From Vicinamibacteraceae bacterium (GTDB lineage: Bacteria; Planctomycetota; Phycisphaerae; Phycisphaerales; UBA5793), in NCBI GenBank assembly GCA_011525805.1, contig WYBR01000013.1:128768-192767 (forward strand): a stretch of 64,000 bases of DNA, in the 5' to 3' direction. Of this stretch, positions 1-64,000 are shown piece after piece. Below the pieces are notes generated by a model, which made no database searches, was not told where the DNA came from, and saw only the letters and a list, made by a program, of their open reading frames with translations. The position numbers were made by a program, and so were the translations under genes. How positions within the stretch are numbered: position 1 is the stretch's first letter; the number at the start of each line of letters is the position of its first letter.

Positions 1-634
1 TGGCGCCGCTGCCGTTCGAGGCTGTGTTCTCCTCCCATGCCTGTTCCCGCACGTCGTAGAAAATTGAGTTCTCGTTCCCGTCGCGGGGCACGACCGGATT
101 GGCCCAGGGTCCGGAGTAGTCGGCGTCTCTGTCGGAAGCGATCTCAATCCAATACTCCCCCGCTTCGAGCGGACCGATCCAGGAGACGTCGATGTGCAGT
201 CGCTTGACGGCCCTCTCGCACTCATCGCGCTGATTCCACGTTCGATACACGCCTGAGAACGTCGACTCGATCGCGCGGTTCGTTTCCATGTCTCCGGCGA
301 TCAGAACGCCGCCGGTCATGGGATTCCCCCGCCAGAGTTGGATGTACGCCGACGAGATGGGCCGTGAAGGAGGGGAATCGGTCTGATAGAGGTACCAGAT
401 GAGCTCGACGGGCGACCACGTCTCGTCCTCCGGCACCACGAAGTTGTCCGCCTGATGAAACGAATCGACGACGATGCTGCTTCCAATGACGTTGCTTGGA
501 GCCTCGAGCATGGTGTATCGCGACCCGTTGCATCCACCGCCAAGCGGATTCATGCCTCCGTTGTCGTAGACCTGCCCCGACGTAGCAGCGGCGGGAGCGA
601 CGGACAGGGCGGCGGCCAGCAGTGCTCGTTTCAT
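1..634 (-). CDS. Exported protein of unknown function, N-terminal part
   Basis: The frame opens at an ATG at 634 and stays open for 211 codons to the left window edge, so the C-terminus and stop lie outside. The ATG follows a strong GGGAGGAG ribosome site at ideal spacing, which fixes the start. The first ~20 residues (MKR, then an Ala/Leu-rich stretch, ending near TSGQ) read as a Sec signal peptide. The visible mature part is rich in Trp, Asp, Gly and Pro, with YDNGGMNP near its start and FHQADNFVVP soon after, like the opening of many planctomycete exported beta-sandwich proteins. No catalytic motif is visible. Two exported proteins follow on the same strand at 1242-2165 and 2574-3527; whether this one shares their C-terminal module cannot be seen. 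Function unknown; the reading frame itself is secure. Confidence 0.75.
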   Translation of the reverse strand, partial: MKRALLAAALSVAPAAATSGQVYDNGGMNPLGGGCNGSRYTMLEAPSNVIGSSIVVDSFHQADNFVVPEDETWSPVELIWYLYQTDSPPSRPISSAYIQLWRGNPMTGGVLIAGDMETNRAIESTFSGVYRTWNQRDECERAVKRLHIDVSWIGPLEAGEYWIEIASDRDADYSGPWANPVVPRDGNENSIFYDVREQAWEENTASNGSGA

Positions 635-905
635 GGATCTTCTCCTCCCGGACAGCCTCCTGAGCGTGCCAGGGCGCGGGCCGCCGGATAAGGGAATGCT
701 CCGGGCGCTTCGATTGTTCCCCGCTTCGTAGTTTCATGACGAGATTATTCGGACGAAGCCGCGGACGTGTTGGGCAACTCTGCCGGTCGCTCAGGTCCGC
801 ATCGGCGCGGTTATTGCCCGCCGGTCAAGGCGGTTGGCCGGGTGGTCGATCTTGAAGGAGCCGGCATGTTCCGGTCGAAAGAGCCATTTGAAGGAGTGCC
901 GCGAG

Positions 906-1136
906 ATGGTCTACCCGAACCTGAGGCTGACCGAGTCGATCAGCCCCGAGAGCGAGACGGGCTTCGAGCCGCTGCCGTTTCGCCTCGTCGATGACCTCCT
1001 CCATCCCTCCCGCGGCTGCGAGGGCGATGCGGGCGACGAGGCCCTACGGGCCATCGACCGGCTGAGCCTGACGCTGGATTCCTTCCGCCGCCAACTCGAC
1101 GAACTCGACGGCGACGGCCCGCGGCCGGCGGCCTGA
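906..1136 (+). CDS. Small protein of unknown function (76 aa)
   Basis: A 76-codon frame from an ATG preceded by GAAGGAG at good spacing. It begins MVYPNLRLTESISPESETG, has one Cys, and ends in a predicted amphipathic helix (LRAIDRLSLTLDSFRRQL) followed by an acidic tail. It has no signal peptide and no membrane segment. It does not lie opposite another gene and its composition is sensible for a cytoplasmic protein, unlike the overlapping frames. It is convergent with the exported-protein gene at 1242-2165. I do not recognise a family. A longer in-frame ATG at 834 exists but has no ribosome site. Confidence 0.5.
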   Translation: MVYPNLRLTESISPESETGFEPLPFRLVDDLLHPSRGCEGDAGDEALRAIDRLSLTLDSFRRQLDELDGDGPRPAA

Positions 1137-1165
1137 TCCCCCCTGGACGCACCCCCGATTGCAGC

Positions 1166-1192
1166 GAAAAACCCCGTCCCGTGGGGACGGGG
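1166..1192 (-). terminator. Rho-independent terminator of the 1242-2165 gene
   Basis: A perfect 9-bp stem, CCCCGTCCC (1172-1180) with GGGACGGGG (1184-1192), closes a 3-nt loop. On the minus strand it is followed directly by TTTTT (complement of 1167-1171). It lies about 50 bases past the stop of the minus-strand gene at 1242, the right place and polarity. On the plus strand there is no U tract, so it should act in one direction. Confidence 0.85.
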
Positions 1193-1241
1193 CTGGTCGT
1201 GCATGCCGTCCGATTGCCTTGATCCGCTGAGCCTGCGAAGG

Positions 1242-2165
1242 TCACGGAATCTGAACGACGTTGCTCGTCGTGCATGGGCTGCCATCAACCACGACAAGTT
1301 GAACGTAACCGCCGCAGGCGCCTGGGCCCGCGTTGCCGTTGACCGAGCCGCTTCCGCCGCCGGAGTTGATCACGTTGACGAGTTGCAACTGGCTCGAGCC
1401 GAGGCCGAGTTCCGTCCCGGCGCACGGTCCGCCGGGAACGCGGTATGCGCCCGTGGCGCGAGCGAAGGCGATTCCCATCTGGCTTCGAGGCGTCGCGTTG
1501 CTCCATGAGATCGTCATCGCGCCCGGGCACGAACCCGTCAATTGAAGCGTCGGACCGACGCGGCAGGCCGTCGTCTCGAACATCATGCGGGCCGCGATCG
1601 GGTCGGTCGAGTTGCCGAAGATTGGTGAGTTCCATGCCCGCGACGAATCGGGCAGGCCGGCGGTTGTCGAGATCGCAATGCCGAGCAGGTTGCTCGCGAG
1701 ATCGATCTGAACAAGCAGATTGCCATTCGCGGGTTCGTAGCAGAATGGCGAAGTGAACTGAAGCGTCATGGAGAAGTGATCCGGGCCTCCGGCATCCACG
1801 ATGCCGTGAAAGGAAGGAGCGTTCAGCACTTCGGTCAGTGACCCCCTGACGTTGCTGGGCAGATTGGATGAGAGTCCGCCCGGGGCCTTGTCGGTATAGC
1901 CCAGGCGGACGACCAACCCGGTAATGATGTAGTCCTCTCCGTGGTAGAAGGAGTCCGGCGCGAAGGACAGGGAGCGAACGAGGATCGGTTCCGATCCGAA
2001 TTGAGCGGCCGCAAACACCTGCTGATACGAGCATGGCTCGGTCCAGAAGGGGATGCCGTTCCACCCGCCGTGCGGGCGATTGGGGTAGACCTGGCCGAGC
2101 GCGAGTGAGGCGCCTGCGGCAAGCGCCGCAGCCAGAGTGGCGACGATGGTCAAGTTCCGTTTCAT
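1242..2165 (-). CDS. Exported protein with shared C-terminal Cys-rich module
   Basis: 307 aa. The ATG at 2165 follows AAGGAG with 8-nt spacing. Residues 1-24 are a signal peptide ending in LALGQ. The central ~150 residues are Gly/Asn/Ser-rich and beta-predicted, with RLGYTDKAPGG and NGNLLVQIDLASN blocks also found in the neighbour at 2574-3527. The last ~105 residues form a module: GPTLQLTGSCPG, then PGGPCAGTELGLG, GACGGYVQLV and a final PCTTSNVVQIP; four Cys suggest two disulfides. The same module recurs at 2574-3527 and as the whole mature protein at 38900-39331. Probably secreted or surface-located; I see no enzyme motif. It ends at its own hairpin terminator (1166-1192). Presence and export are well supported, the role is unknown. 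Confidence 0.8.
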   Translation of the reverse strand: MKRNLTIVATLAAALAAGASLALGQVYPNRPHGGWNGIPFWTEPCSYQQVFAAAQFGSEPILVRSLSFAPDSFYHGEDYIITGLVVRLGYTDKAPGGLSSNLPSNVRGSLTEVLNAPSFHGIVDAGGPDHFSMTLQFTSPFCYEPANGNLLVQIDLASNLLGIAISTTAGLPDSSRAWNSPIFGNSTDPIAARMMFETTACRVGPTLQLTGSCPGAMTISWSNATPRSQMGIAFARATGAYRVPGGPCAGTELGLGSSQLQLVNVINSGGGSGSVNGNAGPGACGGYVQLVVVDGSPCTTSNVVQIP

Positions 2166-2573
2166 GACCTGTACTCCTTGAAGGCGCAGCGGACGGCGGC
2201 GTCGTGTATCCTGCGCGAACCAGCCGCGCTCGCTGTTACGACCCTATCGCGCGCCGGTGCGATAAGCCCGAGTCGCACGCTCCGGAAGGTCACAATCAGG
2301 TTGGTTTTCTCTCGAGCCGCGCCGGGCGTTCACCGCACGTGGTCGCCGGCGCGTTCGATCGGACCGAGTCATGAAGTGGCATTGGTCGGGCAATGCGACT
2401 GAATCTCGATCGCAGCCCGGCGGGATGATGGTGCCAACGACGATCGCACGAGCCCCCTCGGCCATCGGCGCGCCGCTCACCCGATGCAAACGCAACAAAC
2501 GACCCCATCGCGCTCGGGATGGACTCGTCTCATGTTGGTCGACTTTAGCGGCCAAGAGCAGCCGAGGATTCGA
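2166..2573. other. Intergenic region, no gene seen
   Basis: 408 bases between two minus-strand exported-protein genes. It must hold the promoter of the 1242-2165 gene, and the ribosome site AAGGAG is visible next to 2165. Frames on both strands here are short, Arg-rich and lack ribosome sites. I find no convincing terminator for the upstream gene at 2574 and no repeat. Confidence 0.5.
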
Positions 2574-3527
2574 TCACGGTATCCGCACGACGTTGTTCTT
2601 CGTGCACGGGCTGCCGTCCAGAGCGACCATCTGGAGGAATCTGCCGCACGCGCCGGTGCCGGCGTTGTTGGAGGTCTGACCGGACCCGTTGGCGCCGGTG
2701 TTGCCTGAATACACGAGTTGCGGGCCGGAGTTGTTCAGACCGAGCTGCGCGCCGCCGAACACGCCGCCGCGGAGCACATCGCTACCGGTGCTGTTGGCGA
2801 GCGCGATGCCCATCGGGCGGCTCGGCGTGGCGTCTGCCCGGGCGACGGTGACGCGGCCGGGGCCGTCGACGCTGATGCGCAGGGTGGGACCGCCGCCGGA
2901 GCAGGCTTCCTCGTACAAGTCCGCGCGGGTCGCCGTGGTGAGCGAAGCCGAGTTGCCGAAGCGCGTCGAGTGGTAGGCGCGGGACGACTCGGCGCTGCCG
3001 GACGATCGGGAAACCGCCAAGTCAGCCCCCGAGACCCACGTTGACGCGATCTCGACGAGGAGGTTGCCCTGCGCCGGGTCGCAGCGCCAGGGAGTGTCGA
3101 TGCGGATGATGTGGCTGAACACCTCAGTACCCTGGTAGTCGACGACGGCGGAGACGCGGCCGTTGAAGACCTCCGACATCAAGCCGCTCGGGTTGTTCGC
3201 CAGAACGCTGTCGAGCCCGACCGCCGGGCTCTGCCCGGGGACTTTGCTGGCGTAGCCGAGTCTGATGATGATGTCGCCCTCGTAAGCCTGCCCGTTGTTG
3301 CCGTCCCACGGCCCGAAGCCCAGGGCGGAGACCTCCAACAGTCCGCTCCAGAGGGTCGGGTCGAAGACCTGGTGCATCGTGCAGTTCTGCCCGGAGGCGC
3401 CATGGAATGGGATGAAGTTCTGCGCCGCGTGACCCGCGGACGGCCGCCGAACCTGGTCGTAGGCCGCCGGCGCAGAAGGGGTGGCCACGATTCCAGCCAC
3501 CAGACCCGTACGCGAAATCCATGACAT
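2574..3527 (-). CDS. Exported protein, paralogue of the 1242-2165 product
   Basis: 317 aa. I use the ATG at 3527 because CAGGAGAA lies just upstream and the signal peptide (MSWISRTGLVAGIVATPSAP) begins there; the frame extends 35 codons further upstream without a ribosome site. The body aligns by eye with the neighbouring exported protein: IPF near the N-terminus, RLGYASKVPGQ, QGNLLVEIA and FGNSAS. The C-terminal module is present but diverged (GGGPTLRISVDGPG, GACGRFLQMVALDG, SPCTKNNVVRIP) and has lost the first Cys pair of the module. The pair looks like an old tandem duplication. It diverges from tatD across 165 bases. Surface or secreted role inferred; no catalytic motif seen. Confidence 0.78.
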   Translation of the reverse strand: MSWISRTGLVAGIVATPSAPAAYDQVRRPSAGHAAQNFIPFHGASGQNCTMHQVFDPTLWSGLLEVSALGFGPWDGNNGQAYEGDIIIRLGYASKVPGQSPAVGLDSVLANNPSGLMSEVFNGRVSAVVDYQGTEVFSHIIRIDTPWRCDPAQGNLLVEIASTWVSGADLAVSRSSGSAESSRAYHSTRFGNSASLTTATRADLYEEACSGGGPTLRISVDGPGRVTVARADATPSRPMGIALANSTGSDVLRGGVFGGAQLGLNNSGPQLVYSGNTGANGSGQTSNNAGTGACGRFLQMVALDGSPCTKNNVVRIP

Positions 3528-3691
3528 GATCTGCTTCTCCTGAAGGTCGCTTGCCCGTATCTGATGAACGTGCCACGATTGCCACGAGCGAATCGAACCC
3601 CCACCGTCGCACTCGCATGGTGCCAGTTTCAAAGTCGATCCGCAAGGGGAATATGTGATTCCGACCGATTCTCGACTAAACTGCTGGCGAC

Positions 3692-4465
3692 GTGATCGAC
3701 ACCCACTGCCATCTCACTTTCCCCCAGTTTGACGGCCGCGTGGAGGCGGTGCTCGAGGCCGCGCGGGCGGCCGGCGTGCTCGGAGCCATCACCGTCTGCA
3801 CCACGACCGCCAACGCCGCCCAGTGTCTTCGCCTGGCCGGACAGCATCGCAACGTCTGGTGTTCGTCCGGCGTTCATCCCCTGCACGCCGATGAGCCGGC
3901 GGATTGGGGGGAGATGCTTCGCGTCGCCGGCGCGGAGCGGTGCGTCGCCTTCGGCGAACTCGGCCTGGACAAGCACTACGACCGCCCGCCGCTCGATCTT
4001 CAGCGCCGCATCCTGCGCGAGCAACTCGATGCGATCAGAAGCAGCGGACTGGACCTGCCGATCATCGTCCACTGCCGCGAAGCGTTCGATGAACTCCTGC
4101 CGACCTTCCGGGACAGCGGCCTGGCGGGCGGGCGATTCGTCTTTCACTGCTTCACGGGTGATGCGAACGAGGCCCGGGCGGTGCTCGACTTCGGCGCGAT
4201 GATCAGTTACACCGGCATCGTCACCTTCCGCAACGCGCGCGCGATTCAGGAGGCAGCGAGAATCACTCCGCTCGATCGGATCATGATCGAGACGGATGCG
4301 CCCTTCCTGACGCCCGAGCCGCACCGCAAGGTGTATCCGAACGAATCGAAATTCGCGATGGATACGGCGCGGTTCGTGGCGCGCTTGCGCGGCGAGGCCT
4401 GGGAATTGTTTCACGAGGCGATCGACGCGAACACCCGGCGCTTCTTCGGGGTCGAGTGGGATTGA
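3692..4465 (+). CDS. tatD: TatD family metal-dependent hydrolase (DNase)
   Basis: 257 aa, the usual length for the family, starting with GTG at 3692 so that the metal-binding DTHCHL motif sits at residues 3-8, as is normal. Further family blocks are visible: SSGVHPLHAD, GELGLDKHYD (metal-bridging Glu), IIVHCRE, FVFHCFTG and IETDAPFL with its metal-binding Asp. TatD proteins form a TIM barrel with two divalent metals and act as cytoplasmic 3'-5' exonucleases on DNA and RNA in repair. The usual Arg-Gly-Lys-containing loop after ETDAPFL is replaced by TPEPHRKVYPNES, a modest departure. The gene stands alone; a palindromic repeat begins 9 bases after its stop. Strong family assignment, physiological substrate not determined. 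Confidence 0.92.
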   Translation: MIDTHCHLTFPQFDGRVEAVLEAARAAGVLGAITVCTTTANAAQCLRLAGQHRNVWCSSGVHPLHADEPADWGEMLRVAGAERCVAFGELGLDKHYDRPPLDLQRRILREQLDAIRSSGLDLPIIVHCREAFDELLPTFRDSGLAGGRFVFHCFTGDANEARAVLDFGAMISYTGIVTFRNARAIQEAARITPLDRIMIETDAPFLTPEPHRKVYPNESKFAMDTARFVARLRGEAWELFHEAIDANTRRFFGVEWD

Positions 4466-4473
4466 GCCCGCCG

Positions 4474-4514
4474 CCCACGATGAGCGAGTCTTCGAGCGAA
4501 TCGTGGGATGCGTC
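4474..4514. repeat. Palindromic repeat, copy 1 (intergenic)
   Basis: CCCACGAT (4474-4481) pairs with ATCGTGGG (4500-4507) around an 18-nt loop, and the right side continues into GATGCGTC. The reverse complement of 4500-4514 reappears exactly at 5320-5334 inside the next gene, again followed by a matching ATCGTGGG arm. It lies just after tatD, so it could also act as a weak transcript end, but no U tract follows. Confidence 0.7.
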
Positions 4515-4593
4515 AGACGCGCGTGCAGCGACGATTCCCGCATCGCAGAACCATCGCCCCGGCGTGGCGGCGATCCGTTCGATATCATTGACC

Positions 4594-7062
4594 ATGAAGC
4601 GGCAGGGATCCCAACTCGATCGCCTGATCGCGCGGACGCGGCGGCGCCTGCTCCTCGCCGATGCCGTGGTCTTCGGCGGGCGGTGGCTGCTCGTATCGAC
4701 CTCGATCGCGCTGCTCGCGGCGATCGCGGACCGGTTTCTGGCCCTCGGGCTGCCGCTGTGGTCTTTCGGTGCGGCGGGGCTGAGCGCGGCGCCGGTTGCG
4801 GCGGCGCTCGCGTGGCGGCGGCGCGCCACGGACCTGACCGCGGCGGCGCGCCTCGATGAGGCGCTTCACCTCAAAGACCTGCTCGGCACCGCCGTGGCGA
4901 TCGACGCGGAGGAGGGCGCCATGGCGCACGTCGTCCGCGAAGATGCCCGGCGACTGGCCGGACGCGTCGATGCGCGTGCGGCCACGCGCATCGACTGGCC
5001 GATCTCGTGGGTCGCGGCGGCCCTCGCGACCGCAGCGTGCGCCGCGATCCTCTGGCTCGTCGAGCCGCGAAACGTCTTCGCCCGACCGGCGCGGACGGCG
5101 GAAATCGCCGCAGCCCAGGCCGTGCGCCAGCGCGCGGCCGAGGCGCTGCGGCAGAGGGCGGATGAGTTGCGCGCCGCCGCGGAGAGCGCAGCCGCCGATT
5201 CTTCGATCCAGTCCGAGGCGGCGCAGGAGGCGCTCCGCACGCTCGACCGGCTCGCGGAGCAGTTTTCCGCGACGAACGGAAGCGGGATCGCGTCGAACGA
5301 CGAGGGCGCCAGCAGTGCGGACGCATCCCACGATTCGAGGACTCATCGTGGGGGTTTGGAGGGGGATGCAGAACTGTCGCAGGCGGCGCGCGAGGCGATC
5401 GAGGTGGCCGAGCGTCTTGAGCGCGAGGCGCTCATCGCGCGGGAGGCGCAGCGCGAGGCGGCGGAGCGCCTGGCGCGGATCGCGCCGGTGCAGGAGGGCG
5501 ATCCCGCGGAGGAGTTCACCGATTCGCTGCGACGGGGCGATCTGAGTTCCGCGGCGCAGTGGATCGAGGAGATGGACAAGCGCCTCAGCGAGGCGGACGC
5601 GGAGGAACGAGAGCATCTGGCGGAGTCGCTGCGCCGCGCGGCCGAGGAGTTGGCCGGCGCCGCGGAAGATCCGCCGCCGCAGGAGGCCGCGCCGCCCCAG
5701 CCGCGCGAGGCGCTGGATGAACTGGACCTGCCGGCGGATCAGTTGCAGGAGTGGATCGAGAACCCGCCGCCGCTGGACGAGATCCGCCGCACCCTTCAGG
5801 AGCAGCAGCGCGATCCGATCGATGCGCAGCAACTCGCCGAGCAGATTGAGCGTGAGTTGCTCGAGCGGGCGGCCGAGGAGCGGGCGAAGCGGCAGGTGGA
5901 AGATGCGGCCCGGCAGATCCGCGATCTGGCCGATGCGGTCCACCCGCCGCCGCCGGGTGAGACGCCGCCCCAGGGCGAAGCGCCGCAGCAGCGACCACAG
6001 GACGAGCCGAGAGCGCCCAGCGACCCGAACCGATCGGAGGAGCAAAGCCGACCCGGCGATCGGCCCGAAGCGCGCCCCGACGAAGGCGGCGGCAACGAGG
6101 GTGCAACAGCGCCGCGGCCGACACCCCAACAGGGCCAGCCGCGTCCCGACGAGAACGAACAGGGACAACCGGCGCCGCGCGAAGGAGAATCTCCGGCGCC
6201 GCGCGACGGAGAATCACCGGCGCCCGAGCCGGGGCAGAAACCCCGAGAGGGCGCGAGTCGGCCATCCGGTGAACAGACGGGACAAAGGCCCGGCGAGTCA
6301 CCGCAGGCCAAGCCGGGCGCGAAGCCGGCTGACACCCCCGCGGCGGAGGATGGCGCCAGGCGCGAGGGCGGCGCCGAGGGAGAGCAGCAGGCGCAGCCGC
6401 AGGCAGGGAACGATCCGGGCCGCGAAGGGGAACGAATCGCACCGCCCGCCGACGAGCCGACCGGAAAGGGCGCCGCGGAAGGCGAACGGCCCGCCGGCGA
6501 AGCGGATCATCCCCCCACCGTCGAGGAGCGCATCAAGCGGGTCCGCGAGGTGCTCGATGAGATTGACCGCACTGGCCGCACTGCCGACGAGCAGCAGGAG
6601 ATTTCCCGGGAGATGCGCGAGGCGGCGGAGGATCTGCTCGAGCAGATGTCGCCGGAGGAGCGGCGCGAGATTGAACGCTGGGCGACCCAGCGGGCGCAGG
6701 AGCAGGGCGAAGAGCAAGGGACGAACCGCGGCTCGCCCGAGTCGCTTCTCAGTCGAACGCGGCCGACGCGGGCGCTCGAGGCGCCGACGTTCGAGTATGA
6801 GACGCAGGATGTTGATCTCACGGATCGCGGCGAGGGGGCGAACGATCGCGTGATTGCGGAGATGTTCGGGGGTGACCCGGCGCGCGACGGCGAGGGGATC
6901 GATCGCCAGCCGATGAGCGGTGAGCCGGTCCGCCGCGCGGCGCAGGCGATTGAGCGGGCGCTCAACGAAGAGGCGATCCCGCCGCGATACCGCGCGCTCA
7001 TCCGCGCCTGGGCGCAGCGCCTGCCGCAGACCGTTGAATCGCGAGAAGGGCCGCAGGAGTAG
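4594..7062 (+). CDS. Large coiled-coil membrane protein, Pro/Glu/Gln-rich
   Basis: 822 aa from the ATG at 4594, chosen because the protein then begins with a basic region leading into two membrane segments (about residues 22-45 and 50-70); 46 more in-frame codons upstream run over a palindromic repeat and have no ribosome site. A third hydrophobic segment lies near residues 145-163. Residues ~180-450 are Ala/Glu/Arg heptad-type coiled coil, ~450-650 a disordered Pro/Gln/Glu/Gly stretch, and ~650-740 a second coiled coil containing [16 protein letters not shown]. The C-terminal ~90 residues ([28 protein letters not shown]) look folded. This layout resembles DUF4175-type proteins of planctomycetes, an inference only. 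A palindromic repeat is embedded in frame near residues 243-254. Role unknown; cell-envelope scaffold possible. Confidence 0.72.
5320..5352. repeat. Palindromic repeat, copy 2, in frame inside a gene
   Basis: GACGCATCCCACGAT (5320-5334) is the exact reverse complement of 4500-4514, and CCCACGAT pairs with ATCGTGGG (5345-5352). It lies inside the 4594-7062 reading frame and is translated as roughly [12 protein letters not shown] in a linker between coiled-coil parts. The flanking protein is Ala/Glu-rich, so this His/Ser/Arg-containing patch stands out. Confidence 0.7.
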
Positions 7063-7096
7063 GTCGACGCACCGTGCGAAGTGCGCGAAGCGCCAC

Positions 7097-7148
7097 GCGA
7101 AGGCGCAAGCGTCGGTCCAGCGCTCCCGACAACCGCTTGCGTCTTCGC
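7097..7148. repeat. Inverted repeat of the CGCTTGCGTCTTCGC family
   Basis: GCGAAGGCGCAAGCG (7097-7111) faces CGCTTGCGTCTTCGC (7134-7148) with one mismatch and a 22-nt loop, in the 178-base gap before gnd. The right arm recurs exactly at 22033-22047 and 22711-22725 inside kynU, and a variant lies at 46538-46566 at the end of ssb. Confidence 0.65.
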
Positions 7149-7240
7149 CTTCATCCTCATGCGCATCAACGCTTCACAGCGCGCTGCGCGACTACACTCC
7201 CGCTCCGGCGCGGGCAACCCCCGGGGTGGAGCAGTGGCAC

Positions 7241-8755
7241 ATGAGCGAAGCGATGGCGGACATCGGACTGATCGGCCTGGGCACGATGGGGAGCAACCTC
7301 GTGCTCAACATGGCGGACCACGGCTACCGCGTTGCGGTGTACAACCGCACGACGGCGGTGACGGAGCAGTTCGTCGCGGCGAACCCATCCACGCCCGGCG
7401 GCTTGACCGCGTGCCGCACCCTCGGCGAGTTTGTCGCGGCCCTTCGCCCGCCGCGCATTGCGGTCCTGCTCGTGCCCGCGGGCAAACCCGTTGACACGAT
7501 CACGCAGCAACTCATCGACGCGGGCCTGGCCCGCGACGACCTCGTCGTCGACGCGGGCAACTCGCTCTGGACCGACACGATCCGGCGCGAGCGCGAGTAC
7601 GCGGACCGGCTGAAGTTCTTCGGGTCGGGGGTGAGCGGCGGGTCGGAAGGGGCGCGCTTCGGGCCATCTCTCATGGCCGGGGGCGATGCCGGCGGTTGGC
7701 AGCGCCTCAAGCCGATCTGGGAAGCGATCGCGGCGCGCGTCGATCCGAAGACTGGCCGGCCGATCACCGGCGCCGCGCCGGGCAAGCCGGTCAAGGGCGG
7801 GCAGCCGTGCGCCGCTTACATCGGCCCGAACGGCGCGGGCCACTACGTCAAGATGGTGCACAACGGCATCGAGTACGCCGACATGCAACTCATCGCCGAG
7901 GCGTACTGGCTACTTCGATCACTGCTGAACCTCGAAGCACCTGAAATCGGCGACATCTTCGCGAAGTGGAACAAGGGCGATCTCGACAGCTACCTCGTCG
8001 AGATCACCGCCGACCTTCTCCACCAGAAAGACCCCGGCAAGCGCGGCCGGTACCTCGTCGATTCCATTCTCGACGCCGCGGGGCAGAAGGGAACGGGCAA
8101 GTGGACGAGCGTCAACGCGCTGGACCTCGGCGTCGCCGCCCCGACGATCGCCGAGGCGGTCTTCGCGCGCATCGGCAGCGCCCTCAAGGAAGAACGACTC
8201 GCGGCGGCGAAGAAACTCAAGGGACCGGCGCCGTTGAGCCGGCGGGCGATCGGCCCGCGCGAACCGCTCATCGAGGCCGTCCGCCAGGCGCTCTACTGCT
8301 CCAAGGTCTGCGCCTACGCACAGGGGTTCCAACTGATGCGCGAGGCGCAGAAGGAGTACGGCTGGACGCTGGACTTCGCGACGATCGCGCGCATCTGGCG
8401 CGGCGGGTGCATCATCCGGGCGCGCTTCCTCCAGCGCATCGCCGCGGCCTACGAGGAGCACGCGGACCTGGCGAGCCTGCTGCTCGACGGCGCCTTCCGG
8501 CGTCAGATGAAAACGGCGCAGGACCGGTGGCGGCGCGTCGTTTCGCTCGCCGCCCAGGCGGGCGTGCCCTGTCCCGCGTTCATGTCGGCCCTCGCCTACT
8601 ACGACAGTTACCGATCCGCCCGCCTTCCCGCCAACCTCCTCCAGGCGCAGCGCGACTACTTCGGCTCGCACACCTATGAGCGCGTCGAACGGCCGCGCGG
8701 CGAGTTCTTTCACCTCGACTGGTCGCATCCCGATCGGCCCGAGCAGCGCGCGTAG
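7241..8755 (+). CDS. gnd: 6-phosphogluconate dehydrogenase, decarboxylating
   Basis: 504 aa. Oxidises and decarboxylates 6-phosphogluconate to ribulose 5-phosphate in the cytosol, making NADPH in the oxidative pentose phosphate pathway. The N-terminal Rossmann motif [12 protein letters not shown], the substrate block [19 protein letters not shown], the catalytic Lys/His/Asn segment [18 protein letters not shown] and the C-terminal [11 protein letters not shown] tail are all present. The start is set by GGTGGAG upstream of the ATG at 7241; an ATG at 7253 (MADIGLIG) is the alternative. The frame is open a further 107 codons upstream, but that part is Arg/Ser-rich and runs across the preceding gene's end. 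The length suits the long-chain form. It is convergent with the secretion operon ending at 8777, and no partner pentose-phosphate genes are nearby. Confidence 0.95.
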
Positions 8756-8776
8756 CGCGACGGGCGGCCGCGCCGA

Positions 8777-9322
8777 TCACGGCCGGGCGGAGAGTTCGTG
8801 CGTGCGGCCGTCTTCGTGGCGGATCGTCACGCAGAGGCGGCGGGCGTCGATCTCGAGGACGCTCCAGCCCTTTCCGAGCGCCTCGCCGACCCGGCGGACT
8901 TCCCCATCGATGACGGCGATCGGCGGGCGGGCGTTCATCACGCCGCTGAGCACAAACGACGGAATCGGCGGCGGAGGCGGCGCGGCGGCTCGAGGCGATT
9001 CCGCGGACGACGCGTGCGCCTCGGCCGGCGGCTGATAGAACGGACTGGGCAGGGGCGAGGCGGCGCGGCGCACTTCGTCGGCGCGCTCCCACGCGGCCTG
9101 CGCGCCGCGCGGCAGGGTGAGAAGCGGTTCGAGGACCACGGGAGGCGCTGGGCGCGAATCCTCCGCCACGCTCGCCTCGGCGTCTTGCGCCTCTTCGACC
9201 ACGGCGGCGGCGGATGCAAGCGGCCCGGCGCCGAGCGCCTTCACAAGAGCGACGATCGCCAGCGGCAGTCCCAGCGAAGCCGCGGCGGCCAGCCGCCGCG
9301 CGTTGGTCAGCGTCCATCTCAT
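8777..9322 (-). CDS. GspC/PilP-like periplasmic linker protein
   Basis: 181 aa; the ATG at 9322 follows GGAGGTGGATCC and overlaps the stop of the preceding gene (ATGA), so the two are translationally coupled. A short basic N-terminus leads into one membrane anchor (about residues 12-32), then an Ala/Pro/Glu-rich periplasmic linker, then a compact C-terminal domain from about residue 120 (FVLSGVMNARPPIAVIDGE, then WSVLEIDARRLCVTI). That domain has the spacing of the GspC homology region / PilP, which in known systems contacts the secretin. It is the last gene of the pseudopilin operon. No secretin follows: the next gene, gnd, is on the other strand. The assignment rests on topology and position more than on sequence identity. 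Confidence 0.6.
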   Translation of the reverse strand: MRWTLTNARRLAAAASLGLPLAIVALVKALGAGPLASAAAVVEEAQDAEASVAEDSRPAPPVVLEPLLTLPRGAQAAWERADEVRRAASPLPSPFYQPPAEAHASSAESPRAAAPPPPPIPSFVLSGVMNARPPIAVIDGEVRRVGEALGKGWSVLEIDARRLCVTIRHEDGRTHELSARP

Positions 9323-9918
9323 GGATCCACCTCCGGCACAATGTGTGCGGCCGCATCCGCGAGGCGGGCGGGGATCAGCACGCGGACGAACTCGACGTCG
9401 AGATGCAGCGCCAGGTCGCCGGGGCGCTTGCCCGCTGGGGCCGGGCCCAGGCGCATCGACGCCAGCCGCGTCAGCCCGGGAAGTTCGTGCAGCGAGTCGA
9501 GCAGCGCCGTCGTCTCGTCGAACGATCCGAGAGCGATGACGTTCCACCCGAAGACCTCGACGCGATCATCGACCGCCTCGGCGCGGCCGGGCGCGGCGGA
9601 CTCGATCTCCAGGCCGCTGCGGCGGATCAGTTCCGCGAGGACGTCGTAGGAGGCGTTGGGATCGGCGAGCGCCTCGTTGAGCGCTTGAAGTCGGCCCGTC
9701 AGTGGCGCGATCTCGTCGAGTTGGTGCGCTGCGACGAAGTTCGTGGTCGGCGCTGCGTCTTCCCGGTCGACCGCCTGCTCGGTGAGCTGTGCGCGCTCCG
9801 CCCGAATCCGCGCGAGGCGATCGATCCGCGGCGCTGTGAGGTGCGAAGCGAGCGCAACGAGCGCAGCAAGCACGACGGCGAGGGTGGGCAGGATTCGGCG
9901 AAGGAGACCGGCGTCCAT
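9319..9918 (-). CDS. GspM/PilO-like inner-membrane assembly protein
   Basis: 199 aa. The ATG at 9918 lies 7-8 bases after GGGGAGGAGA; a GTG at 9924 overlapping the upstream stop is an alternative. One N-terminal membrane segment (about residues 8-27) is followed by a coiled coil (IDRLARIRAERAQLTEQAV) and an alpha/beta domain with YDVLAELIRRSGLEIES and a later strand LALHLDVEF. This is the typical shape of PilO and GspM, which dimerise in the periplasm and link the cytoplasmic PilM/GspL platform to the outer ring. It sits between the GspL-like and GspC-like genes, the same order as in T2SS operons. It has little sequence signature of its own, so context carries the call. Confidence 0.65.
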   Translation of the reverse strand: MDAGLLRRILPTLAVVLAALVALASHLTAPRIDRLARIRAERAQLTEQAVDREDAAPTTNFVAAHQLDEIAPLTGRLQALNEALADPNASYDVLAELIRRSGLEIESAAPGRAEAVDDRVEVFGWNVIALGSFDETTALLDSLHELPGLTRLASMRLGPAPAGKRPGDLALHLDVEFVRVLIPARLADAAAHIVPEVDP

Positions 9919-9920
9919 TT

Positions 9921-11699
9921 TCACTTCTCCTCCCCGCCGGCGCTGACGAGGCTGCGGCCCGCGCCGCGTCCGGCGGCCAAGGGCGCGAGGCGCACCTGGA
10001 AGCGGCGCGCCCCGCGGCCGTCTATCTCGACGCGCGCGACCGAGCCGATCGCCGCCGTTTCGACCAGCGGGCTGCGCTGCAGGGCGTCGACGAAGTCGGC
10101 CACCAGCGTCTCGCTCCGCGGCCCGAGGGCGTAGCCTTCGAGTGCCAGTTCGGAAGTCGGCCCGTCGGCGCCGAGGGCGCGCTCCATCGTGCGGCCGTCG
10201 AAGTCCACGCGGATGAGTCGAACCTCCGGTCCGGCGAGCAGCGCGGCCTCGCGGAGCAGGGCGGCGAGGTCCGGCGTGCCCGTCGCGGCGACGACGGCGT
10301 TGCGCACGCGCCGGAACGCGGCGTCGCGGGCCCGCGCCTCGACCGCCTGCTCGGCCCGTCGCTGCGAATCATCGAGGCGGGCGGAGAGATCGTTGACCGC
10401 CTGGCGCTCGCTCGCGATCAGGCGATCCATGCGTTGCGCGTCGGCGGCGAGGAGCGCGGCGGCGACGGCCAGCCCCGCCCAGGCGGCGCGGTTGAAGCGC
10501 CGCACCGCGTGCCGCGCCACGGCGCGGGGCGGAAGGAGGTTCGGACAGCGCGGCAGCACGCGGAGGATCGAGTCGCCGCTGAGGCCGAAGTCGAAGTCAC
10601 TCTCCGCAGCGCGGACCGAGGCGCCCTGTTGGGTCTGCACGGGCGCTTCGACTGCATCGCCGATGATCGACGCCAGCCCGCGCACCGCCGCGCCCGGCCC
10701 GCAAAGCGAAAGGCGCAACTCGCGCCGCTGCGCCTCCGTGAGACCGAAGCGGAGCGACTGCTTGAGTTCCACGATGAGGCGCTGGAGCACGGGTTGAAGC
10801 AGGGGCAGGACGTGCTGGCCGAGCAGGCCGCAGGACGCGTCGAGCACCTGCTCGCGCTCGGGAATCCCGTGGGTTTCAAGAAGACGTGCGGCTCGTTCGC
10901 GCGTCAGGCTGAAATCGGCGCGCGATCCGCTCAGGCTGATGGGGCGGGTGAGCACGTCGACGAGTTGGCCCAGGCCCAGCCCGATCGGTCGGAAGAGCAG
11001 CAGCGAGCCGGCCCCGCTCACCACCAGCCAGGATTGACGAGGCCCGACGAAGAGGCGGCCGTGCGCGACATCGTTCGAGTCGTCGGCGTCGCGAAGGAGC
11101 GACGCGATGAGCACCGCCTCGACGGGAAGCACGCGCTCGAGCGTCAGCCCGGCGCGTTCGAAGAGTTCGTCGACGGCTTCGAGGGCGGCGCGGCGATCGG
11201 CGGCGGCGAGGAGATGCCGGCGCGGCGCCTCGCCCCGGAGATCGCGCGCGACTTCGCACGCATCGGCCAGGGCCGTCGCTTCCCCGGCGCCGAGGGAGCC
11301 GAGCGCGGCGAGCCGCGCCGCAGCGCACGCCTGATGGTCGGAGAGTCCGGGAAGGCTGGTGAGGCGCGTGGCGACAGTCGGATTGTCGTAAAGGACGACG
11401 GCCCGGCGTCCGGCCAGGCCGCGCTGGGCGACCCACGGCCGCAGTGTGTCAAAGAGGGCGCGCACCGCCGCGGGCCAGAGTGATCCACTCTCGGGCAGGT
11501 CAATCTGGAGTCGGGCGACCGTCGATCGCGCCGGCCCGCCGGTCGAGACCTCGACCTGCCCGGGGCTGATGACGAAGACCGCCGGTGAGCGTGCGAATGT
11601 GAACACCCCTTCTGCCCCCTCTTCGACAATCGCACTGCCATTGCCCGGGCGGAACGCCTCCCTTGTGCGAGATCGCGCTGGCGGGTCCGAGGCCGCCAC
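9921..11699 (-). CDS. GspL-like (PilM-PilN type) assembly platform protein
   Basis: 592 aa. The N-terminal ~380 residues have the layout of an actin-fold PilM/GspL cytoplasmic domain, with strands such as AVVLYDNPTVATRL and RLFVGPRQSWLVVSG, and a late glycine-rich LCGPGAAVRGLASII corresponding to the nucleotide-site region. A membrane segment (AAWAGLAVAAALLAA) lies near residue 400, then a coiled coil (ERQAVNDLSARLDDSQRRAE) and a ferredoxin-like PilN domain with LEGYALGPRSETLVADFVDAL. GspL of T2SS is exactly such a PilM+PilN fusion. In known machines it recruits the ATPase GspE to the membrane. It is followed within 3 bases by the GspM-like gene. The start at 11699 is uncertain because no clear ribosome site is seen. 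Confidence 0.72.
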   Translation of the reverse strand: MAASDPPARSRTREAFRPGNGSAIVEEGAEGVFTFARSPAVFVISPGQVEVSTGGPARSTVARLQIDLPESGSLWPAAVRALFDTLRPWVAQRGLAGRRAVVLYDNPTVATRLTSLPGLSDHQACAAARLAALGSLGAGEATALADACEVARDLRGEAPRRHLLAAADRRAALEAVDELFERAGLTLERVLPVEAVLIASLLRDADDSNDVAHGRLFVGPRQSWLVVSGAGSLLLFRPIGLGLGQLVDVLTRPISLSGSRADFSLTRERAARLLETHGIPEREQVLDASCGLLGQHVLPLLQPVLQRLIVELKQSLRFGLTEAQRRELRLSLCGPGAAVRGLASIIGDAVEAPVQTQQGASVRAAESDFDFGLSGDSILRVLPRCPNLLPPRAVARHAVRRFNRAAWAGLAVAAALLAADAQRMDRLIASERQAVNDLSARLDDSQRRAEQAVEARARDAAFRRVRNAVVAATGTPDLAALLREAALLAGPEVRLIRVDFDGRTMERALGADGPTSELALEGYALGPRSETLVADFVDALQRSPLVETAAIGSVARVEIDGRGARRFQVRLAPLAAGRGAGRSLVSAGGEEK

Positions 11700-11927
11700 G
11701 GGCGTGAGGCGGCGCGCTCCGCCGGGCGCGCGTCTGCCAGCACTATCGGCTCATCCGTTCAGGGACTTGGCCGCGGCGGGCGAGTTGGGGAGAGCCGATA
11801 ACGGTCAGACCGCGATTCGGCGGCGCCTTTGAATCGCGCCGGTTCTCCATGGTCGCGCGTGAACGATGCCCATGGCCAGCGGCGACATTGAACTCACGTA
11901 GCGACGACCTGTCTCGCGCCTCTCGCG
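11700..11927. other. 228-base gap inside the secretion operon
   Basis: No gene is seen. An 8-bp inverted repeat, CGCGATTC (11811-11818) with GAATCGCG (11831-11838), lies in the middle. It could end or attenuate transcription after the beta-helix gene, but lacks a U tract. The gap may also contain an internal promoter for the GspL/M/C-like genes. Confidence 0.4.
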
Positions 11928-13421
11928 CTACCGCTCGATCTCACGCCAGCGAACGAGTTGAAGCGTGCGCCGGGCGTCGGAGTCCGGGTCTCGCTCGACG
12001 GCGCCGAGGTCGGTCAGCGCCCGGCCATCGCCGTCTCCGTCGATCGGACGAACTCGGCCCAGAAGATCGTCGCCGACGGCGGCGCGTCCGCGGCCCGCAT
12101 CAATCGCCGGCGAGCCAGCGGCCGGGGCGAAGTTCCCGGAGGCCGGATCGATCCACTGCGGTTCGGCGCTCTCAATGAGGCCCTCGATCACGGCATGACC
12201 GCGGCCGCGCACAAGCACGCGCACATCGCAGGCGAGCAGGCCGGAGATCGTCAGGCGATCGGTCCGCCCCTCGGCCGCGAGCGCCACGTGGCAGTGAGCG
12301 ATGACGTTGTCGGCCGCGAGCACGCGGCCCTCTTTCGCTTCGACGTCGATCCCAACGCGGCAGCCGGCGATGGAGTTGTGCGCCACGACCGCGGCGGCCT
12401 CTGCGTCGTCGATGCGAACGCGGACGCCGACCGTGCAATCGCTGATGACGTTGTTGGCGATGTGAAGGATGGCGTCGCGCCCTTCGGCGCGGACGTCGAT
12501 GCCGAAGAGTTCGTCGCTGCCGCGCCTCCGCCCCGCGGCGCCGGGGTCGTGCATGGAACCGGCGAGGTAGAGCGGGCCCGCGAGCGCGAGGCGATTGGCT
12601 TCGACCTCCGCGCGAACGCCCGGTCGGGTCGGGTGGTCGCCGCGTCGGCCCCTGCGGGCTGGTCCCTCGCGCGCGTCGTCCTCGTCCGCGCCATCACCGT
12701 AGTCGTGGTCGTGGACGTCGTGGCGCGCTTCATCCTCATCGTCGTCGTGACCACCGTCGTCTTCACCTGCCCGGTCGCGACCGCCGCGGTCGTCGCGCGG
12801 CGGTTCGTCACTCTCTTCGAGTTGCAGGCTGATGCAGGTTCCGCCCTCCAGATCGCGGATGAAGGCGTTGTGCGCGATGCGGACGCCGGCCGTTTCGCGC
12901 ACTTCCACTCCCACCTTGAAGGGCACATGAATGAAGCAGGACTCGATCGTCAGCCCGTCGGCGCGGCGGGCTTCGATGGCGGCGCGCGTCTGCCCGTGAA
13001 GCGTGAGACCCTCGATGCGCCAGTGACGCCGGTCCTGGAGGCGCACTCCCCGCTCGCGCACGCCGTCGCCCTCGATGACGACGGGGCCGGGGAGATCGCC
13101 GGTTCGTGCGCCGCCGGGATCGGCGAGGAGGCGATTGGGGTCGTCGGCCGTGCCGCTGCCCGCCGGCTCGCCACCGCCCGAGCCGATCGAGATCGACTCG
13201 TAGTAGACGCCGGGGCCGACAATGATCGTGTTGCCTGATCCGGTTGCGAGCGCCACGGCGCGCTGGATCGAGCGCAATGCGGAAGCGGAGCTGAATCCGT
13301 CGTTGGCGTCGCTTCCCTCGGCGCGGACGTAGAGCGTCAGGCCGTCGGCCAGCGCCGCGGGCGCAAAGGTGAGTGCCATCAGGGCGCCGGCGGCCGTCAG
13401 AATGCGATTGAACCAATTCAT
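11928..13421 (-). CDS. Exported right-handed beta-helix protein with His/Asp-rich insert
   Basis: 497 aa with a signal peptide ending LADG near residue 27. Next comes a segment typical of pectate-lyase-fold proteins: LYVRAEGSDANDGFSSASAL, SIQRAVALATGSGNTIIVGPGVYYESISI. Parallel-beta-helix rungs follow (WRIEGLTLHGQTRAAIEARR; LTIESCFIHVPFKVGVEVRE; VRIAHNAFIRD; HIANNVISDCTVGVRV; AVVAHNSIAGCRVGIDV). Between rungs, about residues 205-265, sits a hydrophilic insert of Asp, Glu, His, Arg and Gly (DDGGHDDDEDEARHDVHDHD), possibly metal-binding. The tail DLGAVERD is common in this class. It lies between the pseudopilin genes and the GspL-like gene, so it may be a substrate or an accessory surface component of that machine (inference). 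Polysaccharide binding or lyase activity is possible; no catalytic triad can be assigned. Confidence 0.78.
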   Translation of the reverse strand: MNWFNRILTAAGALMALTFAPAALADGLTLYVRAEGSDANDGFSSASALRSIQRAVALATGSGNTIIVGPGVYYESISIGSGGGEPAGSGTADDPNRLLADPGGARTGDLPGPVVIEGDGVRERGVRLQDRRHWRIEGLTLHGQTRAAIEARRADGLTIESCFIHVPFKVGVEVRETAGVRIAHNAFIRDLEGGTCISLQLEESDEPPRDDRGGRDRAGEDDGGHDDDEDEARHDVHDHDYGDGADEDDAREGPARRGRRGDHPTRPGVRAEVEANRLALAGPLYLAGSMHDPGAAGRRRGSDELFGIDVRAEGRDAILHIANNVISDCTVGVRVRIDDAEAAAVVAHNSIAGCRVGIDVEAKEGRVLAADNVIAHCHVALAAEGRTDRLTISGLLACDVRVLVRGRGHAVIEGLIESAEPQWIDPASGNFAPAAGSPAIDAGRGRAAVGDDLLGRVRPIDGDGDGRALTDLGAVERDPDSDARRTLQLVRWREIER

Positions 13422-13487
13422 CGTCGGCCCCCCATCGACCGTTTCTGCCCCGCGCGGCGGCGCCGCTGAGCATCTCTGACCCGCCGT

Positions 13488-13922
13488 CTACTGCACGATC
13501 ATCTGGACGATTCGCTCCGCGCGGCCGCAGCGGCCGGCGCTGGTGATGGTGATGAGCCCGCCTTCGTGCGAGACGGTCACGCGCAGACGGGCCGCGCCCA
13601 GCGCGGGATCGTTGGAATCGTTGCCCTCATCGGAGATCGAGCCGATTCCGCCGTCGCCGTCCTCGTCGGCGTTGAGCATCAGTTCGCGCAAGGCGAGGGC
13701 CATGCCCGATTCCGCCGCGTAGTTGGCGCGGATCGTCTCGAAGCGATCGACGGCCACGCCCTGCTCGCTGACGCCGCTCATGAGCAGCGAGGCGACGGCG
13801 ATCTCGAGGATGAGCAGCAGAACGATCACGACCGCGAGGACGCTTCCCGTGCGGCGGTGGCGCGGCGACGCCGCGGCGGCGAGGCGAACCTCTTCGGCGC
13901 TTCGGTCGGTGCGGACATTCAC
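13488..13922 (-). CDS. GspK/PilX-like minor pseudopilin-type protein
   Basis: 144 aa from a GTG at 13922 that overlaps the upstream stop (GTGA) and follows GGAGGCGC. A basic leader (SPRHRRTGSVLAVVIVLLLI) runs into one hydrophobic helix (about residues 27-50), then FETIRANYAAESGMALALREL, the helix that commonly follows the membrane segment in GspK/PilX-like proteins. An acidic Asp/Gly loop (DEDGDGGIGSISDEGNDSND) and a short beta-rich domain end the protein. It lacks the FTLIE-type prepilin motif and is much shorter than classical GspK. Position after GspG/H/I/J-like genes supports the K slot. In known systems the K subunit caps the pseudopilus tip. Confidence 0.62.
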   Translation of the reverse strand: MNVRTDRSAEEVRLAAAASPRHRRTGSVLAVVIVLLLILEIAVASLLMSGVSEQGVAVDRFETIRANYAAESGMALALRELMLNADEDGDGGIGSISDEGNDSNDPALGAARLRVTVSHEGGLITITSAGRCGRAERIVQMIVQ

Positions 13923-14482
13923 GGCGCGCCTCCCATCATCGCGCAGCGAAGGAAGATCCGCGTTTGCAGCGACTCGGTCAGCCCCTGCCTGGTCAGGGCG
14001 AGGCGCAGGGCGAGGCGGCGGATCCGCGGCCGGTCCGCCGGCGCGACTGAGGCGCCGACGAGCAGCGGCCGGTTCGACTCGTCGAAGTAGGCGATGCTGA
14101 ATTCCGAGACGCCGTTGCACAGGAGTCGCTCGGCCGCGCCATCGGCCGCAAGCAGAAGGTCCGACCCATCGAGCCGCAACCGCGAATCGTCGCCCCACGC
14201 AAGCACCGAGGCGGAGGCCTCGGTGATGTGCGGGGCCGGCGCGCCCGCGGCCGGATCGGCGTCGATCTCCCGCAGTTCGCGCACAAGGCGATCGAGCGTC
14301 ACGCTCGCTTCGCCGTGCAGTTGCATCCGCACGCTCGAATCGACGAATGCGGCGGTGGCGCTGAGGATGAGCGACGACGTGACGCCCCCGAGCACGCCGA
14401 GGAGCACGATGACGGCGATCACCTCGACGAGGGTGAATCCGCCGCGCGGCGAGTGGCGGCGAGGCGCAAGGCACTCAATCAT
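13919..14482 (-). CDS. GspJ-like pseudopilin
   Basis: 187 aa. I use the ATG at 14482, which overlaps the stop of the previous gene (ATGA); a GTG 9 bases upstream is an alternative. The leader ends in RGG, directly followed by FTLVEVIAVIVLLGVLGG, a prepilin-peptidase site with Gly at -1, Phe at +1 and Glu at +5. The remainder is a soluble domain with HGEASVTLDRLVRELREID, typical of the J minor pseudopilin, and a single late Cys pair (CN; RCAMM). It would be processed by a prepilin peptidase not present in this window and packed into a pseudopilus tip complex with the I- and K-like products. Confidence 0.75.
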   Translation of the reverse strand: MIECLAPRRHSPRGGFTLVEVIAVIVLLGVLGGVTSSLILSATAAFVDSSVRMQLHGEASVTLDRLVRELREIDADPAAGAPAPHITEASASVLAWGDDSRLRLDGSDLLLAADGAAERLLCNGVSEFSIAYFDESNRPLLVGASVAPADRPRIRRLALRLALTRQGLTESLQTRIFLRCAMMGGAP

Positions 14483-14913
14483 GGCCCCCACTCCGTCAGG
14501 ACGGCGGCGACTTCGAGCGTCCGCGGGCGCCCGCGCGAGTCGGTCCAGGTCACGGCGACGGTGACGGTCTTACAGCCCGCGCCGGCGGTGCGCAGGTCCG
14601 GCCCCGATTCGACGATGCGCACGGAGCGGCTGAACGCGGAGTGATCCCGGACGGGCGACTCGTCGGGATAGTTGGCCGCCGCGACGAAGTCGTAGCCGCG
14701 GGTGGCGCTGCGCCAGTCGGCGAGGATGTCCTCGAGGCGCTCGGCCGCCAGCCAGCGCGCCTGCGAGAAGCGCACGGGATCGATGCGGTCGATCGTCGCC
14801 TGTCGCAGGGCGAGGAGCATCGGCGGGATGGCCACGGCGAGGATCACCATCGCCGCGATCATTTCGATGAGCGTGAAGCCGTTCTGCCGAGGGTGTCGGG
14901 GTAGCGATCTCAT
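14479..14913 (-). CDS. GspI-like pseudopilin
   Basis: 144 aa with leader MRSLPRHPRQNG and a cleavage site before FTLIEMIAAMVILAVAIPPM, matching prepilin N-methylation signals (Gly at -1, Glu at +5). After the hydrophobic helix comes RWLAAERLEDILADWRS, the amphipathic continuation, and a small beta domain ending TVAVTWTDSRGRPRTLEVAA. Length and position between the H-like and J-like genes fit GspI. It is coupled to the next gene by a 4-base overlap. The upstream gap is 39 bases. Confidence 0.75.
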   Translation of the reverse strand: MRSLPRHPRQNGFTLIEMIAAMVILAVAIPPMLLALRQATIDRIDPVRFSQARWLAAERLEDILADWRSATRGYDFVAAANYPDESPVRDHSAFSRSVRIVESGPDLRTAGAGCKTVTVAVTWTDSRGRPRTLEVAAVLTEWGP

Positions 14914-14952
14914 GGCGGCGATCCGTGCCTTGGGAATTGAGGCGCCCGCGAA

Positions 14953-15498
14953 CTACTGCAGCCGGTGAACGAAGCCCGTTCTCGCGGTGATGCGGATGAC
15001 GTGGCCGCCCGAGAGGCTGATGGTGGCGTCCTCTTCGAGCACGGTCTCTCCGCCGGCGAGGGGCCGGCCGCGGCTGTCGAAGCCGATCTCGGCGCTTCCC
15101 TCGACGTCCACGCCTTCGAGGGCAACGCCGCGCCACTCGCCGCGATCGTATTGAACGACGAACGGCTTTCCGGTGGAGTCGTCGATCATGGGCTGGCGGC
15201 CGGCGCGGCCGGCGGGGTCGGCCTGCTCGATGAAGAGGGCGTAGCGCTGGGCCTGCGCGTCGAAGACCACCCACGTGCGCAGGCCGCGGGCCACGGAGCG
15301 CTGGCGGGCGAGTTGGAGGTCGCGCACGAGGCGCGAGGCGGCGGCGGACTGGCGCGTCGCGCCCAGATTCGTCAGCGCCGGAACGACGACTGCGCTGATA
15401 GCCGCGAGGATCAGGAGAACGGCCAGCAGTTCAGTCAGCGTAAAGCCGCCGCTCCGCGCGCCGGATCGGCGGCCGAGGATCGCCTCAGTGCGACACAT
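14953..15498 (-). CDS. GspH/FimT-like pseudopilin
   Basis: 181 aa. Start at ATG 15498, six bases after the stop of the GspG gene; a GTG one codon upstream is possible. The leader ends in SGG before FTLTELLAVLLILAAISA, a standard prepilin site. The next part, TRQSAAASRLVRDLQLARQRSVAR, is the hallmark of the GspH/FimT family (a helix with repeated Ala and Arg and an LQLARQ-like core). The C-terminal domain is beta-rich with IGFDSRGRPLAGG, the F-D/N-xxGRP-like loop of this family. It would be a minor subunit of the pseudopilus. Confidence 0.8.
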   Translation of the reverse strand: MCRTEAILGRRSGARSGGFTLTELLAVLLILAAISAVVVPALTNLGATRQSAAASRLVRDLQLARQRSVARGLRTWVVFDAQAQRYALFIEQADPAGRAGRQPMIDDSTGKPFVVQYDRGEWRGVALEGVDVEGSAEIGFDSRGRPLAGGETVLEEDATISLSGGHVIRITARTGFVHRLQ

Positions 15499-15503
15499 CA
15501 CGA

Positions 15504-15932
15504 TTACCAGGTGTTCTCGCCAACCGTGCCGGTGTTGGCCCAGAACTTACCAGTCGCTTCGTCGTAACACCACCCGCGGTTCCCGGAAACGGGCGGATTC
15601 GCGGAATCCCACGTCGCGGCGAGGATCCGGTTGTCGCCGTTGTAGGGATTCTCGGGAATCGCCTCCTGCATGACCGTCCCCACGGTGCGAAGCTGGGCGA
15701 TGGTGGGATAGACGGGCGTTCCGTTGACGGCGGAGTTGCTGTAGAAGTTGGCGATGGCGCTGCGGACGCCGCCGAGCGCGCCGCGGCAAGCGGACTCCTT
15801 GGCCTTGGCGGAGTAGTCAAAGAACCGCGGCAGGGCCACGCCGGAGAGAATGGCGAGGACGACGATCACGGCGATGAGTTCGATGAGGGTGAAGGCGCCG
15901 CGGCGTGCGGCGAGCGAGCGGGTTGAAGACAT
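15504..15932 (-). CDS. gspG: Major pseudopilin, GspG type
   Basis: 142 aa from ATG 15932, which follows AAGGAAGG at 8-nt spacing; the frame extends about 100 codons upstream over the end of gspF, but without a signal. The leader MSSTRSLAARRGA precedes FTLIELIAVIVVLAILSG. The residue before the cleavage point is Ala rather than Gly, a tolerated but less common choice. After the helix come YSAKAKESACRGALGGVRSAIANFY, PENPYNGDNRI and GWCYDEATGKFWAN, the calcium-loop and C-terminal pattern of planctomycete type II secretion pilins. Two Cys are present. It would form the pseudopilus shaft. The adjacent gspF and gspE supply the platform and motor. Confidence 0.85.
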   Translation of the reverse strand: MSSTRSLAARRGAFTLIELIAVIVVLAILSGVALPRFFDYSAKAKESACRGALGGVRSAIANFYSNSAVNGTPVYPTIAQLRTVGTVMQEAIPENPYNGDNRILAATWDSANPPVSGNRGWCYDEATGKFWANTGTVGENTW

Positions 15933-16017
15933 GATCCGGACCTTCCTTTCATCCACCTGAGACACGGGACATTTCCAGACGGCGGCCGACAGGCCGCGAA
16001 ACCGGGGGGTGAGACGT

Positions 16018-17220
16018 TCAGCCCGCCACGGCCATTGAGTTCCACATCGGCAGAAAGATGGCCAGCGCCAGGCCAAGCACGACGCCCGCGAGGGACACGA
16101 CGACGACCGGCTCGATGAGCGTGGAGATGTTGCGGGTGACGTGGGCGAGTTCGCGGTCATAGTGCCGAGCGATGATGCGGCACATCTCGGGCAGTTCGGC
16201 GGACTGCTCTCCGGCGGAGATGAGCCGCCGCGCAAAGCCGGTGATGTAGGGACAGTCGCCGAGCACCTCCGCCAACCTTCCTCCCTGCGAAACCTGGGCC
16301 GCGAGCCGTCGGGCGTCGTCGAGCATCAGGGGCCGCCCCGCGGCTCGCCCGCCCATCTCCAGGCCGTCCATCATCGACAGGCCGCTGGAGAGCGACAGGC
16401 CGAAGACGTGCGCAAACCGCGCGAGCGCCGCCGCCTGCAGGGCCCGGCGGATGACGGGCAGGCGGTGCAGCCATCGGTCCAGCACGCGGCCGCCATGAGC
16501 GGTCCGCGCCGCGCGCCGCCACAGGAAGAGACTGAGCGCGATGCCACCGGCAATGATCCACCAGTATGACGTAACGCCCTGGCTGATTCCCATAACCACG
16601 CGCGTCGGCAGCGGCAGGTCCAGGCCGCGCGACTCGAACATCGTCACGAAGCGAGGCACGACCGCCACCATGAGAAATGCCACCGCGGCGACCAGCGCCG
16701 CCAGCACGCACACGGGGTACATCAGGGCCGAGCGCAGCCCCGCCCGCGTCTCCATCTCGCGATCGAGCATCTCCGCGAGGTGGGAGAGGATGCGCACGAG
16801 GTTGCCGCTCTTCTCCGCCGCGTGAATCGTCTCGACGTAGACGTCCCCGAAGACGGGGCGGTACGCACCCATCGCGGCGGTGATGGTGCTGCCGGCGGAG
16901 ATGCTCGCGGCGATGTCCTCGATCATCTCGGCCATTGGTCCGGAGGGCTCTTCGCGCGCGATCGACCGGAGCCCTTCGGCGATGGGAATGCGCGCCTCGA
17001 CGAGCACGGAAAGTTGGTAAGTGAACTGGCTGACGTCGCGCAGGGAGAGTCGGCGAGCGGCGAGGCGCCGGCTCCGGCGGGCCTCGCGCACCGCGATGGG
17101 CGTGAGGCCGGATGAGGAGACGCGGCGGTAGGCTTCGTCCCACGTGCGGGCCTCGGTCACCCCCCGGCGTGTGCGGCCGGCGGCGTCCACCGCCTGAAAC
17201 TCGTAGGTCAGGGCCGTCAC
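16018..17220 (-). CDS. gspF: Type II secretion / type IV pilus inner-membrane platform protein GspF
   Basis: 400 aa, the normal length. Starts with GTG overlapping the gspE stop (GTGA), so translation is coupled. The N-terminal ~60 residues (TYEFQAVDAAGRTRRGVTEA) are the usual small cap. Two homologous T2SSF domains follow: the first from about residue 65 (FTYQLSVLVEARIPIAEGL, then HAAEKSGNLVRILSHLAEML), the second from about 265 (FAHVFGLSLSSGLSMMDGLE, then ISAGEQSAELPEM). Three membrane helices lie near 165-190, 210-232 and 370-393. GspF is the polytopic protein turned or gripped by GspE during pilus assembly. Confidence 0.93.
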   Translation of the reverse strand: MTALTYEFQAVDAAGRTRRGVTEARTWDEAYRRVSSSGLTPIAVREARRSRRLAARRLSLRDVSQFTYQLSVLVEARIPIAEGLRSIAREEPSGPMAEMIEDIAASISAGSTITAAMGAYRPVFGDVYVETIHAAEKSGNLVRILSHLAEMLDREMETRAGLRSALMYPVCVLAALVAAVAFLMVAVVPRFVTMFESRGLDLPLPTRVVMGISQGVTSYWWIIAGGIALSLFLWRRAARTAHGGRVLDRWLHRLPVIRRALQAAALARFAHVFGLSLSSGLSMMDGLEMGGRAAGRPLMLDDARRLAAQVSQGGRLAEVLGDCPYITGFARRLISAGEQSAELPEMCRIIARHYDRELAHVTRNISTLIEPVVVVSLAGVVLGLALAIFLPMWNSMAVAG

Positions 17221-18941
17221 GCCGACCTCCTCGCCGCGGCGGAGGCGACCTGCTCGGTCTCATCGAGCATGACGACGCGGGCGACTTCCTCGAGCGTTGT
17301 CAGGCCGAGCCTCGCCTTGTCCAGGCCGTCGCGCCACATGAGCCTCATGCCCTCGTTCACGGCGGTGAGGCGCACCGCGCCGGTCGTGGCGCCGGCGGCG
17401 ACGGCTTCCTGGACCGCGGGGGTGAATCGGAGCAGTTCGTAGATGCCGATCCGTCCCTGGTAGCCGCTCTGGAGGCAGCGGGCGCAGCCGCGGCCGCGGC
17501 GCCAGCCCTCGGCCGTCTCGACTCCGAAGCGCGCCAGCAGCAGGGCGCCGGGGCGATCCTCTTCCGCGCAGTACTCGCAGATGCGGCGCACCAGGCGCTG
17601 GGCGAGCACGCCCGAGAGGGCCGAGTTGATGACAAAGGAGGGCAGGCCGAAGTCGATGAGCCGGGCGATGGCGCCGGCCGCGTCGCTCGTGTGCAGGGTC
17701 GAGAGCACGAGGTGGCCGGTGAGCGAGGCCTGCAGGGCGATCGCCGCCGTCTCTTCGTCGCGTATCTCCCCCACCAGCACGACGTCGGGGTCCTGCCTCA
17801 GGACGGAGCGCAGGGCCGAGGCGAACGTCAGCCCGATCTCGGGATTCACCTGCACCTGCCGCACGAGTGGCAGCCGGATCTCGACGGGATCCTCGATGGT
17901 GATGATGTTGAGGCTGGGCGTGTTGATGCCGGAGATGGCGGTGTAGAGCGTCGTCGTCTTGCCGCAGCCGGTCGGGCCGGTCACGAGCATCATGCCGTTG
18001 GGCTGGGAGAGGATCTGCTCGAGGCGCTCGGCGGTCTGCGCATCGACGCCCAGATCGGCGAAGGTCTGGACGCTCCGGCCGACGCTCAGCAGTCGGACGA
18101 CGGCGTTCTCGCCGGCGACGGTGGGGAGAATGCTCAGGCGGACGTCGACGCTGCGCGCGGCCGGCGCGGGCGTGCTGATCTCTGGTCGAAAGGCGGCGTC
18201 GGGAAGGGTGAAGCGGAACTTGCCGTCCTGCGGGCGGCGGGTCTGCGTCAGGTCGAGGCCCGCCATGACCTTCAGGCGGCCGAGGATCTTGGCGTGCATG
18301 CTCAGCGGCGGCCCTTGCCGCTTGTGCAGCACGCCGTCGATCCGGTAGCGGATGTGCATCTCGCCGTGGTCGGGGTTGATGTGGATGTCGGAGGCGCCGT
18401 TGCGGATCGCATCGGCGAGAAGGGCGTTGACGGCGGCGACGATCGGGCCAGTCTCCTCGTCGACGCGGACCATCTCGGCGGGCCCGTGGCCTTCCACCTC
18501 TTCGGCGGTCAGTGCGTAGGCGCGATCGATCAGTTCGCGCAGCGCCTTGGGCTCACAGAGCACCGGGTCCACCTCCGTGCGGACGATCTGCCGGACCTGA
18601 TCGAGCGCTTCGAGGTTGAGGGGATCCTCGATGCCCAGCGTCATGACGCCATCGAGCACGAAGAGCGGAAAGCACAGATGCTGGCGCGCCAGCGAGCGGG
18701 GGATGAGTCGGCAGTTGGCCAGATTGATCTCGAAGCAGCGCAGATCGACGTAGTTCGCCTCGCAGACCTGCGCCTTGGTGAGGGCGATGCGGTCGGCGGG
18801 CAGCAGGCCAAGCGTCTCGATCGCCTCGTCGAGCGTGCATCCGACGTCGTCGGCGAGGGAGTCGGCCTGCTCGAGTTGGACGCCGGTGATCAGGCCTTCT
18901 TCGAGCAGCGCCTTGCCGAGGAACTCAGCGGTCTCAAGCAC
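17217..18941 (-). CDS. gspE: Type II secretion / type IV pilus assembly ATPase GspE (PilB)
   Basis: 574 aa from GTG 18941, chosen because GGGAGG lies just upstream; an ATG at 18968 would add nine residues. The N-terminal MshEN-like domain is followed by the N2 domain with GASDIHINP and RYRIDGVLH, then the ATPase domain: Walker A GPTGCGKTTT at about 322-331, Asp box ITIEDPVE, Walker B DVVLVGEIRD and His box LVLSTLHTSDA. The zinc motif is CEYC (about 455-458) and CARC (about 486-489). It is the hexameric motor that drives pseudopilus polymerisation. Its start overlaps the end of a PilZ-type gene by eight bases, so c-di-GMP control of the motor is plausible. It could equally be called PilB. Confidence 0.95.
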   Translation of the reverse strand: MLETAEFLGKALLEEGLITGVQLEQADSLADDVGCTLDEAIETLGLLPADRIALTKAQVCEANYVDLRCFEINLANCRLIPRSLARQHLCFPLFVLDGVMTLGIEDPLNLEALDQVRQIVRTEVDPVLCEPKALRELIDRAYALTAEEVEGHGPAEMVRVDEETGPIVAAVNALLADAIRNGASDIHINPDHGEMHIRYRIDGVLHKRQGPPLSMHAKILGRLKVMAGLDLTQTRRPQDGKFRFTLPDAAFRPEISTPAPAARSVDVRLSILPTVAGENAVVRLLSVGRSVQTFADLGVDAQTAERLEQILSQPNGMMLVTGPTGCGKTTTLYTAISGINTPSLNIITIEDPVEIRLPLVRQVQVNPEIGLTFASALRSVLRQDPDVVLVGEIRDEETAAIALQASLTGHLVLSTLHTSDAAGAIARLIDFGLPSFVINSALSGVLAQRLVRRICEYCAEEDRPGALLLARFGVETAEGWRRGRGCARCLQSGYQGRIGIYELLRFTPAVQEAVAAGATTGAVRLTAVNEGMRLMWRDGLDKARLGLTTLEEVARVVMLDETEQVASAAARRSA

Positions 18942-19425
18942 GAGGGGCCTCCCCCCGCTCGGCCGCATCGCGCGCCGCCATCACGTGGCGCATCGAGGAC
19001 GCGATGCACTCGAGCATCTCGCTCAACGCCGACTCGAGACGCTCGTCCGCGTTCTCAAAACTCGATCCGATGAAGAACGAGGGCACGCGGCTGGTCAGTT
19101 CACAGCGGCGGAGGCGCACGGCGTGCTGGAAGGCAACGCAGCGGGGCGTCTGGGGATCGCCCGCCGCGCCGCCGTGCGCCCCGGGCGCGAAGATGCGGAT
19201 CTCGCCGCAGAGCATCCGCGGCAGCCCGACGGGCGAGCAGAACCCGATGCCGCCGGCGCCGATGTCGGAGATGGTGATGCGGATCGTGCGCGGCCCGCTC
19301 GCCGCGGCCGTCGCAGGTGAAAACGCCACCTGGTCGGCGTGGGCCGAGGCGACTTCGAACTCGCCGTCGAGCACGACGTCGCTGCGCTCAAACTGCCGGA
19401 TGGTCAGGTCCGCGCCGCGGTTCAT
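18934..19425 (-). CDS. PilZ domain protein (probable c-di-GMP receptor)
   Basis: 163 aa from ATG 19425 after GAGGGGGCG. Near the N-terminus IRQFERSDVV supplies the RxxxR motif, and about 40 residues on ITISDIGAGGIGF supplies the (D/N)xSxxG-like motif with Gly in place of Ser. These are the two c-di-GMP contacts of PilZ domains. The rest is a beta-barrel-like segment and a C-terminal helix (ADERLESALSEMLECIASSM). The stop overlaps the gspE start, making it the first gene of the secretion operon. PilZ proteins next to PilB/GspE ATPases are known to regulate pilus assembly, so the same is inferred here. The Ser-to-Gly change could weaken ligand binding. Confidence 0.75.
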   Translation of the reverse strand: MNRGADLTIRQFERSDVVLDGEFEVASAHADQVAFSPATAAASGPRTIRITISDIGAGGIGFCSPVGLPRMLCGEIRIFAPGAHGGAAGDPQTPRCVAFQHAVRLRRCELTSRVPSFFIGSSFENADERLESALSEMLECIASSMRHVMAARDAAERGEAPRA

Positions 19426-19595
19426 CGCCCCCTCGCTCTCCGGGCGGCGCGCGGCTTGGGCGCACTCCACCCGCGGCGGGTATCGGCCATCGCTGGCGGC
19501 GGGTTCATCGGCGCGGTCGAGAAGCTCGGCCGCGGGATGGCGCGGCGCGGCCTCGAGGCGGCGTGGATCGGTTATCGGCGCCTGGCGACGATCGA

Positions 19596-20264
19596 TCAGG
19601 TCTGGATGGTCTTGAGTTCGGGCGACCACCAGATCTCGGCGGCCGTCGCGCGCTCGACATCGGCGCGCGTCACACCCGGGGCGAGTTCGGTCACCTCGAA
19701 GCGCCGGCGACCATTGCGCTCGCGGCGGTGCATGACGCACAACTCGGTGATGATCATGTCGATGCACGCTTTGCCGGTAAGGGGGAGGGTGCAGGACTTG
19801 ATGATCTTCGGCTCGCCCTTCCTGGTCGTGTGCTCCATGGTGACGACGACGCGCTTGACGCCCGCGACGAGGTCCATCGCCCCGCCGACGCCCTTGACCA
19901 TCTTGCCGGGGACCATCCAGTTGGCGATGTCGCCTTCCTCGCTGATCTCCATGGCGCCGAGGATGGCCATGTCGATGTGCCCGCCGCGGATCATGGCAAA
20001 GGACGTCGCGCCGTCGAAGAAAGACGCGCCCGGCACGGCGGTGACCGTCTGCTTGCCGGCGTTGATGAGGTCGGCGTCCACCTCGTCGTCGTAGGGGAAG
20101 CGGCCCATGCCCAGGAGGCCGTTCTCCGATTGCAGCCAGACCTGCATGCCCGCGGGAACGTGGTTGGCGACAAGGGTCGGCATGCCGATGCCGAGGTTGA
20201 CGTAGAAGCCGTCGTGCAGTTCCTGCGCGGCTCGCTTCGTGATCTGATCCCGGGTGAGGGGCAT
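19596..20264 (-). CDS. scoB: 3-oxoacid CoA-transferase subunit B
   Basis: 222 aa, the standard size for subunit B. The ATG at 20264 follows a perfect GGAGG. Family blocks: [15 protein letters not shown], the active-site SENGLLGMG with the catalytic Glu that carries Co[15 protein letters not shown], and [19 protein letters not shown]. It moves CoA from succinyl-CoA (or another donor) to a 3-oxoacid such as acetoacetate in the cytosol and works as a heterodimer with subunit A, encoded 80 bases upstream at 20345-21046. A 16-bp palindrome lies between the two genes. The exact acceptor (acetoacetate or 3-oxoadipate) cannot be read from sequence. Confidence 0.92.
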
Positions 20265-20299
20265 GGGGTGCCTCCGTTTTTCTTTCTTCGTGTCGGGCG

Positions 20300-20332
20300 C
20301 CGAAGCCCACGTTCAATGAACGTGGGCTTCGG
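20300..20332. repeat. Perfect palindrome between scoA and scoB
   Basis: CCGAAGCCCACGTTCA (20300-20315) and TGAACGTGGGCTTCGG (20317-20332) are perfect complements. It lies in the 80-base gap between the two CoA-transferase subunit genes. It could act as an mRNA stabiliser, partial attenuator or REP-type element. No U tract follows on either strand. Confidence 0.75.
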
Positions 20333-20344
20333 GGCGTATGTGGA

Positions 20345-21046
20345 TTACGCGCGCGGCGTCGTCGTGCGCTGCTCGATGCGCTTCTCGCTGACGGTTTTGA
20401 CGATGCGGTCCACGAAGATGCCCGGCGTGTGGACCGAGTCCGGGTCGATGGAGCCGACCGGGACGATCTCCTCGACCTCGGCGACGGTGACGCGGCCGGC
20501 CATGGCCATCATGGGGTTGAAGTTGCGGGCCGTCCTGCGGTAGACAAGGTTGCCAACGGTGTCGGCCTTCCATGCCTTCACGAGCGACACATCCGCCTTG
20601 AGCCAGCGCTCCATGACGTAGGTCTGCCCGTCGAAGTCGTGGTGTTCCTTGCCCTCGGCGAGCGGCGTGCCCACGGCGGTGCGGGTGAAGAACGCCGGGA
20701 TGCCCGCCCCGCCCGCGCGAATGCGCTCGGCGAACGTGCCTTGCGGAACGAACTCGATCTCGAGTTCGCCCGCGAGGAACTGGCGGGCGAACTCGTCGTT
20801 CTCGCCGACGTAGGTGGAGACCATCTTGCGGATCTGCCTAGTCTGGAGGAGCAGACCCAGGCCCCAGTCGTCGACTCCGGCGTTGTTGGAGATGGCGGTG
20901 AGGTTCCTGGCGCCGCTGTCGCGCAGGGCGAGGATGAGTTTCTCGGGAATGCCGCAGAGTCCGAAGCCTCCCACCATCAGCGTGAGACCGTCGCGGATCA
21001 GCCCGTCGAGCGCGGCCTGCGGGCTTGGATAGACTTTGTTGATCAT
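20345..21046 (-). CDS. scoA: 3-oxoacid CoA-transferase subunit A
   Basis: 233 aa from ATG 21046, where the typical beginning MINKVYPSPQAALDGL is found; 13 more in-frame codons upstream run into a repeat. Family signatures: LMVGGFGLCGIPEKLILAL (the glycine-rich loop of subunit A), ISNNAGVDDWGLGLLL, and GRVTVAEVEEIVPVGSIDPD near the C-terminus. It is the partner of subunit B downstream. The pair resembles succinyl-CoA:3-ketoacid CoA-transferase (ScoAB) more than acetate CoA-transferase, judged by eye. It diverges from kynA across 110 bases that contain palindromes, so both directions are probably transcribed from that gap. Confidence 0.92.
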   Translation of the reverse strand: MINKVYPSPQAALDGLIRDGLTLMVGGFGLCGIPEKLILALRDSGARNLTAISNNAGVDDWGLGLLLQTRQIRKMVSTYVGENDEFARQFLAGELEIEFVPQGTFAERIRAGGAGIPAFFTRTAVGTPLAEGKEHHDFDGQTYVMERWLKADVSLVKAWKADTVGNLVYRRTARNFNPMMAMAGRVTVAEVEEIVPVGSIDPDSVHTPGIFVDRIVKTVSEKRIEQRTTTPRA

Positions 21047-21070
21047 GGCAGAGTCATCGTAGGCCGGGCC

Positions 21071-21125
21071 CCAAAGCCCAGGCATGGCTATGCCTGGCCT
21101 TTGGAATGGCTATGCCTGGGCTTTG
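21071..21125. repeat. Palindromic repeat with duplicated half, scoA-kynA gap
   Basis: CCAAAGCCCAGGCATGGC (from 21071) faces GCTATGCCTGGCCTTTGG (ending 21104), and a second partial copy of the right half, GGCTATGCCTGGGCTTTG (21108-21125), follows at once. All three pieces can pair with each other, so two alternative hairpins are possible. The element fills most of the gap between the divergent scoA and kynA genes. Confidence 0.7.
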
Positions 21126-21156
21126 AGATGCGACGATTCGCCCCACGGGAGGATGA

Positions 21157-21960
21157 ATGACCAGCGCTGCCGTCACCTACTCGAACTACCTGAAGATTGA
21201 AGAACTCCTCTCCTGCCAGCAGTGCCGCTCGACCGGGCCGAACGGCCGCGCCGAGCACGACGAGATGCTCTTCATCATCATCCACCAGGTCTATGAACTG
21301 TGGTTCAAGCAGATGCTCCACGAACTGGACCACCTGCGCGGCACGCTCGAAGGCAATGACGCCCCCGGCTCGCTGCACACGTTCAAGCGCATCCTCACGA
21401 TCCTCAAGACTCTCGTGGCGCAGGTGGACATCCTCGAAACCATGACCCCCCTCTCATTCAGTTCCTTCCGCGGGCGACTGGAGAGCGCCAGCGGGTTTCA
21501 GTCGGCGCAGTTCCGCGAGGTCGAGTTCGCCCTCGGCCATCGCCAGGCTTCGGCGATCGCGGCGCACCCGGAAGGGAGCGCTTCGCGGGCGCGACTTGAG
21601 CGGCGAATGAAGGAGTCGGCGCTCTTTGACTCGTTCCTGCGATTCCTCGCGGCCAACGGATTCGGCGTGCCGCGCGAACTGCTCAACCGCGATGTGACGC
21701 AGCGCTGGGAGCCTTCTGAGCGCCTGCAGGAAGTGCTGGTGCGGGTCTATCGCGAGCATCCGATCTGCGCGCAGGTCTGCGAACGCCTCGTTGATCTCGA
21801 TGAGGGATTGCAGGAGTGGCGCTATCGGCACGTGAAGATGGTCGAGCGCACCATCGGCGCCAAGCCCGGCACGGGCGGCAGCGCGGGGGCCGAGTATCTG
21901 CGCCAGACGCTCTTCCGGCCGCTCTTTCCCGACCTGTGGGCGATACGGATTCACCTGTGA
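21157..21960 (+). CDS. kynA: Tryptophan 2,3-dioxygenase
   Basis: 267 aa, typical for the bacterial enzyme. The ATG follows GGGAGGATGA. A haem enzyme, it opens the indole ring of L-tryptophan with O2 to give N-formylkynurenine in the cytosol. Family motifs: NYLKIEELLSCQ, HDEMLFIIIHQVYELWFKQM with the distal-pocket His near residue 43, FSSFRGRLESASGFQSAQFR with the substrate-carboxylate Arg, and RHVKMVERTIGAKPGTGGSAG with the proximal haem His near residue 225. Kynureninase follows 8 bases later, so the two form an operon. The middle enzyme, kynurenine formamidase, is not in this window. The gene implies oxygen use by the organism. Confidence 0.95.
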   Translation: MTSAAVTYSNYLKIEELLSCQQCRSTGPNGRAEHDEMLFIIIHQVYELWFKQMLHELDHLRGTLEGNDAPGSLHTFKRILTILKTLVAQVDILETMTPLSFSSFRGRLESASGFQSAQFREVEFALGHRQASAIAAHPEGSASRARLERRMKESALFDSFLRFLAANGFGVPRELLNRDVTQRWEPSERLQEVLVRVYREHPICAQVCERLVDLDEGLQEWRYRHVKMVERTIGAKPGTGGSAGAEYLRQTLFRPLFPDLWAIRIHL

Positions 21961-21968
21961 GGGGCGCG

Positions 21969-23330
21969 ATGAGCGACGATCGTGAACGACAGGGTGCGAT
22001 ACCGCAAGCGGGGGTTGGGCAACAGCGCACTCCGCTTGCGTCTTCGCTTCCGCCTTCAGACCTTTACGCCGATGACAACGCGCTGGTGCCGCACTATTCG
22101 CGCTTCGACGTCGCCAATCGACTTCTGCTCACGGGCCATTCGCACCAGGCGTGGCCCGACTGCTCGCTTGAGGGACAGTTCGAGGCGTGGGAGGATGCCG
22201 CCCGGCACGTCGATGACAAGTGGGAGCGGGTCTTTGCGAAGCGCGACCGATTCAGACGAGGCCTGATGGAGCGGCTGGGCGACCGCGACGGCGAGTACGC
22301 CTTCGGGTCCAACACGCACGAACTCCTCGTGCGCGTCCTCTCCGCCATGCCGCTGCGCGAGCGGCCGCGCCTCCTCACCACCGACGGCGAATACCACAGC
22401 GCCCGCCGCCAGTTCGATCGGCTCGCGGAGGAGCAACTGTTCGAGATCGTGAAGGTCGCCAGCGTGCCCAGCGCCGACATCGCCTGGCGCCTGATCGATT
22501 GCATCGACGACCGGACGTCGCTTGTGATGGTCTCGCACGTTCTGTACCGGACGGGCCAGATCGTACCGGGACTGCGCGAAGTGGCGCAGGCGTGCGAGCG
22601 CTTCGGCGCCGCGCTGCTCGTGGACATGTACCACAGCGTGAACGTCGTCGATGCGCTCGAACACTACGACGGCGCTGCCCCGCGCGCGAACACTGCCGGC
22701 GGCCGCTCTTCGCTTGCGTCTTCGCCTCCGTACGCGCCCTCGCTTCTGGAAGGTCTCGAGAGCGCCTTCATGGTCGGCGGCGGGTACAAGTATCTCCAAT
22801 GCGGCGAGGGGAACTGCTTCCTGCGCCTGCCCCCCCGCTGCTCCCTGCGCCCCGTGATCACAGGGTGGTACGCGGAGTTTGACGCGATCGCCGACCGCAA
22901 ACATCCCGGCCGCGTGGCGTACGCCGAGGGGGGCGGCCGCTTCGCGGGCGCGACCTACGACCCGACGAGCCACTACCGCGCCGCCCGCGTGCTCGATTTC
23001 TTCGACGAAAGGGGCCTGACGCCGCGACTGCTGCGCGAAGTGAGTCAACACCAGGTCGGCCTGCTCGCCGAGCGCTTTGACGCCCTCGACGCCGACCCGG
23101 CGATCATCTCGCGCGACCGGTCGATCCCTTTCGCGCGTCTGGGCGGCTTTCTCGCGCTCGACTCGCCGCGCGCGGGCGCTCTTTGCGCGGCGCTTCGCGC
23201 TCGGGGGATGTTCACCGACCATCGCGACGGCGTGCTGCGCCTCGGACCCGCGCCCTACCTCTGCGACCGGCAACTCGCCGACGCGATCGAGGTGCTCGAC
23301 GAGGCGATCGGCGAAGTCGGGGCCTGCTAA
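21969..23330 (+). CDS. kynU: Kynureninase (PLP-dependent)
   Basis: 453 aa from ATG 21969, preceded by GAGGGGCGCG and 8 bases after the kynA stop. It cleaves kynurenine or 3-hydroxykynurenine to anthranilate (or the hydroxy form) and alanine. Recognisable blocks: LLTGHSHQAWPD, LLVDMYHSVNVVD with the PLP-binding Asp, and VGGGYKYLQCGEGNCFLR with the PLP lysine near residue 274, then RPVITGWYAEF. The N-terminal ~30 residues (IPQAGVGQQRTPLASSLPPS) and a segment before residue 260 (RANTAGGRSSLASSPPYAPS) are both encoded by copies of the short repeat CGCTTGCGTCTTCGC and look like insertions. Since the repeat covers the 5' end, the ancestral start may lie further in. The enzyme family is secure; activity with the inserts is untested. 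Confidence 0.88.
   Translation: MSDDRERQGAIPQAGVGQQRTPLASSLPPSDLYADDNALVPHYSRFDVANRLLLTGHSHQAWPDCSLEGQFEAWEDAARHVDDKWERVFAKRDRFRRGLMERLGDRDGEYAFGSNTHELLVRVLSAMPLRERPRLLTTDGEYHSARRQFDRLAEEQLFEIVKVASVPSADIAWRLIDCIDDRTSLVMVSHVLYRTGQIVPGLREVAQACERFGAALLVDMYHSVNVVDALEHYDGAAPRANTAGGRSSLASSPPYAPSLLEGLESAFMVGGGYKYLQCGEGNCFLRLPPRCSLRPVITGWYAEFDAIADRKHPGRVAYAEGGGRFAGATYDPTSHYRAARVLDFFDERGLTPRLLREVSQHQVGLLAERFDALDADPAIISRDRSIPFARLGGFLALDSPRAGALCAALRARGMFTDHRDGVLRLGPAPYLCDRQLADAIEVLDEAIGEVGAC
21996..22060. repeat. CGCTTGCGTCTTCGC-family inverted repeat at kynU 5' end
   Basis: GCGATACCGCAAGCGG (21996-22011) faces CCGCTTGCGTCTTCGC (22032-22047) around a 20-nt loop, with CCGCCTTCAGA continuing to the right. 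The arm matches the intergenic copy at 7134-7148 exactly over 15 bases. It is wholly inside the kynU frame and is translated. Confidence 0.65.
22711..22725. repeat. Second CGCTTGCGTCTTCGC copy inside kynU
   Basis: An exact 15-base match to the right arm at 7134-7148 and 22033-22047, in the same orientation and the same reading frame as the first kynU copy, so both encode Leu-Ala-Ser-Ser. No clear left arm is seen here, so this is a half element. It coincides with an apparent ~20-residue insertion before the PLP lysine. Confidence 0.6.
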
Positions 23331-23335
23331 AAATC

Positions 23336-23424
23336 AGTTTCACAACTGACGTCGAAGTCGTGGAACGGGCCTCCGGCCCGTTCGATCTGGACGGGCGAGA
23401 CGCCCGTCCCACCGTTGTGAAACT
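23336..23424. repeat. Nested triple palindrome between convergent genes
   Basis: Outer arms AGTTTCACAAC (23336-23346) and GTTGTGAAACT (23414-23424) enclose two further perfect hairpins, GAACGGGCC/GGCCCGTTC (23363-23383) and GGACGGGCG/CGCCCGTCC (23389-23409). It lies between the ends of kynU and of the RDD-protein gene and folds into a three-way junction on either strand. It may serve as a two-way transcript end or be a mobile repeat. Confidence 0.75.
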
Positions 23425-23452
23425 CACTCTCAGCCGCCGCCGGCCGTACGGC

Positions 23453-25096
23453 CTAGCGATCTTCGTCCGGAGGCGCATCGCCCGGGCGCGCCTCCCCGGC
23501 CGGCGCGATGACCACCGTGCGCCCGAGCAGGTCGCCCAGAGCCTGCCGATACTGGTTGATGTAGACGAAGAGGAAGAGGACGGGGACGAGAAGCGCGACG
23601 AGTTTCATCGTGTTGCGCACGAGGATGGCCAGAGGCCGGGCCGGCTTGCCGTCGATGCCGACCACGGCGCATTCCATGATCGCCTTGCCCAGCGTGCGCC
23701 CCCAGACGAGTTCGCTGAGGGTGCAATGGCCCGCGCACAGCAGGAGCATGAGGAGCATGGGCATGGTCTCCTCGAGGCGATCGACGCGCATAGGCAGCCG
23801 CGCGAGGCTGAAGACCTCGAGGAAGGGAACGCGGAGAATGAGGCTGGCGAGGATCGCCGCGGGGAGGAGGTCGATGAGCAGGGCCGCGAGGCGCCGCCGC
23901 GGCTCCGCGATCTGCGTCCCCGCGGGCAGCGCCACGGTGACGCGCGCCGGATCGCCGGGCCGCAGAATGAAAAAGAGCAGAAACGCGACGAGCATCGTGC
24001 CGACGAGCAGGAGCAGGCTGAAGTCCTGGAAGGCGGGCGCGAGGCGGCGGCGGATCTCGCGCGTCTCCCCCATCGCTCCCTTCGAGATGTCGATGGCCGT
24101 GAGCACGATGCCGGCGCGGTCGGCGGTGAGGTCCGCGAGCGCCAGGGTCGATTCGCTGGAGACGAGCCGAGCCGTGCGCGTCGCGGCGGCGCCGGTGACG
24201 ATCGGATAGGCGCGGCCATTGCGCCACAGCAGAACATCCGTGCGCCGCGCGCCAGGATCGTACAGCGCGAGAAACGTCTGCCCGTCGTGAAGAGCGGCGC
24301 TGATCACTCGCGAGGCGCTGAAGTCCGCCTCCTGCGACGTCCACTCTCCGTCCTCGCCGAGCGTGAATGCGGTGCAGGCGCCGGCCGACTCACCATCCAG
24401 GTCGGCGAAGATGATCGGCCGTTCTCCCGGCGCAAGGACGAGGTGACTCGACCGCGACGAGTCGGCGGGAAGCGGAACCTGCTCCCATCCGCCCGGGCGC
24501 AGGCGGTAGAGTGCGGGAAGCGCGGCACCGGCGCCGGACCCCTGCAGCGCGGCATCGTGCTGCCCGAGCGGCGGGAGCGGCGCGAGCAGAACGAGCGGAT
24601 CGCGACCCTCGGCCGCGACGCCCGCAACTCGCCCGCCTCCGGGCAGGTCGGCGACCGTGCGCGCCCGAGGCGAAGGCTCGTAGACCCACGCGCGGGCGCG
24701 GGGATCCCAGGACTCGGCGCGCACGGTCGAGACGGACCGGTTGGTGAACGTCCCGTCCGGGTTGAGGCGGCCGCGAAAGAAGCAGTACAGCCGCGCGTCC
24801 ACCGCCACGGCAGCCTCGGGCATCTCTTCGGTGAGCGAGGCCTGCGCCGCGGTATCGGGGTCATGAAATGGCCCGTGGTGCAGCACGAGCACGCGGCGTG
24901 AATCAGGGGACGCGGTCGTCTCAAAGAGCCACAAGTGCGTTCCATCGGACAACGCGACGGGCTGCGCGGCCGGATCGTCCTGCGCCCATGCGCCGGCGGC
25001 AATGAGCAGCAGCGCCGCCAGCAGCGCCGCGACGCGGTGCGCAGCGCGGCCGCGCGAACAGACCGGACTTTTCGATGGCTCTGATCCCACGAACAT
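23453..25096 (-). CDS. Exported/membrane protein with C-terminal RDD domain
   Basis: 547 aa from ATG 25096. The N-terminus has a hydrophobic segment (VAALLAALLLIAAGAWAQ) ending in a likely signal cleavage site. About 340 residues of beta-rich, Gly/Pro/Asp-containing extracytoplasmic sequence follow, with repeated short strands that could form a propeller. A membrane helix (FSLLLLVGTMLVAFLLFFIL) then leads to an RDD domain: RRRLAALLIDLLPAAIL, ELVWGRTLGKAIMECAVVG and PLAILVRNTMKLVALL, with three to four further helices. RDD domains occur in small transporters and membrane proteins of unknown function. Last gene of a minus-strand cluster starting at 27599. Function unknown; topology well supported. 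Confidence 0.75.
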   Translation of the reverse strand: MFVGSEPSKSPVCSRGRAAHRVAALLAALLLIAAGAWAQDDPAAQPVALSDGTHLWLFETTASPDSRRVLVLHHGPFHDPDTAAQASLTEEMPEAAVAVDARLYCFFRGRLNPDGTFTNRSVSTVRAESWDPRARAWVYEPSPRARTVADLPGGGRVAGVAAEGRDPLVLLAPLPPLGQHDAALQGSGAGAALPALYRLRPGGWEQVPLPADSSRSSHLVLAPGERPIIFADLDGESAGACTAFTLGEDGEWTSQEADFSASRVISAALHDGQTFLALYDPGARRTDVLLWRNGRAYPIVTGAAATRTARLVSSESTLALADLTADRAGIVLTAIDISKGAMGETREIRRRLAPAFQDFSLLLLVGTMLVAFLLFFILRPGDPARVTVALPAGTQIAEPRRRLAALLIDLLPAAILASLILRVPFLEVFSLARLPMRVDRLEETMPMLLMLLLCAGHCTLSELVWGRTLGKAIMECAVVGIDGKPARPLAILVRNTMKLVALLVPVLFLFVYINQYRQALGDLLGRTVVIAPAGEARPGDAPPDEDR

Positions 25097-25152
25097 GCCT
25101 GCCCGGATGATAGCGGCTCGCGGTTCGAGCCGGGGGAGTTCAGCGCGGAGGC

Positions 25153-26070
25153 TCACGGCCCGGCGTCCAGCGCCGGCCGAGCGCACGCGGCGTCGAGGAC
25201 GATCACCTCGCGCGGCCGCAGGTTGCGCCGGATCGCGTCAAAGTCGAAGAGAGCCGGATTGAGCCGCGTGTGTCCGGGCGCGACATCGGCGGGACTGAAG
25301 ATCGTCAGTCGCACCGATCCCTGCTGCTCACCCTCGCCGGCGCGCACCTCCACGCGCGACGGCATCGACGGCTGCCGGCCCGGCGCCACGCCGCGAATCG
25401 ACATCTCGACATACTCCGACAGCGCGCTGCTCGCCCAGACGCGGCCGCTCGATGCGTCGAAGAGTTCGACGCGCACAGGGAGCATCGACTTCGCATCGAC
25501 CCAAAGCCGCCGATGGCACCACCTCCCCGGCGCATTGACCACCCACGCCGAGCGCGGCTCATCCGCGGCGACGGCGAGGTCGGCGTCCGGCGGCAGATCG
25601 AAAATGCCGTAAAGATCGATCAGTTCCGCGGGCAGAAGCGGAATGGGAAACTCCTCGCACGGCGGCGAGAAGATGTTCTCGTTGCGCGCGATGTGCACGC
25701 GCGAGAGGTCGCCGCCCCAGAACATCCATGACCGTTCCGGACCGCCGCCGAGCCAGAGGTACACCTCGCCGAGTTTGCGGAAGGTGAGCGCGACCTGATC
25801 GGGTCGATTGAAGATGAGATTGCCCTCGCCGACCTCGCGCTGCCTGTTGCCGTGCTCATCCACCCAGGTGACTTCCACGTTGGCGGTGGCGTAGAAGCCG
25901 GCCACGTCGGCGAGCCGGGCGTTGTGGGCGTTGGCGAGATCGCGGTACGCCGGCGGCTCGCCGAGCGCGCCCACCGCTCCGTCATCCACGCCCGTCTCCG
26001 GCGAGCGGCAGGCGGAGAGCGCCGCGAGCGCGGCAAGGGCGACCGCCGGCGCCAGGGCCGGACGACTCAC
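25153..26070 (-). CDS. Lipoprotein, LolA/LolB-like fold possible
   Basis: 305 aa from GTG 26070, which overlaps the upstream stop (GTGA); the longer frame lacks a signal. A lipobox LSAC places the lipidated Cys at residue 21. The mature part contains NARLADVAGFYATANVEVTW, LIFNRPDQVALTFRKLGEVY and WMFWGGD, then LWVDAKSMLPVRVELFD. This pattern of a conserved beta sheet reporting a lipid-like substrate is reminiscent of the LolA/LolB and DUF4292 group, seen by eye only. It is probably anchored in the outer or inner membrane. Fourth gene of a five-gene cluster. Confidence 0.7.
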   Translation of the reverse strand: MSRPALAPAVALAALAALSACRSPETGVDDGAVGALGEPPAYRDLANAHNARLADVAGFYATANVEVTWVDEHGNRQREVGEGNLIFNRPDQVALTFRKLGEVYLWLGGGPERSWMFWGGDLSRVHIARNENIFSPPCEEFPIPLLPAELIDLYGIFDLPPDADLAVAADEPRSAWVVNAPGRWCHRRLWVDAKSMLPVRVELFDASSGRVWASSALSEYVEMSIRGVAPGRQPSMPSRVEVRAGEGEQQGSVRLTIFSPADVAPGHTRLNPALFDFDAIRRNLRPREVIVLDAACARPALDAGP

Positions 26071-26594
26071 AACTCGCCTCGCAGAATCTCGCCGAGTTGA
26101 TCGGAAACCTCGCGAACCTGGTCGGTTGAGAGGCGCGGGTCGACTACTTCGATCGCGGGGGTTTGTGGATCGTCCCCCTTGAGGCGCATGAGCCACACCA
26201 CGCGCTCGCCCTCGCGCTGCGTCGATTCATGCCGCAGCAGGCGCTTGCGCAGGAGGATGAGCGCGATGACGAAGCGATAGGCGACGCGCTGCGGCTGCTC
26301 GTCATCCGCGAGGCGGTGGAAGAGATTGAGCAGCACCTCGTCGTCGACGAACGGCCTGGACTTGCGCGACGGTTCGGGCATCGTCGTCCGCCAGGAGGAA
26401 AAGAGGCGAGGCGGCCGATCGCCTCGCTCCCACGCCTCGAGGGAGAAGTCGAGTCGGTCGAACCCCTCTTCGCCCTCGCGCTCGCACAGCGTCGCCATGT
26501 AGGGCGTGCCCGGCTCGATGGGCCGGCCGGTGGAGGCGCATCGCCCGGAAGCGCGGGCGATCTCGTAGGAGGCGTTGGCAGAGAATCGCGTCAT
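26067..26594 (-). CDS. Conserved-looking protein of unknown function (175 aa)
   Basis: Start taken at ATG 26594, where the protein opens MTRFSANASYEIARASGRCA; a longer version could begin at 26699 directly after the upstream stop. Two Cys in CASTGRPIEPGTPYMATLCE may form half of a metal site. Further on: LDFSLEAWERGDRPPRLFSSW, then a helical part with FVDDEVLLNLFHRLADD and FVIALILLRKRLLRHES, and a C-terminal LSTDQVREVSDQLGEIL. No signal peptide. Its stop overlaps the lipoprotein start, so it belongs to the same operon. I do not recognise a family; it may be planctomycete-specific. Confidence 0.7.
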   Translation of the reverse strand: MTRFSANASYEIARASGRCASTGRPIEPGTPYMATLCEREGEEGFDRLDFSLEAWERGDRPPRLFSSWRTTMPEPSRKSRPFVDDEVLLNLFHRLADDEQPQRVAYRFVIALILLRKRLLRHESTQREGERVVWLMRLKGDDPQTPAIEVVDPRLSTDQVREVSDQLGEILRGEL

Positions 26595-26699
26595 GCGGGA
26601 ATGGTAGACGCGGGTTACGAGGTTTGGGTCGCTCGCGACTTCGCGAACCTCCCCGACCGGGGCCGAGCCGAGTCTCGTCCCCTCGCGAGGCCCATGCAT

Positions 26700-26978
26700 T
26701 CACCGCGCCTGAAACATGCGGCGTGCCGTGCCGCCGGGGCCGATGCGGGCGCTGAGGCGCGCCCCGCAGCGCGGGCAGCAGCCGCTGTAGAGGGTCTGCG
26801 CGCGGTTGCGGTAGAGCCGGCCGTATGCGTGACAGCAGGCGAAATGCACCATCAGCCAGGGCTTGGACGATTGCGGCGAACCGGCGGCGGAGTCTCGCTG
26901 AGGCGTGTCATAGCAGTCGAGCACGCCGGATTCATCGGCCGGGCGCGAGGCGAAAGTTGAGCCGTCCAAGGCCCCCAC
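26700..26978 (-). CDS. Small zinc-ribbon-like protein (92 aa)
   Basis: Starts with GTG at 26978, three bases after the stop of the cyclodeaminase-like gene. The C-terminal half, WLMVHFACCHAYGRLYRNRA then SGCCPRCGARLSARIG, carries two Cys pairs (CC.H and CCPRCG) that fit a small zinc ribbon. The N-terminal ~40 residues are polar and probably disordered. No ribosome site is evident, so coupling to the upstream gene is likely. Possible nucleic-acid or protein-binding role; function unknown. Confidence 0.65.
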   Translation of the reverse strand: MGALDGSTFASRPADESGVLDCYDTPQRDSAAGSPQSSKPWLMVHFACCHAYGRLYRNRAQTLYSGCCPRCGARLSARIGPGGTARRMFQAR

Positions 26979-26981
26979 GGC

Positions 26982-27599
26982 TCAGGCGAGCCGTCGCCGG
27001 CAAGTCGCCTCGGCGCGGTAGGCCGCGGCCGCGGCCTCCAGCAGGCGATCATCGAGGCGCTCCTTGAATCGCTGCCGGTCGCGCGGCGAGGTGAGCAGCG
27101 GCAGGTTGACGCGCACGTTCCACGCCCCGCTGCGGGCCGCCGCGTCGGCGAGCAGCGCCGCGATGGCCAGGTCGCTCAACAGCGAGCGGCTGCACCGCTC
27201 GGCCATGTCGCACAGCAGCCCCGCCAGGCCGCACGACGCCTCCAGCACCTGCATCGGCGCGTCGATGGCCGACCGCACGGCCGCATCCCACGTCGTGAGG
27301 CGCTGCGGGTCGTCCGGGGCGAGGCGCTGCAGGCGGTCGAGTTCGGCGTAGGCCCGGGCGTCGCGCTCGGCAAGGTCGAGCATCTGCCGCCCGAGCGCGA
27401 CGAGGTGGTCGACAACCCCCTGGAGGTCGCGGCGCTGCTCGTCGGTGCAGCGCCGATTGATGGAGTAGGCGATGGCCATGCGGCCCAGCGCGGCGCCCAG
27501 CGCCCCGGTGATCGAGGCCACCGCCCCGCCGCCGGGCGAGGGGGTGCGGGCGCCGATCGCTTCAAGCAGCGCTTCGAGAGTCTGGTCGTGCAAGGGCAT
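26982..27599 (-). CDS. Formiminotransferase-cyclodeaminase-like protein (FchA type)
   Basis: 205 aa from ATG 27599, seven bases after GGGAGG. The signature SPSPGGGAVASITGALGAAL near the N-terminus is that of the cyclodeaminase / methenyl-tetrahydrofolate cyclohydrolase (FchA) family, an all-helical fold that binds polyglutamyl folates. The remainder is helical with DLAERDARAYAELDRLQRL and SDLAIAALLADAAARSGAWN, also typical. The probable activity is conversion of 5,10-methenyl-THF or formimino-THF in the cytosol; no formiminotransferase domain is fused and no histidine-degradation gene is nearby. First gene of a five-gene minus cluster; divergent from the methyltransferase at 27733. Confidence 0.8.
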   Translation of the reverse strand: MPLHDQTLEALLEAIGARTPSPGGGAVASITGALGAALGRMAIAYSINRRCTDEQRRDLQGVVDHLVALGRQMLDLAERDARAYAELDRLQRLAPDDPQRLTTWDAAVRSAIDAPMQVLEASCGLAGLLCDMAERCSRSLLSDLAIAALLADAAARSGAWNVRVNLPLLTSPRDRQRFKERLDDRLLEAAAAAYRAEATCRRRLA

Positions 27600-27732
27600 G
27601 GAGCAACCTCCCAAACAGGACGCGGGCGGGGGCGACTATACTAGTGGCTCTCTCCCCGCCGGCTCGAACGGGCGGGCTTCACTCCCCGCGGCGCGCGACC
27701 GCTCATCGCGCTCAAGCGAAAGGAGCGCGGCG

Positions 27733-28362
27733 TTGCTGACCCACATCAAGGTCGCACTCAAGGACTACTACCACACGGGAACGCCGGTGCCCAGCACCCC
27801 CACCTTCGCCCGGCTGATGACGCGGGAATGTCGAGAGGCCAAACCGCCCCGGCGCATTCTCGAAGTTGGCCCCGGCGCCGGGCCGATGACCGAGCAGATC
27901 GTCCCCGGCCTCGCGGCTGGCGACGTCTTCGACCTCGTCGAGATCAACGAGGACTTCGCGCGGACGCTCGAGAAGAAGTTCCTCGATCCAGCCCGGCGGC
28001 GCGTGCCGAGCGCGACGATCCGCATGCACTGCGGCCCGATCCAGACCGTGCCGCTCGAAGGACGCTACGACTTCATCATCTCCTCGCTCCCGCTGAACAA
28101 CTTCGAGCCCGAGGATGTGCGCGTGATCCTCGCGCGCCTCAAGTCGCTGCTGGCGCCGGGCGGGCAGATGAACTTCTTCGAGTACGCCGGCATCCGCCGC
28201 CTCGCGGGCCCTTTCAAGAAAAAGTCCGACCGGCGGCGCCTCGGCGACATCGGCCGGCTGCTCTCGGAGTTCGACCGGGAGAACGGCGTGAAGAAGCGGG
28301 TGTGCCTGATGAACATCCCGCCGGCCCTGAAGCGATCGCTGCGGGCCGGCTCGGTGTCGTGA
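27733..28362 (+). CDS. SAM-dependent methyltransferase, PmtA/KsgA-like
   Basis: 209 aa if it starts at TTG 27733, seven bases after a canonical AAAGGAG; an ATG at 27598 would add 45 low-complexity residues and overlap the divergent gene. LLTHIKVALKDYYHTGTPVP and PSTPTFARLM precede the SAM motif ILEVGPGAGPMTEQI (motif I) and the acidic FDLVEINEDFARTLE (motif II). YDFIISSLPLNNFEPEDV resembles motif IV of phospholipid N-methyltransferases and rRNA dimethylases. A phosphatidylethanolamine N-methyltransferase-like role is the better guess given the NNF motif, but substrate is not proven. Cytoplasmic, no membrane segment. Confidence 0.8.
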   Translation: MLTHIKVALKDYYHTGTPVPSTPTFARLMTRECREAKPPRRILEVGPGAGPMTEQIVPGLAAGDVFDLVEINEDFARTLEKKFLDPARRRVPSATIRMHCGPIQTVPLEGRYDFIISSLPLNNFEPEDVRVILARLKSLLAPGGQMNFFEYAGIRRLAGPFKKKSDRRRLGDIGRLLSEFDRENGVKKRVCLMNIPPALKRSLRAGSVS

Positions 28363-28378
28363 TCGCCTTGGCGCGGCC

Positions 28379-29302
28379 TTACTCGCCTGCGATGGCGGCC
28401 GCGGCGCGCGGGTTCGGTGCGGGAACGGTCCAGTCTTCGCGCGCCTCGTATCCGTATCGCAGCAGAAGCGGCGTCACCCAGGGGCGCATCGTCTCGATTT
28501 GCCCGGGCGTGCATTCCGTCGGCCATTTCACGTTGCGGTTCTCGAGGTGCTCGGGGTAGCAGGCCACGGCCCGGTCGTCGCTGGCGAGGCCGAACTGCCG
28601 GCACAGGCGGCGCATGATCTCGCGCGTCTCCACGATGAACTCCTCGTACTTGACGCGGAAAACGCGGTCGGGCGAGATGGCGGCGAGATCGCCCTGCACG
28701 ATCTCTTCGATCCCCGCCCACTGTCGTGCGTGGGCCTCGTAGGGATCGGCTTGGAAATACTCCTGCCAGCCCGGCGGGCGGGCGAAGTCCGCGAGCGTCC
28801 GGTCCTGCTTGCCCTGCTTTTCCATCACGCGGATCATGGAGCGCACCACCGCCCGGCCGTCGCGGATGATGTGGACGAACTGTGCGTCCGGAAAGATCGA
28901 GAGGAGCCAGGGGACGCGCAGCGTGTTCCGCGGCAGTTTGTTCGTGAAGCGGTGCGCGTTGACGCGCTGGCGCATCGAGACGTAGCGGCAATACCAGTAG
29001 ATGTTGGAGCGCAGGCGGCGTGCGCCGAAGCGAGTGACGTCCTTTTCGGTCCAGCGATGCTCATTAGTCTGGTTGCGGTAGCGCGGGTCGAAGAGGAAGT
29101 GGCCTTCGGACCAGTTGGCGAGTTCGCGGTGCGCACCGAAGAGTCGGCTGAAGACGCTCGTGCCGGAGCGTGGCGAGCCGAGGATGAAGATCGGCCGGTC
29201 AATGCGGCCGTGCGGCAGCAGGCCGATGAGCGCCAACGTCAGGGGATTGCGCCCCCAAAGGGAGTACCACAGAACTCGTTCGATCTTCCCCGGAACCCGC
29301 AT
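28379..29302 (-). CDS. Sulfotransferase family protein
   Basis: 307 aa from ATG 29302 with GAGAGG upstream. The 5'-phosphosulfate loop FILGSPRSGTSVFSRLFG lies near residues 38-55, and the 3'-phosphate site VHIIRDGRAVVRSMIRVM near 150-167; together they bind the sulfate donor PAPS. FRVKYEEFIVETREIMRRLC follows, as in this family. It would transfer sulfate to a carbohydrate or other acceptor in the cytosol or at the membrane face. Neighbours are a sulfatase-like protein, a glycosyltransferase and a phosphodiesterase, which suggests surface glycan modification. Start and family are well supported, the acceptor is unknown. Confidence 0.85.
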   Translation of the reverse strand: MRVPGKIERVLWYSLWGRNPLTLALIGLLPHGRIDRPIFILGSPRSGTSVFSRLFGAHRELANWSEGHFLFDPRYRNQTNEHRWTEKDVTRFGARRLRSNIYWYCRYVSMRQRVNAHRFTNKLPRNTLRVPWLLSIFPDAQFVHIIRDGRAVVRSMIRVMEKQGKQDRTLADFARPPGWQEYFQADPYEAHARQWAGIEEIVQGDLAAISPDRVFRVKYEEFIVETREIMRRLCRQFGLASDDRAVACYPEHLENRNVKWPTECTPGQIETMRPWVTPLLLRYGYEAREDWTVPAPNPRAAAAIAGE

Positions 29303-29381
29303 CGAAGCGATCCTCTCGCAGAGATTCGTTGAGTCTAGTCGTGCAAGCGGCACAGGACCGCATCCGGAGGCATCGGCGTCG

Positions 29382-30887
29382 TCAATCCAGGTAGCCCAGC
29401 GCGCGGAGCCGCTCTTCGACGACGGGCGACATCTCCGGGCCGCTGCCCTCGTGCAACCGCTGCTGCACCTCGTCGAACGCCTGCTTCCAACGCGGGCGTC
29501 GGGCTTCCATGGCCGCACGCAATTGCTGGGCCGGCTCCGAATCGGGCCATTGCCCCTCGGCGTCCACCAGGTTGCGCTCCTCGCGCGGATCGGCCGTGAG
29601 ATCAAACAACTCATCCGCCTGCCCGTTGCTGTACGCGATGCACTTGTGCGTCGTGCTGCGCACTGCGAGCACGCCGCGGTCGTACTGCGGCGTCAGGCGG
29701 TGCAGCCCCTCGCGCACGCCCGACACGCCGAACGGCTTGAGCAGTTCGGCATACGCCAGGTCGCGCTGCTGTGAAAGGAAGTCGATGCCCTCGCACTGCG
29801 CGGGGCGCTCGATGCCCAGAACCGCGCAGAGCGTGGGGAACAGATCGACGTTCTGAATCAACGGCGCCTGATCGCCCTTCACGCCGATGCTCCGCGGCCA
29901 CTTGACGATCCACGGGATGCGCAGCAACTCGTCGTAGCAGACGAACTGGTGCCCGAGGATGCCGTGGCGGCCGAGACAGTCCCCGTGGTCGGCGGTGATG
30001 AGCACCAGCGTGTTGTCGAAGTCCGGCCGGGTCGAGAGGTCATCAAGCAAATCGCCGATCTGATCGTCGAGGTAGGCGATGCACCCGTCATAGAGGCCGG
30101 TGAGGATCGCGTAGTCGTCGGCCGTCATCTTCACGAGGCCGAGATCGTGCGGGTTGGGGCGCTGATTGACGGCGGCGACGTTGCGGTAGCGCAGTGCATC
30201 GGGCAGGAAGCGGCGGCGGAAGCGGTGCGGCGGGCGATACTCCGCGTGCGTCTCCTGGAGGTGCATGTAGAGGAAGCGCGGGCGGTCCTCGAATCGCTGC
30301 CAGAGTTCGCGCGCGTGGTCCATGCACGCGGCGGCGCCGGCGTCGGAGAAGCCGGTGAGCCAGTAGCGGAATCGGTGCTTGAGCGTCTGTCGCCGCGCGG
30401 TGTCGGCCTCGGCCTTGATGTCGAGGCCCGCGTCGATGCCCTCGCGGCGCTCGCGGCCGCTGCGCCGCGCCGCCCGGCGCTGGAGGCGCCGCCACGCCGT
30501 GCGCATCGCGTTAGGCGGCGGCTCGAACGAGTGGGCAAAACCCCGGTCAAGACCCGAGAAGTCGGAGACGTACGGCACCAGCCCCGTCACTTTGGCCGTC
30601 GCGTAGCCCGCTTCCGAGAGACGCTCCGCCAGCGTCGTAAAGCGCCGGCTCAGGCGCTCGCCGTCAATCTCCAACTGGTGCGTTGAGGGGTATGTGCCGG
30701 TGAACAGGCCGGTCGTGCTCGGCAGCGTCCAGATCGCCGCGGAGATGCAGTTGCGGTAGACGGCCAACTGCCCGGCGAAGCGCTCGAGGTTGGGCGTGGT
30801 CGGCCGGTCGTAGCCGTAGATCGAAAAGTTCTCCGCGCGGGCGGCGTCGAGAACGATGATGAGGATATTTGGACGTTGATCGATCAT
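29382..30887 (-). CDS. Sulfatase/alkaline-phosphatase superfamily hydrolase, Thr-type active site
   Basis: 501 aa from ATG 30887, which places RPNILIIVLDAARAENFSIYGY at the start as in sulfatases. The block that normally carries C/S-x-P-S-R for formylglycine reads IWTLPSTTGLFTGTYP, so the nucleophile position is Thr (residue 54) and the Arg is missing; the protein cannot be matured to a formylglycine sulfatase. LVLITADHGDCLGRHGILGH supplies the later metal-binding Asp/His pair. It may be a phosphate- or phosphonate-ester hydrolase, or an inactive relative. It ends VEERLRALGYLD, nearly the same tail as the phosphodiesterase at 32395. No signal peptide, so it is probably cytoplasmic. Confidence 0.82.
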   Translation of the reverse strand: MIDQRPNILIIVLDAARAENFSIYGYDRPTTPNLERFAGQLAVYRNCISAAIWTLPSTTGLFTGTYPSTHQLEIDGERLSRRFTTLAERLSEAGYATAKVTGLVPYVSDFSGLDRGFAHSFEPPPNAMRTAWRRLQRRAARRSGRERREGIDAGLDIKAEADTARRQTLKHRFRYWLTGFSDAGAAACMDHARELWQRFEDRPRFLYMHLQETHAEYRPPHRFRRRFLPDALRYRNVAAVNQRPNPHDLGLVKMTADDYAILTGLYDGCIAYLDDQIGDLLDDLSTRPDFDNTLVLITADHGDCLGRHGILGHQFVCYDELLRIPWIVKWPRSIGVKGDQAPLIQNVDLFPTLCAVLGIERPAQCEGIDFLSQQRDLAYAELLKPFGVSGVREGLHRLTPQYDRGVLAVRSTTHKCIAYSNGQADELFDLTADPREERNLVDAEGQWPDSEPAQQLRAAMEARRPRWKQAFDEVQQRLHEGSGPEMSPVVEERLRALGYLD

Positions 30888-31122
30888 GCAGCCTGCCTGT
30901 CCATCGGCCAATCGGCGCGCGAGCCTGCGGCGCAAGCCGCGACAGGTCGAGAGTGTAGTGCCCTGCGGTCGAATGTGTCGGGAACTGATTCTTCGGTCGC
31001 CATGAGCCGACGATTGCCGGGGGCCGCCGCGCCGCGGCTATCATTCCGGCCACGCTTCCGGCACGGCAGAGGCGCTTCTTCGTCGCCGGGCAGGATCACT
31101 CGGCTGATGGGGAGGGCGCTTC

Positions 31123-32307
31123 GTGCGCATCGCCTTTGTCTTCGGTTCCATTCCCACCCGCAACGACCGCGAGACCGACCTTCGCCGCGCCGTGGTCGAC
31201 AAGAAGGACTGGCTCGGGCAGGAGGCCGAGTCCGTCCGCGCCGCCCTGGACCGGCGCCATCCCGGCTCGGCAGTCTCCGTTCACATCATGTACACGATCG
31301 ACGGGCGGGCCGAGTCCAGCGGTGTCGAGTGGTTCGCCACGAAGCCCATGTGGCCGATGACGCGCCGCTCGTTCTACCAGGGCAAGCAGTGGTCGCGGCG
31401 CTTCATGCGCGGCATCCTTGACTGGAAACCCGACCTCGTTCACTGGCAGATGAACAGTTACGCCTACACCTTCCATCTCGCCGCCCGCTCGCTCGTGAAG
31501 CACGGCATTCCCTACGTCTACCAGCACCACGGCCCGCACCTGGCGCGCAAGGGATACATCCGCCGCATCCTTCGTTACCCGAACACCATGGCCGAGCGCG
31601 GCATCTACCTCACGAAGTATCACGAGGAGATGTACCGCGAGGGGCTTGGCCTCGACGCAGCGAAGAGCCGCATCATCCGCGTCGGTTACGACGAGCGCTT
31701 TCGACCGCTCGATCGTGCCGCGTGCCGGGCGAAGACGGGTTTCAAGGGCGAGCCGACGCTCTTCTGGGCCGCGGGCATCACGAAGCGCAAGGACCCCATC
31801 ACGGTGCTCAAGGCCTATGAGACGGTCGCGCCGGAGTTTCCCAAGTCCCATTTCTACATCGCGGGCTCGGGTCTGATCGACGGCGAAGTCGATGCGCTCA
31901 TCGCCTCCAGCCCGGTCCTCCAGCGCCAGGTGACGCGCCTGGGATATGTTAATAACGCCCTTCTCCCGGAGATGGAGAACGCCGCGGACATCTATGTCAT
32001 GGGCAGCCGCGGCGAGGGGTTCTGCGTCTCATCAATGGAAGCGATGGCGTGCGGGCTGTTTCCGGTGCTGACCACCGTTCCTTGCTTTGTCGAGCAGACG
32101 GATGGCGGGCGACTCGGCGAACTCTTCGAGCCGGGCAACGTGCAGCAGTGCGCCGCCTGCCTCCGCCGGGCGATCGGCGATGTGCAGCGCCGCGAACGCA
32201 TCCGCCGCGAATTGCCCGAGACAGTACGAACATTGACGTGGGGCTATGCGGCGAATCAACTGGTGGATCTGTACGAAGAAGTGCTAAGTGAAAGGGCGGG
32301 GCGATAG
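31123..32307 (+). CDS. Glycosyltransferase family 4
   Basis: 394 aa starting at GTG 31123 after GGGGAGGGC. The N-terminal Rossmann half has RIAFVFGSIPTRNDRETDLR and PDLVHWQMNSYAYTFHLAA. The C-terminal half has the GT4 hallmarks TLFWAAGITKRKDPITVLKA (nucleotide-sugar-binding strand-loop), FYIAGSGLID, and GSRGEGFCVSSMEAMACGLFPVL with the E-x7-E motif that binds the donor nucleotide. It builds a glycan from a nucleotide-sugar donor in the cytosol. Donor and acceptor are not readable. Located between the sulfatase-like and phosphodiesterase genes, consistent with an exopolysaccharide or lipid-glycan locus. Confidence 0.88.
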   Translation: MRIAFVFGSIPTRNDRETDLRRAVVDKKDWLGQEAESVRAALDRRHPGSAVSVHIMYTIDGRAESSGVEWFATKPMWPMTRRSFYQGKQWSRRFMRGILDWKPDLVHWQMNSYAYTFHLAARSLVKHGIPYVYQHHGPHLARKGYIRRILRYPNTMAERGIYLTKYHEEMYREGLGLDAAKSRIIRVGYDERFRPLDRAACRAKTGFKGEPTLFWAAGITKRKDPITVLKAYETVAPEFPKSHFYIAGSGLIDGEVDALIASSPVLQRQVTRLGYVNNALLPEMENAADIYVMGSRGEGFCVSSMEAMACGLFPVLTTVPCFVEQTDGGRLGELFEPGNVQQCAACLRRAIGDVQRRERIRRELPETVRTLTWGYAANQLVDLYEEVLSERAGR

Positions 32308-32394
32308 CGGGCAATCCGGGGCGGCGCAAAGCCTTTGTCCCGGCGTGCGCCCCGGTGTGCCTCGAATAGAATGCCCCAGACCTGACGAGGAACA

Positions 32395-34107
32395 ATGAAC
32401 AAACCCCGCGTACTCATCATCGGCCTTGACGGCATGACGTACAGCGTCATGAAGCCCCTCACCGAGCAGGGCGTCATGCCGACGTGCCAGGCCCTCATGG
32501 AGCGCGGCTCGTGGGGGACGCTGATGAGCACCGTTCCCCCCGTGACCGGCCCGGCGTGGGTCTCTTTCGCGACGGGCAAGCAGCCGGGCAACCACGGCGT
32601 GTTCGACTTCTTCAAGCCCACGAAGGCGGACAACAAGGCGGGCATCAGCCGCCGCGTCATCAACGCCCGCGAGGTGGACGGCAAGACGCTGTGGCAGATC
32701 CTCACCGAGGCGGGCAAGACCAGCATCGTCATGAACGTGCCGGTGAGTTACCCGGCCAGCCCGATCAAGGGCGTCATGCTCGCGGACATGCTCTCGCCGC
32801 ACACCGGCGGCGACTTCTCCTGGCCGCGCGATCTCATTCCGACGCTCGAGCCCAAACTCGGCGAGTACACCATCACTGTCAACTGGCAGGGCTACTCGTC
32901 GAGCAAGCCCGAGCAGTTCATCGACGATGAGATCAAGTGCGAGTGGCAGCGCACGAAGTACTGCCTGCACCTCATGGACCAGTACCCCGACTGGGACCTG
33001 TGCTTCCCCTGCTTCACCGAGACGGACCGGATAATGCACGCGCTGTGGAACTACATCGATCCGGCCGAGCGGGAGAAACTCAAGCAGGCGGGGACGTACC
33101 ACCAGGCGGTGATGGACAAGGTGCTCGAGTTCTACCGCCAGCAGGACCGGATGATCGCGCAACTGATCGAGAAGGCCGGGCCGGAGACGGCGGTGTTCTT
33201 CGCGTCCGACCACGGCTTCGGGCCGCTCTACGGCAAGGTGATGGTCAACACGTTTCTCGCACAGAAGGGGCTGCTGACGGTCAACCAGATGAAGATCCGC
33301 CAGGCGCTGGCGCTGATCTTCCTCAAGAAGGCGTGGTACAAGTTCCTCAAGACGATCGGGTTTCAGAAATGGGCGCGGCAGCGCCTGGCGCGGCGGGCCG
33401 CGCGCCAGTCCGGCGGCCGCACCTTCTACGACGTCTTCTACGAATCCATCGACTGGGAAAAGACTAAAGCCTACATGGCCAGCAACACCGAGGGCGGGCT
33501 GTACCTCAACGTCAAGGGACGAGGCCTCTACGGCTCGCACGTCGATCACGGCTGCATCGAGCCGCGGGACTACGAGAAGGTTCGCGCCGAGGTCATCGAG
33601 GCCCTGCGCGAGATCCGCCATCCCGACACCGGCCGGCCGATGCTCTCCTACGTCGAGGTGCGCGAGAAGGTCTACCGCGGCAAGTACGTCGATCGCGCGC
33701 CGGACATCGTCTTTTTCCTCGACGACGGCGAGTGGATCGCCGACTTCTCGCTGGGCAAAGGGGCGTTCCGCAAGGCGGACTGGAAAACCGGCTCGGGCAT
33801 GCACCGCATGGAGGGGTGCTTCCTCGCCTGCGGTCCGGGCATCCGCCACAACCCGAACGTCACCACCGACATCTTCAACGTCGTTCCGACGGTCCTCGCG
33901 TACCTCGGCCTGCCGATCCCGACGGACATGGACGGCACATTCATCCGCGAAGCGTTCACCGACGAGTGGCTCGCGTCGCACGAGGTGAAGTACGCCGGCT
34001 CATCATCGCAGGACGGCAAGGGCTGGGGCGAGGGGCAGGACGTCTTCGACGAGAGCGAAGAGCAGGTGCTCGTCGATCGCCTCCGCGGGCTGGGGTACCT
34101 CGACTAG
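32395..34107 (+). CDS. Type I phosphodiesterase / nucleotide pyrophosphatase family protein
   Basis: 570 aa. Metal-binding RVLIIGLDGMTYSVMKPL starts the chain, the catalytic Thr lies in PPVTGPAWVSFATGKQPG (residue 51), and ETAVFFASDHGFGPLYGK carries a further Asp/His metal pair; VDHGCIEP and MHRMEGCFLACGPGI complete the site. This is the alkaline-phosphatase-fold group that hydrolyses phosphodiesters or pyrophosphates with two zinc ions. About 200 residues of insert (helical, Lys/Arg-rich around IFLKKAWYKFLKTIG) are longer than in basic nucleotide pyrophosphatases. It ends VDRLRGLGYLD. No signal peptide is seen. A 63-bp tandem repeat array lies downstream. Confidence 0.85.
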   Translation: MNKPRVLIIGLDGMTYSVMKPLTEQGVMPTCQALMERGSWGTLMSTVPPVTGPAWVSFATGKQPGNHGVFDFFKPTKADNKAGISRRVINAREVDGKTLWQILTEAGKTSIVMNVPVSYPASPIKGVMLADMLSPHTGGDFSWPRDLIPTLEPKLGEYTITVNWQGYSSSKPEQFIDDEIKCEWQRTKYCLHLMDQYPDWDLCFPCFTETDRIMHALWNYIDPAEREKLKQAGTYHQAVMDKVLEFYRQQDRMIAQLIEKAGPETAVFFASDHGFGPLYGKVMVNTFLAQKGLLTVNQMKIRQALALIFLKKAWYKFLKTIGFQKWARQRLARRAARQSGGRTFYDVFYESIDWEKTKAYMASNTEGGLYLNVKGRGLYGSHVDHGCIEPRDYEKVRAEVIEALREIRHPDTGRPMLSYVEVREKVYRGKYVDRAPDIVFFLDDGEWIADFSLGKGAFRKADWKTGSGMHRMEGCFLACGPGIRHNPNVTTDIFNVVPTVLAYLGLPIPTDMDGTFIREAFTDEWLASHEVKYAGSSSQDGKGWGEGQDVFDESEEQVLVDRLRGLGYLD

Positions 34108-34148
34108 AGCACTTTCACTTCAGGCGCTGCGGGCCGCGCAGGGTGGCC

Positions 34149-34179
34149 CATGCATCGACTGCTCTGGGGTCGATGCATG
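34149..34179. repeat. Hairpin of the CATGCAT(C/T)GAC family
   Basis: CATGCATCGAC (34149-34159) pairs perfectly with GTCGATGCATG (34169-34179) around a 9-nt loop, just after the phosphodiesterase stop. A close relative with T in place of C lies at 42798-42833, so this seems to be a recurring intergenic hairpin. Confidence 0.7.
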
Positions 34180-34183
34180 CCGC

Positions 34184-34337
34184 GCGGGCAAGGGTGATCG
34201 CAGGGTGCCACTGCACGCTCGCGGCTCTGAGCGAGAGTGCAGTGCGGCGGGCAAGGGTGATCGCAGGGTGCCACTGCACGCTCGCGGCTCTGAGCGAGAG
34301 TGCAGTGCGGCGGGCAAGGGTGATCGTCGGGTGCCAC
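34184..34337. repeat. 63-bp tandem repeat with internal hairpin, about 2.5 copies
   Basis: Units begin at 34184, 34247 and 34310; the first two appear identical over 63 bases, and the third diverges after about 28. Each full unit contains CACTGCACGCTCGC (34209-34222 in unit 1) facing GCGAGAGTGCAGTG (34231-34244), a 14-bp stem with one mismatch. There are no spacers, so it is not CRISPR. Identical copies point to recent duplication. Confidence 0.85.
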
Positions 34338-34510
34338 AAATCAGCCCGCTTCGGGCGATCAGTGCCGCAGTGGCAAGGGCCCTCGCTCTCTCTTGCACGC
34401 TCGTGTCGATCTCCGCCCGGAGCGGCGGCGATCGATGCCACCCCGCCGTCACATGGGTGCCACTGCCTGACCGCCATGCTTCGCCCAGCGCGGCGAAGCG
34501 CGACGGCGAT

Positions 34511-35797
34511 CTACTCCGCTGGTTCGTCGGTGAGGCGCATGGCGCGGCGGAGGGGGCGCAGGCCGTCGCCCGTGGCGAGCCAGGCGAGTCGGAGTTGCTC
34601 GCCGCGGGCGCCGAGCCAGGGCGCACGGCCGGCGGCGCGGTCAGTGCGGAGGAGCGCCGCCTCCACGTCGGCCATGGTCACCTCGCCGCGCCCGATGGCC
34701 CCGGCGTGGAGGCGCGCGAGCCAGCCCGTCGCGGCCCACATGAGCCAGAGCGCCTCGAGGCCCGTGACGATCGGAAGGCCGTAGTACCCCGGCCCCCAGG
34801 CGCGCCCGTTGATGATGCGCGAGCGCAGGTAGCGCATGGTGAGGGCGTCGATCTCCCGGACCTGCCGCTGGTCGCGCGCGGGCGCGACGCGATCGACCAT
34901 TTCAAAGCGAAGTGTCTCCGGCCAGCCGGCCGCGATGGGTCCGACATCGCCGACGCCCCTTCCGAAGCGGCGGTGCGCGAGGAACTGCCGCAGCGCCCGG
35001 CCGCGCCGGCCGCTGCGCCCGACGTCGCCAATCTTCACGTCCTCAATGTGGGCGAAGACGGCCTGGCGAAGCATCTTCATCTGCCGCGCCGAGGGCGGCG
35101 GAGGCGAGGCGCCGTCAATCTCCTCCTCGAACGAATCGACGAGCAGATCGAGCAGGTCCTTGAGTCGCTCGTTTCTCACGGCGTCGAGTTTCGCCTTTCG
35201 CAGCATCGCGGTCAGCCAGACGCAGCCGTCGAGGCGCTGCTCCATCGGCAAATCAACTCGGCCGATGAGGCGCTCGAAGGCGCCGATGATGTCGCGTTCT
35301 TCGCGGCTCGACGCCTCGAGGCGGCCGGTCAGCAGAATGCGGCGCTTCGCCTCGGCGAGTTCCGGCAGCGAGCGCAGGAGGCGGCGCAGGTCGTCCAGGT
35401 GCGAATTCAGCTCGGCGCCGCGGTTGTGGATCATCGATGGGCAGGCGTAACTAAGCCCCACCTGCACGCCGTTCGCGCCGGGCATGGGCACGAAGGGGAA
35501 CAGCTGGCAGGCGAGGGGCTTGGCGGCGAGGCCGAACTCGGCGTGGATGCGGCAGCGTCCGTCGGCTTCGAGGAAGATGCACGAGCCGTCGGCCTTCTGA
35601 CGCAGCCAGACGCGGCCGCGGAACTCGACGGTCGGCGAGTGTCCGAGGCGTTCGGCCCAGCGCTGCTCCTCCAGGCGCGCGAGGTCATCGGGGCGCAACT
35701 CGACGGTGAAGTCGCGGCAGCACCCGGCGCAGCCGTGGCACGAGTAGCGCTGCTCCGTCGTGCGCGGCATCAGGATGGGAAGCGCTCGTGAGGTCAT
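34511..35797 (-). CDS. YkgJ-family cysteine-cluster protein
   Basis: 428 aa from ATG 35797. Near the N-terminus YSCHGCAGCCRDFTVEL, then GSCIFLEADGRCRIHAEFG and KPLACQLFPF give the spaced Cys pattern (CxxCxxCC...C...C...C) of the YkgJ/FliB-like zinc or Fe-S binding group. SYACPSMIH adds another. The C-terminal ~250 residues are helical with no clear motif (FLAHRRFGRGVGDVG; ALTMRYLRSRIINGRAWGPG). FliB members N-methylate flagellin lysines, but most of this family is uncharacterised. No signal peptide. Convergent with the phosphodiesterase across the repeat region. Confidence 0.78.
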   Translation of the reverse strand: MTSRALPILMPRTTEQRYSCHGCAGCCRDFTVELRPDDLARLEEQRWAERLGHSPTVEFRGRVWLRQKADGSCIFLEADGRCRIHAEFGLAAKPLACQLFPFVPMPGANGVQVGLSYACPSMIHNRGAELNSHLDDLRRLLRSLPELAEAKRRILLTGRLEASSREERDIIGAFERLIGRVDLPMEQRLDGCVWLTAMLRKAKLDAVRNERLKDLLDLLVDSFEEEIDGASPPPPSARQMKMLRQAVFAHIEDVKIGDVGRSGRRGRALRQFLAHRRFGRGVGDVGPIAAGWPETLRFEMVDRVAPARDQRQVREIDALTMRYLRSRIINGRAWGPGYYGLPIVTGLEALWLMWAATGWLARLHAGAIGRGEVTMADVEAALLRTDRAAGRAPWLGARGEQLRLAWLATGDGLRPLRRAMRLTDEPAE

Positions 35798-35836
35798 TCA
35801 TCCGACCGCCGCGCTCGCGCGGCCGGCCAAATAAGT

Positions 35837-35863
35837 CGCCCCCGAGTATACCTCTCGGGGGCG
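35837..35863 (-). terminator. Hairpin terminator after the 35895-36929 lipoprotein gene
   Basis: CGCCCCCGAG (35837-35846) pairs perfectly with CTCGGGGGCG (35854-35863) around a 7-nt loop. On the minus strand it is followed by ACTTATTTGG, a modest T-rich tail, about 30 bases past the lipoprotein stop. Confidence 0.7.
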
Positions 35864-35894
35864 CGATTGAGTCGGCAGGCGAGGGGCACGGTGA

Positions 35895-36929
35895 TCACTC
35901 GTCGAGGCGGCGGACCATCGTCTGCACGCGCTGGTGCTGGTTCGTCCGCACGGGCTTGTCCCCCTCGAAGATGGGCTCCTGGACGAGGAGCCAGTTGAAC
36001 TCGATCTCGCCGACGCGCTCGATGAGTTCGTTCTGCTTCGGGTCCCAGATGTACTGCCAGTTGCCCTTGATCATGTCGAACTTGGTTTCGAGGACCTTGA
36101 GCATGTCGTCGGAGGGCTCATCCGGGGGCTGGAACTCGAGTTCCATCATCATCTTCATGCCGAGCACGACGCGGTCCTCGGTGCGCTGGATTTTCTGATA
36201 GTCGCTCGTGAAGGTCCAGGTTCCCATGCCGGGGACGGGCGTCTTCTGCACGTCGGTCCAGGGCTGGTTGATGTCGCGCGTGTAGGTTTCGTTGGCGACG
36301 CGCCAGGTGCTGGCGAAGAGTTCGGCCAGGCCTTGGGGCTTGTACTCGCCGGCGCGTCCCTGGACGGGCGTAAGTTCATCCATCATCGCCGCCGCCTCCT
36401 CGGCGCCCTTGACGGACTCGGGATCGACGTTGCCTTGCGCGTCGGCCTTGAAGGTGATCGTCGAGGAGACGAGTTTGCGCCAGGCCTCGGTGACTTTCGG
36501 ATCGGTCTCGGGGTCAGGCGTCTCCTGGGTCGAGTCGAAGAGATACTTGGCGCCGAAGAGGGACTGGCCCTCGGTGTAGAAGCGGTCGTACGTCATCGTG
36601 AATTCGGCCGAGCCGTCTTCATGCACGGCGGTGACCGTGAAGCGCATGACGTACTCGGTGTCGGAGCGGTCGATCATCTGCTGGCCGGCGGCGTCCTGGA
36701 CGCTCATGTTGTCGGCGCGGAAGAGGTACTTGACGACGCGGTCCGGCTGGAACTTCGGGCCGAAGTAGACCTCATCCACCTCCGGCGCGGCAACCGCGGC
36801 AGGCCGGGGCGACGGATCCTGAACGACCGGTTGGGGGGCCGCCCCGCAACCCACCAGAAGACTGGCCAAGGCGAGGAAGCGCGCGCGGCGCATCGTCTTC
36901 GACGGTGCTTCCATCAACTGAACGAACAT
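35895..36929 (-). CDS. Lipoprotein of unknown function
   Basis: 344 aa from ATG 36929, which follows CAGGAGAATCC. A lipobox LVGC puts the lipid-bearing Cys at residue 28, after a basic MRRARF; an internal ATG at residue 13 would give a more usual signal length. The mature region is beta-rich: VVKYLFRADNMSVQDAAGQQ, YVMRFTVTAVHEDGSAEFTM, WTFTSDYQKIQRTEDRV, KFDMIKGNWQYIWDPKQN. The repeated strand pattern suggests a lipocalin- or LolA-like barrel, or a DUF6263-like protein, but I cannot name a family. It is downstream of atpD on the same strand and has its own terminator. Confidence 0.75.
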   Translation of the reverse strand: MFVQLMEAPSKTMRRARFLALASLLVGCGAAPQPVVQDPSPRPAAVAAPEVDEVYFGPKFQPDRVVKYLFRADNMSVQDAAGQQMIDRSDTEYVMRFTVTAVHEDGSAEFTMTYDRFYTEGQSLFGAKYLFDSTQETPDPETDPKVTEAWRKLVSSTITFKADAQGNVDPESVKGAEEAAAMMDELTPVQGRAGEYKPQGLAELFASTWRVANETYTRDINQPWTDVQKTPVPGMGTWTFTSDYQKIQRTEDRVVLGMKMMMELEFQPPDEPSDDMLKVLETKFDMIKGNWQYIWDPKQNELIERVGEIEFNWLLVQEPIFEGDKPVRTNQHQRVQTMVRRLDE

Positions 36930-37181
36930 CGGATTCTCCTGCTTGCTCAGGTTCTGTGCCTGATCGGTGCGAACGCCGCGGGGCGTCCGAGAACCAATCT
37001 CGATTACGTGAGGCCAATGATAGCGCGACGGGTCTTGCATGCCCGGCGCACAAACACGGCCGGCGACCGCCGGGCGCGAATCTCCCTCAAGAGACAGGAC
37101 GCCGCCGGCGCGTATTCCCGTCGCGCTTTGCGCCCCGGCTCGCTCGGCGCGGCTTCGCCCCGCGAGGCCGCCCCCCGCGGC

Positions 37182-38899
<1,718 letters not shown>

Positions 38900-39331
38900 A
38901 TGCGACTTCATCACCTGACCGCAATCGCACTCGCCCTGGCTTCGTGGGGACCGGCGGGGATCGCGATGGCGGGGATCGACTTTCAGGGCGATGAGGGTCC
39001 GTCCTCGCTCGTTCTGAGCCTCGCTGGCGACTGCCCCGGCACGATCACGCTGGAGTGGCGGGGCGCGAAGCCGAACCAGCGCCTCGCGCTCCTTCACGCC
39101 GCCAGCCGGGGAGACGCGGCGATTCCCGGCGGTCAGCCCTGCGCCGGCACGCGGCTGGGCCTTGCCACGGATCAACTGAAGGTGATCACGACGCTCAGCG
39201 CTGGACGCGAGGGCCGCGGTCGCGCGCAAGGCACTGTCGCCGCCGAATCCTGCGGCACGCCTTTGCAACTGCTCGCCGTCTCCGCCCCGACCTGCGCGAC
39301 GAGCAACGTGGCGACGATTCCCGGTGAATGA
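38900..39331 (+). CDS. Small exported protein made of the shared C-terminal module
   Basis: 143 aa from ATG 38900 (GAGG upstream; the longer frame lacks a signal). After a signal peptide (MRLHHLTAIALALASWGPAG) nearly all of the mature chain matches the C-terminal module of the 1242-2165 protein: SLAGDCPGTITLEW, IPGGQPCAGTRLGLA, ESCGTPLQLLAVSAP, TCATSNVATIPGE. All four module Cys are kept. A free-standing copy shows the module can fold by itself. Function unknown; secreted or surface. Confidence 0.75.
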   Translation: MRLHHLTAIALALASWGPAGIAMAGIDFQGDEGPSSLVLSLAGDCPGTITLEWRGAKPNQRLALLHAASRGDAAIPGGQPCAGTRLGLATDQLKVITTLSAGREGRGRAQGTVAAESCGTPLQLLAVSAPTCATSNVATIPGE

Positions 39332-39411
39332 GTCGCGGAAGGAGCGGCTCCAGGCTCGCGCCCTCGAAAAGAGGGCGGGGCCTGTTCCAGCCCGGCGCTT
39401 GGATCCGTGCC

Positions 39412-41226
39412 CTACTCCGCCGGTTCGGGCACGACGAACTTGATCTGGTTGCGCTCCAGGCCGATGCCCATCGAGTTGTAAAGGTTGGCCACGGCGATCT
39501 GGTAGTTGACCATGGCGCGGATTTCCTCGAGTTCCGCCTGCGCCAGCGACTCCTGCCGCTGGAACTTGAGATTGAGGAACTCCGGCGTCGTCGAGGCCGT
39601 CAGCGCTTCCTCGACTTCGATCGTCCGCAGATTCTCCGCGGCCGCGAGGCGGGCGTCGCGCGTCGGCACGAGCAGCTCGAAGTTCAGCCTCATCGAGCGC
39701 AGCGCCGACTTCACGTCGAGGATGACGTTGTCCACGGCCTGGCGGTACCCGACGACCGACTGCACTCGGCTGAGCCGCGCGACGCGGAAGTTCGCCTGCG
39801 CCTCGCGGTTGCCGATCGGGTGCTCGAATCGCAACTGGAGGATGTAGTCGATGAAGTCCTGCTCGCCGAGGCGGTTGTACGAATCCTCGAAGGAGTTGTC
39901 CAGACCGTTCCAGCGCACCGTGGCTGAAAGGTCCAGCGCAGGCAGGCGCAAGTTGTCGGCGAGCATCTGGCGGATGGAGGCGTCGTCGATGGCGAGCAGC
40001 GCCTGCCGCAGTTCCGGCCGGTTCTGAAGAGTCGTGGCGATGATGTCGGCGTAGTTGAACGTGATGCCGTCGGCGATGGCGACGTCGGTCGGCTCCATGA
40101 CGATCTCGGTCCCCACGCTCAGCCCCGGCGCGTTCATCAACTGCTTGAGTTCATCCGAAGCGCGGAGCACCTCGTCCCGCGCCCGCATGACGTCGACGCG
40201 CCGCGTCTGCACGCGGGCCACGGCGTCGGAGACCTGCGAGGGCGTGGCGTCGTAGTCGCCGCGGGCCTTGAGTTTGTCCTCCGTCTGCACGCCGCGCGTG
40301 AGCAGTCGCTCTCGCACGTGAAGGGCCTGCCGCGCCGCGACGAGGTTCCAGTACGCCCCTTCGGTGCGCGCCACCGTCTCGAGGAGCGTGCGCCGGTACG
40401 TCTCCACCTCTCGCCGGTGCGCGTTGCGGCTCAGGCGGATCTCCGAGAGGTTCGACTCCGAACCGAATCCGCGCAGCAGCGGCTGCTCGAGGATCAGTTC
40501 GACGGAAGAGGTGTACGCGGGCTCGGGGGTCTGCTCGCGCTCGGGCGAAGAATCGAAGGCGCGGGTGACGGCGGATTGGAGGGTCAGCCGGCCGCCTCCG
40601 ATGAGATTCTGCCGCAGACCGCTGCTGAGCGTGCGCTCGTCGCGCTGGACGATGCCGCTGCCGAGGGGGTTGCCGCGGACGAGTGGAACGATGGAGGGCT
40701 GGTCGATCTTGCCCCAGGAAAGGTTCGAGAAGAAGACGGCGTCAAATCGGGCCTCCGCCCGGGTGATCTCCGCCTCGCGCATGGCGGGTGTGATGGCGCC
40801 GAACTGCACCGAGAGGTTGTTCTGAACCGCCGAGAGGATCGCTTCGCGCAGGCTCACCTGGACAGTCCTGGTCGCTTCGCCGGTGAGGTCTTCACCGAAC
40901 TCGATCGCGGGGCTGGCGGCATTTGCGGCCGGGCCGGCCATGCGGTTCAGTTCGTCCATGCGATTGGCGGGGATGAAGGAGCCTTCGAGGCGGCTGGGCT
41001 CGGCCCTCAGGGGCACGTCGGCCGGACGCGGCGACATCACCTGCTTCTCGACGGCGGCGTTGAGGGCGCGGCGGAGTTCCTGCTCGGAGTTCGTCTTGCG
41101 CAGCGGGCCCTCGCAGCCGGGAAGCGATCCTCCCAGGACCGCGATTCCCAGAAACAGGCCCAGCGGCCGCGCGAGGCGACGGGTCGACCGGGACGGCGCG
41201 GGACGTTCAGACTGGCGTGGCGTCAT
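39412..41226 (-). CDS. TolC-family outer-membrane efflux lipoprotein
   Basis: 604 aa with a lipobox LPGC (Cys at residue 38). The outer-membrane efflux repeats are recognisable: SLREAILSAVQNNLSVQFG and its surroundings, ARFDAVFFSNLSWGK, VELILEQPLLRGFG, ARTEGAYWNLVAARQALHVRE, and in the second half NRPELRQALLAI, LPALDLSATVRWNG and VARLSRVQSVVGYRQAVDNV. TolC proteins form trimeric outer-membrane and periplasmic tunnels for export. Long N-terminal part (about 110 residues) before the first repeat is unusual. No inner-membrane pump or adaptor gene is adjacent, so the partner system is not identified. It might serve a type I or tripartite exporter elsewhere. Confidence 0.85.
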   Translation of the reverse strand: MTPRQSERPAPSRSTRRLARPLGLFLGIAVLGGSLPGCEGPLRKTNSEQELRRALNAAVEKQVMSPRPADVPLRAEPSRLEGSFIPANRMDELNRMAGPAANAASPAIEFGEDLTGEATRTVQVSLREAILSAVQNNLSVQFGAITPAMREAEITRAEARFDAVFFSNLSWGKIDQPSIVPLVRGNPLGSGIVQRDERTLSSGLRQNLIGGGRLTLQSAVTRAFDSSPEREQTPEPAYTSSVELILEQPLLRGFGSESNLSEIRLSRNAHRREVETYRRTLLETVARTEGAYWNLVAARQALHVRERLLTRGVQTEDKLKARGDYDATPSQVSDAVARVQTRRVDVMRARDEVLRASDELKQLMNAPGLSVGTEIVMEPTDVAIADGITFNYADIIATTLQNRPELRQALLAIDDASIRQMLADNLRLPALDLSATVRWNGLDNSFEDSYNRLGEQDFIDYILQLRFEHPIGNREAQANFRVARLSRVQSVVGYRQAVDNVILDVKSALRSMRLNFELLVPTRDARLAAAENLRTIEVEEALTASTTPEFLNLKFQRQESLAQAELEEIRAMVNYQIAVANLYNSMGIGLERNQIKFVVPEPAE

Positions 41227-41397
41227 GGATCATCCTGTCCGGATTCAGGCGGGTGTCAAGTCGGCCGAGGCGAATCGGCGGAGCATCACCCGGCGTGCGG
41301 GCCGATGCCCGGACTCCCGCCGCGGGCGCGTGAGGCCGGCGATCATCGCGCTACGATGTCCATGATGAATCACACCCCGTACCAGGGAGGCCTCATC

Positions 41398-42783
41398 ATG
41401 GGTCGATGGCGTACTGTAGGGCGGATGGGTCGATTGGTCGTGGTCCTGATCGCTGTCGCCGGCGCGCTGGGAGCAGCCCAAGCGACGCGCGGACAGGATC
41501 CGGGGCGGACTGAACCATGGCATGCCGTGGTCGAGGCGGAGCGAGTCAACATCCACAGCGGACGGGCCGAGCAGTTCGAGCGGATCGGCACGCTGTCGCG
41601 CGGCGACCTGGTGCTCGTCAAGAGCGTCAATACATTCGGCTGGGCGGCGATCGCGCCTCCGCCGCGCCTGCACGGCTTCGTGGCGCGGCAGGACGTCGCT
41701 GACGGCGCGCAGGCCGGAACCGTCCGCGCCATCGGCCGGGCGCCGGTTCTCTATCCGATCAGCGAAGATCCGGCCCAGTGCTTCCGAAAGTATCGCGTGG
41801 CGGCGGACACGGTGCTCAAGGTGCTCGCCGAAGTGCCGACGCCCGACAAGGGCGTCTTCCTGAAGGTTGAACTCCCCGAGCAGGTCGATGTGTACGTGCT
41901 CGCCCAGTTCATCCGCAAAGCGACGGATGAGGAGGTCGCCGCGTGGAAGAAGAAGATCGCGGACGCGGCGAAGGAAGCAGCCGCGGAGGCTCCCAAGGCA
42001 ACGCCGCTGATTCCGATTGAAGCGCCGCCGCAGGAGCCGCAGGTGCAGCCGTCCACGCCGCCGGCCGAGTCGCCCGCAGCGCCCGCCGAAGAACCGGCGC
42101 CGGCAGAAACGGAGCCGGCGGCCGAACCTCCGGCCGAAGCCTCGCCGGCCGAACAGCCTCCGCAGGAGGCCGCGCCCGCCGACGGGCAACCGGTCGACGG
42201 GGAAACTCAGCCAGCCGAAGCGCCGGCGCCGCAGCCGGAGCCGCCCGTCGAGATCACGCTCAAGGGACTGGAGCAGTTGTACGGCGAACTGATCCGCGTG
42301 CCGATCGCCGAGGCGGAGATCGAGCCGCTTCTTCGCTCCTACGAGTCGCTGGCGGCGACCACGGCCAAGGAGAGCGAGCGGCGCGTGGCGGAGATTCGCA
42401 TCGCGCTGCTGAAGGTGCGGATGGATCACCAGGCGGCGATGCGCAAACTCGCCGATGCCGCGCGGGCCGCCGCCGAGCCGAGCGCCCCGCGGCGCGCGGA
42501 GGTCTGGCGGGATGAGCAGGGCCGGCCGGTCTTCACCGCGCAGGGGCTGCTCATCGCCTCCAACGTCTTCGACGGCCGGCGCCTGCCGCTGCTCTACCGC
42601 GTGCAGGACCGGATCACCGGCCGCACCGTCGCCTACCTCCGCGCCGAGGGCGAGCAGCGCCTCGAACTCGAGCGCCGTCTGAACCTCAACGTCGGCGTCC
42701 TCGGCGAGAAAGTCCACGATCCGGGACTGCGACTCGACGTGATCGAGGTCGAGCGCATCATCGACCTCGATGCGGGGGAATAG
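41398..42783 (+). CDS. Exported protein with SH3-like domain and Pro/Glu-rich linker
   Basis: 461 aa from ATG 41398, six bases after GGGAGG. A signal sequence (RLVVVLIAVAGALGAAQA) leads to an SH3b-like domain (WHAVVEAERVNIHSGRAEQF, IGTLSRGDLVLVKSVNTFGW), typical of envelope proteins that bind peptidoglycan peptides. Residues ~195-300 are a Pro/Ala/Glu linker (periodic PAEEPAPAETEPAAE). A helical part (AEIEPLLRSYESLAATTAKE) and a C-terminal beta domain (VFTAQGLLIASNVFDGRRLP, VAYLRAEGEQ) follow. Likely periplasmic; cell-wall association is inferred. Convergent with the 42884-45607 gene. Confidence 0.75.
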   Translation: MGRWRTVGRMGRLVVVLIAVAGALGAAQATRGQDPGRTEPWHAVVEAERVNIHSGRAEQFERIGTLSRGDLVLVKSVNTFGWAAIAPPPRLHGFVARQDVADGAQAGTVRAIGRAPVLYPISEDPAQCFRKYRVAADTVLKVLAEVPTPDKGVFLKVELPEQVDVYVLAQFIRKATDEEVAAWKKKIADAAKEAAAEAPKATPLIPIEAPPQEPQVQPSTPPAESPAAPAEEPAPAETEPAAEPPAEASPAEQPPQEAAPADGQPVDGETQPAEAPAPQPEPPVEITLKGLEQLYGELIRVPIAEAEIEPLLRSYESLAATTAKESERRVAEIRIALLKVRMDHQAAMRKLADAARAAAEPSAPRRAEVWRDEQGRPVFTAQGLLIASNVFDGRRLPLLYRVQDRITGRTVAYLRAEGEQRLELERRLNLNVGVLGEKVHDPGLRLDVIEVERIIDLDAGE

Positions 42784-42797
42784 ACGCTGCCCGCCCG

Positions 42798-42833
42798 GCC
42801 ATGCATTGACGCCAGAGCGGGTCAATGCATGGC
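42798..42833. repeat. Perfect hairpin between convergent genes
   Basis: GCCATGCATTGAC (42798-42810) and GTCAATGCATGGC (42821-42833) pair over 13 bp with a 10-nt loop. It is related to the hairpin at 34149-34179. It lies between two convergent stops, so it may end both transcripts, but has no U tract. Confidence 0.75.
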
Positions 42834-42883
42834 AACATCGCCGAACTTCGGCCGCCACACGCCACGCCGTTCGCAGGGGTCTT

Positions 42884-45607
42884 TCAGCGTTCCGCGGCGA
42901 TCAGGCGGTCGAGCGCTTCGAGGCGCTTGCCGTGCTGGGCGCGCTCGGGTTCGAGGATGGTCAGCGCGACGAGAAACCGCCGCGCCTCCTCGAACGCGCG
43001 GGCCTGGATGGCGACGGCCGCCGCCTCCTCGCGCAGCCGGGCGTCGTAGGGCGAAATCGTGACCGCCCGGCGGATGCGATCGAGCGCCACATCAAAGCGC
43101 TGCTGCCCCTGGTAGAGGCGCGCGAGTTCGATCGCGTAAGTGTTGTCGTATTTCTGAAGGCGATCGATCGACTCAAGGTACGGGATGGCGCGCTGCGGCT
43201 CGTCGGACTCAAGATGAATCGCGGCGAGCATCTGGAGCGGCATCGGGTCGACGGGTCGAGCGGCGGCGTAGCGGTCCAGCAGCGGAATCATGTCCGGGCC
43301 GAGGCGGCGCTGCGCCCGCCAGCGACTGATGCGAAGACGAAGCAGGTCGGGGTGGTCGGGGTAGCGCTCCAGCCAGCGGTCGAGGACGCCGTCGCTCAGT
43401 TCCGGCGTCGGGGGCTGGACGCGCGGCAGCGAAGCGAGAGTGCGCCGGAGGAGATCGAGGGGATCAACCGCGCCGCGCTGCGCCTCGGCGCGAAGGCGCT
43501 GGCCCAGCGCGCGGCCGAGTTGCTGGCTGGCCTGCGCCAGCCGCGCGGCGTATTCCGGATCGTCGCGAAGTTGCTCGCGGACAAGTTCATCCATGCCCGG
43601 TTGAGGGTCCAGGCCCCACTGCTTCACCTGGCCGCCCGCCCACTCGAGGAAGGCGTCGTAAAACTGCCCGCGGCTCACACCCAGCGCTCCGGGGATGGCG
43701 AGGTCTTCGCGGAAGCCCTGGCCATACTCGTCCAGGAGACGGAGCATGGCGGCGTGGCCGAAGCGCTCGACGAGGAACTCGATCATCCAGTGCCCCTGCG
43801 CGTAGGCGAGGGAGCGGTCGTTGGGCCTTCGGGGGCGCACGAAGGCCCAGTTGATCTCGTCGAGATCGAAAAGGTCATCCGCGTGCCAGGCCTGGGCGAG
43901 CATGACGCAAGTGGCGAAGTCGCGCGGGGCGTCTTCGAGCCACACCGCCGCCGCCTCGGTGAGCCAGTGCGGGATGCGGTTGCGCGTCCGGCTGAGGGTG
44001 ATGGTGTGTACGTACTCGTGGCGCAGGACGCGGAGCCAGTTGTAGGAGCCGAAGTGATCGGGCCCGACCCGCGGCGCCTCCATCGCGATGACCGGCCCGG
44101 TGCACGCGGCGATCGTGTGCACCTGCGGCATGCCGGTGATGCGCACGGCGAAGCGGCTGTGATTGGGCATCAGTTCGATCCGCGTCGGGCGGTCCGGCTC
44201 ATGCTGGAGGGCCGTGCTGATCTCGCGGTGCATCGCCTCAAGCGGGCCGAGCATCTCCGCCGCCAGCGCCCGATCCGCGGTCTCGGGATCGAAGCGGACG
44301 ATGAAATGCTCGGAAGCGATCGTCTCGTAGCGGGCGAGGTCTTCGAGCAGGTGCAGGCTGAAGGCGGCGCGCACGTTGAAGGGATCGAGAGCGCACGCGC
44401 GGCGAAGTTGCGCCAGCGCCTCCGCGTCGTCGCCCGACTGGAGGGACATGAGGCCGAGTTCGATGCGCGGGGCGGGCCAGTTGGGCTGGCGGTCGATGGC
44501 GCCGCGGAGGATTTCGGCCGCAAGGTCATACTGCCGGTTCCGCGAGAGGTAGACGCCGGCGGTGTGCCAGGCGAACGGATGGCGGCCGGAGATCGCCTCG
44601 AAGTCCATGAGCGCGAGGTGCAGGCCGTCTTCGTCGTACCGCACGGCTTCGACGGCCGCGCGGAGCGCGAGGGCGAGCCGGTGGCGGGGCATGTCCGCGA
44701 GGACGAGATTCAGCCGGCCCGCCGCGACGTCCGGCAGCCCCTGCACGAGATCGAGTTGGGCGAGTACGAGCCGCGCCAGCGCGCGATCATCGCCGAGTTG
44801 CTCGATCTGCTGCACGACGGTGTCCACGCCCTCGAAGTTGAAACTGTCAAGATGAATCTGCGCGAGCAGCATCCAGGCGTCGGCGCAGCGGGGATTGAGG
44901 GTGAGGACCTCGAGCAGCGCGGCGGCGGCGTCGCGCGGGTTGTCCTTCTCGTGCAGCAGTTGCGCTTCGACGAGTTTCGCGGGCCAGTACAGGCGATCCA
45001 CCTGCTGGTGAACGCGGCTCACGGTCTGGAGGATGGCGTTGTACTGCGAGGCCGGCTCGCCGCGCAGGCGGGCGCGCATCGTGAGGCAGCGGGCCGCCTC
45101 GGTCAGGTCCTCGGCGCTCTTGAGTGATCCGGTCGCGTTGGCGGCGATGACGGGTTCGAGCGCTTCATCCGCCTCCGTGAAGCGGCCGCTCCATTCGAGC
45201 GCCTCGGCCCGCAGGCGGCAGGCCGTCGGCGACAGATCGCGCCCCAGCAGCGCGAGCGCCTGCTCCGTCTCCCCGATCAGCACGAGGCGCTCGGCGCGCA
45301 GGAGTTCGGGAAGGGACTCGTCGACAAAGACGGGGTCGCGGAGGTTCCAGACGATCCGCGCCGCCGCGGCGCGGCGCAGGGGCGTCGTCAGGTCGCCCTC
45401 CGTCCACACGCCGTGGAAGATCCGCCGGTCGCGCCGCTCCCCCTCGGTGAGCACGGGCGAGTCGATCGCCCTTTGGGCGGCGGGGGAAAGTTCCGCCGTG
45501 GGCGCCGCGGGCTCGGCGGGATCGACCTCGATCTGACCCAATGCGGCGGACGAACCGGCCGCGAGAAGCAGCGCCAGCGGAACGGAGAGAGTGCGGCGGC
45601 GTTTCAT
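42884..45607 (-). CDS. Large exported TPR protein with HExxH metallopeptidase-like domain
   Basis: 907 aa from ATG 45607; MKRRRTLSVPLALLLAAG is a good signal peptide. Residues ~50-430 are tetratricopeptide-type helix pairs (ALLEVLTLNPRCADAWMLLA, QLDLVQGLPDVAAGRLNLVL). The centre has LRVLRHEYVHTITLSRTRNR with HExxH at residue 530 and a following helix PHWLTEAAAVWLEDA that supplies the third ligand Glu, so the gluzincin zinc site is complete. More TPR-like repeats (DMIPLLDRYAAARPVDPMPL; QQRFDVALDRIRRAV) end the chain. The layout resembles planctomycete proteins with a peptidase MA-like domain. Probably a periplasmic or surface peptidase or scaffold; the substrate is unknown. Confidence 0.82.
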   Translation of the reverse strand: MKRRRTLSVPLALLLAAGSSAALGQIEVDPAEPAAPTAELSPAAQRAIDSPVLTEGERRDRRIFHGVWTEGDLTTPLRRAAAARIVWNLRDPVFVDESLPELLRAERLVLIGETEQALALLGRDLSPTACRLRAEALEWSGRFTEADEALEPVIAANATGSLKSAEDLTEAARCLTMRARLRGEPASQYNAILQTVSRVHQQVDRLYWPAKLVEAQLLHEKDNPRDAAAALLEVLTLNPRCADAWMLLAQIHLDSFNFEGVDTVVQQIEQLGDDRALARLVLAQLDLVQGLPDVAAGRLNLVLADMPRHRLALALRAAVEAVRYDEDGLHLALMDFEAISGRHPFAWHTAGVYLSRNRQYDLAAEILRGAIDRQPNWPAPRIELGLMSLQSGDDAEALAQLRRACALDPFNVRAAFSLHLLEDLARYETIASEHFIVRFDPETADRALAAEMLGPLEAMHREISTALQHEPDRPTRIELMPNHSRFAVRITGMPQVHTIAACTGPVIAMEAPRVGPDHFGSYNWLRVLRHEYVHTITLSRTRNRIPHWLTEAAAVWLEDAPRDFATCVMLAQAWHADDLFDLDEINWAFVRPRRPNDRSLAYAQGHWMIEFLVERFGHAAMLRLLDEYGQGFREDLAIPGALGVSRGQFYDAFLEWAGGQVKQWGLDPQPGMDELVREQLRDDPEYAARLAQASQQLGRALGQRLRAEAQRGAVDPLDLLRRTLASLPRVQPPTPELSDGVLDRWLERYPDHPDLLRLRISRWRAQRRLGPDMIPLLDRYAAARPVDPMPLQMLAAIHLESDEPQRAIPYLESIDRLQKYDNTYAIELARLYQGQQRFDVALDRIRRAVTISPYDARLREEAAAVAIQARAFEEARRFLVALTILEPERAQHGKRLEALDRLIAAER

Positions 45608-45783
45608 GAAACTCAAGTGCAATGCTCCCTCGTGCGGTTCGGTGCGAAGACGGATCGGGGACGGCATGCTCAGGACCTATCGACCCGGCCGATGCTCCGC
45701 CTTCAGGACCGGCCGATGGATGATACGGGACTTCTCCGCCCGCGCCCGCGCCAATCGGCGCGATGGAAGCGGCGCATGCACGA

Positions 45784-45813
45784 CCGGCGCCGCGGCTCAG
45801 ACCGCGGCGCCGG
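45784..45813 (-). terminator. GC-rich hairpin after rplI
   Basis: CCGGCGCCGCGG (45784-45795) pairs perfectly with CCGCGGCGCCGG (45802-45813), loop of 6, about 30 bases past the rplI stop at the end of a long minus-strand cluster. No U tract, so it may be a factor-dependent or mRNA-stabilising end. Confidence 0.55.
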
Positions 45814-45843
45814 CGGATGTTCGGCGTGAGTGGCCAGGCGTCG

Positions 45844-46413
45844 TCAGGACTTTGCCGGCTCCGCGTCGGCGGGAGCGCCCTCCGCGGGCGCCTCGCCCGG
45901 TGCGCCCTCGCCTTCCGGCGTTTCCGCCTCTTCTTCGCGTCCGAGGTTCAGTTCGCGGTCGGCGACGACCCAGAGTTTGATCTCGGTGCGCAGGTCGCGG
46001 TCGAGTTGCACGGGGATCTCGTAGGAGTCGATGCGCTTGATGGCGGCGCCGATTCGGATGTGGCGATCGGTGATGCGGTTGAAGCCGGCCTCGTTGAGGG
46101 CGACGGCGATGTCGTGCTGCGTCACCGAGCCGTACAGCCAGCCCTGGTCGTTGCAGGATCGCTCGAGCGTGATCTCAGCGCCCTCGAGTTTCTCGACGAG
46201 TTGCTCGAGTTCCTTGCGCAGGGCGGCGAGTTCGCGCTCGACCTCGGCGCGCCGGGCGGCGAGGGCCTTCTTGGCGCCGTCGGTGGGCTTGACGGCGTAG
46301 CCGAGCGGCACGAGGTAGTTCCGCGCGTATCCGGGCTTGACGTGCACGACGTCCCCGACGATGCCGAGGTTCTCGATGTTCTCCGTGAGAAGCAGTTCAA
46401 CGTTGCGAGCCAT
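45844..46413 (-). CDS. rplI: Ribosomal protein bL9
   Basis: 189 aa, longer than the usual ~150 because of an acidic C-terminal tail (about 30 residues of Glu/Ala/Pro/Gly). MARNVELLLTENIENLGIVG and DVVHVKPGYARNYLVPLGYA form the N-terminal rRNA-binding domain, a long helix (LAALRKELEQLVEKLEGAEI) follows, and LYGSVTQHDIAVALNEAG opens the C-terminal domain. A large-subunit protein that binds 23S rRNA near the L1 stalk. Last gene of the cluster, 148 bases after ssb; rpsR, usually between them, is missing. Strong identification. Confidence 0.96.
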   Translation of the reverse strand: MARNVELLLTENIENLGIVGDVVHVKPGYARNYLVPLGYAVKPTDGAKKALAARRAEVERELAALRKELEQLVEKLEGAEITLERSCNDQGWLYGSVTQHDIAVALNEAGFNRITDRHIRIGAAIKRIDSYEIPVQLDRDLRTEIKLWVVADRELNLGREEEAETPEGEGAPGEAPAEGAPADAEPAKS

Positions 46414-46455
46414 GTCTGCTGTCCTTCCTGTGGTGAGGAATGCGTGTGGAAGTTA

Positions 46456-46478
46456 GCGGCCCGGACCGATCGGGCCGC
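46456..46478. repeat. Palindrome in the ssb-rplI gap
   Basis: GCGGCCCG (46456-46463) faces CGGGCCGC (46471-46478) around 7 bases. It sits in the 148-base gap where rpsR would normally be found, upstream of rplI. It might act as an attenuator or processing site. Confidence 0.45.
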
Positions 46479-46537
46479 AACGCGCCGATACTCAGATTCA
46501 TCCGGCAAGCAGCGGCGGCGTCGATGGCCGCGCGAGC

Positions 46538-46566
46538 CCGCTTGCGGCTTCACTTCTGCCTTCAGA
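46538..46566. repeat. Diverged copy of the CGCTTGCG repeat at the ssb 3' end
   Basis: CCCGCTTGCGGCTTC and CACTTCTGCCTTCAG follow the pattern of kynU 22032-22060 with four or five differences. It overlaps the ssb stop codon (complement of 46562-46564). Confidence 0.45.
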
Positions 46567-47023
46567 ACGGGATGTCCTCTTCCTCGATGGGCTGATGCGC
46601 TCCGGAGGAGTCGCCTCCGCCCGCGGCGCGGGCGGGACGCGGTCCGCCAGCGCTTCGGGGTTCGGATCGCTCTCCGCCGCCCTCTCCGCCGCCGCGCGAG
46701 TCGACGAACTGGAACGACTCGATGACGACCTTGTGGCGCGATCGCTTCTGACCCTGCTGGTCCTCCCACTGGTCGAGTTTGAGTCGGCCTTCGATGAAGA
46801 TGGGTCGGCCCTTGCTGAAGTACTGGTTGATGAGTTCCGCCGTGCGTCCCCAGGCTTCGCAGTCGACGAAGGTGACTTCTTCCTTCTTCTCGCCGGTGCT
46901 CGAGGTGTAGTGGCGATTGACCGCCAGGCCGATCTGCGCCACCGGCTGGTTGCTGGCGGTGAATCGCAACTCGGGATCGCGGGTGAGGTTGCCCATGAGC
47001 AGGACTTTGTTGTAGGACGCCAT
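46562..47023 (-). CDS. ssb: Single-stranded DNA-binding protein
   Basis: 153 aa. The OB fold is complete: ASYNKVLLMGNLTRDPELRF, NQPVAQIGLAVNRHY, VTFVDCEAWGRTAELINQYF, GRPIFIEGRLKLDQWED and HKVVIESFQFVDSRGG. A Gly/Ser/Arg-rich disordered tail ends in EEEDIPF, the conserved acidic tip that recruits repair and replication partners. GGAAGG precedes the ATG. The gene sits between rpsF and rplI as in most bacteria. It coats single-stranded DNA during replication, repair and recombination. Confidence 0.97.
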   Translation of the reverse strand: MASYNKVLLMGNLTRDPELRFTASNQPVAQIGLAVNRHYTSSTGEKKEEVTFVDCEAWGRTAELINQYFSKGRPIFIEGRLKLDQWEDQQGQKRSRHKVVIESFQFVDSRGGGEGGGERSEPRSAGGPRPARAAGGGDSSGAHQPIEEEDIPF

Positions 47024-47080
47024 GTGGTTCCGCCTTCCGTCAGGTCTTCGGATCGACCGTTGCGCTCACGCCCGGGCCGC

Positions 47081-47530
47081 TCACTCCTGGGAGGCCGCGT
47101 CCCCGCCGGCCGCGGCGCCGACGGGCTGGGCGGCCTCCTCGCGCGGCTCGGCGCTGCGGCCGTCGCTGCGCAGTTTCGCCTCCGTCGCGAGGGTCTGCCG
47201 CCCGTCCGTCGCCGCCATCTCCTCGACGGTGAGGTGGTCGGCGCGGATGATGAGGAAGCGCGAGACAAGTTCCGACAGGTTGCAGTCGCGCTCGATGTTC
47301 GCCAGGCGCGTGCCGCGGGCGCGGAAATAGACGAGCAGGAAGAGGGCCCGCTTGTTCTTGTCGATGGGCGTGGCGAGGTTGCGCTCGCCCCATTTGCTCA
47401 GCGCGATGATCTCGCCGTCGGCGCGGCGGATGATGTCCTCAATGTGGCTCACCGCGCCCGTGAGGTCGCTCGTCTGCGCCTGCGGGAAGACGAACATCGC
47501 TTCGTACTCGTAGACCATGTGATCGCTCAT
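47081..47530 (-). CDS. rpsF: Ribosomal protein bS6
   Basis: 149 aa from ATG 47530, after AAGGACAGGAAC; the frame extends upstream without a signal. MVYEYEAMFVFPQAQTSDLT, GEIIALSKWGERNLATPI and NKRALFLLVYFRARGTRLAN are bS6 blocks, with ERDCNLSELVSRFLIIRADH at the fourth strand. A C-terminal tail (Glu/Ala/Gly/Asp-rich, ~40 residues) is longer than usual. In E. coli it pairs with bS18 on 16S rRNA; here its normal neighbour rpsR is absent. Operon with ssb downstream. Confidence 0.94.
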   Translation of the reverse strand: MSDHMVYEYEAMFVFPQAQTSDLTGAVSHIEDIIRRADGEIIALSKWGERNLATPIDKNKRALFLLVYFRARGTRLANIERDCNLSELVSRFLIIRADHLTVEEMAATDGRQTLATEAKLRSDGRSAEPREEAAQPVGAAAGGDAASQE

Positions 47531-47604
47531 GTTCCTGTCCTTCTGGCCGTCGAACTCGCTCGACGGATCGGTTGGCGGCCGCGGGGCGGCCGATGGTGGA
47601 TGAC

Positions 47605-48216
47605 TTAAGACTCCTGATCGTTGCTGGCGGGCTCCGCGCCGCCCGGGCGCGCCTTTCGGGTGTTGAACCGGTTCATGGCGGCGTCGATGCCCTCGTTGGC
47701 CCAGCACCAGGCGGCGTCGGCGGCCCCGCCGAGGCGATCCTGCATGACGGCCGCCTGCTCGGGCGTGAAGCGCCCGAGGACGTAGTCGTGCCTCGGGAGG
47801 CGCCCCGGCGGATCGATGCCCACGCGCAGGCGGGGATACTCCTCCGTCCCGAGGCGCAGCGCGATGTCGGCCAAGCCGTTGTGCCCGCCATCGGACCCAC
47901 CCTTTCGCAGGCGCAGGTCGCCCAAGGGCAGGGCGGCGTCGTCGGTGATGACGAGCAGATCGCCCGCGTCCAGTTTATAGAACCGGACGATTTCGGCCAC
48001 GGTGGTTCCGCTGAGGTTCATGTAGGTCATGGGCTTGACGAGGAGGCACTTGTCGTCGTCGGTCCGGGTCTCGAGCACCGCCGCCTGAAACTGGCTGCGC
48101 ACGGGCGACCCGGGCGCGAGGCGCTGCGCCAGACGGTCGACCACCATGAACCCGACGTTGTGGCGGGTGTGCTGGTAGGTCGGGCCGGGATTGCCGAGGC
48201 CGACGATCACCTTCAT
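47605..48216 (-). CDS. pth: Peptidyl-tRNA hydrolase
   Basis: 203 aa. KVIVGLGNPGPTYQHTRHNVG with the catalytic His in TRHNVG, VKPMTYMNLSGTTV, LLVITDDAALPLGDLRLRKG, GSDGGHNGLADI and RLRVGIDPPG are the family blocks. It recycles tRNA by cleaving the ester of peptidyl-tRNA dropped from ribosomes. It overlaps the rplY stop by 4 bases (ATGA), so translation is coupled. Length is normal (about 190-200). Confidence 0.96.
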   Translation of the reverse strand: MKVIVGLGNPGPTYQHTRHNVGFMVVDRLAQRLAPGSPVRSQFQAAVLETRTDDDKCLLVKPMTYMNLSGTTVAEIVRFYKLDAGDLLVITDDAALPLGDLRLRKGGSDGGHNGLADIALRLGTEEYPRLRVGIDPPGRLPRHDYVLGRFTPEQAAVMQDRLGGAADAAWCWANEGIDAAMNRFNTRKARPGGAEPASNDQES

Positions 48217-48872
48217 TCCTTCTCCGCACTCTCTTCGACGGCCGGCTCTTCCTTCTTCTCGCCGATGATCTCGGGCTCGGCGGCTTCCGGCTCGGCCGCG
48301 GGCGCCTCTTCCTCTTCCTTGACGACGCTGATCTGGCAGATGGGCTCGTCGGCCTCTTCATCCAGATCGAGACCCGGGGGCAACTTGATTTCGCCCGCCG
48401 TCAGGAACTCGCCGGCCTCGAGGGCCGAGACGTCCACCGCGATGGCCTCGGAAGGCACGTCGGACGCCAGGCACGAAATGCCGATGCTGTCCTTGATGAG
48501 GCGCAGAATGGCCCCCTCGGTCTTCAGGCCGGCGGGCTTGCCGATCAGTTTGATCGAGACGTGAATGCTCACGCGCTCGGTCAGGTCGATGCGGGTGAGA
48601 TCGACGTGAATGACGTTGGTGCCGAGGAAGTCGAACTGCAATTCGTTGACGAGGCAGGTCTCGGCGCCCGTCCCCTCCACGTCGATGGTGAAGACGCGCT
48701 GGCCGTGATTGAGGTGCGTGAGAAGGTCCTTGCTGTTGACGCTCACGGCGACGGGAGCCTGCTCGTGGCCGTAGATCACGGCGGGCAATTCGCCGGCGGC
48801 GCGAAGACGGCGCGCATAACGGCTGCCCAGTCGATCGCGCTTCCTGGCTTGTACGGTCGGTGTGGTTCCCAT
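48213..48872 (-). CDS. rplY: Ribosomal protein bL25 (CTC-type general stress protein)
   Basis: 219 aa from ATG 48872. VQARKRDRLGSRYARRLRAA and GELPAVIYGHEQAPVAVSV form the L25 domain that binds 5S rRNA; GQRVFTIDVEGTGAETCLV and FLGTNVIHVDLTRIDLTERV follow. The TL5/CTC-like C-terminal domain (LTAGEIKLPPGLDLDEEADEP) and an acidic tail make it the long form. Its neighbours prs and pth are the usual partners of this gene in many bacteria, which supports the call. Confidence 0.94.
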   Translation of the reverse strand: MGTTPTVQARKRDRLGSRYARRLRAAGELPAVIYGHEQAPVAVSVNSKDLLTHLNHGQRVFTIDVEGTGAETCLVNELQFDFLGTNVIHVDLTRIDLTERVSIHVSIKLIGKPAGLKTEGAILRLIKDSIGISCLASDVPSEAIAVDVSALEAGEFLTAGEIKLPPGLDLDEEADEPICQISVVKEEEEAPAAEPEAAEPEIIGEKKEEPAVEESAEKE

Positions 48873-48945
48873 GATTCTGATTCCAATCTCGTCCTGGTGA
48901 GGGTGAAAAGTCCGCCTGGCCGCGTACCGAACCGCTTCGGGACGC

Positions 48946-49929
48946 CTATCTCTTGCTCCCGACACGATTGCGGAAGAGCGCGGACACGGACACGTTGTGA
49001 TGAATGCGACGGATCGCCTCGCCGATGAGCGGCGCGACGGAAAGTTCCACGAGTTTGTCGGCGATGGGGCTGCAGCGGCCGTCGAGCGGGATCGAGTCGG
49101 TGAGGATGATCCGCTCGATCGGGGCCTCGGCCAGGCGCTCCAGCGCCAGGCCGACGAGCACGCCGTGCGTCGCCGCGACGATCACGCGCCTGGCCCCGCG
49201 GTCCATGACGACGCGGGCGGCCTCGGTGACGGTGCCGGCCGTGCTGATCATGTCGTCGATCATCAGCACCGTGCGGTCACGCACCTCGCCGACCATGTTG
49301 ACCGCCTCGACCTGCTTGCCCGAGCGCCGCCGCTTGTCGATGATGGCCAGGTCGCCGCCGAGGACGTTGGCGAACATGTTGGCCACCTTCACGTTGCCCA
49401 CGTCCGGCGAGACGAGCACGATCTCGCCGAGTTCCTCGCGCACCGACTGGAGGTACTCGACCACGACCGGCGCCGCCGTGAGGTGGTCCACCGGGATGTC
49501 GAAGAATCCCTGGATCTGGGCGGCGTGCAGGTCGAGCGCGAGGACGCGGTTGGCCCCGGCGGTGGTGATGAGGTTGGCGACGAGTTTGGCGGTGATGGGC
49601 GTGCGGCCCTCGTCCTTGCGGTCCTGCCGCGCATAGCCGAAGTACGGCATGACCGCCGTGATGCGACGGGCCGACGCCCGCCGCAGGCAGTCCATGTAAA
49701 TGAGCAGTTCAACGAGGTTGTCGTTCACCGGCTGGCAGGTCGAGAGCATCACGAAGCAGTCGCGGCCGCGCACGTCCTCGTCGATCTTCACGATGATCTC
49801 GCCGTCGGGGAAGAGTTCGGTCGTGCTCTGCCCCAGGGGAATGTCGAGATGCGCACAGACATTCTCGCCGAAGGCGCGGCTGGAGCGGCCCGCGAAGATC
49901 TTGAGCATGTTCGTGTCGGACTGGCTCAA
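48946..49929 (-). CDS. prs: Ribose-phosphate pyrophosphokinase
   Basis: 327 aa. Makes PRPP from ribose 5-phosphate and ATP for nucleotide, His and Trp synthesis. ELFPDGEIIVKIDEDVRGRD, YFGYARQDRKDEGRTPITAK (ATP-site flag), DLHAAQIQGFFDIPVDHLT, IVLVSPDVGNVKVANMFANV and the PRPP loop MIDDMISTAGTVTEAA are intact. The most likely start is TTG at 49929: GGAGGGAG lies 7 bases upstream and the codon overlaps the glmU-like stop (TTGA). ATG 49908 (MLKIFAGRSS) is the alternative but has no ribosome site. Confidence 0.95.
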   Translation of the reverse strand: MSQSDTNMLKIFAGRSSRAFGENVCAHLDIPLGQSTTELFPDGEIIVKIDEDVRGRDCFVMLSTCQPVNDNLVELLIYMDCLRRASARRITAVMPYFGYARQDRKDEGRTPITAKLVANLITTAGANRVLALDLHAAQIQGFFDIPVDHLTAAPVVVEYLQSVREELGEIVLVSPDVGNVKVANMFANVLGGDLAIIDKRRRSGKQVEAVNMVGEVRDRTVLMIDDMISTAGTVTEAARVVMDRGARRVIVAATHGVLVGLALERLAEAPIERIILTDSIPLDGRCSPIADKLVELSVAPLIGEAIRRIHHNVSVSALFRNRVGSKR

Positions 49930-50714
49930 TGCACGGCTCCCTCCGCCAGGCGCTTCGCAAGAATCGACGAGACGAACTCCAACTGCTCGACGGTGTTGAT
50001 GCTGTGCACCTCGTCGGCGCTGACGGCCTCAATCACTTCCACGGGCCGGCCGGCCTCGCGCAGGATGGCGCAAACGTCGGTGAGGTAGTACTCCCCGCTC
50101 GCGTTCGCGTTGGTCAGGCGGCCGAGCGACTCGAAGAGGGAGGCGGCGTCGAAGCAGTAGTAACTCGGGTTGATCTCGGTGAGGCGGCGCTCCTGGGCCG
50201 TGGCGTCCTTCTCCTCGACGATGCGCTCGAAGCGGCCGGCGGCGTCGCGCACGATGCGGCCGTAGCCGGCCGGGTCGGCGATGCGGGCCGTGGCCAGCGT
50301 CGCCGCCGCGCCGGTGCGCCGATGCGTCGCCACCAGCCGCCGTAGCGTCTGGGCGCGAATGAGCGGCCCATCGCCCGCGAGCACCAGCACATCGCCCGCG
50401 AAGCCGCGCAGCGCGGCCTCGGCCTGCATCACGGCGTGGCCCGTGCCCAGCGGCTGGGCCTGCTCCACGAACTCAACGTCCCCCTGCCTTGCAAACGCTT
50501 CGCGCACTTTGTCGCCCTGGAAGCCGACGACGAGGATGATCCGTCCGCAACCCGCCGCCCGACACGCCTCGACCACCCACTCGACCATCGGCCGATCGCA
50601 GACCGGATGAAGGACCTTGACGACGCCGGAGTTCATGCGCTTGGAGCGTCCCGCCGCGAGAATGATCGCGGCGAAGGGTCGTGGTTGCTCGGGATGGGTT
50701 TCGTCGTGGATCAT
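49926..50714 (-). CDS. GlmU-type nucleotidyltransferase, uridylyltransferase domain only
   Basis: 262 aa from ATG 50714. FAAIILAAGRSKRMNSGVVK is the NTP-binding loop of GlmU-type uridylyltransferases, HPVCDRPMVEWVVEACR follows, then FVEQAQPLGTGHAVMQAE (UTP/Mg site), VLAGDGPLIRAQTLRRLV, GYGRIVRDAAGRFERIVEEKD and EINPSYYCFDAASLFE. It would make UDP-GlcNAc from GlcNAc-1-P. The C-terminal left-handed beta-helix acetyltransferase of bacterial GlmU is absent, so acetylation must be done by another protein or the substrate differs. Coupled to prs. Confidence 0.85.
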   Translation of the reverse strand: MIHDETHPEQPRPFAAIILAAGRSKRMNSGVVKVLHPVCDRPMVEWVVEACRAAGCGRIILVVGFQGDKVREAFARQGDVEFVEQAQPLGTGHAVMQAEAALRGFAGDVLVLAGDGPLIRAQTLRRLVATHRRTGAAATLATARIADPAGYGRIVRDAAGRFERIVEEKDATAQERRLTEINPSYYCFDAASLFESLGRLTNANASGEYYLTDVCAILREAGRPVEVIEAVSADEVHSINTVEQLEFVSSILAKRLAEGAVH

Positions 50715-50841
50715 GGTACGAGGAAAGTCGGATGCGGCGTCGCGTCGATGCATGTTCGCTCGCGGCTCGTCGGCGCTCCCCTTCGCAGAGCCTCTGGGTC
50801 AAGGCTAAACGGGGGAGCGGCAATTGCAGCGCGAGGTCAAA

Positions 50842-50913
50842 CTGGCCCGCCTGGACTCGAACCAGGAAATACAGTACCAAAAACTGCTGTGTTGCCAATT
50901 ACACCACGGGCCA
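50842..50913 (-). tRNA. tRNA-Gln (anticodon TTG)
   Basis: 72 bases. The acceptor TGGCCCG pairs with CGGGCCA, the D stem GTGT/ACAC holds the loop AATTGGCA, the anticodon stem GCAGT/ACTGT holds the loop TTTTGGT with TTG at 34-36, and the T stem CCTGG/CCAGG holds TTCGAGT. Discriminator base G. CCA is not encoded. It lies 128 bases upstream of the glmU-like gene on the same strand. Confidence 0.95.
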
Positions 50914-51211
50914 GTGGCGGGCGATGGCGGATCGCGGGCGGAAAGGCGGCGTCCTGTTCAGATGCTCCTGAAAGCGGCTCGCAGGCGGCACGAGTCGAAC
51001 GATGCGAAATCGCGGCCTGCCGCAGCCGCCGGCGTGGACGCGCCAGTGGCGAACGGTGAAGTCCGCGGCCAAGTCCCCGTGGACTGGAAGACCGACCGGC
51101 CGCGCCGCGGTCCCCCATGGATGGGCCAAGCCACAAGCCAGCCCCATCCGGTCCCGTGTTGGAGACGGACAAGTGTAGACGGGGGGCGATCGCGGTCAAC
51201 GGACCTCCGCC
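50914..51211. other. Intergenic region, no supported gene
   Basis: 298 bases between tRNA-Gln and the FkbM gene. One minus-strand frame (50899-51147) is open for 82 codons, but it runs into the tRNA and has no ribosome site. No hairpin with a U tract was found. It must contain the tRNA promoter. Confidence 0.4.
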
Positions 51212-51961
51212 TCACGGCGAGCGAGGTCGGAAGATGTAGTTCAGATACGCCTTGCCGATCGTCGGTCGGAGGGCGTCGAACTCCGACATCGGGACGAGTC
51301 GGCCGCGATGCGGGAAGAACGCCTCGTAGCCCAGTCCGTCGAAGAACCGCATCAGCGTCCCTTCGCGCACGCGCCGATCGTGAATCTCCACGAGCAGCGC
51401 CGGGCGGTCGCGCTCGAGCAGCCCGCGCCCGCCCTCGAAAACGGCTGACTCGTGCCCTTCGACGTCGCACTTGATAAACGCGACCGGCGGGCCAGGGCGC
51501 GAGGCGAAATACTCGTCCAGGGTGGTGACGGGCACCTCGAGCGTTTCGATCGCGCCGGCCGCGCTCGCCGCAGCCGCTCGATGAGCGATCGCCCCGGTTG
51601 GGTCGAGCCTCGCGCCGCCGCTGTGCCCCGTCTCACGGACCAGCCGCATCCGCCCCGGCGCCGAGGAGAGGCCGCTCGCCTCGATCGTGAGCCGGTCGAG
51701 GCGAAAGGACCGCTTCAGACGGCCGAGGTGCCCGAGCATCTCCGGCTGCGGCTCGAAGGCGACGACGCGCCCGGCCGGACCCACGGCCTTGTGCATCCAC
51801 CACGAATAGAGGCCGCGATGCGCGCCGATGTCCACAGCCGTCCGCCCCGCGACATTACACCGGCGCATGAAGGCGAGTTCGTCGCGCTCCGAACGCAACC
51901 GGTAGCGCCACGCGCGATGGAGGTGATGCAGCCTCTCGAAGAGCGACAGACGATCGGACAC
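51212..51961 (-). CDS. FkbM-family SAM-dependent methyltransferase
   Basis: 249 aa, starting with GTG at 51961 (weak ribosome site). Motif I AVDIGAHRGLYSWWMHKAVG, then RVVAFEPQPEMLGHLGRL, and PVAFIKCDVEGHESAVFEGG with the acidic motif of FkbM proteins, followed by LERDRPALLVEIHD. FkbM members O-methylate sugars or polyketides. Here the neighbours do not indicate the substrate; the surface-glycan genes at 28-34 kb are 17 kb away. Fold is well supported. Confidence 0.86.
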   Translation of the reverse strand: MSDRLSLFERLHHLHRAWRYRLRSERDELAFMRRCNVAGRTAVDIGAHRGLYSWWMHKAVGPAGRVVAFEPQPEMLGHLGRLKRSFRLDRLTIEASGLSSAPGRMRLVRETGHSGGARLDPTGAIAHRAAAASAAGAIETLEVPVTTLDEYFASRPGPPVAFIKCDVEGHESAVFEGGRGLLERDRPALLVEIHDRRVREGTLMRFFDGLGYEAFFPHRGRLVPMSEFDALRPTIGKAYLNYIFRPRSP

Positions 51962-52038
51962 CCGTCAGGATAGCCGCAGCCGCCGGCAGGCGTCTTCCAA
52001 CGGCGGACTTATGGCGTAGGATTGGGCGGAGCACGTCC

Positions 52039-52386
52039 ATGGTCAGCCAACCTTCACTGGATGAGATCACGCGGACGATCGTCTCAGCGCTCGATCCGCG
52101 CTTGGTCGTGGTGTTCGGCAGCCGGGCGCGGGGAGACGAGCAGGCGGACAGCGATCTCGACCTGATGATCGAGATGGAGACGGATCTCTCCTGGTTTGAA
52201 CGGGTTCGCCAGGTAGACGCGCTCTTCCCGGACCGCCGCCAGCCGATGGACTTCCTGGTATTCACGCCTGCCGAGGTGCGCCAACAGCGCTTGCAGCGAA
52301 ACTCGATGATTCGCCGTATCGAATCAGAGGGCCGGGTGCTCTATGAGCGATTGAGTAGTCAACGTTCAGCGCATTTCCCGGGATGA
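52039..52386 (+). CDS. Nucleotidyltransferase-fold (MNT-type) protein
   Basis: 115 aa after GGCGGAG. VVVFGSRARGDEQADSDLDL carries the GS-x10-DxD minimal nucleotidyltransferase motif, followed by IEMETDLSW and FPDRRQPMDFLVFTPAEV with the third acidic residue. Such proteins usually pair with a HEPN protein as a type VII toxin-antitoxin (MntA AMPylates HepT). No HEPN gene is adjacent: a repeat-rich 396-base gap and then ubiD follow. It may be an orphan antitoxin-like protein. Confidence 0.82.
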   Translation: MVSQPSLDEITRTIVSALDPRLVVVFGSRARGDEQADSDLDLMIEMETDLSWFERVRQVDALFPDRRQPMDFLVFTPAEVRQQRLQRNSMIRRIESEGRVLYERLSSQRSAHFPG

Positions 52387-52782
52387 CGCCATTCACACAC
52401 GGCGGTAGGCGCTCTTCGGCATCAGTCAAATGGTCTGGCGAGGCCGAAGGCCTCATCGTAAGTAGCCGGGGGTGAAGCGCCAGCGCCACCCCCGGAACGC
52501 GACGCCCCCCATTCCGCGCTCCACTCCGAAGGAGTGGTCGTAGCGTCCGGTCAATCGTGGGCTACGAGGACCACCTTCGGGGTCCAGTGAAATCAATGAT
52601 GCATCGCATCCGGGGGTGCGATCGAAGCGATCGCCACCCCCGGCTACTGACGATCAGACCTTCGGACTGTAGACTCCTTCGCCGCGGTGCGGCGACACTC
52701 CGAAAGAAGGTTGAACTCGCTCCTGGATAACACCCGGCGCTTCTCCAAACCACGTTGACGCGGGTCGCTATCCTGTCAATCC
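52387..52782. other. 396-base gap with large nested inverted repeat
   Basis: No gene. Between the nucleotidyltransferase-like gene and ubiD lies an inverted repeat spanning 52445-52664 and a short promoter stretch. Frames inside it are built from repeat arms and lack ribosome sites. Confidence 0.7.
52445..52664. repeat. 220-bp element bounded by 30-bp inverted repeats
   Basis: Left arm 52445-52474 (CGAAGGCCTCATCG, TAAGTAGCCGGGGGTG) and right arm 52635-52664 (CACCCCCGGCTACTGA, CGATCAGACCTTCG) match at about 26 of 30 positions as reverse complements. Inside each arm another stem forms: GGGGGTG/CACCCCC at 52468-52494 and again at 52611-52641. The whole can fold as a long compound hairpin, like a miniature transposable element. 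Confidence 0.75.
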
Positions 52783-54831
52783 ATGTACCGCACCCTCGGC
52801 GAGTTCCTTGACGCCCTCGATCGCGCCGGCGAACTGGTGCGCATCGCCGCGCCTGTCTCGCCGCTGCTTGAAATCACGGAGATCGCCGATCGCGTCAGCA
52901 GGTTGGCTGCGCCGTCGGTCGGCGTCACGGGGCGCATCGTCGATCCCGATCACGCGGCGCTGGGCGGGCCCGCGCTGCTCTTCGAGAACGTGCAGGGAGG
53001 CGAGTCGCGCATCCCCGTCGCGATCAACCTCTTCGGCAGTTACCAGCGCATGGAGATGGCCCTGGGCTGCCACGATGCGGGGCACACGCCCGGCGGCTTC
53101 GAGGCGATCGCCGACCGCATTGCCTCGCTCGTGCGGCCCGAGCCGCCCTCGGGCTGGCGCGATCTGCTGGGCAAGGCGGCGGAGTTCGCCCCCTTGCTCC
53201 GCACGCCGCCGAAGGTCGTGGGCCGCGGCGCGTGCCAGGAGGTCGTGAAGACCGGCAGCGCGGTCAATCTGCTCGACCTGCCGATCAACAAGTGCTGGCC
53301 GCTCGACGGCGACCTTGCCGGCGTGGGATACCCGACGCCCGCGGACCAGCCCGACGCGAGCGCGGGCCAGGGGCGGTTCATCACCTTCGCCGGGATGTAC
53401 ACGATTCACGCCGACGACGCGGGCAAGCGCCGGCCCCCGAGCCGCAACATCGGCATGTACCGCGCGCAGGTCATCGACCACACGCGCCTGATCATGCACT
53501 GGCACATGCACCACGATGGCGCGCGGCATTGGCGGTCGTGGAAGCGACTCGGCCGGCCCATGCCCATCGCCATCGCCTTCGGCGGCGAGAGCGTCCTGCC
53601 CTACGCCGCGACCTGCCCCCTGCCGCCGGGCATCAGCGAACTGCTCATGGCCGGCTTTCTCAACCGGCGCGGCATTCGGCTGGTGAAGTGCAGGACCGTG
53701 CCGCTCCACGTGCCGGCCAACGCCGAGATCGTCATCGAGGGCTGGGTCTCGACCGAGGCGGGCGGCGTCGGTTATGACCCGCGCGCGACCGACGAGCCGC
53801 TCGGACCCGGCGCGGCCTTTGAAGGGCCGTTCGGCGACCACACCGGCTACTACTCCCTGCCGGACCGCTACCCGATCGTCGAAGTTTCCGCGATCACGCA
53901 CCGTCGCCATCCCGTCTACCCGACGACGATCGTCGGCCTGCCGCCGCAGGAGGACTACTACCTCGGCAAGGCGACCGAGCGGATCATGCTCCCGCTGCTG
54001 CGCACGCTCATTCCCGACATCATCGACTACGACCTGCCGATGTTCGGCGCGTTCCACAACTGCGCCTTCGTGAAAATCCGCAAGGAGTATCCGCTGCAGG
54101 CGCGGCGGGTGATGCACGCAATCTGGGGCGCGGGGCAGATGGCGTGGACGAAGTTCATCGTCGTCGTGGATGAGGATGTGAACGTGCATCGGCGCGACGA
54201 AGTGCTGTCGGCGGTGTTCGCGAACTGCCACTTCGCGCGCGATCTCGAACTCGTGAACGGCCCGCTGGACATTCTCGACCACGCGGCGCCGCGCCTCGGG
54301 GCGGGCCACAAACTCGGCATCGACGCGACGCGCAAGGTGCGCGGCGAGGAGGTGAACGGGATCGCGTTCGATGCGCCGATCGCTTCGCCGATGCCGGAGG
54401 TAAGCGAGTTGTACTGCGACGGTGGATCCACGACAATGTTTGCTCCGGAGTTCGGGCGCGGGCGCTGCGCGTTCGTGCAACTCACCGGCGGCGCGCGGCG
54501 GCAGGGGCGGCGCGCGCTCGAGCAGTTCATCGATCAGATCGAAATCGCGAAGTCGCGAGCGACGTGGGACTTCATCATTCTCATCGACGATGATGCGGAC
54601 GTGCGCGATGTGGACGCGGTGCTCTTCCGCTGGTGCGCCAACACCGATCCCGGGCGCGACATGATCCGCCGCGGCAACATGATCGCCTTCGACGCGACCG
54701 CCAAGATCGCCGGGACCACGATCAACGGCCACGCCGTGCGCGACTACCCCCCCATCCTCCGCATGAGCGATGAGATCAAAGAGCGCGTCACGCGCCGCTG
54801 GTCGGAGTACGGCCTCGATCGCTGGAAGTGA
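52783..54831 (+). CDS. UbiD-family decarboxylase
   Basis: 682 aa, clearly longer than the usual ~450-500. YRTLGEFLDALDRAGELVRI starts the chain; then FENVQGGESRIPVAINLFGS, PPSRNIGMYRAQVIDHTRLI with the prFMN-contacting Arg, AEIVIEGWVSTEAGG and EGPFGDHTGYYSLPD with the catalytic Glu residues, and YPTTIVGLPPQEDYYLGKA. The C-terminal ~200 residues continue the UbiD fold and add an extension containing LIDDDADVRDVDAVLFRW. UbiD enzymes (de)carboxylate aromatic or unsaturated acids with prenylated FMN made by UbiX; no ubiX is in the window. Menaquinone or ubiquinone synthesis or aromatic degradation are possible. Stop abuts the stop of the convergent gene. Confidence 0.9.
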   Translation: MYRTLGEFLDALDRAGELVRIAAPVSPLLEITEIADRVSRLAAPSVGVTGRIVDPDHAALGGPALLFENVQGGESRIPVAINLFGSYQRMEMALGCHDAGHTPGGFEAIADRIASLVRPEPPSGWRDLLGKAAEFAPLLRTPPKVVGRGACQEVVKTGSAVNLLDLPINKCWPLDGDLAGVGYPTPADQPDASAGQGRFITFAGMYTIHADDAGKRRPPSRNIGMYRAQVIDHTRLIMHWHMHHDGARHWRSWKRLGRPMPIAIAFGGESVLPYAATCPLPPGISELLMAGFLNRRGIRLVKCRTVPLHVPANAEIVIEGWVSTEAGGVGYDPRATDEPLGPGAAFEGPFGDHTGYYSLPDRYPIVEVSAITHRRHPVYPTTIVGLPPQEDYYLGKATERIMLPLLRTLIPDIIDYDLPMFGAFHNCAFVKIRKEYPLQARRVMHAIWGAGQMAWTKFIVVVDEDVNVHRRDEVLSAVFANCHFARDLELVNGPLDILDHAAPRLGAGHKLGIDATRKVRGEEVNGIAFDAPIASPMPEVSELYCDGGSTTMFAPEFGRGRCAFVQLTGGARRQGRRALEQFIDQIEIAKSRATWDFIILIDDDADVRDVDAVLFRWCANTDPGRDMIRRGNMIAFDATAKIAGTTINGHAVRDYPPILRMSDEIKERVTRRWSEYGLDRWK

Positions 54832-56610
54832 TCAGGGCTGCTGAGGCGCGTTGAGCGCAGCCTCGACGGCGCCGCGCTGCTCGGATGGCGCGCAGTCGGA
54901 GAGGAAGAGGCGCAGCCACGCGCGGCGGCCGGGTTCGGTGGTTCGCGCCATCTCCACCAGTCGATCGACGTTGCCGTTGAGAAAACCGTCGGCGTCCCAC
55001 CACATCGCATACATGGCTTGCCAGTTTGGAAGCGTGCCGCCGGGGTCGGGGAGGAACTTCCGTTGCTTCCGATCCCAGCGGTATCGGATGGTCTCGCGAC
55101 GCGTCAGCAGTTCGCCGCCCCGCTGCGCCTCGCTTGCGCCTCCGAGTTGGTCCCACGCGTCCTTCCAGCCCGCGTCGAAGCGGCAGGTCAGTTCGCATTC
55201 GATCATCACACCGCCCGCGTCAGTGAAGACGCGCGGCGGAGAGGACGAGAGCGTCCACTCGACCGGGTAGTGGCGACTTCCGCCCTTCGGGTTGCGCGCG
55301 TGGCCATCCGTCGGCGTGTCCACCAGCCCGGCTTCGATTCGGCCGTTTCGTATCGTCAGCCAGGTCTGCCCATGCAGCGCGTAGGTTCCGTCTGAGCCGC
55401 CGGTGCCGAGTTCGGTCCGCACGACGATCCACGTTCGGCCGTCCGGGGTCTTCACTGTCCTCGGCGTCGGCTCGCCGATGAGCAACTGTCCCACGTCGAA
55501 GTACCCGAGGTAGCGGTACTCATCGCCGCGGCGCAGGTAGACGAGCAGCTGGTGGCCGAAGCCTCTTTCGGCGCGAAGTCGCAGAATGCAGTCCTCGCCA
55601 GGCCTGCCGTCAATCTCCAGGTCGTACCGGCGAACCGTGATCGGACCGCCGTCGACGTCGAAAGTCCAGGTGAAAAGCCGCGAAGGGATGCCAAGTTCAC
55701 GCTGCACAAGCGCCACTTCATCGACGCTCTTCCAGTTGGTGCGGCGCACGACTTCATCCGGGTCGATTCCGCGCGGCCTGACGGTCGCCGCAGGGAGGAT
55801 CGAAGCGAGATCCTGCGCCTTGAACGCCTCGAAGGCCGTCGGCACCGCGTAGAGAAAGAAGTCGGCATCGCTGCGCCGGGGAGGCGGCGAGTCGAACCCC
55901 GGCGCACTCTCAATCGCAGCGATGATCTTCGCACGCGCGGCTTCATTGAGAAAGTGCCTCGACGCCTTGACACCCCACACCACGGTGCCGCGCTGATCGT
56001 GCAAGGGATCGGCCAGCAGTGCCGCAAACGCGTCGACGGCGGGACTCACATCGGGCGACTTGTTGAGCACGAGCAGCGCCGCGTCCTTGCGGACCTTGGC
56101 GGTATCAGCGGAGAGCGCCAGTTCGCCGCACCGCGCGGTCAGCATGCGCCACTGCCAGTCCCACAGTGCGTCGCGGCGCACCCATTGAATCTGCGTCGGC
56201 TCGGGCACGCCGCTGATGCGCCGCTCGACCTCTTCGAGCGGCCAGGTCTGCTCCGTGTGCGGCAGGGCAAGAATGAGCGCGGTCGCGGGAATCCAGTGGC
56301 GCCAGCGGCCGCCGGTCATCTCGTCCCAGAGGGCGACGGCTGTGCCGCAGCAGATGAGAAGGACGCCGACCCACGCCCAGCCCCAGCGGCGGCGCGTGCG
56401 CCGCAACTGCCGTTCGCTCCTCCAGACGCGGCCGCACTCAGGGCATCGCAAACCTTCGGTGGCGCGCAGGTCATACCAGCAGCGCGAGAGGAAACGGCCG
56501 GGGCAGCGCCGCCGGCCCCGCGCCCGATCCCAGAAGAGAGCCCAGACGCTCAGCGTTAGGCCGCCAAGCCCGATCGACGCGCCGGCCATCCACCAGAGCC
56601 ACTCCAGCAT
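54832..56610 (-). CDS. Membrane protein with planctomycete-type zinc ribbon
   Basis: 592 aa from ATG 56610, seven bases after GAGGA; a GTG two codons upstream is possible. TM1 at residues ~4-28, then a zinc-ribbon-like block RRCPGRFLSRCWYDLRATEG, LRCPECGRVWR, then TM2 (WAWVGVLLICCGTAVALW). The CWYDL...G-LRCPECGR pattern is frequent in planctomycete membrane proteins. The remaining ~450 residues are exported or cytoplasmic, beta-rich and Trp-rich, with LYAVPTAFEAFKAQD, VYLRRGDEYRYLGYFDVGQL and MYAMWWDADGFLNGN. Function unknown. Its stop codon abuts that of ubiD (TGA next to TCA). Confidence 0.78.
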   Translation of the reverse strand: MLEWLWWMAGASIGLGGLTLSVWALFWDRARGRRRCPGRFLSRCWYDLRATEGLRCPECGRVWRSERQLRRTRRRWGWAWVGVLLICCGTAVALWDEMTGGRWRHWIPATALILALPHTEQTWPLEEVERRISGVPEPTQIQWVRRDALWDWQWRMLTARCGELALSADTAKVRKDAALLVLNKSPDVSPAVDAFAALLADPLHDQRGTVVWGVKASRHFLNEAARAKIIAAIESAPGFDSPPPRRSDADFFLYAVPTAFEAFKAQDLASILPAATVRPRGIDPDEVVRRTNWKSVDEVALVQRELGIPSRLFTWTFDVDGGPITVRRYDLEIDGRPGEDCILRLRAERGFGHQLLVYLRRGDEYRYLGYFDVGQLLIGEPTPRTVKTPDGRTWIVVRTELGTGGSDGTYALHGQTWLTIRNGRIEAGLVDTPTDGHARNPKGGSRHYPVEWTLSSSPPRVFTDAGGVMIECELTCRFDAGWKDAWDQLGGASEAQRGGELLTRRETIRYRWDRKQRKFLPDPGGTLPNWQAMYAMWWDADGFLNGNVDRLVEMARTTEPGRRAWLRLFLSDCAPSEQRGAVEAALNAPQQP

Positions 56611-56670
56611 CAACACATCCTCACGGACGAACCGGGTCGCCTTGCGGCGCCTTCCCGATCCCCTGACGAT

Positions 56671-58134
56671 TTACTGCACGACCTCCTCGAGAACCGTCGA
56701 AGTGTTGCCCGCCTCGGCAGCCTGGAGCCAGACGGTGCGGCCGCGCGCGTTGACCGGAACGGTTCGCACAAGCGACGCCTCGCCGTTTCCGTTGGCCGTG
56801 GCGGCGCCGGCGAGGACCGGGCTGGCCAGGTTCAGGTAGACGCCGAGCGGATTCACCCGTGTCCACGCCTCGCCCGTCAGGCTGTAGATGAAATACACCC
56901 GGCCGCTGGGCGTGGCGCCCTGCACCGAGAGCGTGGTGCTCTGCCCGCCGATGAGCGGCGTGGCCGAGAGGAACATCCGCTCGCCGCGCGCCTCGGAGGC
57001 GTCGAGGATGAACAGGCCGCGATCCCGGTCGTTGGCGACGACCGTGCCCGACGGGAAGAAGGGCAGCGCCGTCCACACTCCGTGACCGTAGCCCGGCGCA
57101 TCGTTCTCGGGATACGTGTCGAACCACCCGACGTGCGTCGGGTTGAGCGGATCGGTGCGGGCGTCAAAGAGCTGGAAGCCGCTCGAGTAGTTCCCCTCGT
57201 AGATGAAGCCGTCCTTCCAGAAGAGGTTGTGGTCGGTGCTCGTGCGGCCGCTCGTGAATGAAGAGACGTGGCGTGGGTTGGCGATGTCGGAGACGTCGAT
57301 GACGATTGTGCGCGTCGTCGGCGCATAGCCGTTGAGTTCATCAAGTTCATCGTCGAGGTAGAAGTAGCGGCGGTCGGCGCTGAGCCAGCCCTGGTGGCAG
57401 TAGTTCAGGCCGTCGTACACGAGCGAGCCGACGAGGAACATGTTGTTCTTGTCGGTGACGTCGATGACGTCAAAGCGCCAGTAGCCGCTGGGGCAGAAGG
57501 CGATCTCGCGGCCGGCGTAGGGGCCGTCTTGGTAGGTCACGACCTGCGCGTCGTGGACGTGCCCGCCCGTCGGATTGATGTGGCCGGCGATGGTCGGAGT
57601 GACGGGATCGCTCAGGTCGAGGGCGACGATCCCGCTGCCGTGGCTCGACGCGCACATGTAGGCGTAGCCGCTCTCCTCGTTGAGGGCGAAGTTGTGCGTA
57701 CGGAAAGGCCGCTCGTTGACCTTCGCGACGACGCCCTCGTCGATGCGGCCGAGATCGAAGACCTGCAGGTTGTAGTAGTCGCCGATGCTGTAGGCGTACT
57801 GCCCGTACACCTTCATGTCGCCGGTGATGCTGGAGGAGTGAGGCTCGATGTGAACGATGACCGGATTCACCGGGTCGGTGACCTCGACGAAGGCGGTCGT
57901 CTCGTAGAGTCCGGCGATGACGTACTCGCGTCCGGAGGGGCTGATGTAGGACCAGCAGTCGTTGCCGCCGGTGCCGTTCATCTCCTGCGGGGTGATCTGG
58001 CGGTAGAGGCGCACGTTGTGGGCGCTGTACTGGCCGCGCGCGGCGCCGGGATGGGCGAGCAGGGCGGCGCCGGCGAACAGGGCCAGCGTGAGGCGAGCGG
58101 CGTCGCGGCCGCGGCGATGGGCGAGGGGCTTCAC
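56671..58134 (-). CDS. Choice-of-anchor B family exported protein (LVIVD-type repeats)
   Basis: 487 aa from GTG 58134, after AAGGAG. Signal peptide up to HPGAARGQ. Then a beta-propeller-like body with repeated ...VTDPVNPVIVHIE, VALDLSDPVTPTIAGH, VIDVTDKNNMFLVGS, VIDVSDIANPRHVSSF and FDARTDPLNPTHVGW units (the DVSDP-x-P-x-xVG repeats) and TGGHVHDAQVVTY. The final ~95 residues (FLSATPLIGGQSTTLSVQG, YFIYSLTGEAWTRVNPLGV) are a separate domain that resembles in outline the shared module of the window's exported proteins but lacks its Cys. Cell-surface role likely; no enzyme motif. Confidence 0.85.
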   Translation of the reverse strand: MKPLAHRRGRDAARLTLALFAGAALLAHPGAARGQYSAHNVRLYRQITPQEMNGTGGNDCWSYISPSGREYVIAGLYETTAFVEVTDPVNPVIVHIEPHSSSITGDMKVYGQYAYSIGDYYNLQVFDLGRIDEGVVAKVNERPFRTHNFALNEESGYAYMCASSHGSGIVALDLSDPVTPTIAGHINPTGGHVHDAQVVTYQDGPYAGREIAFCPSGYWRFDVIDVTDKNNMFLVGSLVYDGLNYCHQGWLSADRRYFYLDDELDELNGYAPTTRTIVIDVSDIANPRHVSSFTSGRTSTDHNLFWKDGFIYEGNYSSGFQLFDARTDPLNPTHVGWFDTYPENDAPGYGHGVWTALPFFPSGTVVANDRDRGLFILDASEARGERMFLSATPLIGGQSTTLSVQGATPSGRVYFIYSLTGEAWTRVNPLGVYLNLASPVLAGAATANGNGEASLVRTVPVNARGRTVWLQAAEAGNTSTVLEEVVQ

Positions 58135-58321
58135 TGCGTTTGCTCCTTGGGGCAGCGCCGCGCCAGCCGCAACAGGCGGCTGCGTGGCGGCGCCAAAGCC
58201 ACTAGTCTACACGATCAGAACCGCCTCGCACCGGGCAATCATCCAGTATTCGCCGGAAAGCGCGGTTCGCGCGGCTCATGGTGGCGGGCGGGGCGGCCGA
58301 ATACCATCGATTCGGCCCCTC

Positions 58322-58395
58322 GGGCGCTTAGCTCAGTTGGCTAGAGCACTGCTTTTACACAGCAGGGGTCACTGGTTCGAGTCCAGTAGCGCCCA
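58322..58395 (+). tRNA. tRNA-Val (anticodon TAC)
   Basis: 74 bases. Acceptor GGGCGCT/AGCGCCC, D stem GCTC/GAGC with loop AGTTGGCTA, anticodon stem CTGCT/AGCAG with loop TTTACAC (TAC at 34-36), variable GGGTC, T stem ACTGG/CCAGT with TTCGAGT. Discriminator A. No encoded CCA. It lies between the choice-of-anchor gene and the carboxylase gene, on the plus strand. Confidence 0.95.
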
Positions 58396-58531
58396 TTTTG
58401 ACGCGCCGGGCCGCATTGCGGGGGGCTCTGCAGGGCTCAGCGGCGGCTACGATCACTCAAACAAACGCCCACCGCCCGCGCGGCTGTGGCGAGTCGCGCG
58501 GCCCGGAACCCGCAGGAGAACCCCTCCGACC

Positions 58532-60178
58532 ATGCTCACGCGCAGCCAGCCGGCCAGGTCGGCCGAGTCGTTTCTCAAGGACGCCACCGGTGAGATGCTC
58601 CGCGCCGCGGAGGAAATCCGACTCGGCGGCGGCCTCAAGGCAATCGAACGCCAGCACGAGCGAAATCGCCTTACGGCACGCGAGCGCGTCGAACTGCTCG
58701 TGGACCGGCCGAACCGGGGGCGCGGCCGCTTCGTCGAACTCGGCCTCTTCGCCGCGTGGAACATGTACCGCGAGTTCGGCGGGGCGCCGGCGGCGGGCGT
58801 CGTCACCGGCGTCGGCCCCGTCAACGGCCGGCTGTGCATGATCATCGCCAACGACGCGACCGTCAAGGCCGGCGCCTTCTTCCCCATGACCTGCAAGAAG
58901 ATCATCCGCGCCCAGATGATCGCGCAGATGGCGCGCCTGCCGCTGATCTATCTTGTCGATTCCGCCGGCGTCTTTCTCCCCCTTCAGGAAGATGTCTTTC
59001 CGGACACCGACGACTTCGGGCGCATCTTCCGCAACAACGCCGTGCTCAGCGCCGAAGGGATTGTGCAGATCTCGGCGATCATGGGCAACTGCGTCGCGGG
59101 CGGGGGCTACCTGCCGGTGCTGTGCGACACGTTGCTGATGACGGAGGGCAGCGGGCTGTACCTTGCCGGGCCGGCGCTCGTCAAGGCCGCGATCGGGCAG
59201 GTCGTTGACCACGAATCGCTCGGCGGAGCGAAGATGCACGCCTCGATCAGCGGCACGATCGACTACCGCGAGGCGACGGATGAGGACTGCCTCCGCCGCG
59301 TCCGCTCCGTGATGGAGTCGGTGCAGAGCGTGACGCCGCCGGCCGAACCTCCCTGCCCCGCCGTCGGCTCCGCGCGCCCGCCGGAGGAGGTCTACCGCAT
59401 CTTCCGCGAGAGTCCGGCCGAGCAGTACGACATGAACCAGTTGCTCGAGTGCATCGTGGACGGCGGAACGAGCAACGAATACAAGGCGGAGTACGGCCCG
59501 TCGATCATCTGCACGTACAGCCGCATCGGCGGCTACCCGTGCGGCATCGTGGCGAACCAGCGCCAATTGACCAGGAGCGCCAACGTCGGCGCGCAGATGC
59601 CCGCGGTGATCTACCACGAGAGCGCCGACAAGGCTGCCCGCTTCATCATGGACTGCAACCAGAAGAAGTTGCCGATCCTGTTCGTCAACGACACGACGGG
59701 GTTCATGGTGGGGCGCGACAGCGAGCAGAGCGGGATCATCCGCAGCGGCGCGAAGATGGTCAACGCGATGAGCAACTGCGTCGTGCCGAAGATCGCGCTG
59801 ATCGTCGGCAACTCCTACGGCGCGGGCAACTACGCGATGTGCGGCCGGGCGTTCGACCCGTTCCTGACCTACGGCTGGCCGGGGGCGAAGTTCGCCGTGA
59901 TGGGCGCGAACCAGGCGGCGGGCGTGCTGGCGCAGATTCAACTCGCGGCGATGGAGCGGCGCGGCGAAGTCGTCGATGAAACGGAGCGAAAGCACGTGCT
60001 CGAGGCGGTCAAGGCGAGTTACGCCGAACAGGCCGACATCCGCTACGGCGCCGCGCGCGGCTGGGTGGACCGCCTCATCGCCCCCCACGAGACGCGCGAG
60101 GAGATGATCGAAGCCCTGCGCATCGCGAGCAAGTTCCCGGTGAACCGCGAGTTCAAGACGGGCGTGCTGCAGGTGTGA
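58532..60178 (+). CDS. Acyl-CoA carboxylase, carboxyltransferase (beta) subunit
   Basis: 548 aa from ATG 58532 (AGGAGAA upstream). RQHERNRLTARERVELLVDR begins the N-terminal crotonase-type half, then GRLCMIIANDATVKAGAFFP and DSAGVFLPLQEDVFPDTDDF, a block close to methylcrotonyl-CoA carboxylase beta. AIMGNCVAGGGYLPVLCDTL and RIGGYPCGIVANQRQL open the C-terminal half, with LFVNDTTGFMVGRDSEQSG and KIALIVGNSYGAGNYAMCGR later. It transfers CO2 from biotin to an acyl-CoA, probably 3-methylcrotonyl-CoA in leucine breakdown. The biotin carboxylase partner is not in the window. Propionyl-CoA or geranyl-CoA are alternatives. Confidence 0.9.
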   Translation: MLTRSQPARSAESFLKDATGEMLRAAEEIRLGGGLKAIERQHERNRLTARERVELLVDRPNRGRGRFVELGLFAAWNMYREFGGAPAAGVVTGVGPVNGRLCMIIANDATVKAGAFFPMTCKKIIRAQMIAQMARLPLIYLVDSAGVFLPLQEDVFPDTDDFGRIFRNNAVLSAEGIVQISAIMGNCVAGGGYLPVLCDTLLMTEGSGLYLAGPALVKAAIGQVVDHESLGGAKMHASISGTIDYREATDEDCLRRVRSVMESVQSVTPPAEPPCPAVGSARPPEEVYRIFRESPAEQYDMNQLLECIVDGGTSNEYKAEYGPSIICTYSRIGGYPCGIVANQRQLTRSANVGAQMPAVIYHESADKAARFIMDCNQKKLPILFVNDTTGFMVGRDSEQSGIIRSGAKMVNAMSNCVVPKIALIVGNSYGAGNYAMCGRAFDPFLTYGWPGAKFAVMGANQAAGVLAQIQLAAMERRGEVVDETERKHVLEAVKASYAEQADIRYGAARGWVDRLIAPHETREEMIEALRIASKFPVNREFKTGVLQV

Positions 60179-60192
60179 GGCGAAGCGCGGGC

Positions 60193-60215
60193 ATGGGCCC
60201 GCCACTTCAGTGGCG
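60193..60215 (+). repeat. REP hairpin at the left end of the transposase element
   Basis: ATGGGCCCGCCACTTCAGTGGCG contains the perfect hairpin GCCACT-TC-AGTGGC (60201-60214). Its reverse complement recurs at 60865-60887 with two changes. Confidence 0.85.
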
Positions 60216-60243
60216 CCCCGGCCGGGGCAAGGAGTCAGCAGGA

Positions 60244-60873
60244 ATGAACAGTCAGCGCCCGGCCCGGCCGATCCACAAGACCTCGCGCTCCCCGCACAAA
60301 GTGCTCGGCGGCGTGCATCGCTTCGAGCACTGGTACCGCGACAACCAGGTGTACTTCATCACGGCCCGGTGCGTGGGCGGGGTTTCCGCCTTCGCCAGCG
60401 AGCGCGCCAAGGGCGTCTTCTGGAACCGCTTCGAGCATTACGCGGAGGCGCACGGGTTCACGCCCTGGATCACATCGCTTCTGAGCAACCACTGCCACAC
60501 GCTTGGATACCTCCGGTGCGGACGTGAACTCGGTGAGATGATGAAGCGCCTGCACGGTTCGGTCGCGAAGTTGACCAACGACGTGCTCACCTCGCTCGGT
60601 CAACCGCGCCTCGTCCCGTTCTGGCGCGGCGAGGATGGGCACGACTATTTTGACGGCTGCATCCGAGACGAGCGCCAGTGTCGTCGAGCCTATCGCTATG
60701 TCCTGAATCAGCCGCGCCGGCACGGCGTGTGTGCGGATCCGTCGGCCTATCCCCACACTCGCCCCCGCATCGACGTCGAGCGCGGCATTCGCCGGGCGCT
60801 GCAGATCGGGGCGTTTCTCGAAGGTGTGCCCTACAAGCGGTACGATCAGAGGACCGTCCCGTCGCGCCGCTGA
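60244..60873 (+). CDS. REP-associated tyrosine transposase (Y1/HUH type)
   Basis: 209 aa from ATG 60244, after AAGGAG. The HUH motif is SNHCHTLGYL with His83 and His85; the helix with the catalytic Tyr reads RRAYRYVLNQPRRHGVC, the candidate being Tyr152. FEHWYRDNQVYFITARCVGG and WRGEDGHDYFDGCIRDERQC are further family blocks. RAYTs nick and rejoin single-stranded REP DNA via a 5'-phosphotyrosine. It is bracketed by inverted REP hairpins, the right one overlapping its own stop. The gene seems intact. Confidence 0.88.
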   Translation: MNSQRPARPIHKTSRSPHKVLGGVHRFEHWYRDNQVYFITARCVGGVSAFASERAKGVFWNRFEHYAEAHGFTPWITSLLSNHCHTLGYLRCGRELGEMMKRLHGSVAKLTNDVLTSLGQPRLVPFWRGEDGHDYFDGCIRDERQCRRAYRYVLNQPRRHGVCADPSAYPHTRPRIDVERGIRRALQIGAFLEGVPYKRYDQRTVPSRR

Positions 60874-60887
60874 AGCGGCGGGCCCAT
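60865..60887 (-). repeat. REP hairpin at the right end of the transposase element
   Basis: CGCCGCTGAAGCGGCGGGCCCAT is the inverted partner of 60193-60215. Its hairpin is GCCGCT-GA-AGCGGC (60866-60879). The TGA of the transposase is at 60871-60873, in the loop. Confidence 0.85.
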
Positions 60888-60914
60888 TATCATTGTGTTT
60901 CGACGAGCGTGTAC

Positions 60915-63900
60915 ATGATCGGCGCCCGATCAGGAACCAACCAGACGCACCCCATCCGTTCCGGGCGGCCGCGCCGCTGGCTGCGGCGTCTGGCGGGCGC
61001 GCTCTGCCTGATCGCAATCATCATCCTCCTCGCCTGGCAGGCCCTGACGAGTTCGTGGTTCCTCACGCCCCGCATCGAGGCCGTCCTCTCGCCGATGGTC
61101 GGCGGGCGCGTCATGATCGGCCACAGCGACCTCGGCCTCGACGGCCGGCTGCAACTCACCGACGTGCGACTTCTCGTTCCCAGCGTTCGCGGCCCGGCAG
61201 GCGAACTGGTGCACGTTCCGGACCTGACGATCAACCTCGACCGGCGCGACCTCCTCGCGGGCCGCATCACGGCCAGGCGCCTGATCATCGACGACGCGCT
61301 GCTCCGGCTGAGCGAAGACCTCGACTCGGGTCGATTCAACGTCGGCGGACTCGCGCTCGCCGCTCCGGGCGCCTCGGCGCCGATCACCGAATGGCCGCAG
61401 ATCGAGTTGCGCTCGGGAATCGTGCAGATCGGCGAGCACCGGGTCGGCGCCTTCCGTGCGTCGGGCGAGCTCCGGGTGGACGGCTCGCTGCGGCCGCCGC
61501 CGGCAGCCGGGGCCGACGCCGGCGACTGGTACTCCTTCGACCTGCGCGAGGTGAAGTCCGCGCCTCCAGGCGCGGCGCCGGCGGGAGAGATGCGCCTCAC
61601 CGGGCGATTCAACCTCGCGACGGGCGAGGCGTCCTCGATCATCAGCGGCGTGACGTTCGATCCGCAGCAGGCCGCCCTCCTCCCCCGCGTCGCCCGCGAG
61701 TGGTGGGAGATCATCGAACCGACCGGCGCCCTTCAGCCGATCGCGGTCCAGATCAAGCCCGGCGGCGGGTACGAGATCGAAATCACGATGGACGGCATCG
61801 ACTGGTCGCTGCCGGTGCCGTCCTTCGATCCCAGCCGCGACATTCTGCCGCCGCGCATGACCGACGTTCGAGGAAGCGTGGTCATCCACGACGGGGTGGT
61901 GGACCTCATCGGCTTGTCGGGCAAGATCGACGGCGTGCACTACCAACTGAGCGGGTTGTTCACGTCGGTGGATCGCTCGCCGGGATTCGACCTGACCTTC
62001 GAGGTCGCGCGGTTCGACGTGTCGCGCAACCTCAACGTCCTGACGGCCCTGCCGGCCAACGTGCGCCGGCTGGTGGATGATCAACTCGTGCAGTTGGGCG
62101 GGCCCAGCGGCCTGCTCGACGCCCACGTCACGCTCCACCGCGAGGCGCTCGACGCGAGTCTCGCGGACGCCGAGGCGCCGGCGTCGCGCCCGGTGGGGGC
62201 CTCGGGCCGCGTCGAACTGCTCAACGCCGAGGGCACCTACGCCGGGTTTCCCTATCCGCTCAGCGGCCTGCACGGCGCGGTGGAGTTCGACGACCAGGAA
62301 ATCCGCATCATGTCGCTGGCCGGGCGCGGGCCGACGGGCGGGCAGGTCTACCTCTCCGGCCGCATCGCGCCGCTCGACGCCGATCCTCAGGTCGAAGCGG
62401 AGATGTACGCGAACAACGTTCCGCTTGACGAGCACCTTCTCGCTGCGCTCGGGCCTTCGCGAGGAAAGGCGATCACCGAGTTCTTCAATCCCCAGTGGAT
62501 GGAGCGCCTCCACGCCGCGGGGCTCATCCTCACGGAATCCGACGTCGGACCCATCAGCGACGAAGTCATGCAACTCATGCGGCGGCACCGCGAGATCACC
62601 GAGTCGGCCACGCCCGACCCGCAGCGTCAGGAACAACTCGAGGCCATCCTCGCTCGCATCGAGGAGATCGAGGCGGACCTCTCGCGCGTCTTTCAACTCG
62701 GCGGCCGCGTCAACATCCGTTCGACCATTCGGCGCGAGCACGGTCCGGGACAACCGACGAAGGTCTCCAACTACGTCACGCTCGCCGACCGCGCGCGCCC
62801 GCTGGGCGTCATCTACGAGGAGTTTCCCTATCCAGCGCGCCTGGTCGACGGCGAAGTGCTCATCGAGTACGACCGCGTCACGCTCGTGAAGGACCTCGTG
62901 CTCGAAGGCGTCGGCGGCGGCCGCGCCGTCATCAGCGGCGAAGTGAGGCGCGTGCGCGAGCCCGTGCGCCGACAGGAGCCGGACCTTGCATTGCACGTCG
63001 AGGGCATTCCCGTCAACGAACTGCTGCTGCGCGCCATTCCGGGCGGCGAGGGCGGACGCGACGCCGACGACGAATCTTCGGTGAGCGGCGACCTTTCGCG
63101 CGCGGCCCGGATCCTCGCCGGCCTGCGCCTCGTGGGCGACCTCCGCGCCGAGGGGCGCGTCTTCGCCGACGAGCGCGGCAAGGCCGACTTCGACATCAAC
63201 GTGCGGCTGACGAACGGCGCATCGCGCCAGGCCGACGACCGCCCGCGCTGGGAGACGGGGCTTGACTGGCTCTGGCCCGCAACCCTCCCGGTCAGCGACG
63301 CCGCCGCCGAGGTTACCGTGCATCGGCGGAGCGTTGACATCCATCGCTTTGAGGCGCGCAGCGGCGAGCAGGAGTTCGCGGTCAGCGGACGGATCGCATG
63401 GGCGGGAGGAGCCGCTGACATCGAACTCGACGCCGAGGCCCGGCGGCTCGACCTCCTGCCGCACCTCATCGATCTGGCCTCGCCGCTGGGCAGCGACGAG
63501 GGAATCGAGGAGATGCGCGGCTTCTGGGATCATCTCCGGCCGCAGGGCCTCGCCGACGCGGCGCTGACCTATCGGCAGGTGGGCGGCGAGGCGCCGCTGT
63601 TCGACCTGACGCTCGAGCCGCGCTCCGGGTCGCTCCTGCTCGACGGGCGCCGCGTGGAGGCGGCCAACGCGCAGGGCGCCGTGCAGATTCGCGATGGCGC
63701 CGTTCGCTTCACCGACCTGCACGCCGACGCATCGTGCGAGGGCGCCGCCGTCGGCCGGATCACGCTCGACGGAGCCATGGGCTATCGCGAGGACCGCGCC
63801 TGGAACCTGCACGGCCGGATCGAAGGCGGCCGCTTCGAGGCGCCGGTTTTCGACCGATTCGCCGCGGGCCTCTCCGGCCTTCTGAGCCGCAACGCGGACG

Positions 63901-64000
63901 AGTCCGTCGCGCCGCGAGGCGCCTTCGACGCCTCCTTTCACCTCACGCGCGAAGTCGACGAGCCGCGGCCGTCCTACCTCATCAACGTGCAGCCGGGCGA
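60915..64000 (+). CDS. AsmA/TamB-like inner-membrane-anchored protein, N-terminal part
   Basis: The frame opens at ATG 60915 and remains open for 1028 codons to the right edge. A basic N-terminus (RSGRPRRWLRRLAGA) leads to one membrane helix (LCLIAIIILLAWQAL, about residues 26-42). Long AsmA-like beta-rich repeats follow: RIEAVLSPMVGGRVMIGHSD, LGLDGRLQLTDVRLL, DLLAGRITARRLIIDDALLR, FNVGGLAL and later VSGRIAWAGGAADIELDAEA, LLLDGRRVEAANAQGAVQIR. This matches the AsmA family of inner-membrane proteins with a very long periplasmic beta groove, which move or regulate phospholipids to the outer membrane. The antisense strand also carries a very long open frame, which is a base-composition effect. 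The C-terminus lies beyond the window. Confidence 0.8.
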   Translation, partial: MIGARSGTNQTHPIRSGRPRRWLRRLAGALCLIAIIILLAWQALTSSWFLTPRIEAVLSPMVGGRVMIGHSDLGLDGRLQLTDVRLLVPSVRGPAGELVHVPDLTINLDRRDLLAGRITARRLIIDDALLRLSEDLDSGRFNVGGLALAAPGASAPITEWPQIELRSGIVQIGEHRVGAFRASGELRVDGSLRPPPAAGADAGDWYSFDLREVKSAPPGAAPAGEMRLTGRFNLATGEASSIISGVTFDPQQAALLPRVAREWWEIIEPTGALQPIAVQIKPGGGYEIEITMDGIDWSLPVPSFDPSRDILPPRMTDVRGSVVIHDGVVDLIGLSGKIDGVHYQLSGLFTSVDRSPGFDLTFEVARFDVSRNLNVLTALPANVRRLVDDQLVQLGGPSGLLDAHVTLHREALDASLADAEAPASRPVGASGRVELLNAEGTYAGFPYPLSGLHGAVEFDDQEIRIMSLAGRGPTGGQVYLSGRIAPLDADPQVEAEMYANNVPLDEHLLAALGPSRGKAITEFFNPQWMERLHAAGLILTESDVGPISDEVMQLMRRHREITESATPDPQRQEQLEAILARIEEIEADLSRVFQLGGRVNIRSTIRREHGPGQPTKVSNYVTLADRARPLGVIYEEFPYPARLVDGEVLIEYDRVTLVKDLVLEGVGGGRAVISGEVRRVREPVRRQEPDLALHVEGIPVNELLLRAIPGGEGGRDADDESSVSGDLSRAARILAGLRLVGDLRAEGRVFADERGKADFDINVRLTNGASRQADDRPRWETGLDWLWPATLPVSDAAAEVTVHRRSVDIHRFEARSGEQEFAVSGRIAWAGGAADIELDAEARRLDLLPHLIDLASPLGSDEGIEEMRGFWDHLRPQGLADAALTYRQVGGEAPLFDLTLEPRSGSLLLDGRRVEAANAQGAVQIRDGAVRFTDLHADASCEGAAVGRITLDGAMGYREDRAWNLHGRIEGGRFEAPVFDRFAAGLSGLLSRNADESVAPRGAFDASFHLTREVDEPRPSYLINVQPG

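What the first reader, a model, noticed from the sequence alone, without database searches (positions are those of the whole stretch)
11928..13421. Beta-helix protein inserted among machine genes, with a His/Asp-rich insert
The gene separates the pseudopilin genes from the GspL/M/C-like genes. The product is exported and has a ~60-residue acidic, His-rich insert (DDGGHDDDEDEARHDVHDHD) between helix rungs, plausible for metal binding. Its fixed place would suggest a substrate or tip-associated component.
Basis: partly seen in the sequence, partly recalled or inferred. Interest (0 to 1): 0.55.

Follow-up and report, generated by a model that had tools for sequence, protein, structure and literature searches.

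The report
Pseudopilus tip cargo with C-terminal tag
This gene makes an exported beta-helix protein that probably rides on the tip of a secretion or pilus-like machine, held there by a short C-terminal peptide that unrelated proteins of the same machine share; if true, it is a new kind of address label for such machines.

Summary
A minus-strand gene (13421..11928, 497 aa) encodes an exported right-handed beta-helix between a short GspK/PilX-like pseudopilin and a PilM/PilN-type GspL. The order is kept in 5 of 5 operon-bearing genomes seen from its family. Across the order the slot varies: of 110 complete operons read, 24 carry cargo (14 separate genes, 10 fused to the pseudopilin); most others are empty. 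Cargo folds differ (beta-helix, FG-GAP, NHL, propeller-like, PA14+DUF7305). One cargo domain occurs fused to the pseudopilin in one genome and as a separate exported protein in others (54% identity).

Separate cargos end in a shared peptide, roughly R-[IV]-[IV]-x-W-x-E-[IV]-x-P: 18 of 18 separate slot cargos, 22 of 23 unlinked beta-helix homologues, 20 of 1801 background genes (16 of them one flanking orthologue). All 22 genomes with an unlinked tagged homologue have the machine; the untagged one lacks it. AlphaFold2 leaves the tag a free tail.

Best reading: cargo docked by this tag on the tip-capping pseudopilin (docking is inferred). The acidic insert is a disordered, genus-specific loop; metal binding is unsupported.

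The parts
11928..13421 (-). target gene: exported right-handed beta-helix, 497 aa
13347..13421 (-). Sec-type signal peptide, residues 1-25 (by eye)
   Evidence: sequence
12618..12809 (-). charged insert, residues 205-268; disordered in the model; genus-specific
11991..12134 (-). choice-of-anchor Q domain, residues 430-477 (25.3 bits, cut-off 25)
11931..11963 (-). C-terminal tag, residues 487-497; W492 and E494 at least 90% conserved in 23 homologues; pLDDT ~33
13488..13922 (-). short GspK/PilX-like pseudopilin (tip-capping type, no Glu5); proposed docking partner
13919..14491 (-). GspJ-like pseudopilin
14479..14913 (-). GspI-like pseudopilin
14953..15501 (-). GspH-like pseudopilin
15504..15932 (-). 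GspG-like major pseudopilin
16018..17220 (-). GspF/PilC platform protein (label by position and orthology search)
17217..18968 (-). GspE/PilB assembly ATPase
18934..19572 (-). small conserved ORF before the ATPase (my label 'PilZ-like' is recalled; no Pfam hit)
9921..11699 (-). GspL-like protein with PilM-like and PilN-like parts (both below family cut-offs)
9319..9924 (-). GspM/PilO-like protein (position, orthology)
8777..9322 (-). GspC/PilP-like protein (position, orthology)

Best explanation
The protein is the cargo, or tip effector, of a type-4-filament machine of the T2SS/T4P kind. Sec exports it to the periplasm. Its C-terminal tail, a free peptide with the alternating pattern of a beta-strand and a conserved W-x-E, then docks on the neighbouring GspK/PilX-like pseudopilin, the only one that lacks Glu5 and therefore probably the tip-capping subunit. 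Growth of the pseudopilus would then push the cargo through a secretin encoded elsewhere. The beta-helix would act outside as an exchangeable recognition module, probably for polysaccharide. Shown by computation: gene order, fold, slot variability, fused and separate forms of one cargo domain, the shared tag and its co-occurrence with the machine, the missing Glu5. Inferred: docking on GspK rather than on another part, passage through a secretin, display versus release, the ligand.
For: (1) Same slot in 5 of 5 operon-bearing genomes of the family; the genus-mate without a GspL match (G002) also lacks the gene. (2) Of 110 complete operons, 24 carry cargo between GspJ and GspL: 14 as separate genes, 10 as extensions of the GspK-like pseudopilin (domains). 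(3) One cargo domain is fused to GspK in G008 and is a separate signal-peptide protein in the slot of G296 (BLAST E 2.7e-168, 54% identity), G205 (5e-50) and G287 (1.9e-40). (4) A GspK-cargo pair occurs twice in tandem in G174. (5) Tag W-x-E in 18 of 18 separate slot cargos (20 of 20 with two that were found by the tag itself) and in 22 of 23 unlinked beta-helix homologues; background 20 of 1801 genes, 16 of them one flanking orthologue. (6) With the last 25 residues cut off, tagged proteins fall into BLAST clusters without a link. (7) All 22 genomes with unlinked tagged homologues have the machine, against 151 of 400 in the sample; G052 has neither tag nor machine. (8) Tag pLDDT ~33 although W492/E494 are among the most conserved columns. 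(9) Glu5 in 0 of 93 GspK-like proteins scored, in 74 of 86 GspH, 59 of 76 GspI, 67 of 77 GspJ by a crude rule. (10) Precedents, passages read: TcpF/CofJ bind the tip minor pilin by a short terminal peptide with a key aromatic residue (PMC9565799); PilY1 is predicted to join PilX by beta-strand complementation (PMC13190605).
Against: No binding, localisation or secretion data. Fused forms, which need no docking, still keep a tryptophan near the end in 10 of 11 (W-x-E in 2 of 11 by the strict rule), so the tag may serve something other than holding on to GspK. In the 22 genomes with unlinked tagged homologues the operon slot is empty (20 by the automatic rule, 2 with only an alternative-frame ORF). 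In G287 the slot gene is on the opposite strand. One fused form (L043) has no W and a G330 slot homologue has W-x-Q. Rows share ancestry, so counts are not independent events. The operon has no secretin; five lie elsewhere in the genome and none is tied to it.
Confidence: 0.6

Rival explanations
1. Freely released T2SS substrate: the tag is a linear secretion signal read by the machine (GspK tip, secretin or GspC), and the cargo is released, not displayed.
For: The tag tracks the machine even when unlinked; the gene content of the operon resembles T2SS.
Against: Fusions to the pseudopilin, 10 of 24 cargo-bearing operons, cannot be released without a cut.
Confidence: 0.2
2. The tag is a surface-retention or processing signal for another sorting system, and the operon only happens to carry such genes.
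For: A tryptophan is kept even in fused forms, after a Gly/Ser linker; other short C-terminal sorting signals are known (PMC3237569, PMC11980579, seen in the listings).
Against: No membrane segment or basic tail. Pattern scans of 12 and 7 genomes found mainly slot-type proteins and their neighbours, not dozens of unrelated proteins.
Confidence: 0.1
3. A polysaccharide lyase or glycosidase exported by the machine; the tag is an incidental conserved end.
For: Closest solved folds are Pel9A, PL6, GH136.
Against: No Lys or His is at least 90% conserved over the 23 homologues; conserved columns are mostly Gly, Asn, Asp, Pro and the tag. The tag occurs on unrelated folds.
Confidence: 0.07
4. Metal-binding or metal-sensing protein acting through the Asp/His insert.
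For: Composition: 18 D and 5 H in 64 residues; a D-rich stretch sits N-terminally in G005.
Against: Insert absent outside the genus, disordered; NosD below cut-off.
Confidence: 0.03

Closest known systems
TcpF/CofJ, secreted clients of type IVb pili with a T4bP secretion signal (PMC9565799, passages read)
   Same: Operon-encoded, Sec-exported non-pilin; short flexible terminal peptide with a key aromatic residue; tip minor pilin as partner (shown there, inferred here).
   Different: Signal is N-terminal there, C-terminal here. No obvious similarity between the TcpF and CofJ signals; here one motif over at least five cargo types. The machine here is T2SS/T4aP-like.
PilC/PilY1 tip adhesins (PMC13190605 and PMC10191384, passages read)
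   Same: Large exported non-pilin, gene next to PilX; exchangeable outer modules; proposed strand complementation with PilX.
   Different: No PilY1 family match; a conserved ~11-residue tail in place of a conserved C-terminal domain.
Modular pilins, e.g. S. sanguinis PilB, and ComZ of Thermus (PMC8179133, PMC6561018, passages read)
   Same: Relatives here have PA14+DUF7305 or a propeller-like module grafted on the GspK-like pseudopilin; ComZ carries a beta-solenoid at the tip.
   Different: The target is a separate non-pilin protein; split and fused forms of one module coexist in one slot.
Right-handed beta-helix polysaccharide enzymes (Pel9A, PL6, GH136)
   Same: Fold.
   Different: No Lys/His conserved at 90%; 10-13% identity for the best matches; extra tag.

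Membership tests
T4bP-type secreted client (TcpF/CofJ) | Sec-exported, encoded in the pilus operon | tested here: met
   (signal peptide by eye)
T4bP-type secreted client (TcpF/CofJ) | N-terminal aromatic signal peptide after the Sec site | tested here: not met
   the conserved aromatic tail is C-terminal
T4bP-type secreted client (TcpF/CofJ) | binds the tip minor pilin | not testable with these tools
   no complex prediction or binding assay
PilC/PilY1 | PilY1 C-terminal beta-propeller family | tested here: not met
   only Beta_helix, NosD, DUF1565 in Pfam
PilC/PilY1 | gene next to a PilX-like minor pilin | tested here: met
Modular pilin | N-terminal class III (prepilin) signal | tested here: not met
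   Sec-type N-terminus; no N_methyl match; met by the fused relatives
Type II secretion system (the machine) | ATPase, platform, G-H-I-J-K pseudopilins and L in one operon | tested here: met
   several labels rest on order and orthology
Type II secretion system (the machine) | secretin of the system | tested here: inconclusive
   five secretins in the genome, none on this contig
PL6/PL9 polysaccharide lyase | right-handed beta-helix | tested here: met
PL6/PL9 polysaccharide lyase | conserved catalytic Lys/Arg on the helix | tested here: inconclusive
   no Lys/His at least 90% conserved; residues not mapped on a lyase structure
NosD copper protein | family score | tested here: not met
   21.9 vs 23.6 bits (Pfam); 22.2 vs 300 (NCBIfam)
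CTERM-type sorting signal (PEP-, GlyGly-, MYXO-CTERM) | motif, membrane helix, basic tail at the C-terminus | tested here: not met
   no hydrophobic helix in the last 30 residues of the cargos listed (by eye)

The most novel reading that the evidence does not exclude
The C-terminal peptide R-[IV]-[IV]-x-W-x-E-[IV]-x-P is a portable address label for a T2SS-like pseudopilus: any exported domain that carries it is picked up at the tip subunit, whether encoded in the operon, elsewhere, or fused to the pseudopilin. It would be a linear recognition signal, shared over unrelated folds, in a class of machine whose rule of substrate choice is an open question.
Probability: 0.4. Interest if true: 0.88.

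Novelty: new variant of a known kind. Interest (0 to 1): 0.7.

Why it matters
How T2SS-type machines choose cargo is unresolved; the prevailing view is that the determinants are structural (start of the abstract of PMC7949064 in the listing). Here an ~11-residue tail is shared by beta-helix, FG-GAP, NHL, propeller-like and PA14 proteins and follows the machine through the order, so a linear docking rule can be tested with a peptide and one pseudopilin. Natural split and fused versions of one cargo give ready-made controls.

Tried and rejected
Tried without result: a search for relatives in named genomes with the target protein (none); promoter and terminator patterns around the gene (no promoter-like site, one terminator-like site inside gspL, fewer than in the shuffles); tandem repeats in the gene (none); Pfam for three cargos (L057, L080, L089 456 aa: none); NCBIfam for a known tag model (none). 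A pattern scan of the own genome for the tag gave 7 matches against 7 in the reversed control; only the target and one FG-GAP-like protein had it at the end of a long ORF.

Rejected: metal binding as the point of the insert; a genome-wide sorting signal; NosD, PilY1 and modular-pilin membership.

Rows dropped before counts: of 37 operons flagged as filled I kept 24. Left out were 5 with only an alternative-frame ORF (L101, L129, L150, L151, L161), 4 with a 61-89-residue tail on GspK (L092, L109, L146, L153) and 4 with a 1.2-1.8 kb gap but no convincing cargo ORF (L061, L069, L124, L160). This sorting was by eye. 19 loci without a usable GspJ were not counted. The slot of L056 holds four further ORFs without the tag. 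L060 and L065 were noticed through the tag and are left out of '18 of 18'; the eight PA14-type neighbours in the unlinked list were likewise picked partly by the tag and are left out of '22 of 23'. Among the 22, G027 (L044) has about 40 residues after the tag. L088 is counted as fused although in that assembly the pilin part and the rest lie in different frames.

Full report
What is there. The gene runs on the minus strand from 13421 to 11928. It follows, with a 66-base gap, a short GspK/PilX-like pseudopilin (13922-13488) and precedes a GspL-like gene with PilM- and PilN-like parts (11699-9921; both below family cut-offs). The full row is ATPase, platform, G, H, I, J, K, target, L, M, C. No secretin lies on this contig; the genome has five elsewhere.

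The protein. Pfam Beta_helix 34.3 bits (cut-off 25.9), choice-of-anchor Q 25.3 (cut-off 25). AlphaFold2 with 23 sequences gives mean pLDDT 80.3, a core above 90, the insert 222-264 mostly below 50 and the last 21 residues near 33. Foldseek's best solved relatives are GH136, Pel9A and PL6 enzymes at 10-13% identity. No Lys or His is at least 90% conserved; W492 and E494 are.

The insert. In four genus members it is 51-73 residues, rich in D, E, R and H but hardly alignable; G005 and the homologues of other genera in alignment A1 lack it, and G005 has a D/K-rich stretch at its N-terminus instead. I read it as a disordered charged loop.

Gene order. In a search of 61 genomes (own and relatives) the gene is found in 4 of 5 genomes of the genus and in the one other genome of the family, each time in the same slot; the genus-mate without it, G002, also has no GspL match. 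In 400 genomes of the order GspL matches in 151 at E <= 1e-10 (some of these are weak, probably paralogous matches) and the beta-helix in 33 at E <= 1e-20. I read 110 complete GspJ-to-GspL stretches, not counting the window. 73 are empty by the automatic rule; of the 37 flagged I judge 24 to carry cargo (see Tried and rejected): 14 as separate genes, 10 fused to the pseudopilin.

Fused and separate. Nine of the ten fused proteins have PA14+DUF7305 behind the pilin part; the best solved match of a model of one of them is a PA14 carbohydrate-binding domain of an adhesin. The tenth, of G008, has a propeller-like repeat domain (my label). That domain is the same as the separate slot proteins of G296 (E 2.7e-168, 54% identical), G205 and G287. 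In G332 and G185 an extended pseudopilin without the tag is followed by a separate tagged beta-helix. In G174 the pseudopilin-cargo pair occurs twice in tandem. This is the usual fusion argument for partnership.

The tag. Separate slot cargos end alike: VRWREIER (target), IIRWTEVDPND, LVSWTEIEP, IVSWQEVEP, IRWLEKDPNQ and others. The strict rule is met by 20 of 20 separate cargos (18 of 18 without two found by the rule), 2 of 11 fused ones (10 of 11 keep a W near the end; most have a Gly/Ser-rich linker before it), 0 of 5 extended pseudopilins whose cargo is separate, and 20 of 1801 background genes, 16 of which are one flanking orthologue. Of 23 unlinked beta-helix homologues 22 have it; all 22 genomes have the machine. 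The exception, G052, has no GspL match. In g63, g121 and g139 genomes a tagged PA14-repeat protein lies beside the tagged beta-helix. Once the tails are removed the tagged proteins split into clusters without BLAST links, so the tail is not carried along by one shared domain.

Not genome-wide. In 12 genomes W-x-E-[IV]-x-P-stop hit 22 places; of the 7 in long ORFs, 4 are slot-type cargos, 2 one cytochrome-like family, 1 a dockerin-like protein (labels by eye). In 7 genomes a broader pattern gave 18 places, 8 at the end of long ORFs: 5 beta-helices, 3 PA14 neighbours; it missed the known tags of G005 and G342. The scans would miss other variants.

Mechanism. By a crude rule Glu5 is found in 0 of 93 GspK-like proteins that could be scored and in most GspH, I and J; a review passage says the tip complex is capped by a subunit lacking Glu5 (PMC10191384). 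So the slot lies behind the tip-capping subunit. The tail has the pattern of a beta-strand, and PilX-PilY1 strand complementation is predicted in T4aP (PMC13190605); TcpF and CofJ show that a short aromatic peptide can hook an exported protein on a tip minor pilin (PMC9565799). In the model of a fused protein the tag is drawn as a strand (590-597) but at pLDDT around 40 and with no partner reported, a weak hint. Docking on GspK is my inference.

Literature. Nine searches of the open-licence library listed no paper whose title or abstract start deals with this tag or slot; I read passages of six papers, none whole. Subscription papers and preprints are not held.

Limits. Counts are of related genomes, not independent events; slot calls were made by eye on simple ORFs; the f8 operons found could not be read.

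Noticed in passing
window 13488-13922 and relatives (alignments A3, A4): The GspK-like pseudopilin carries a DEDGDG loop of EF-hand type (motif recalled) in the f1 and G008 proteins and in several fused relatives, lost in the f2 ones with empty slots shown in A3.
   Followed up: no
L250:1907-3499 (G000:C21): An exported-looking FG-GAP-like protein of the same genome ends in FVDWVEIAVE; it may be a second, unlinked client.
   Followed up: no
L080:4935-6353 (G287): A tagged cargo gene sits in the slot on the opposite strand to the operon.
   Followed up: partly
L067:4736-5197 (G320): A short GspK-like pseudopilin itself ends in a tag-like SGWEEIP.
   Followed up: no
family f8 genomes: The GspL-like protein of this machine also occurs in a second family of the class (14 of the 48 matching genomes).
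   Followed up: no
All 61 genomes searched have platform-protein (GspF) matches, 2-9 per genome, so several type-4-filament systems coexist.
   Followed up: no
L056:6501-11235 (G276): Four further ORFs of 284-353 aa in the slot end in ISALFD, ISAVFD or ITAAFD and look like paralogues; they lack the tag.
   Followed up: no
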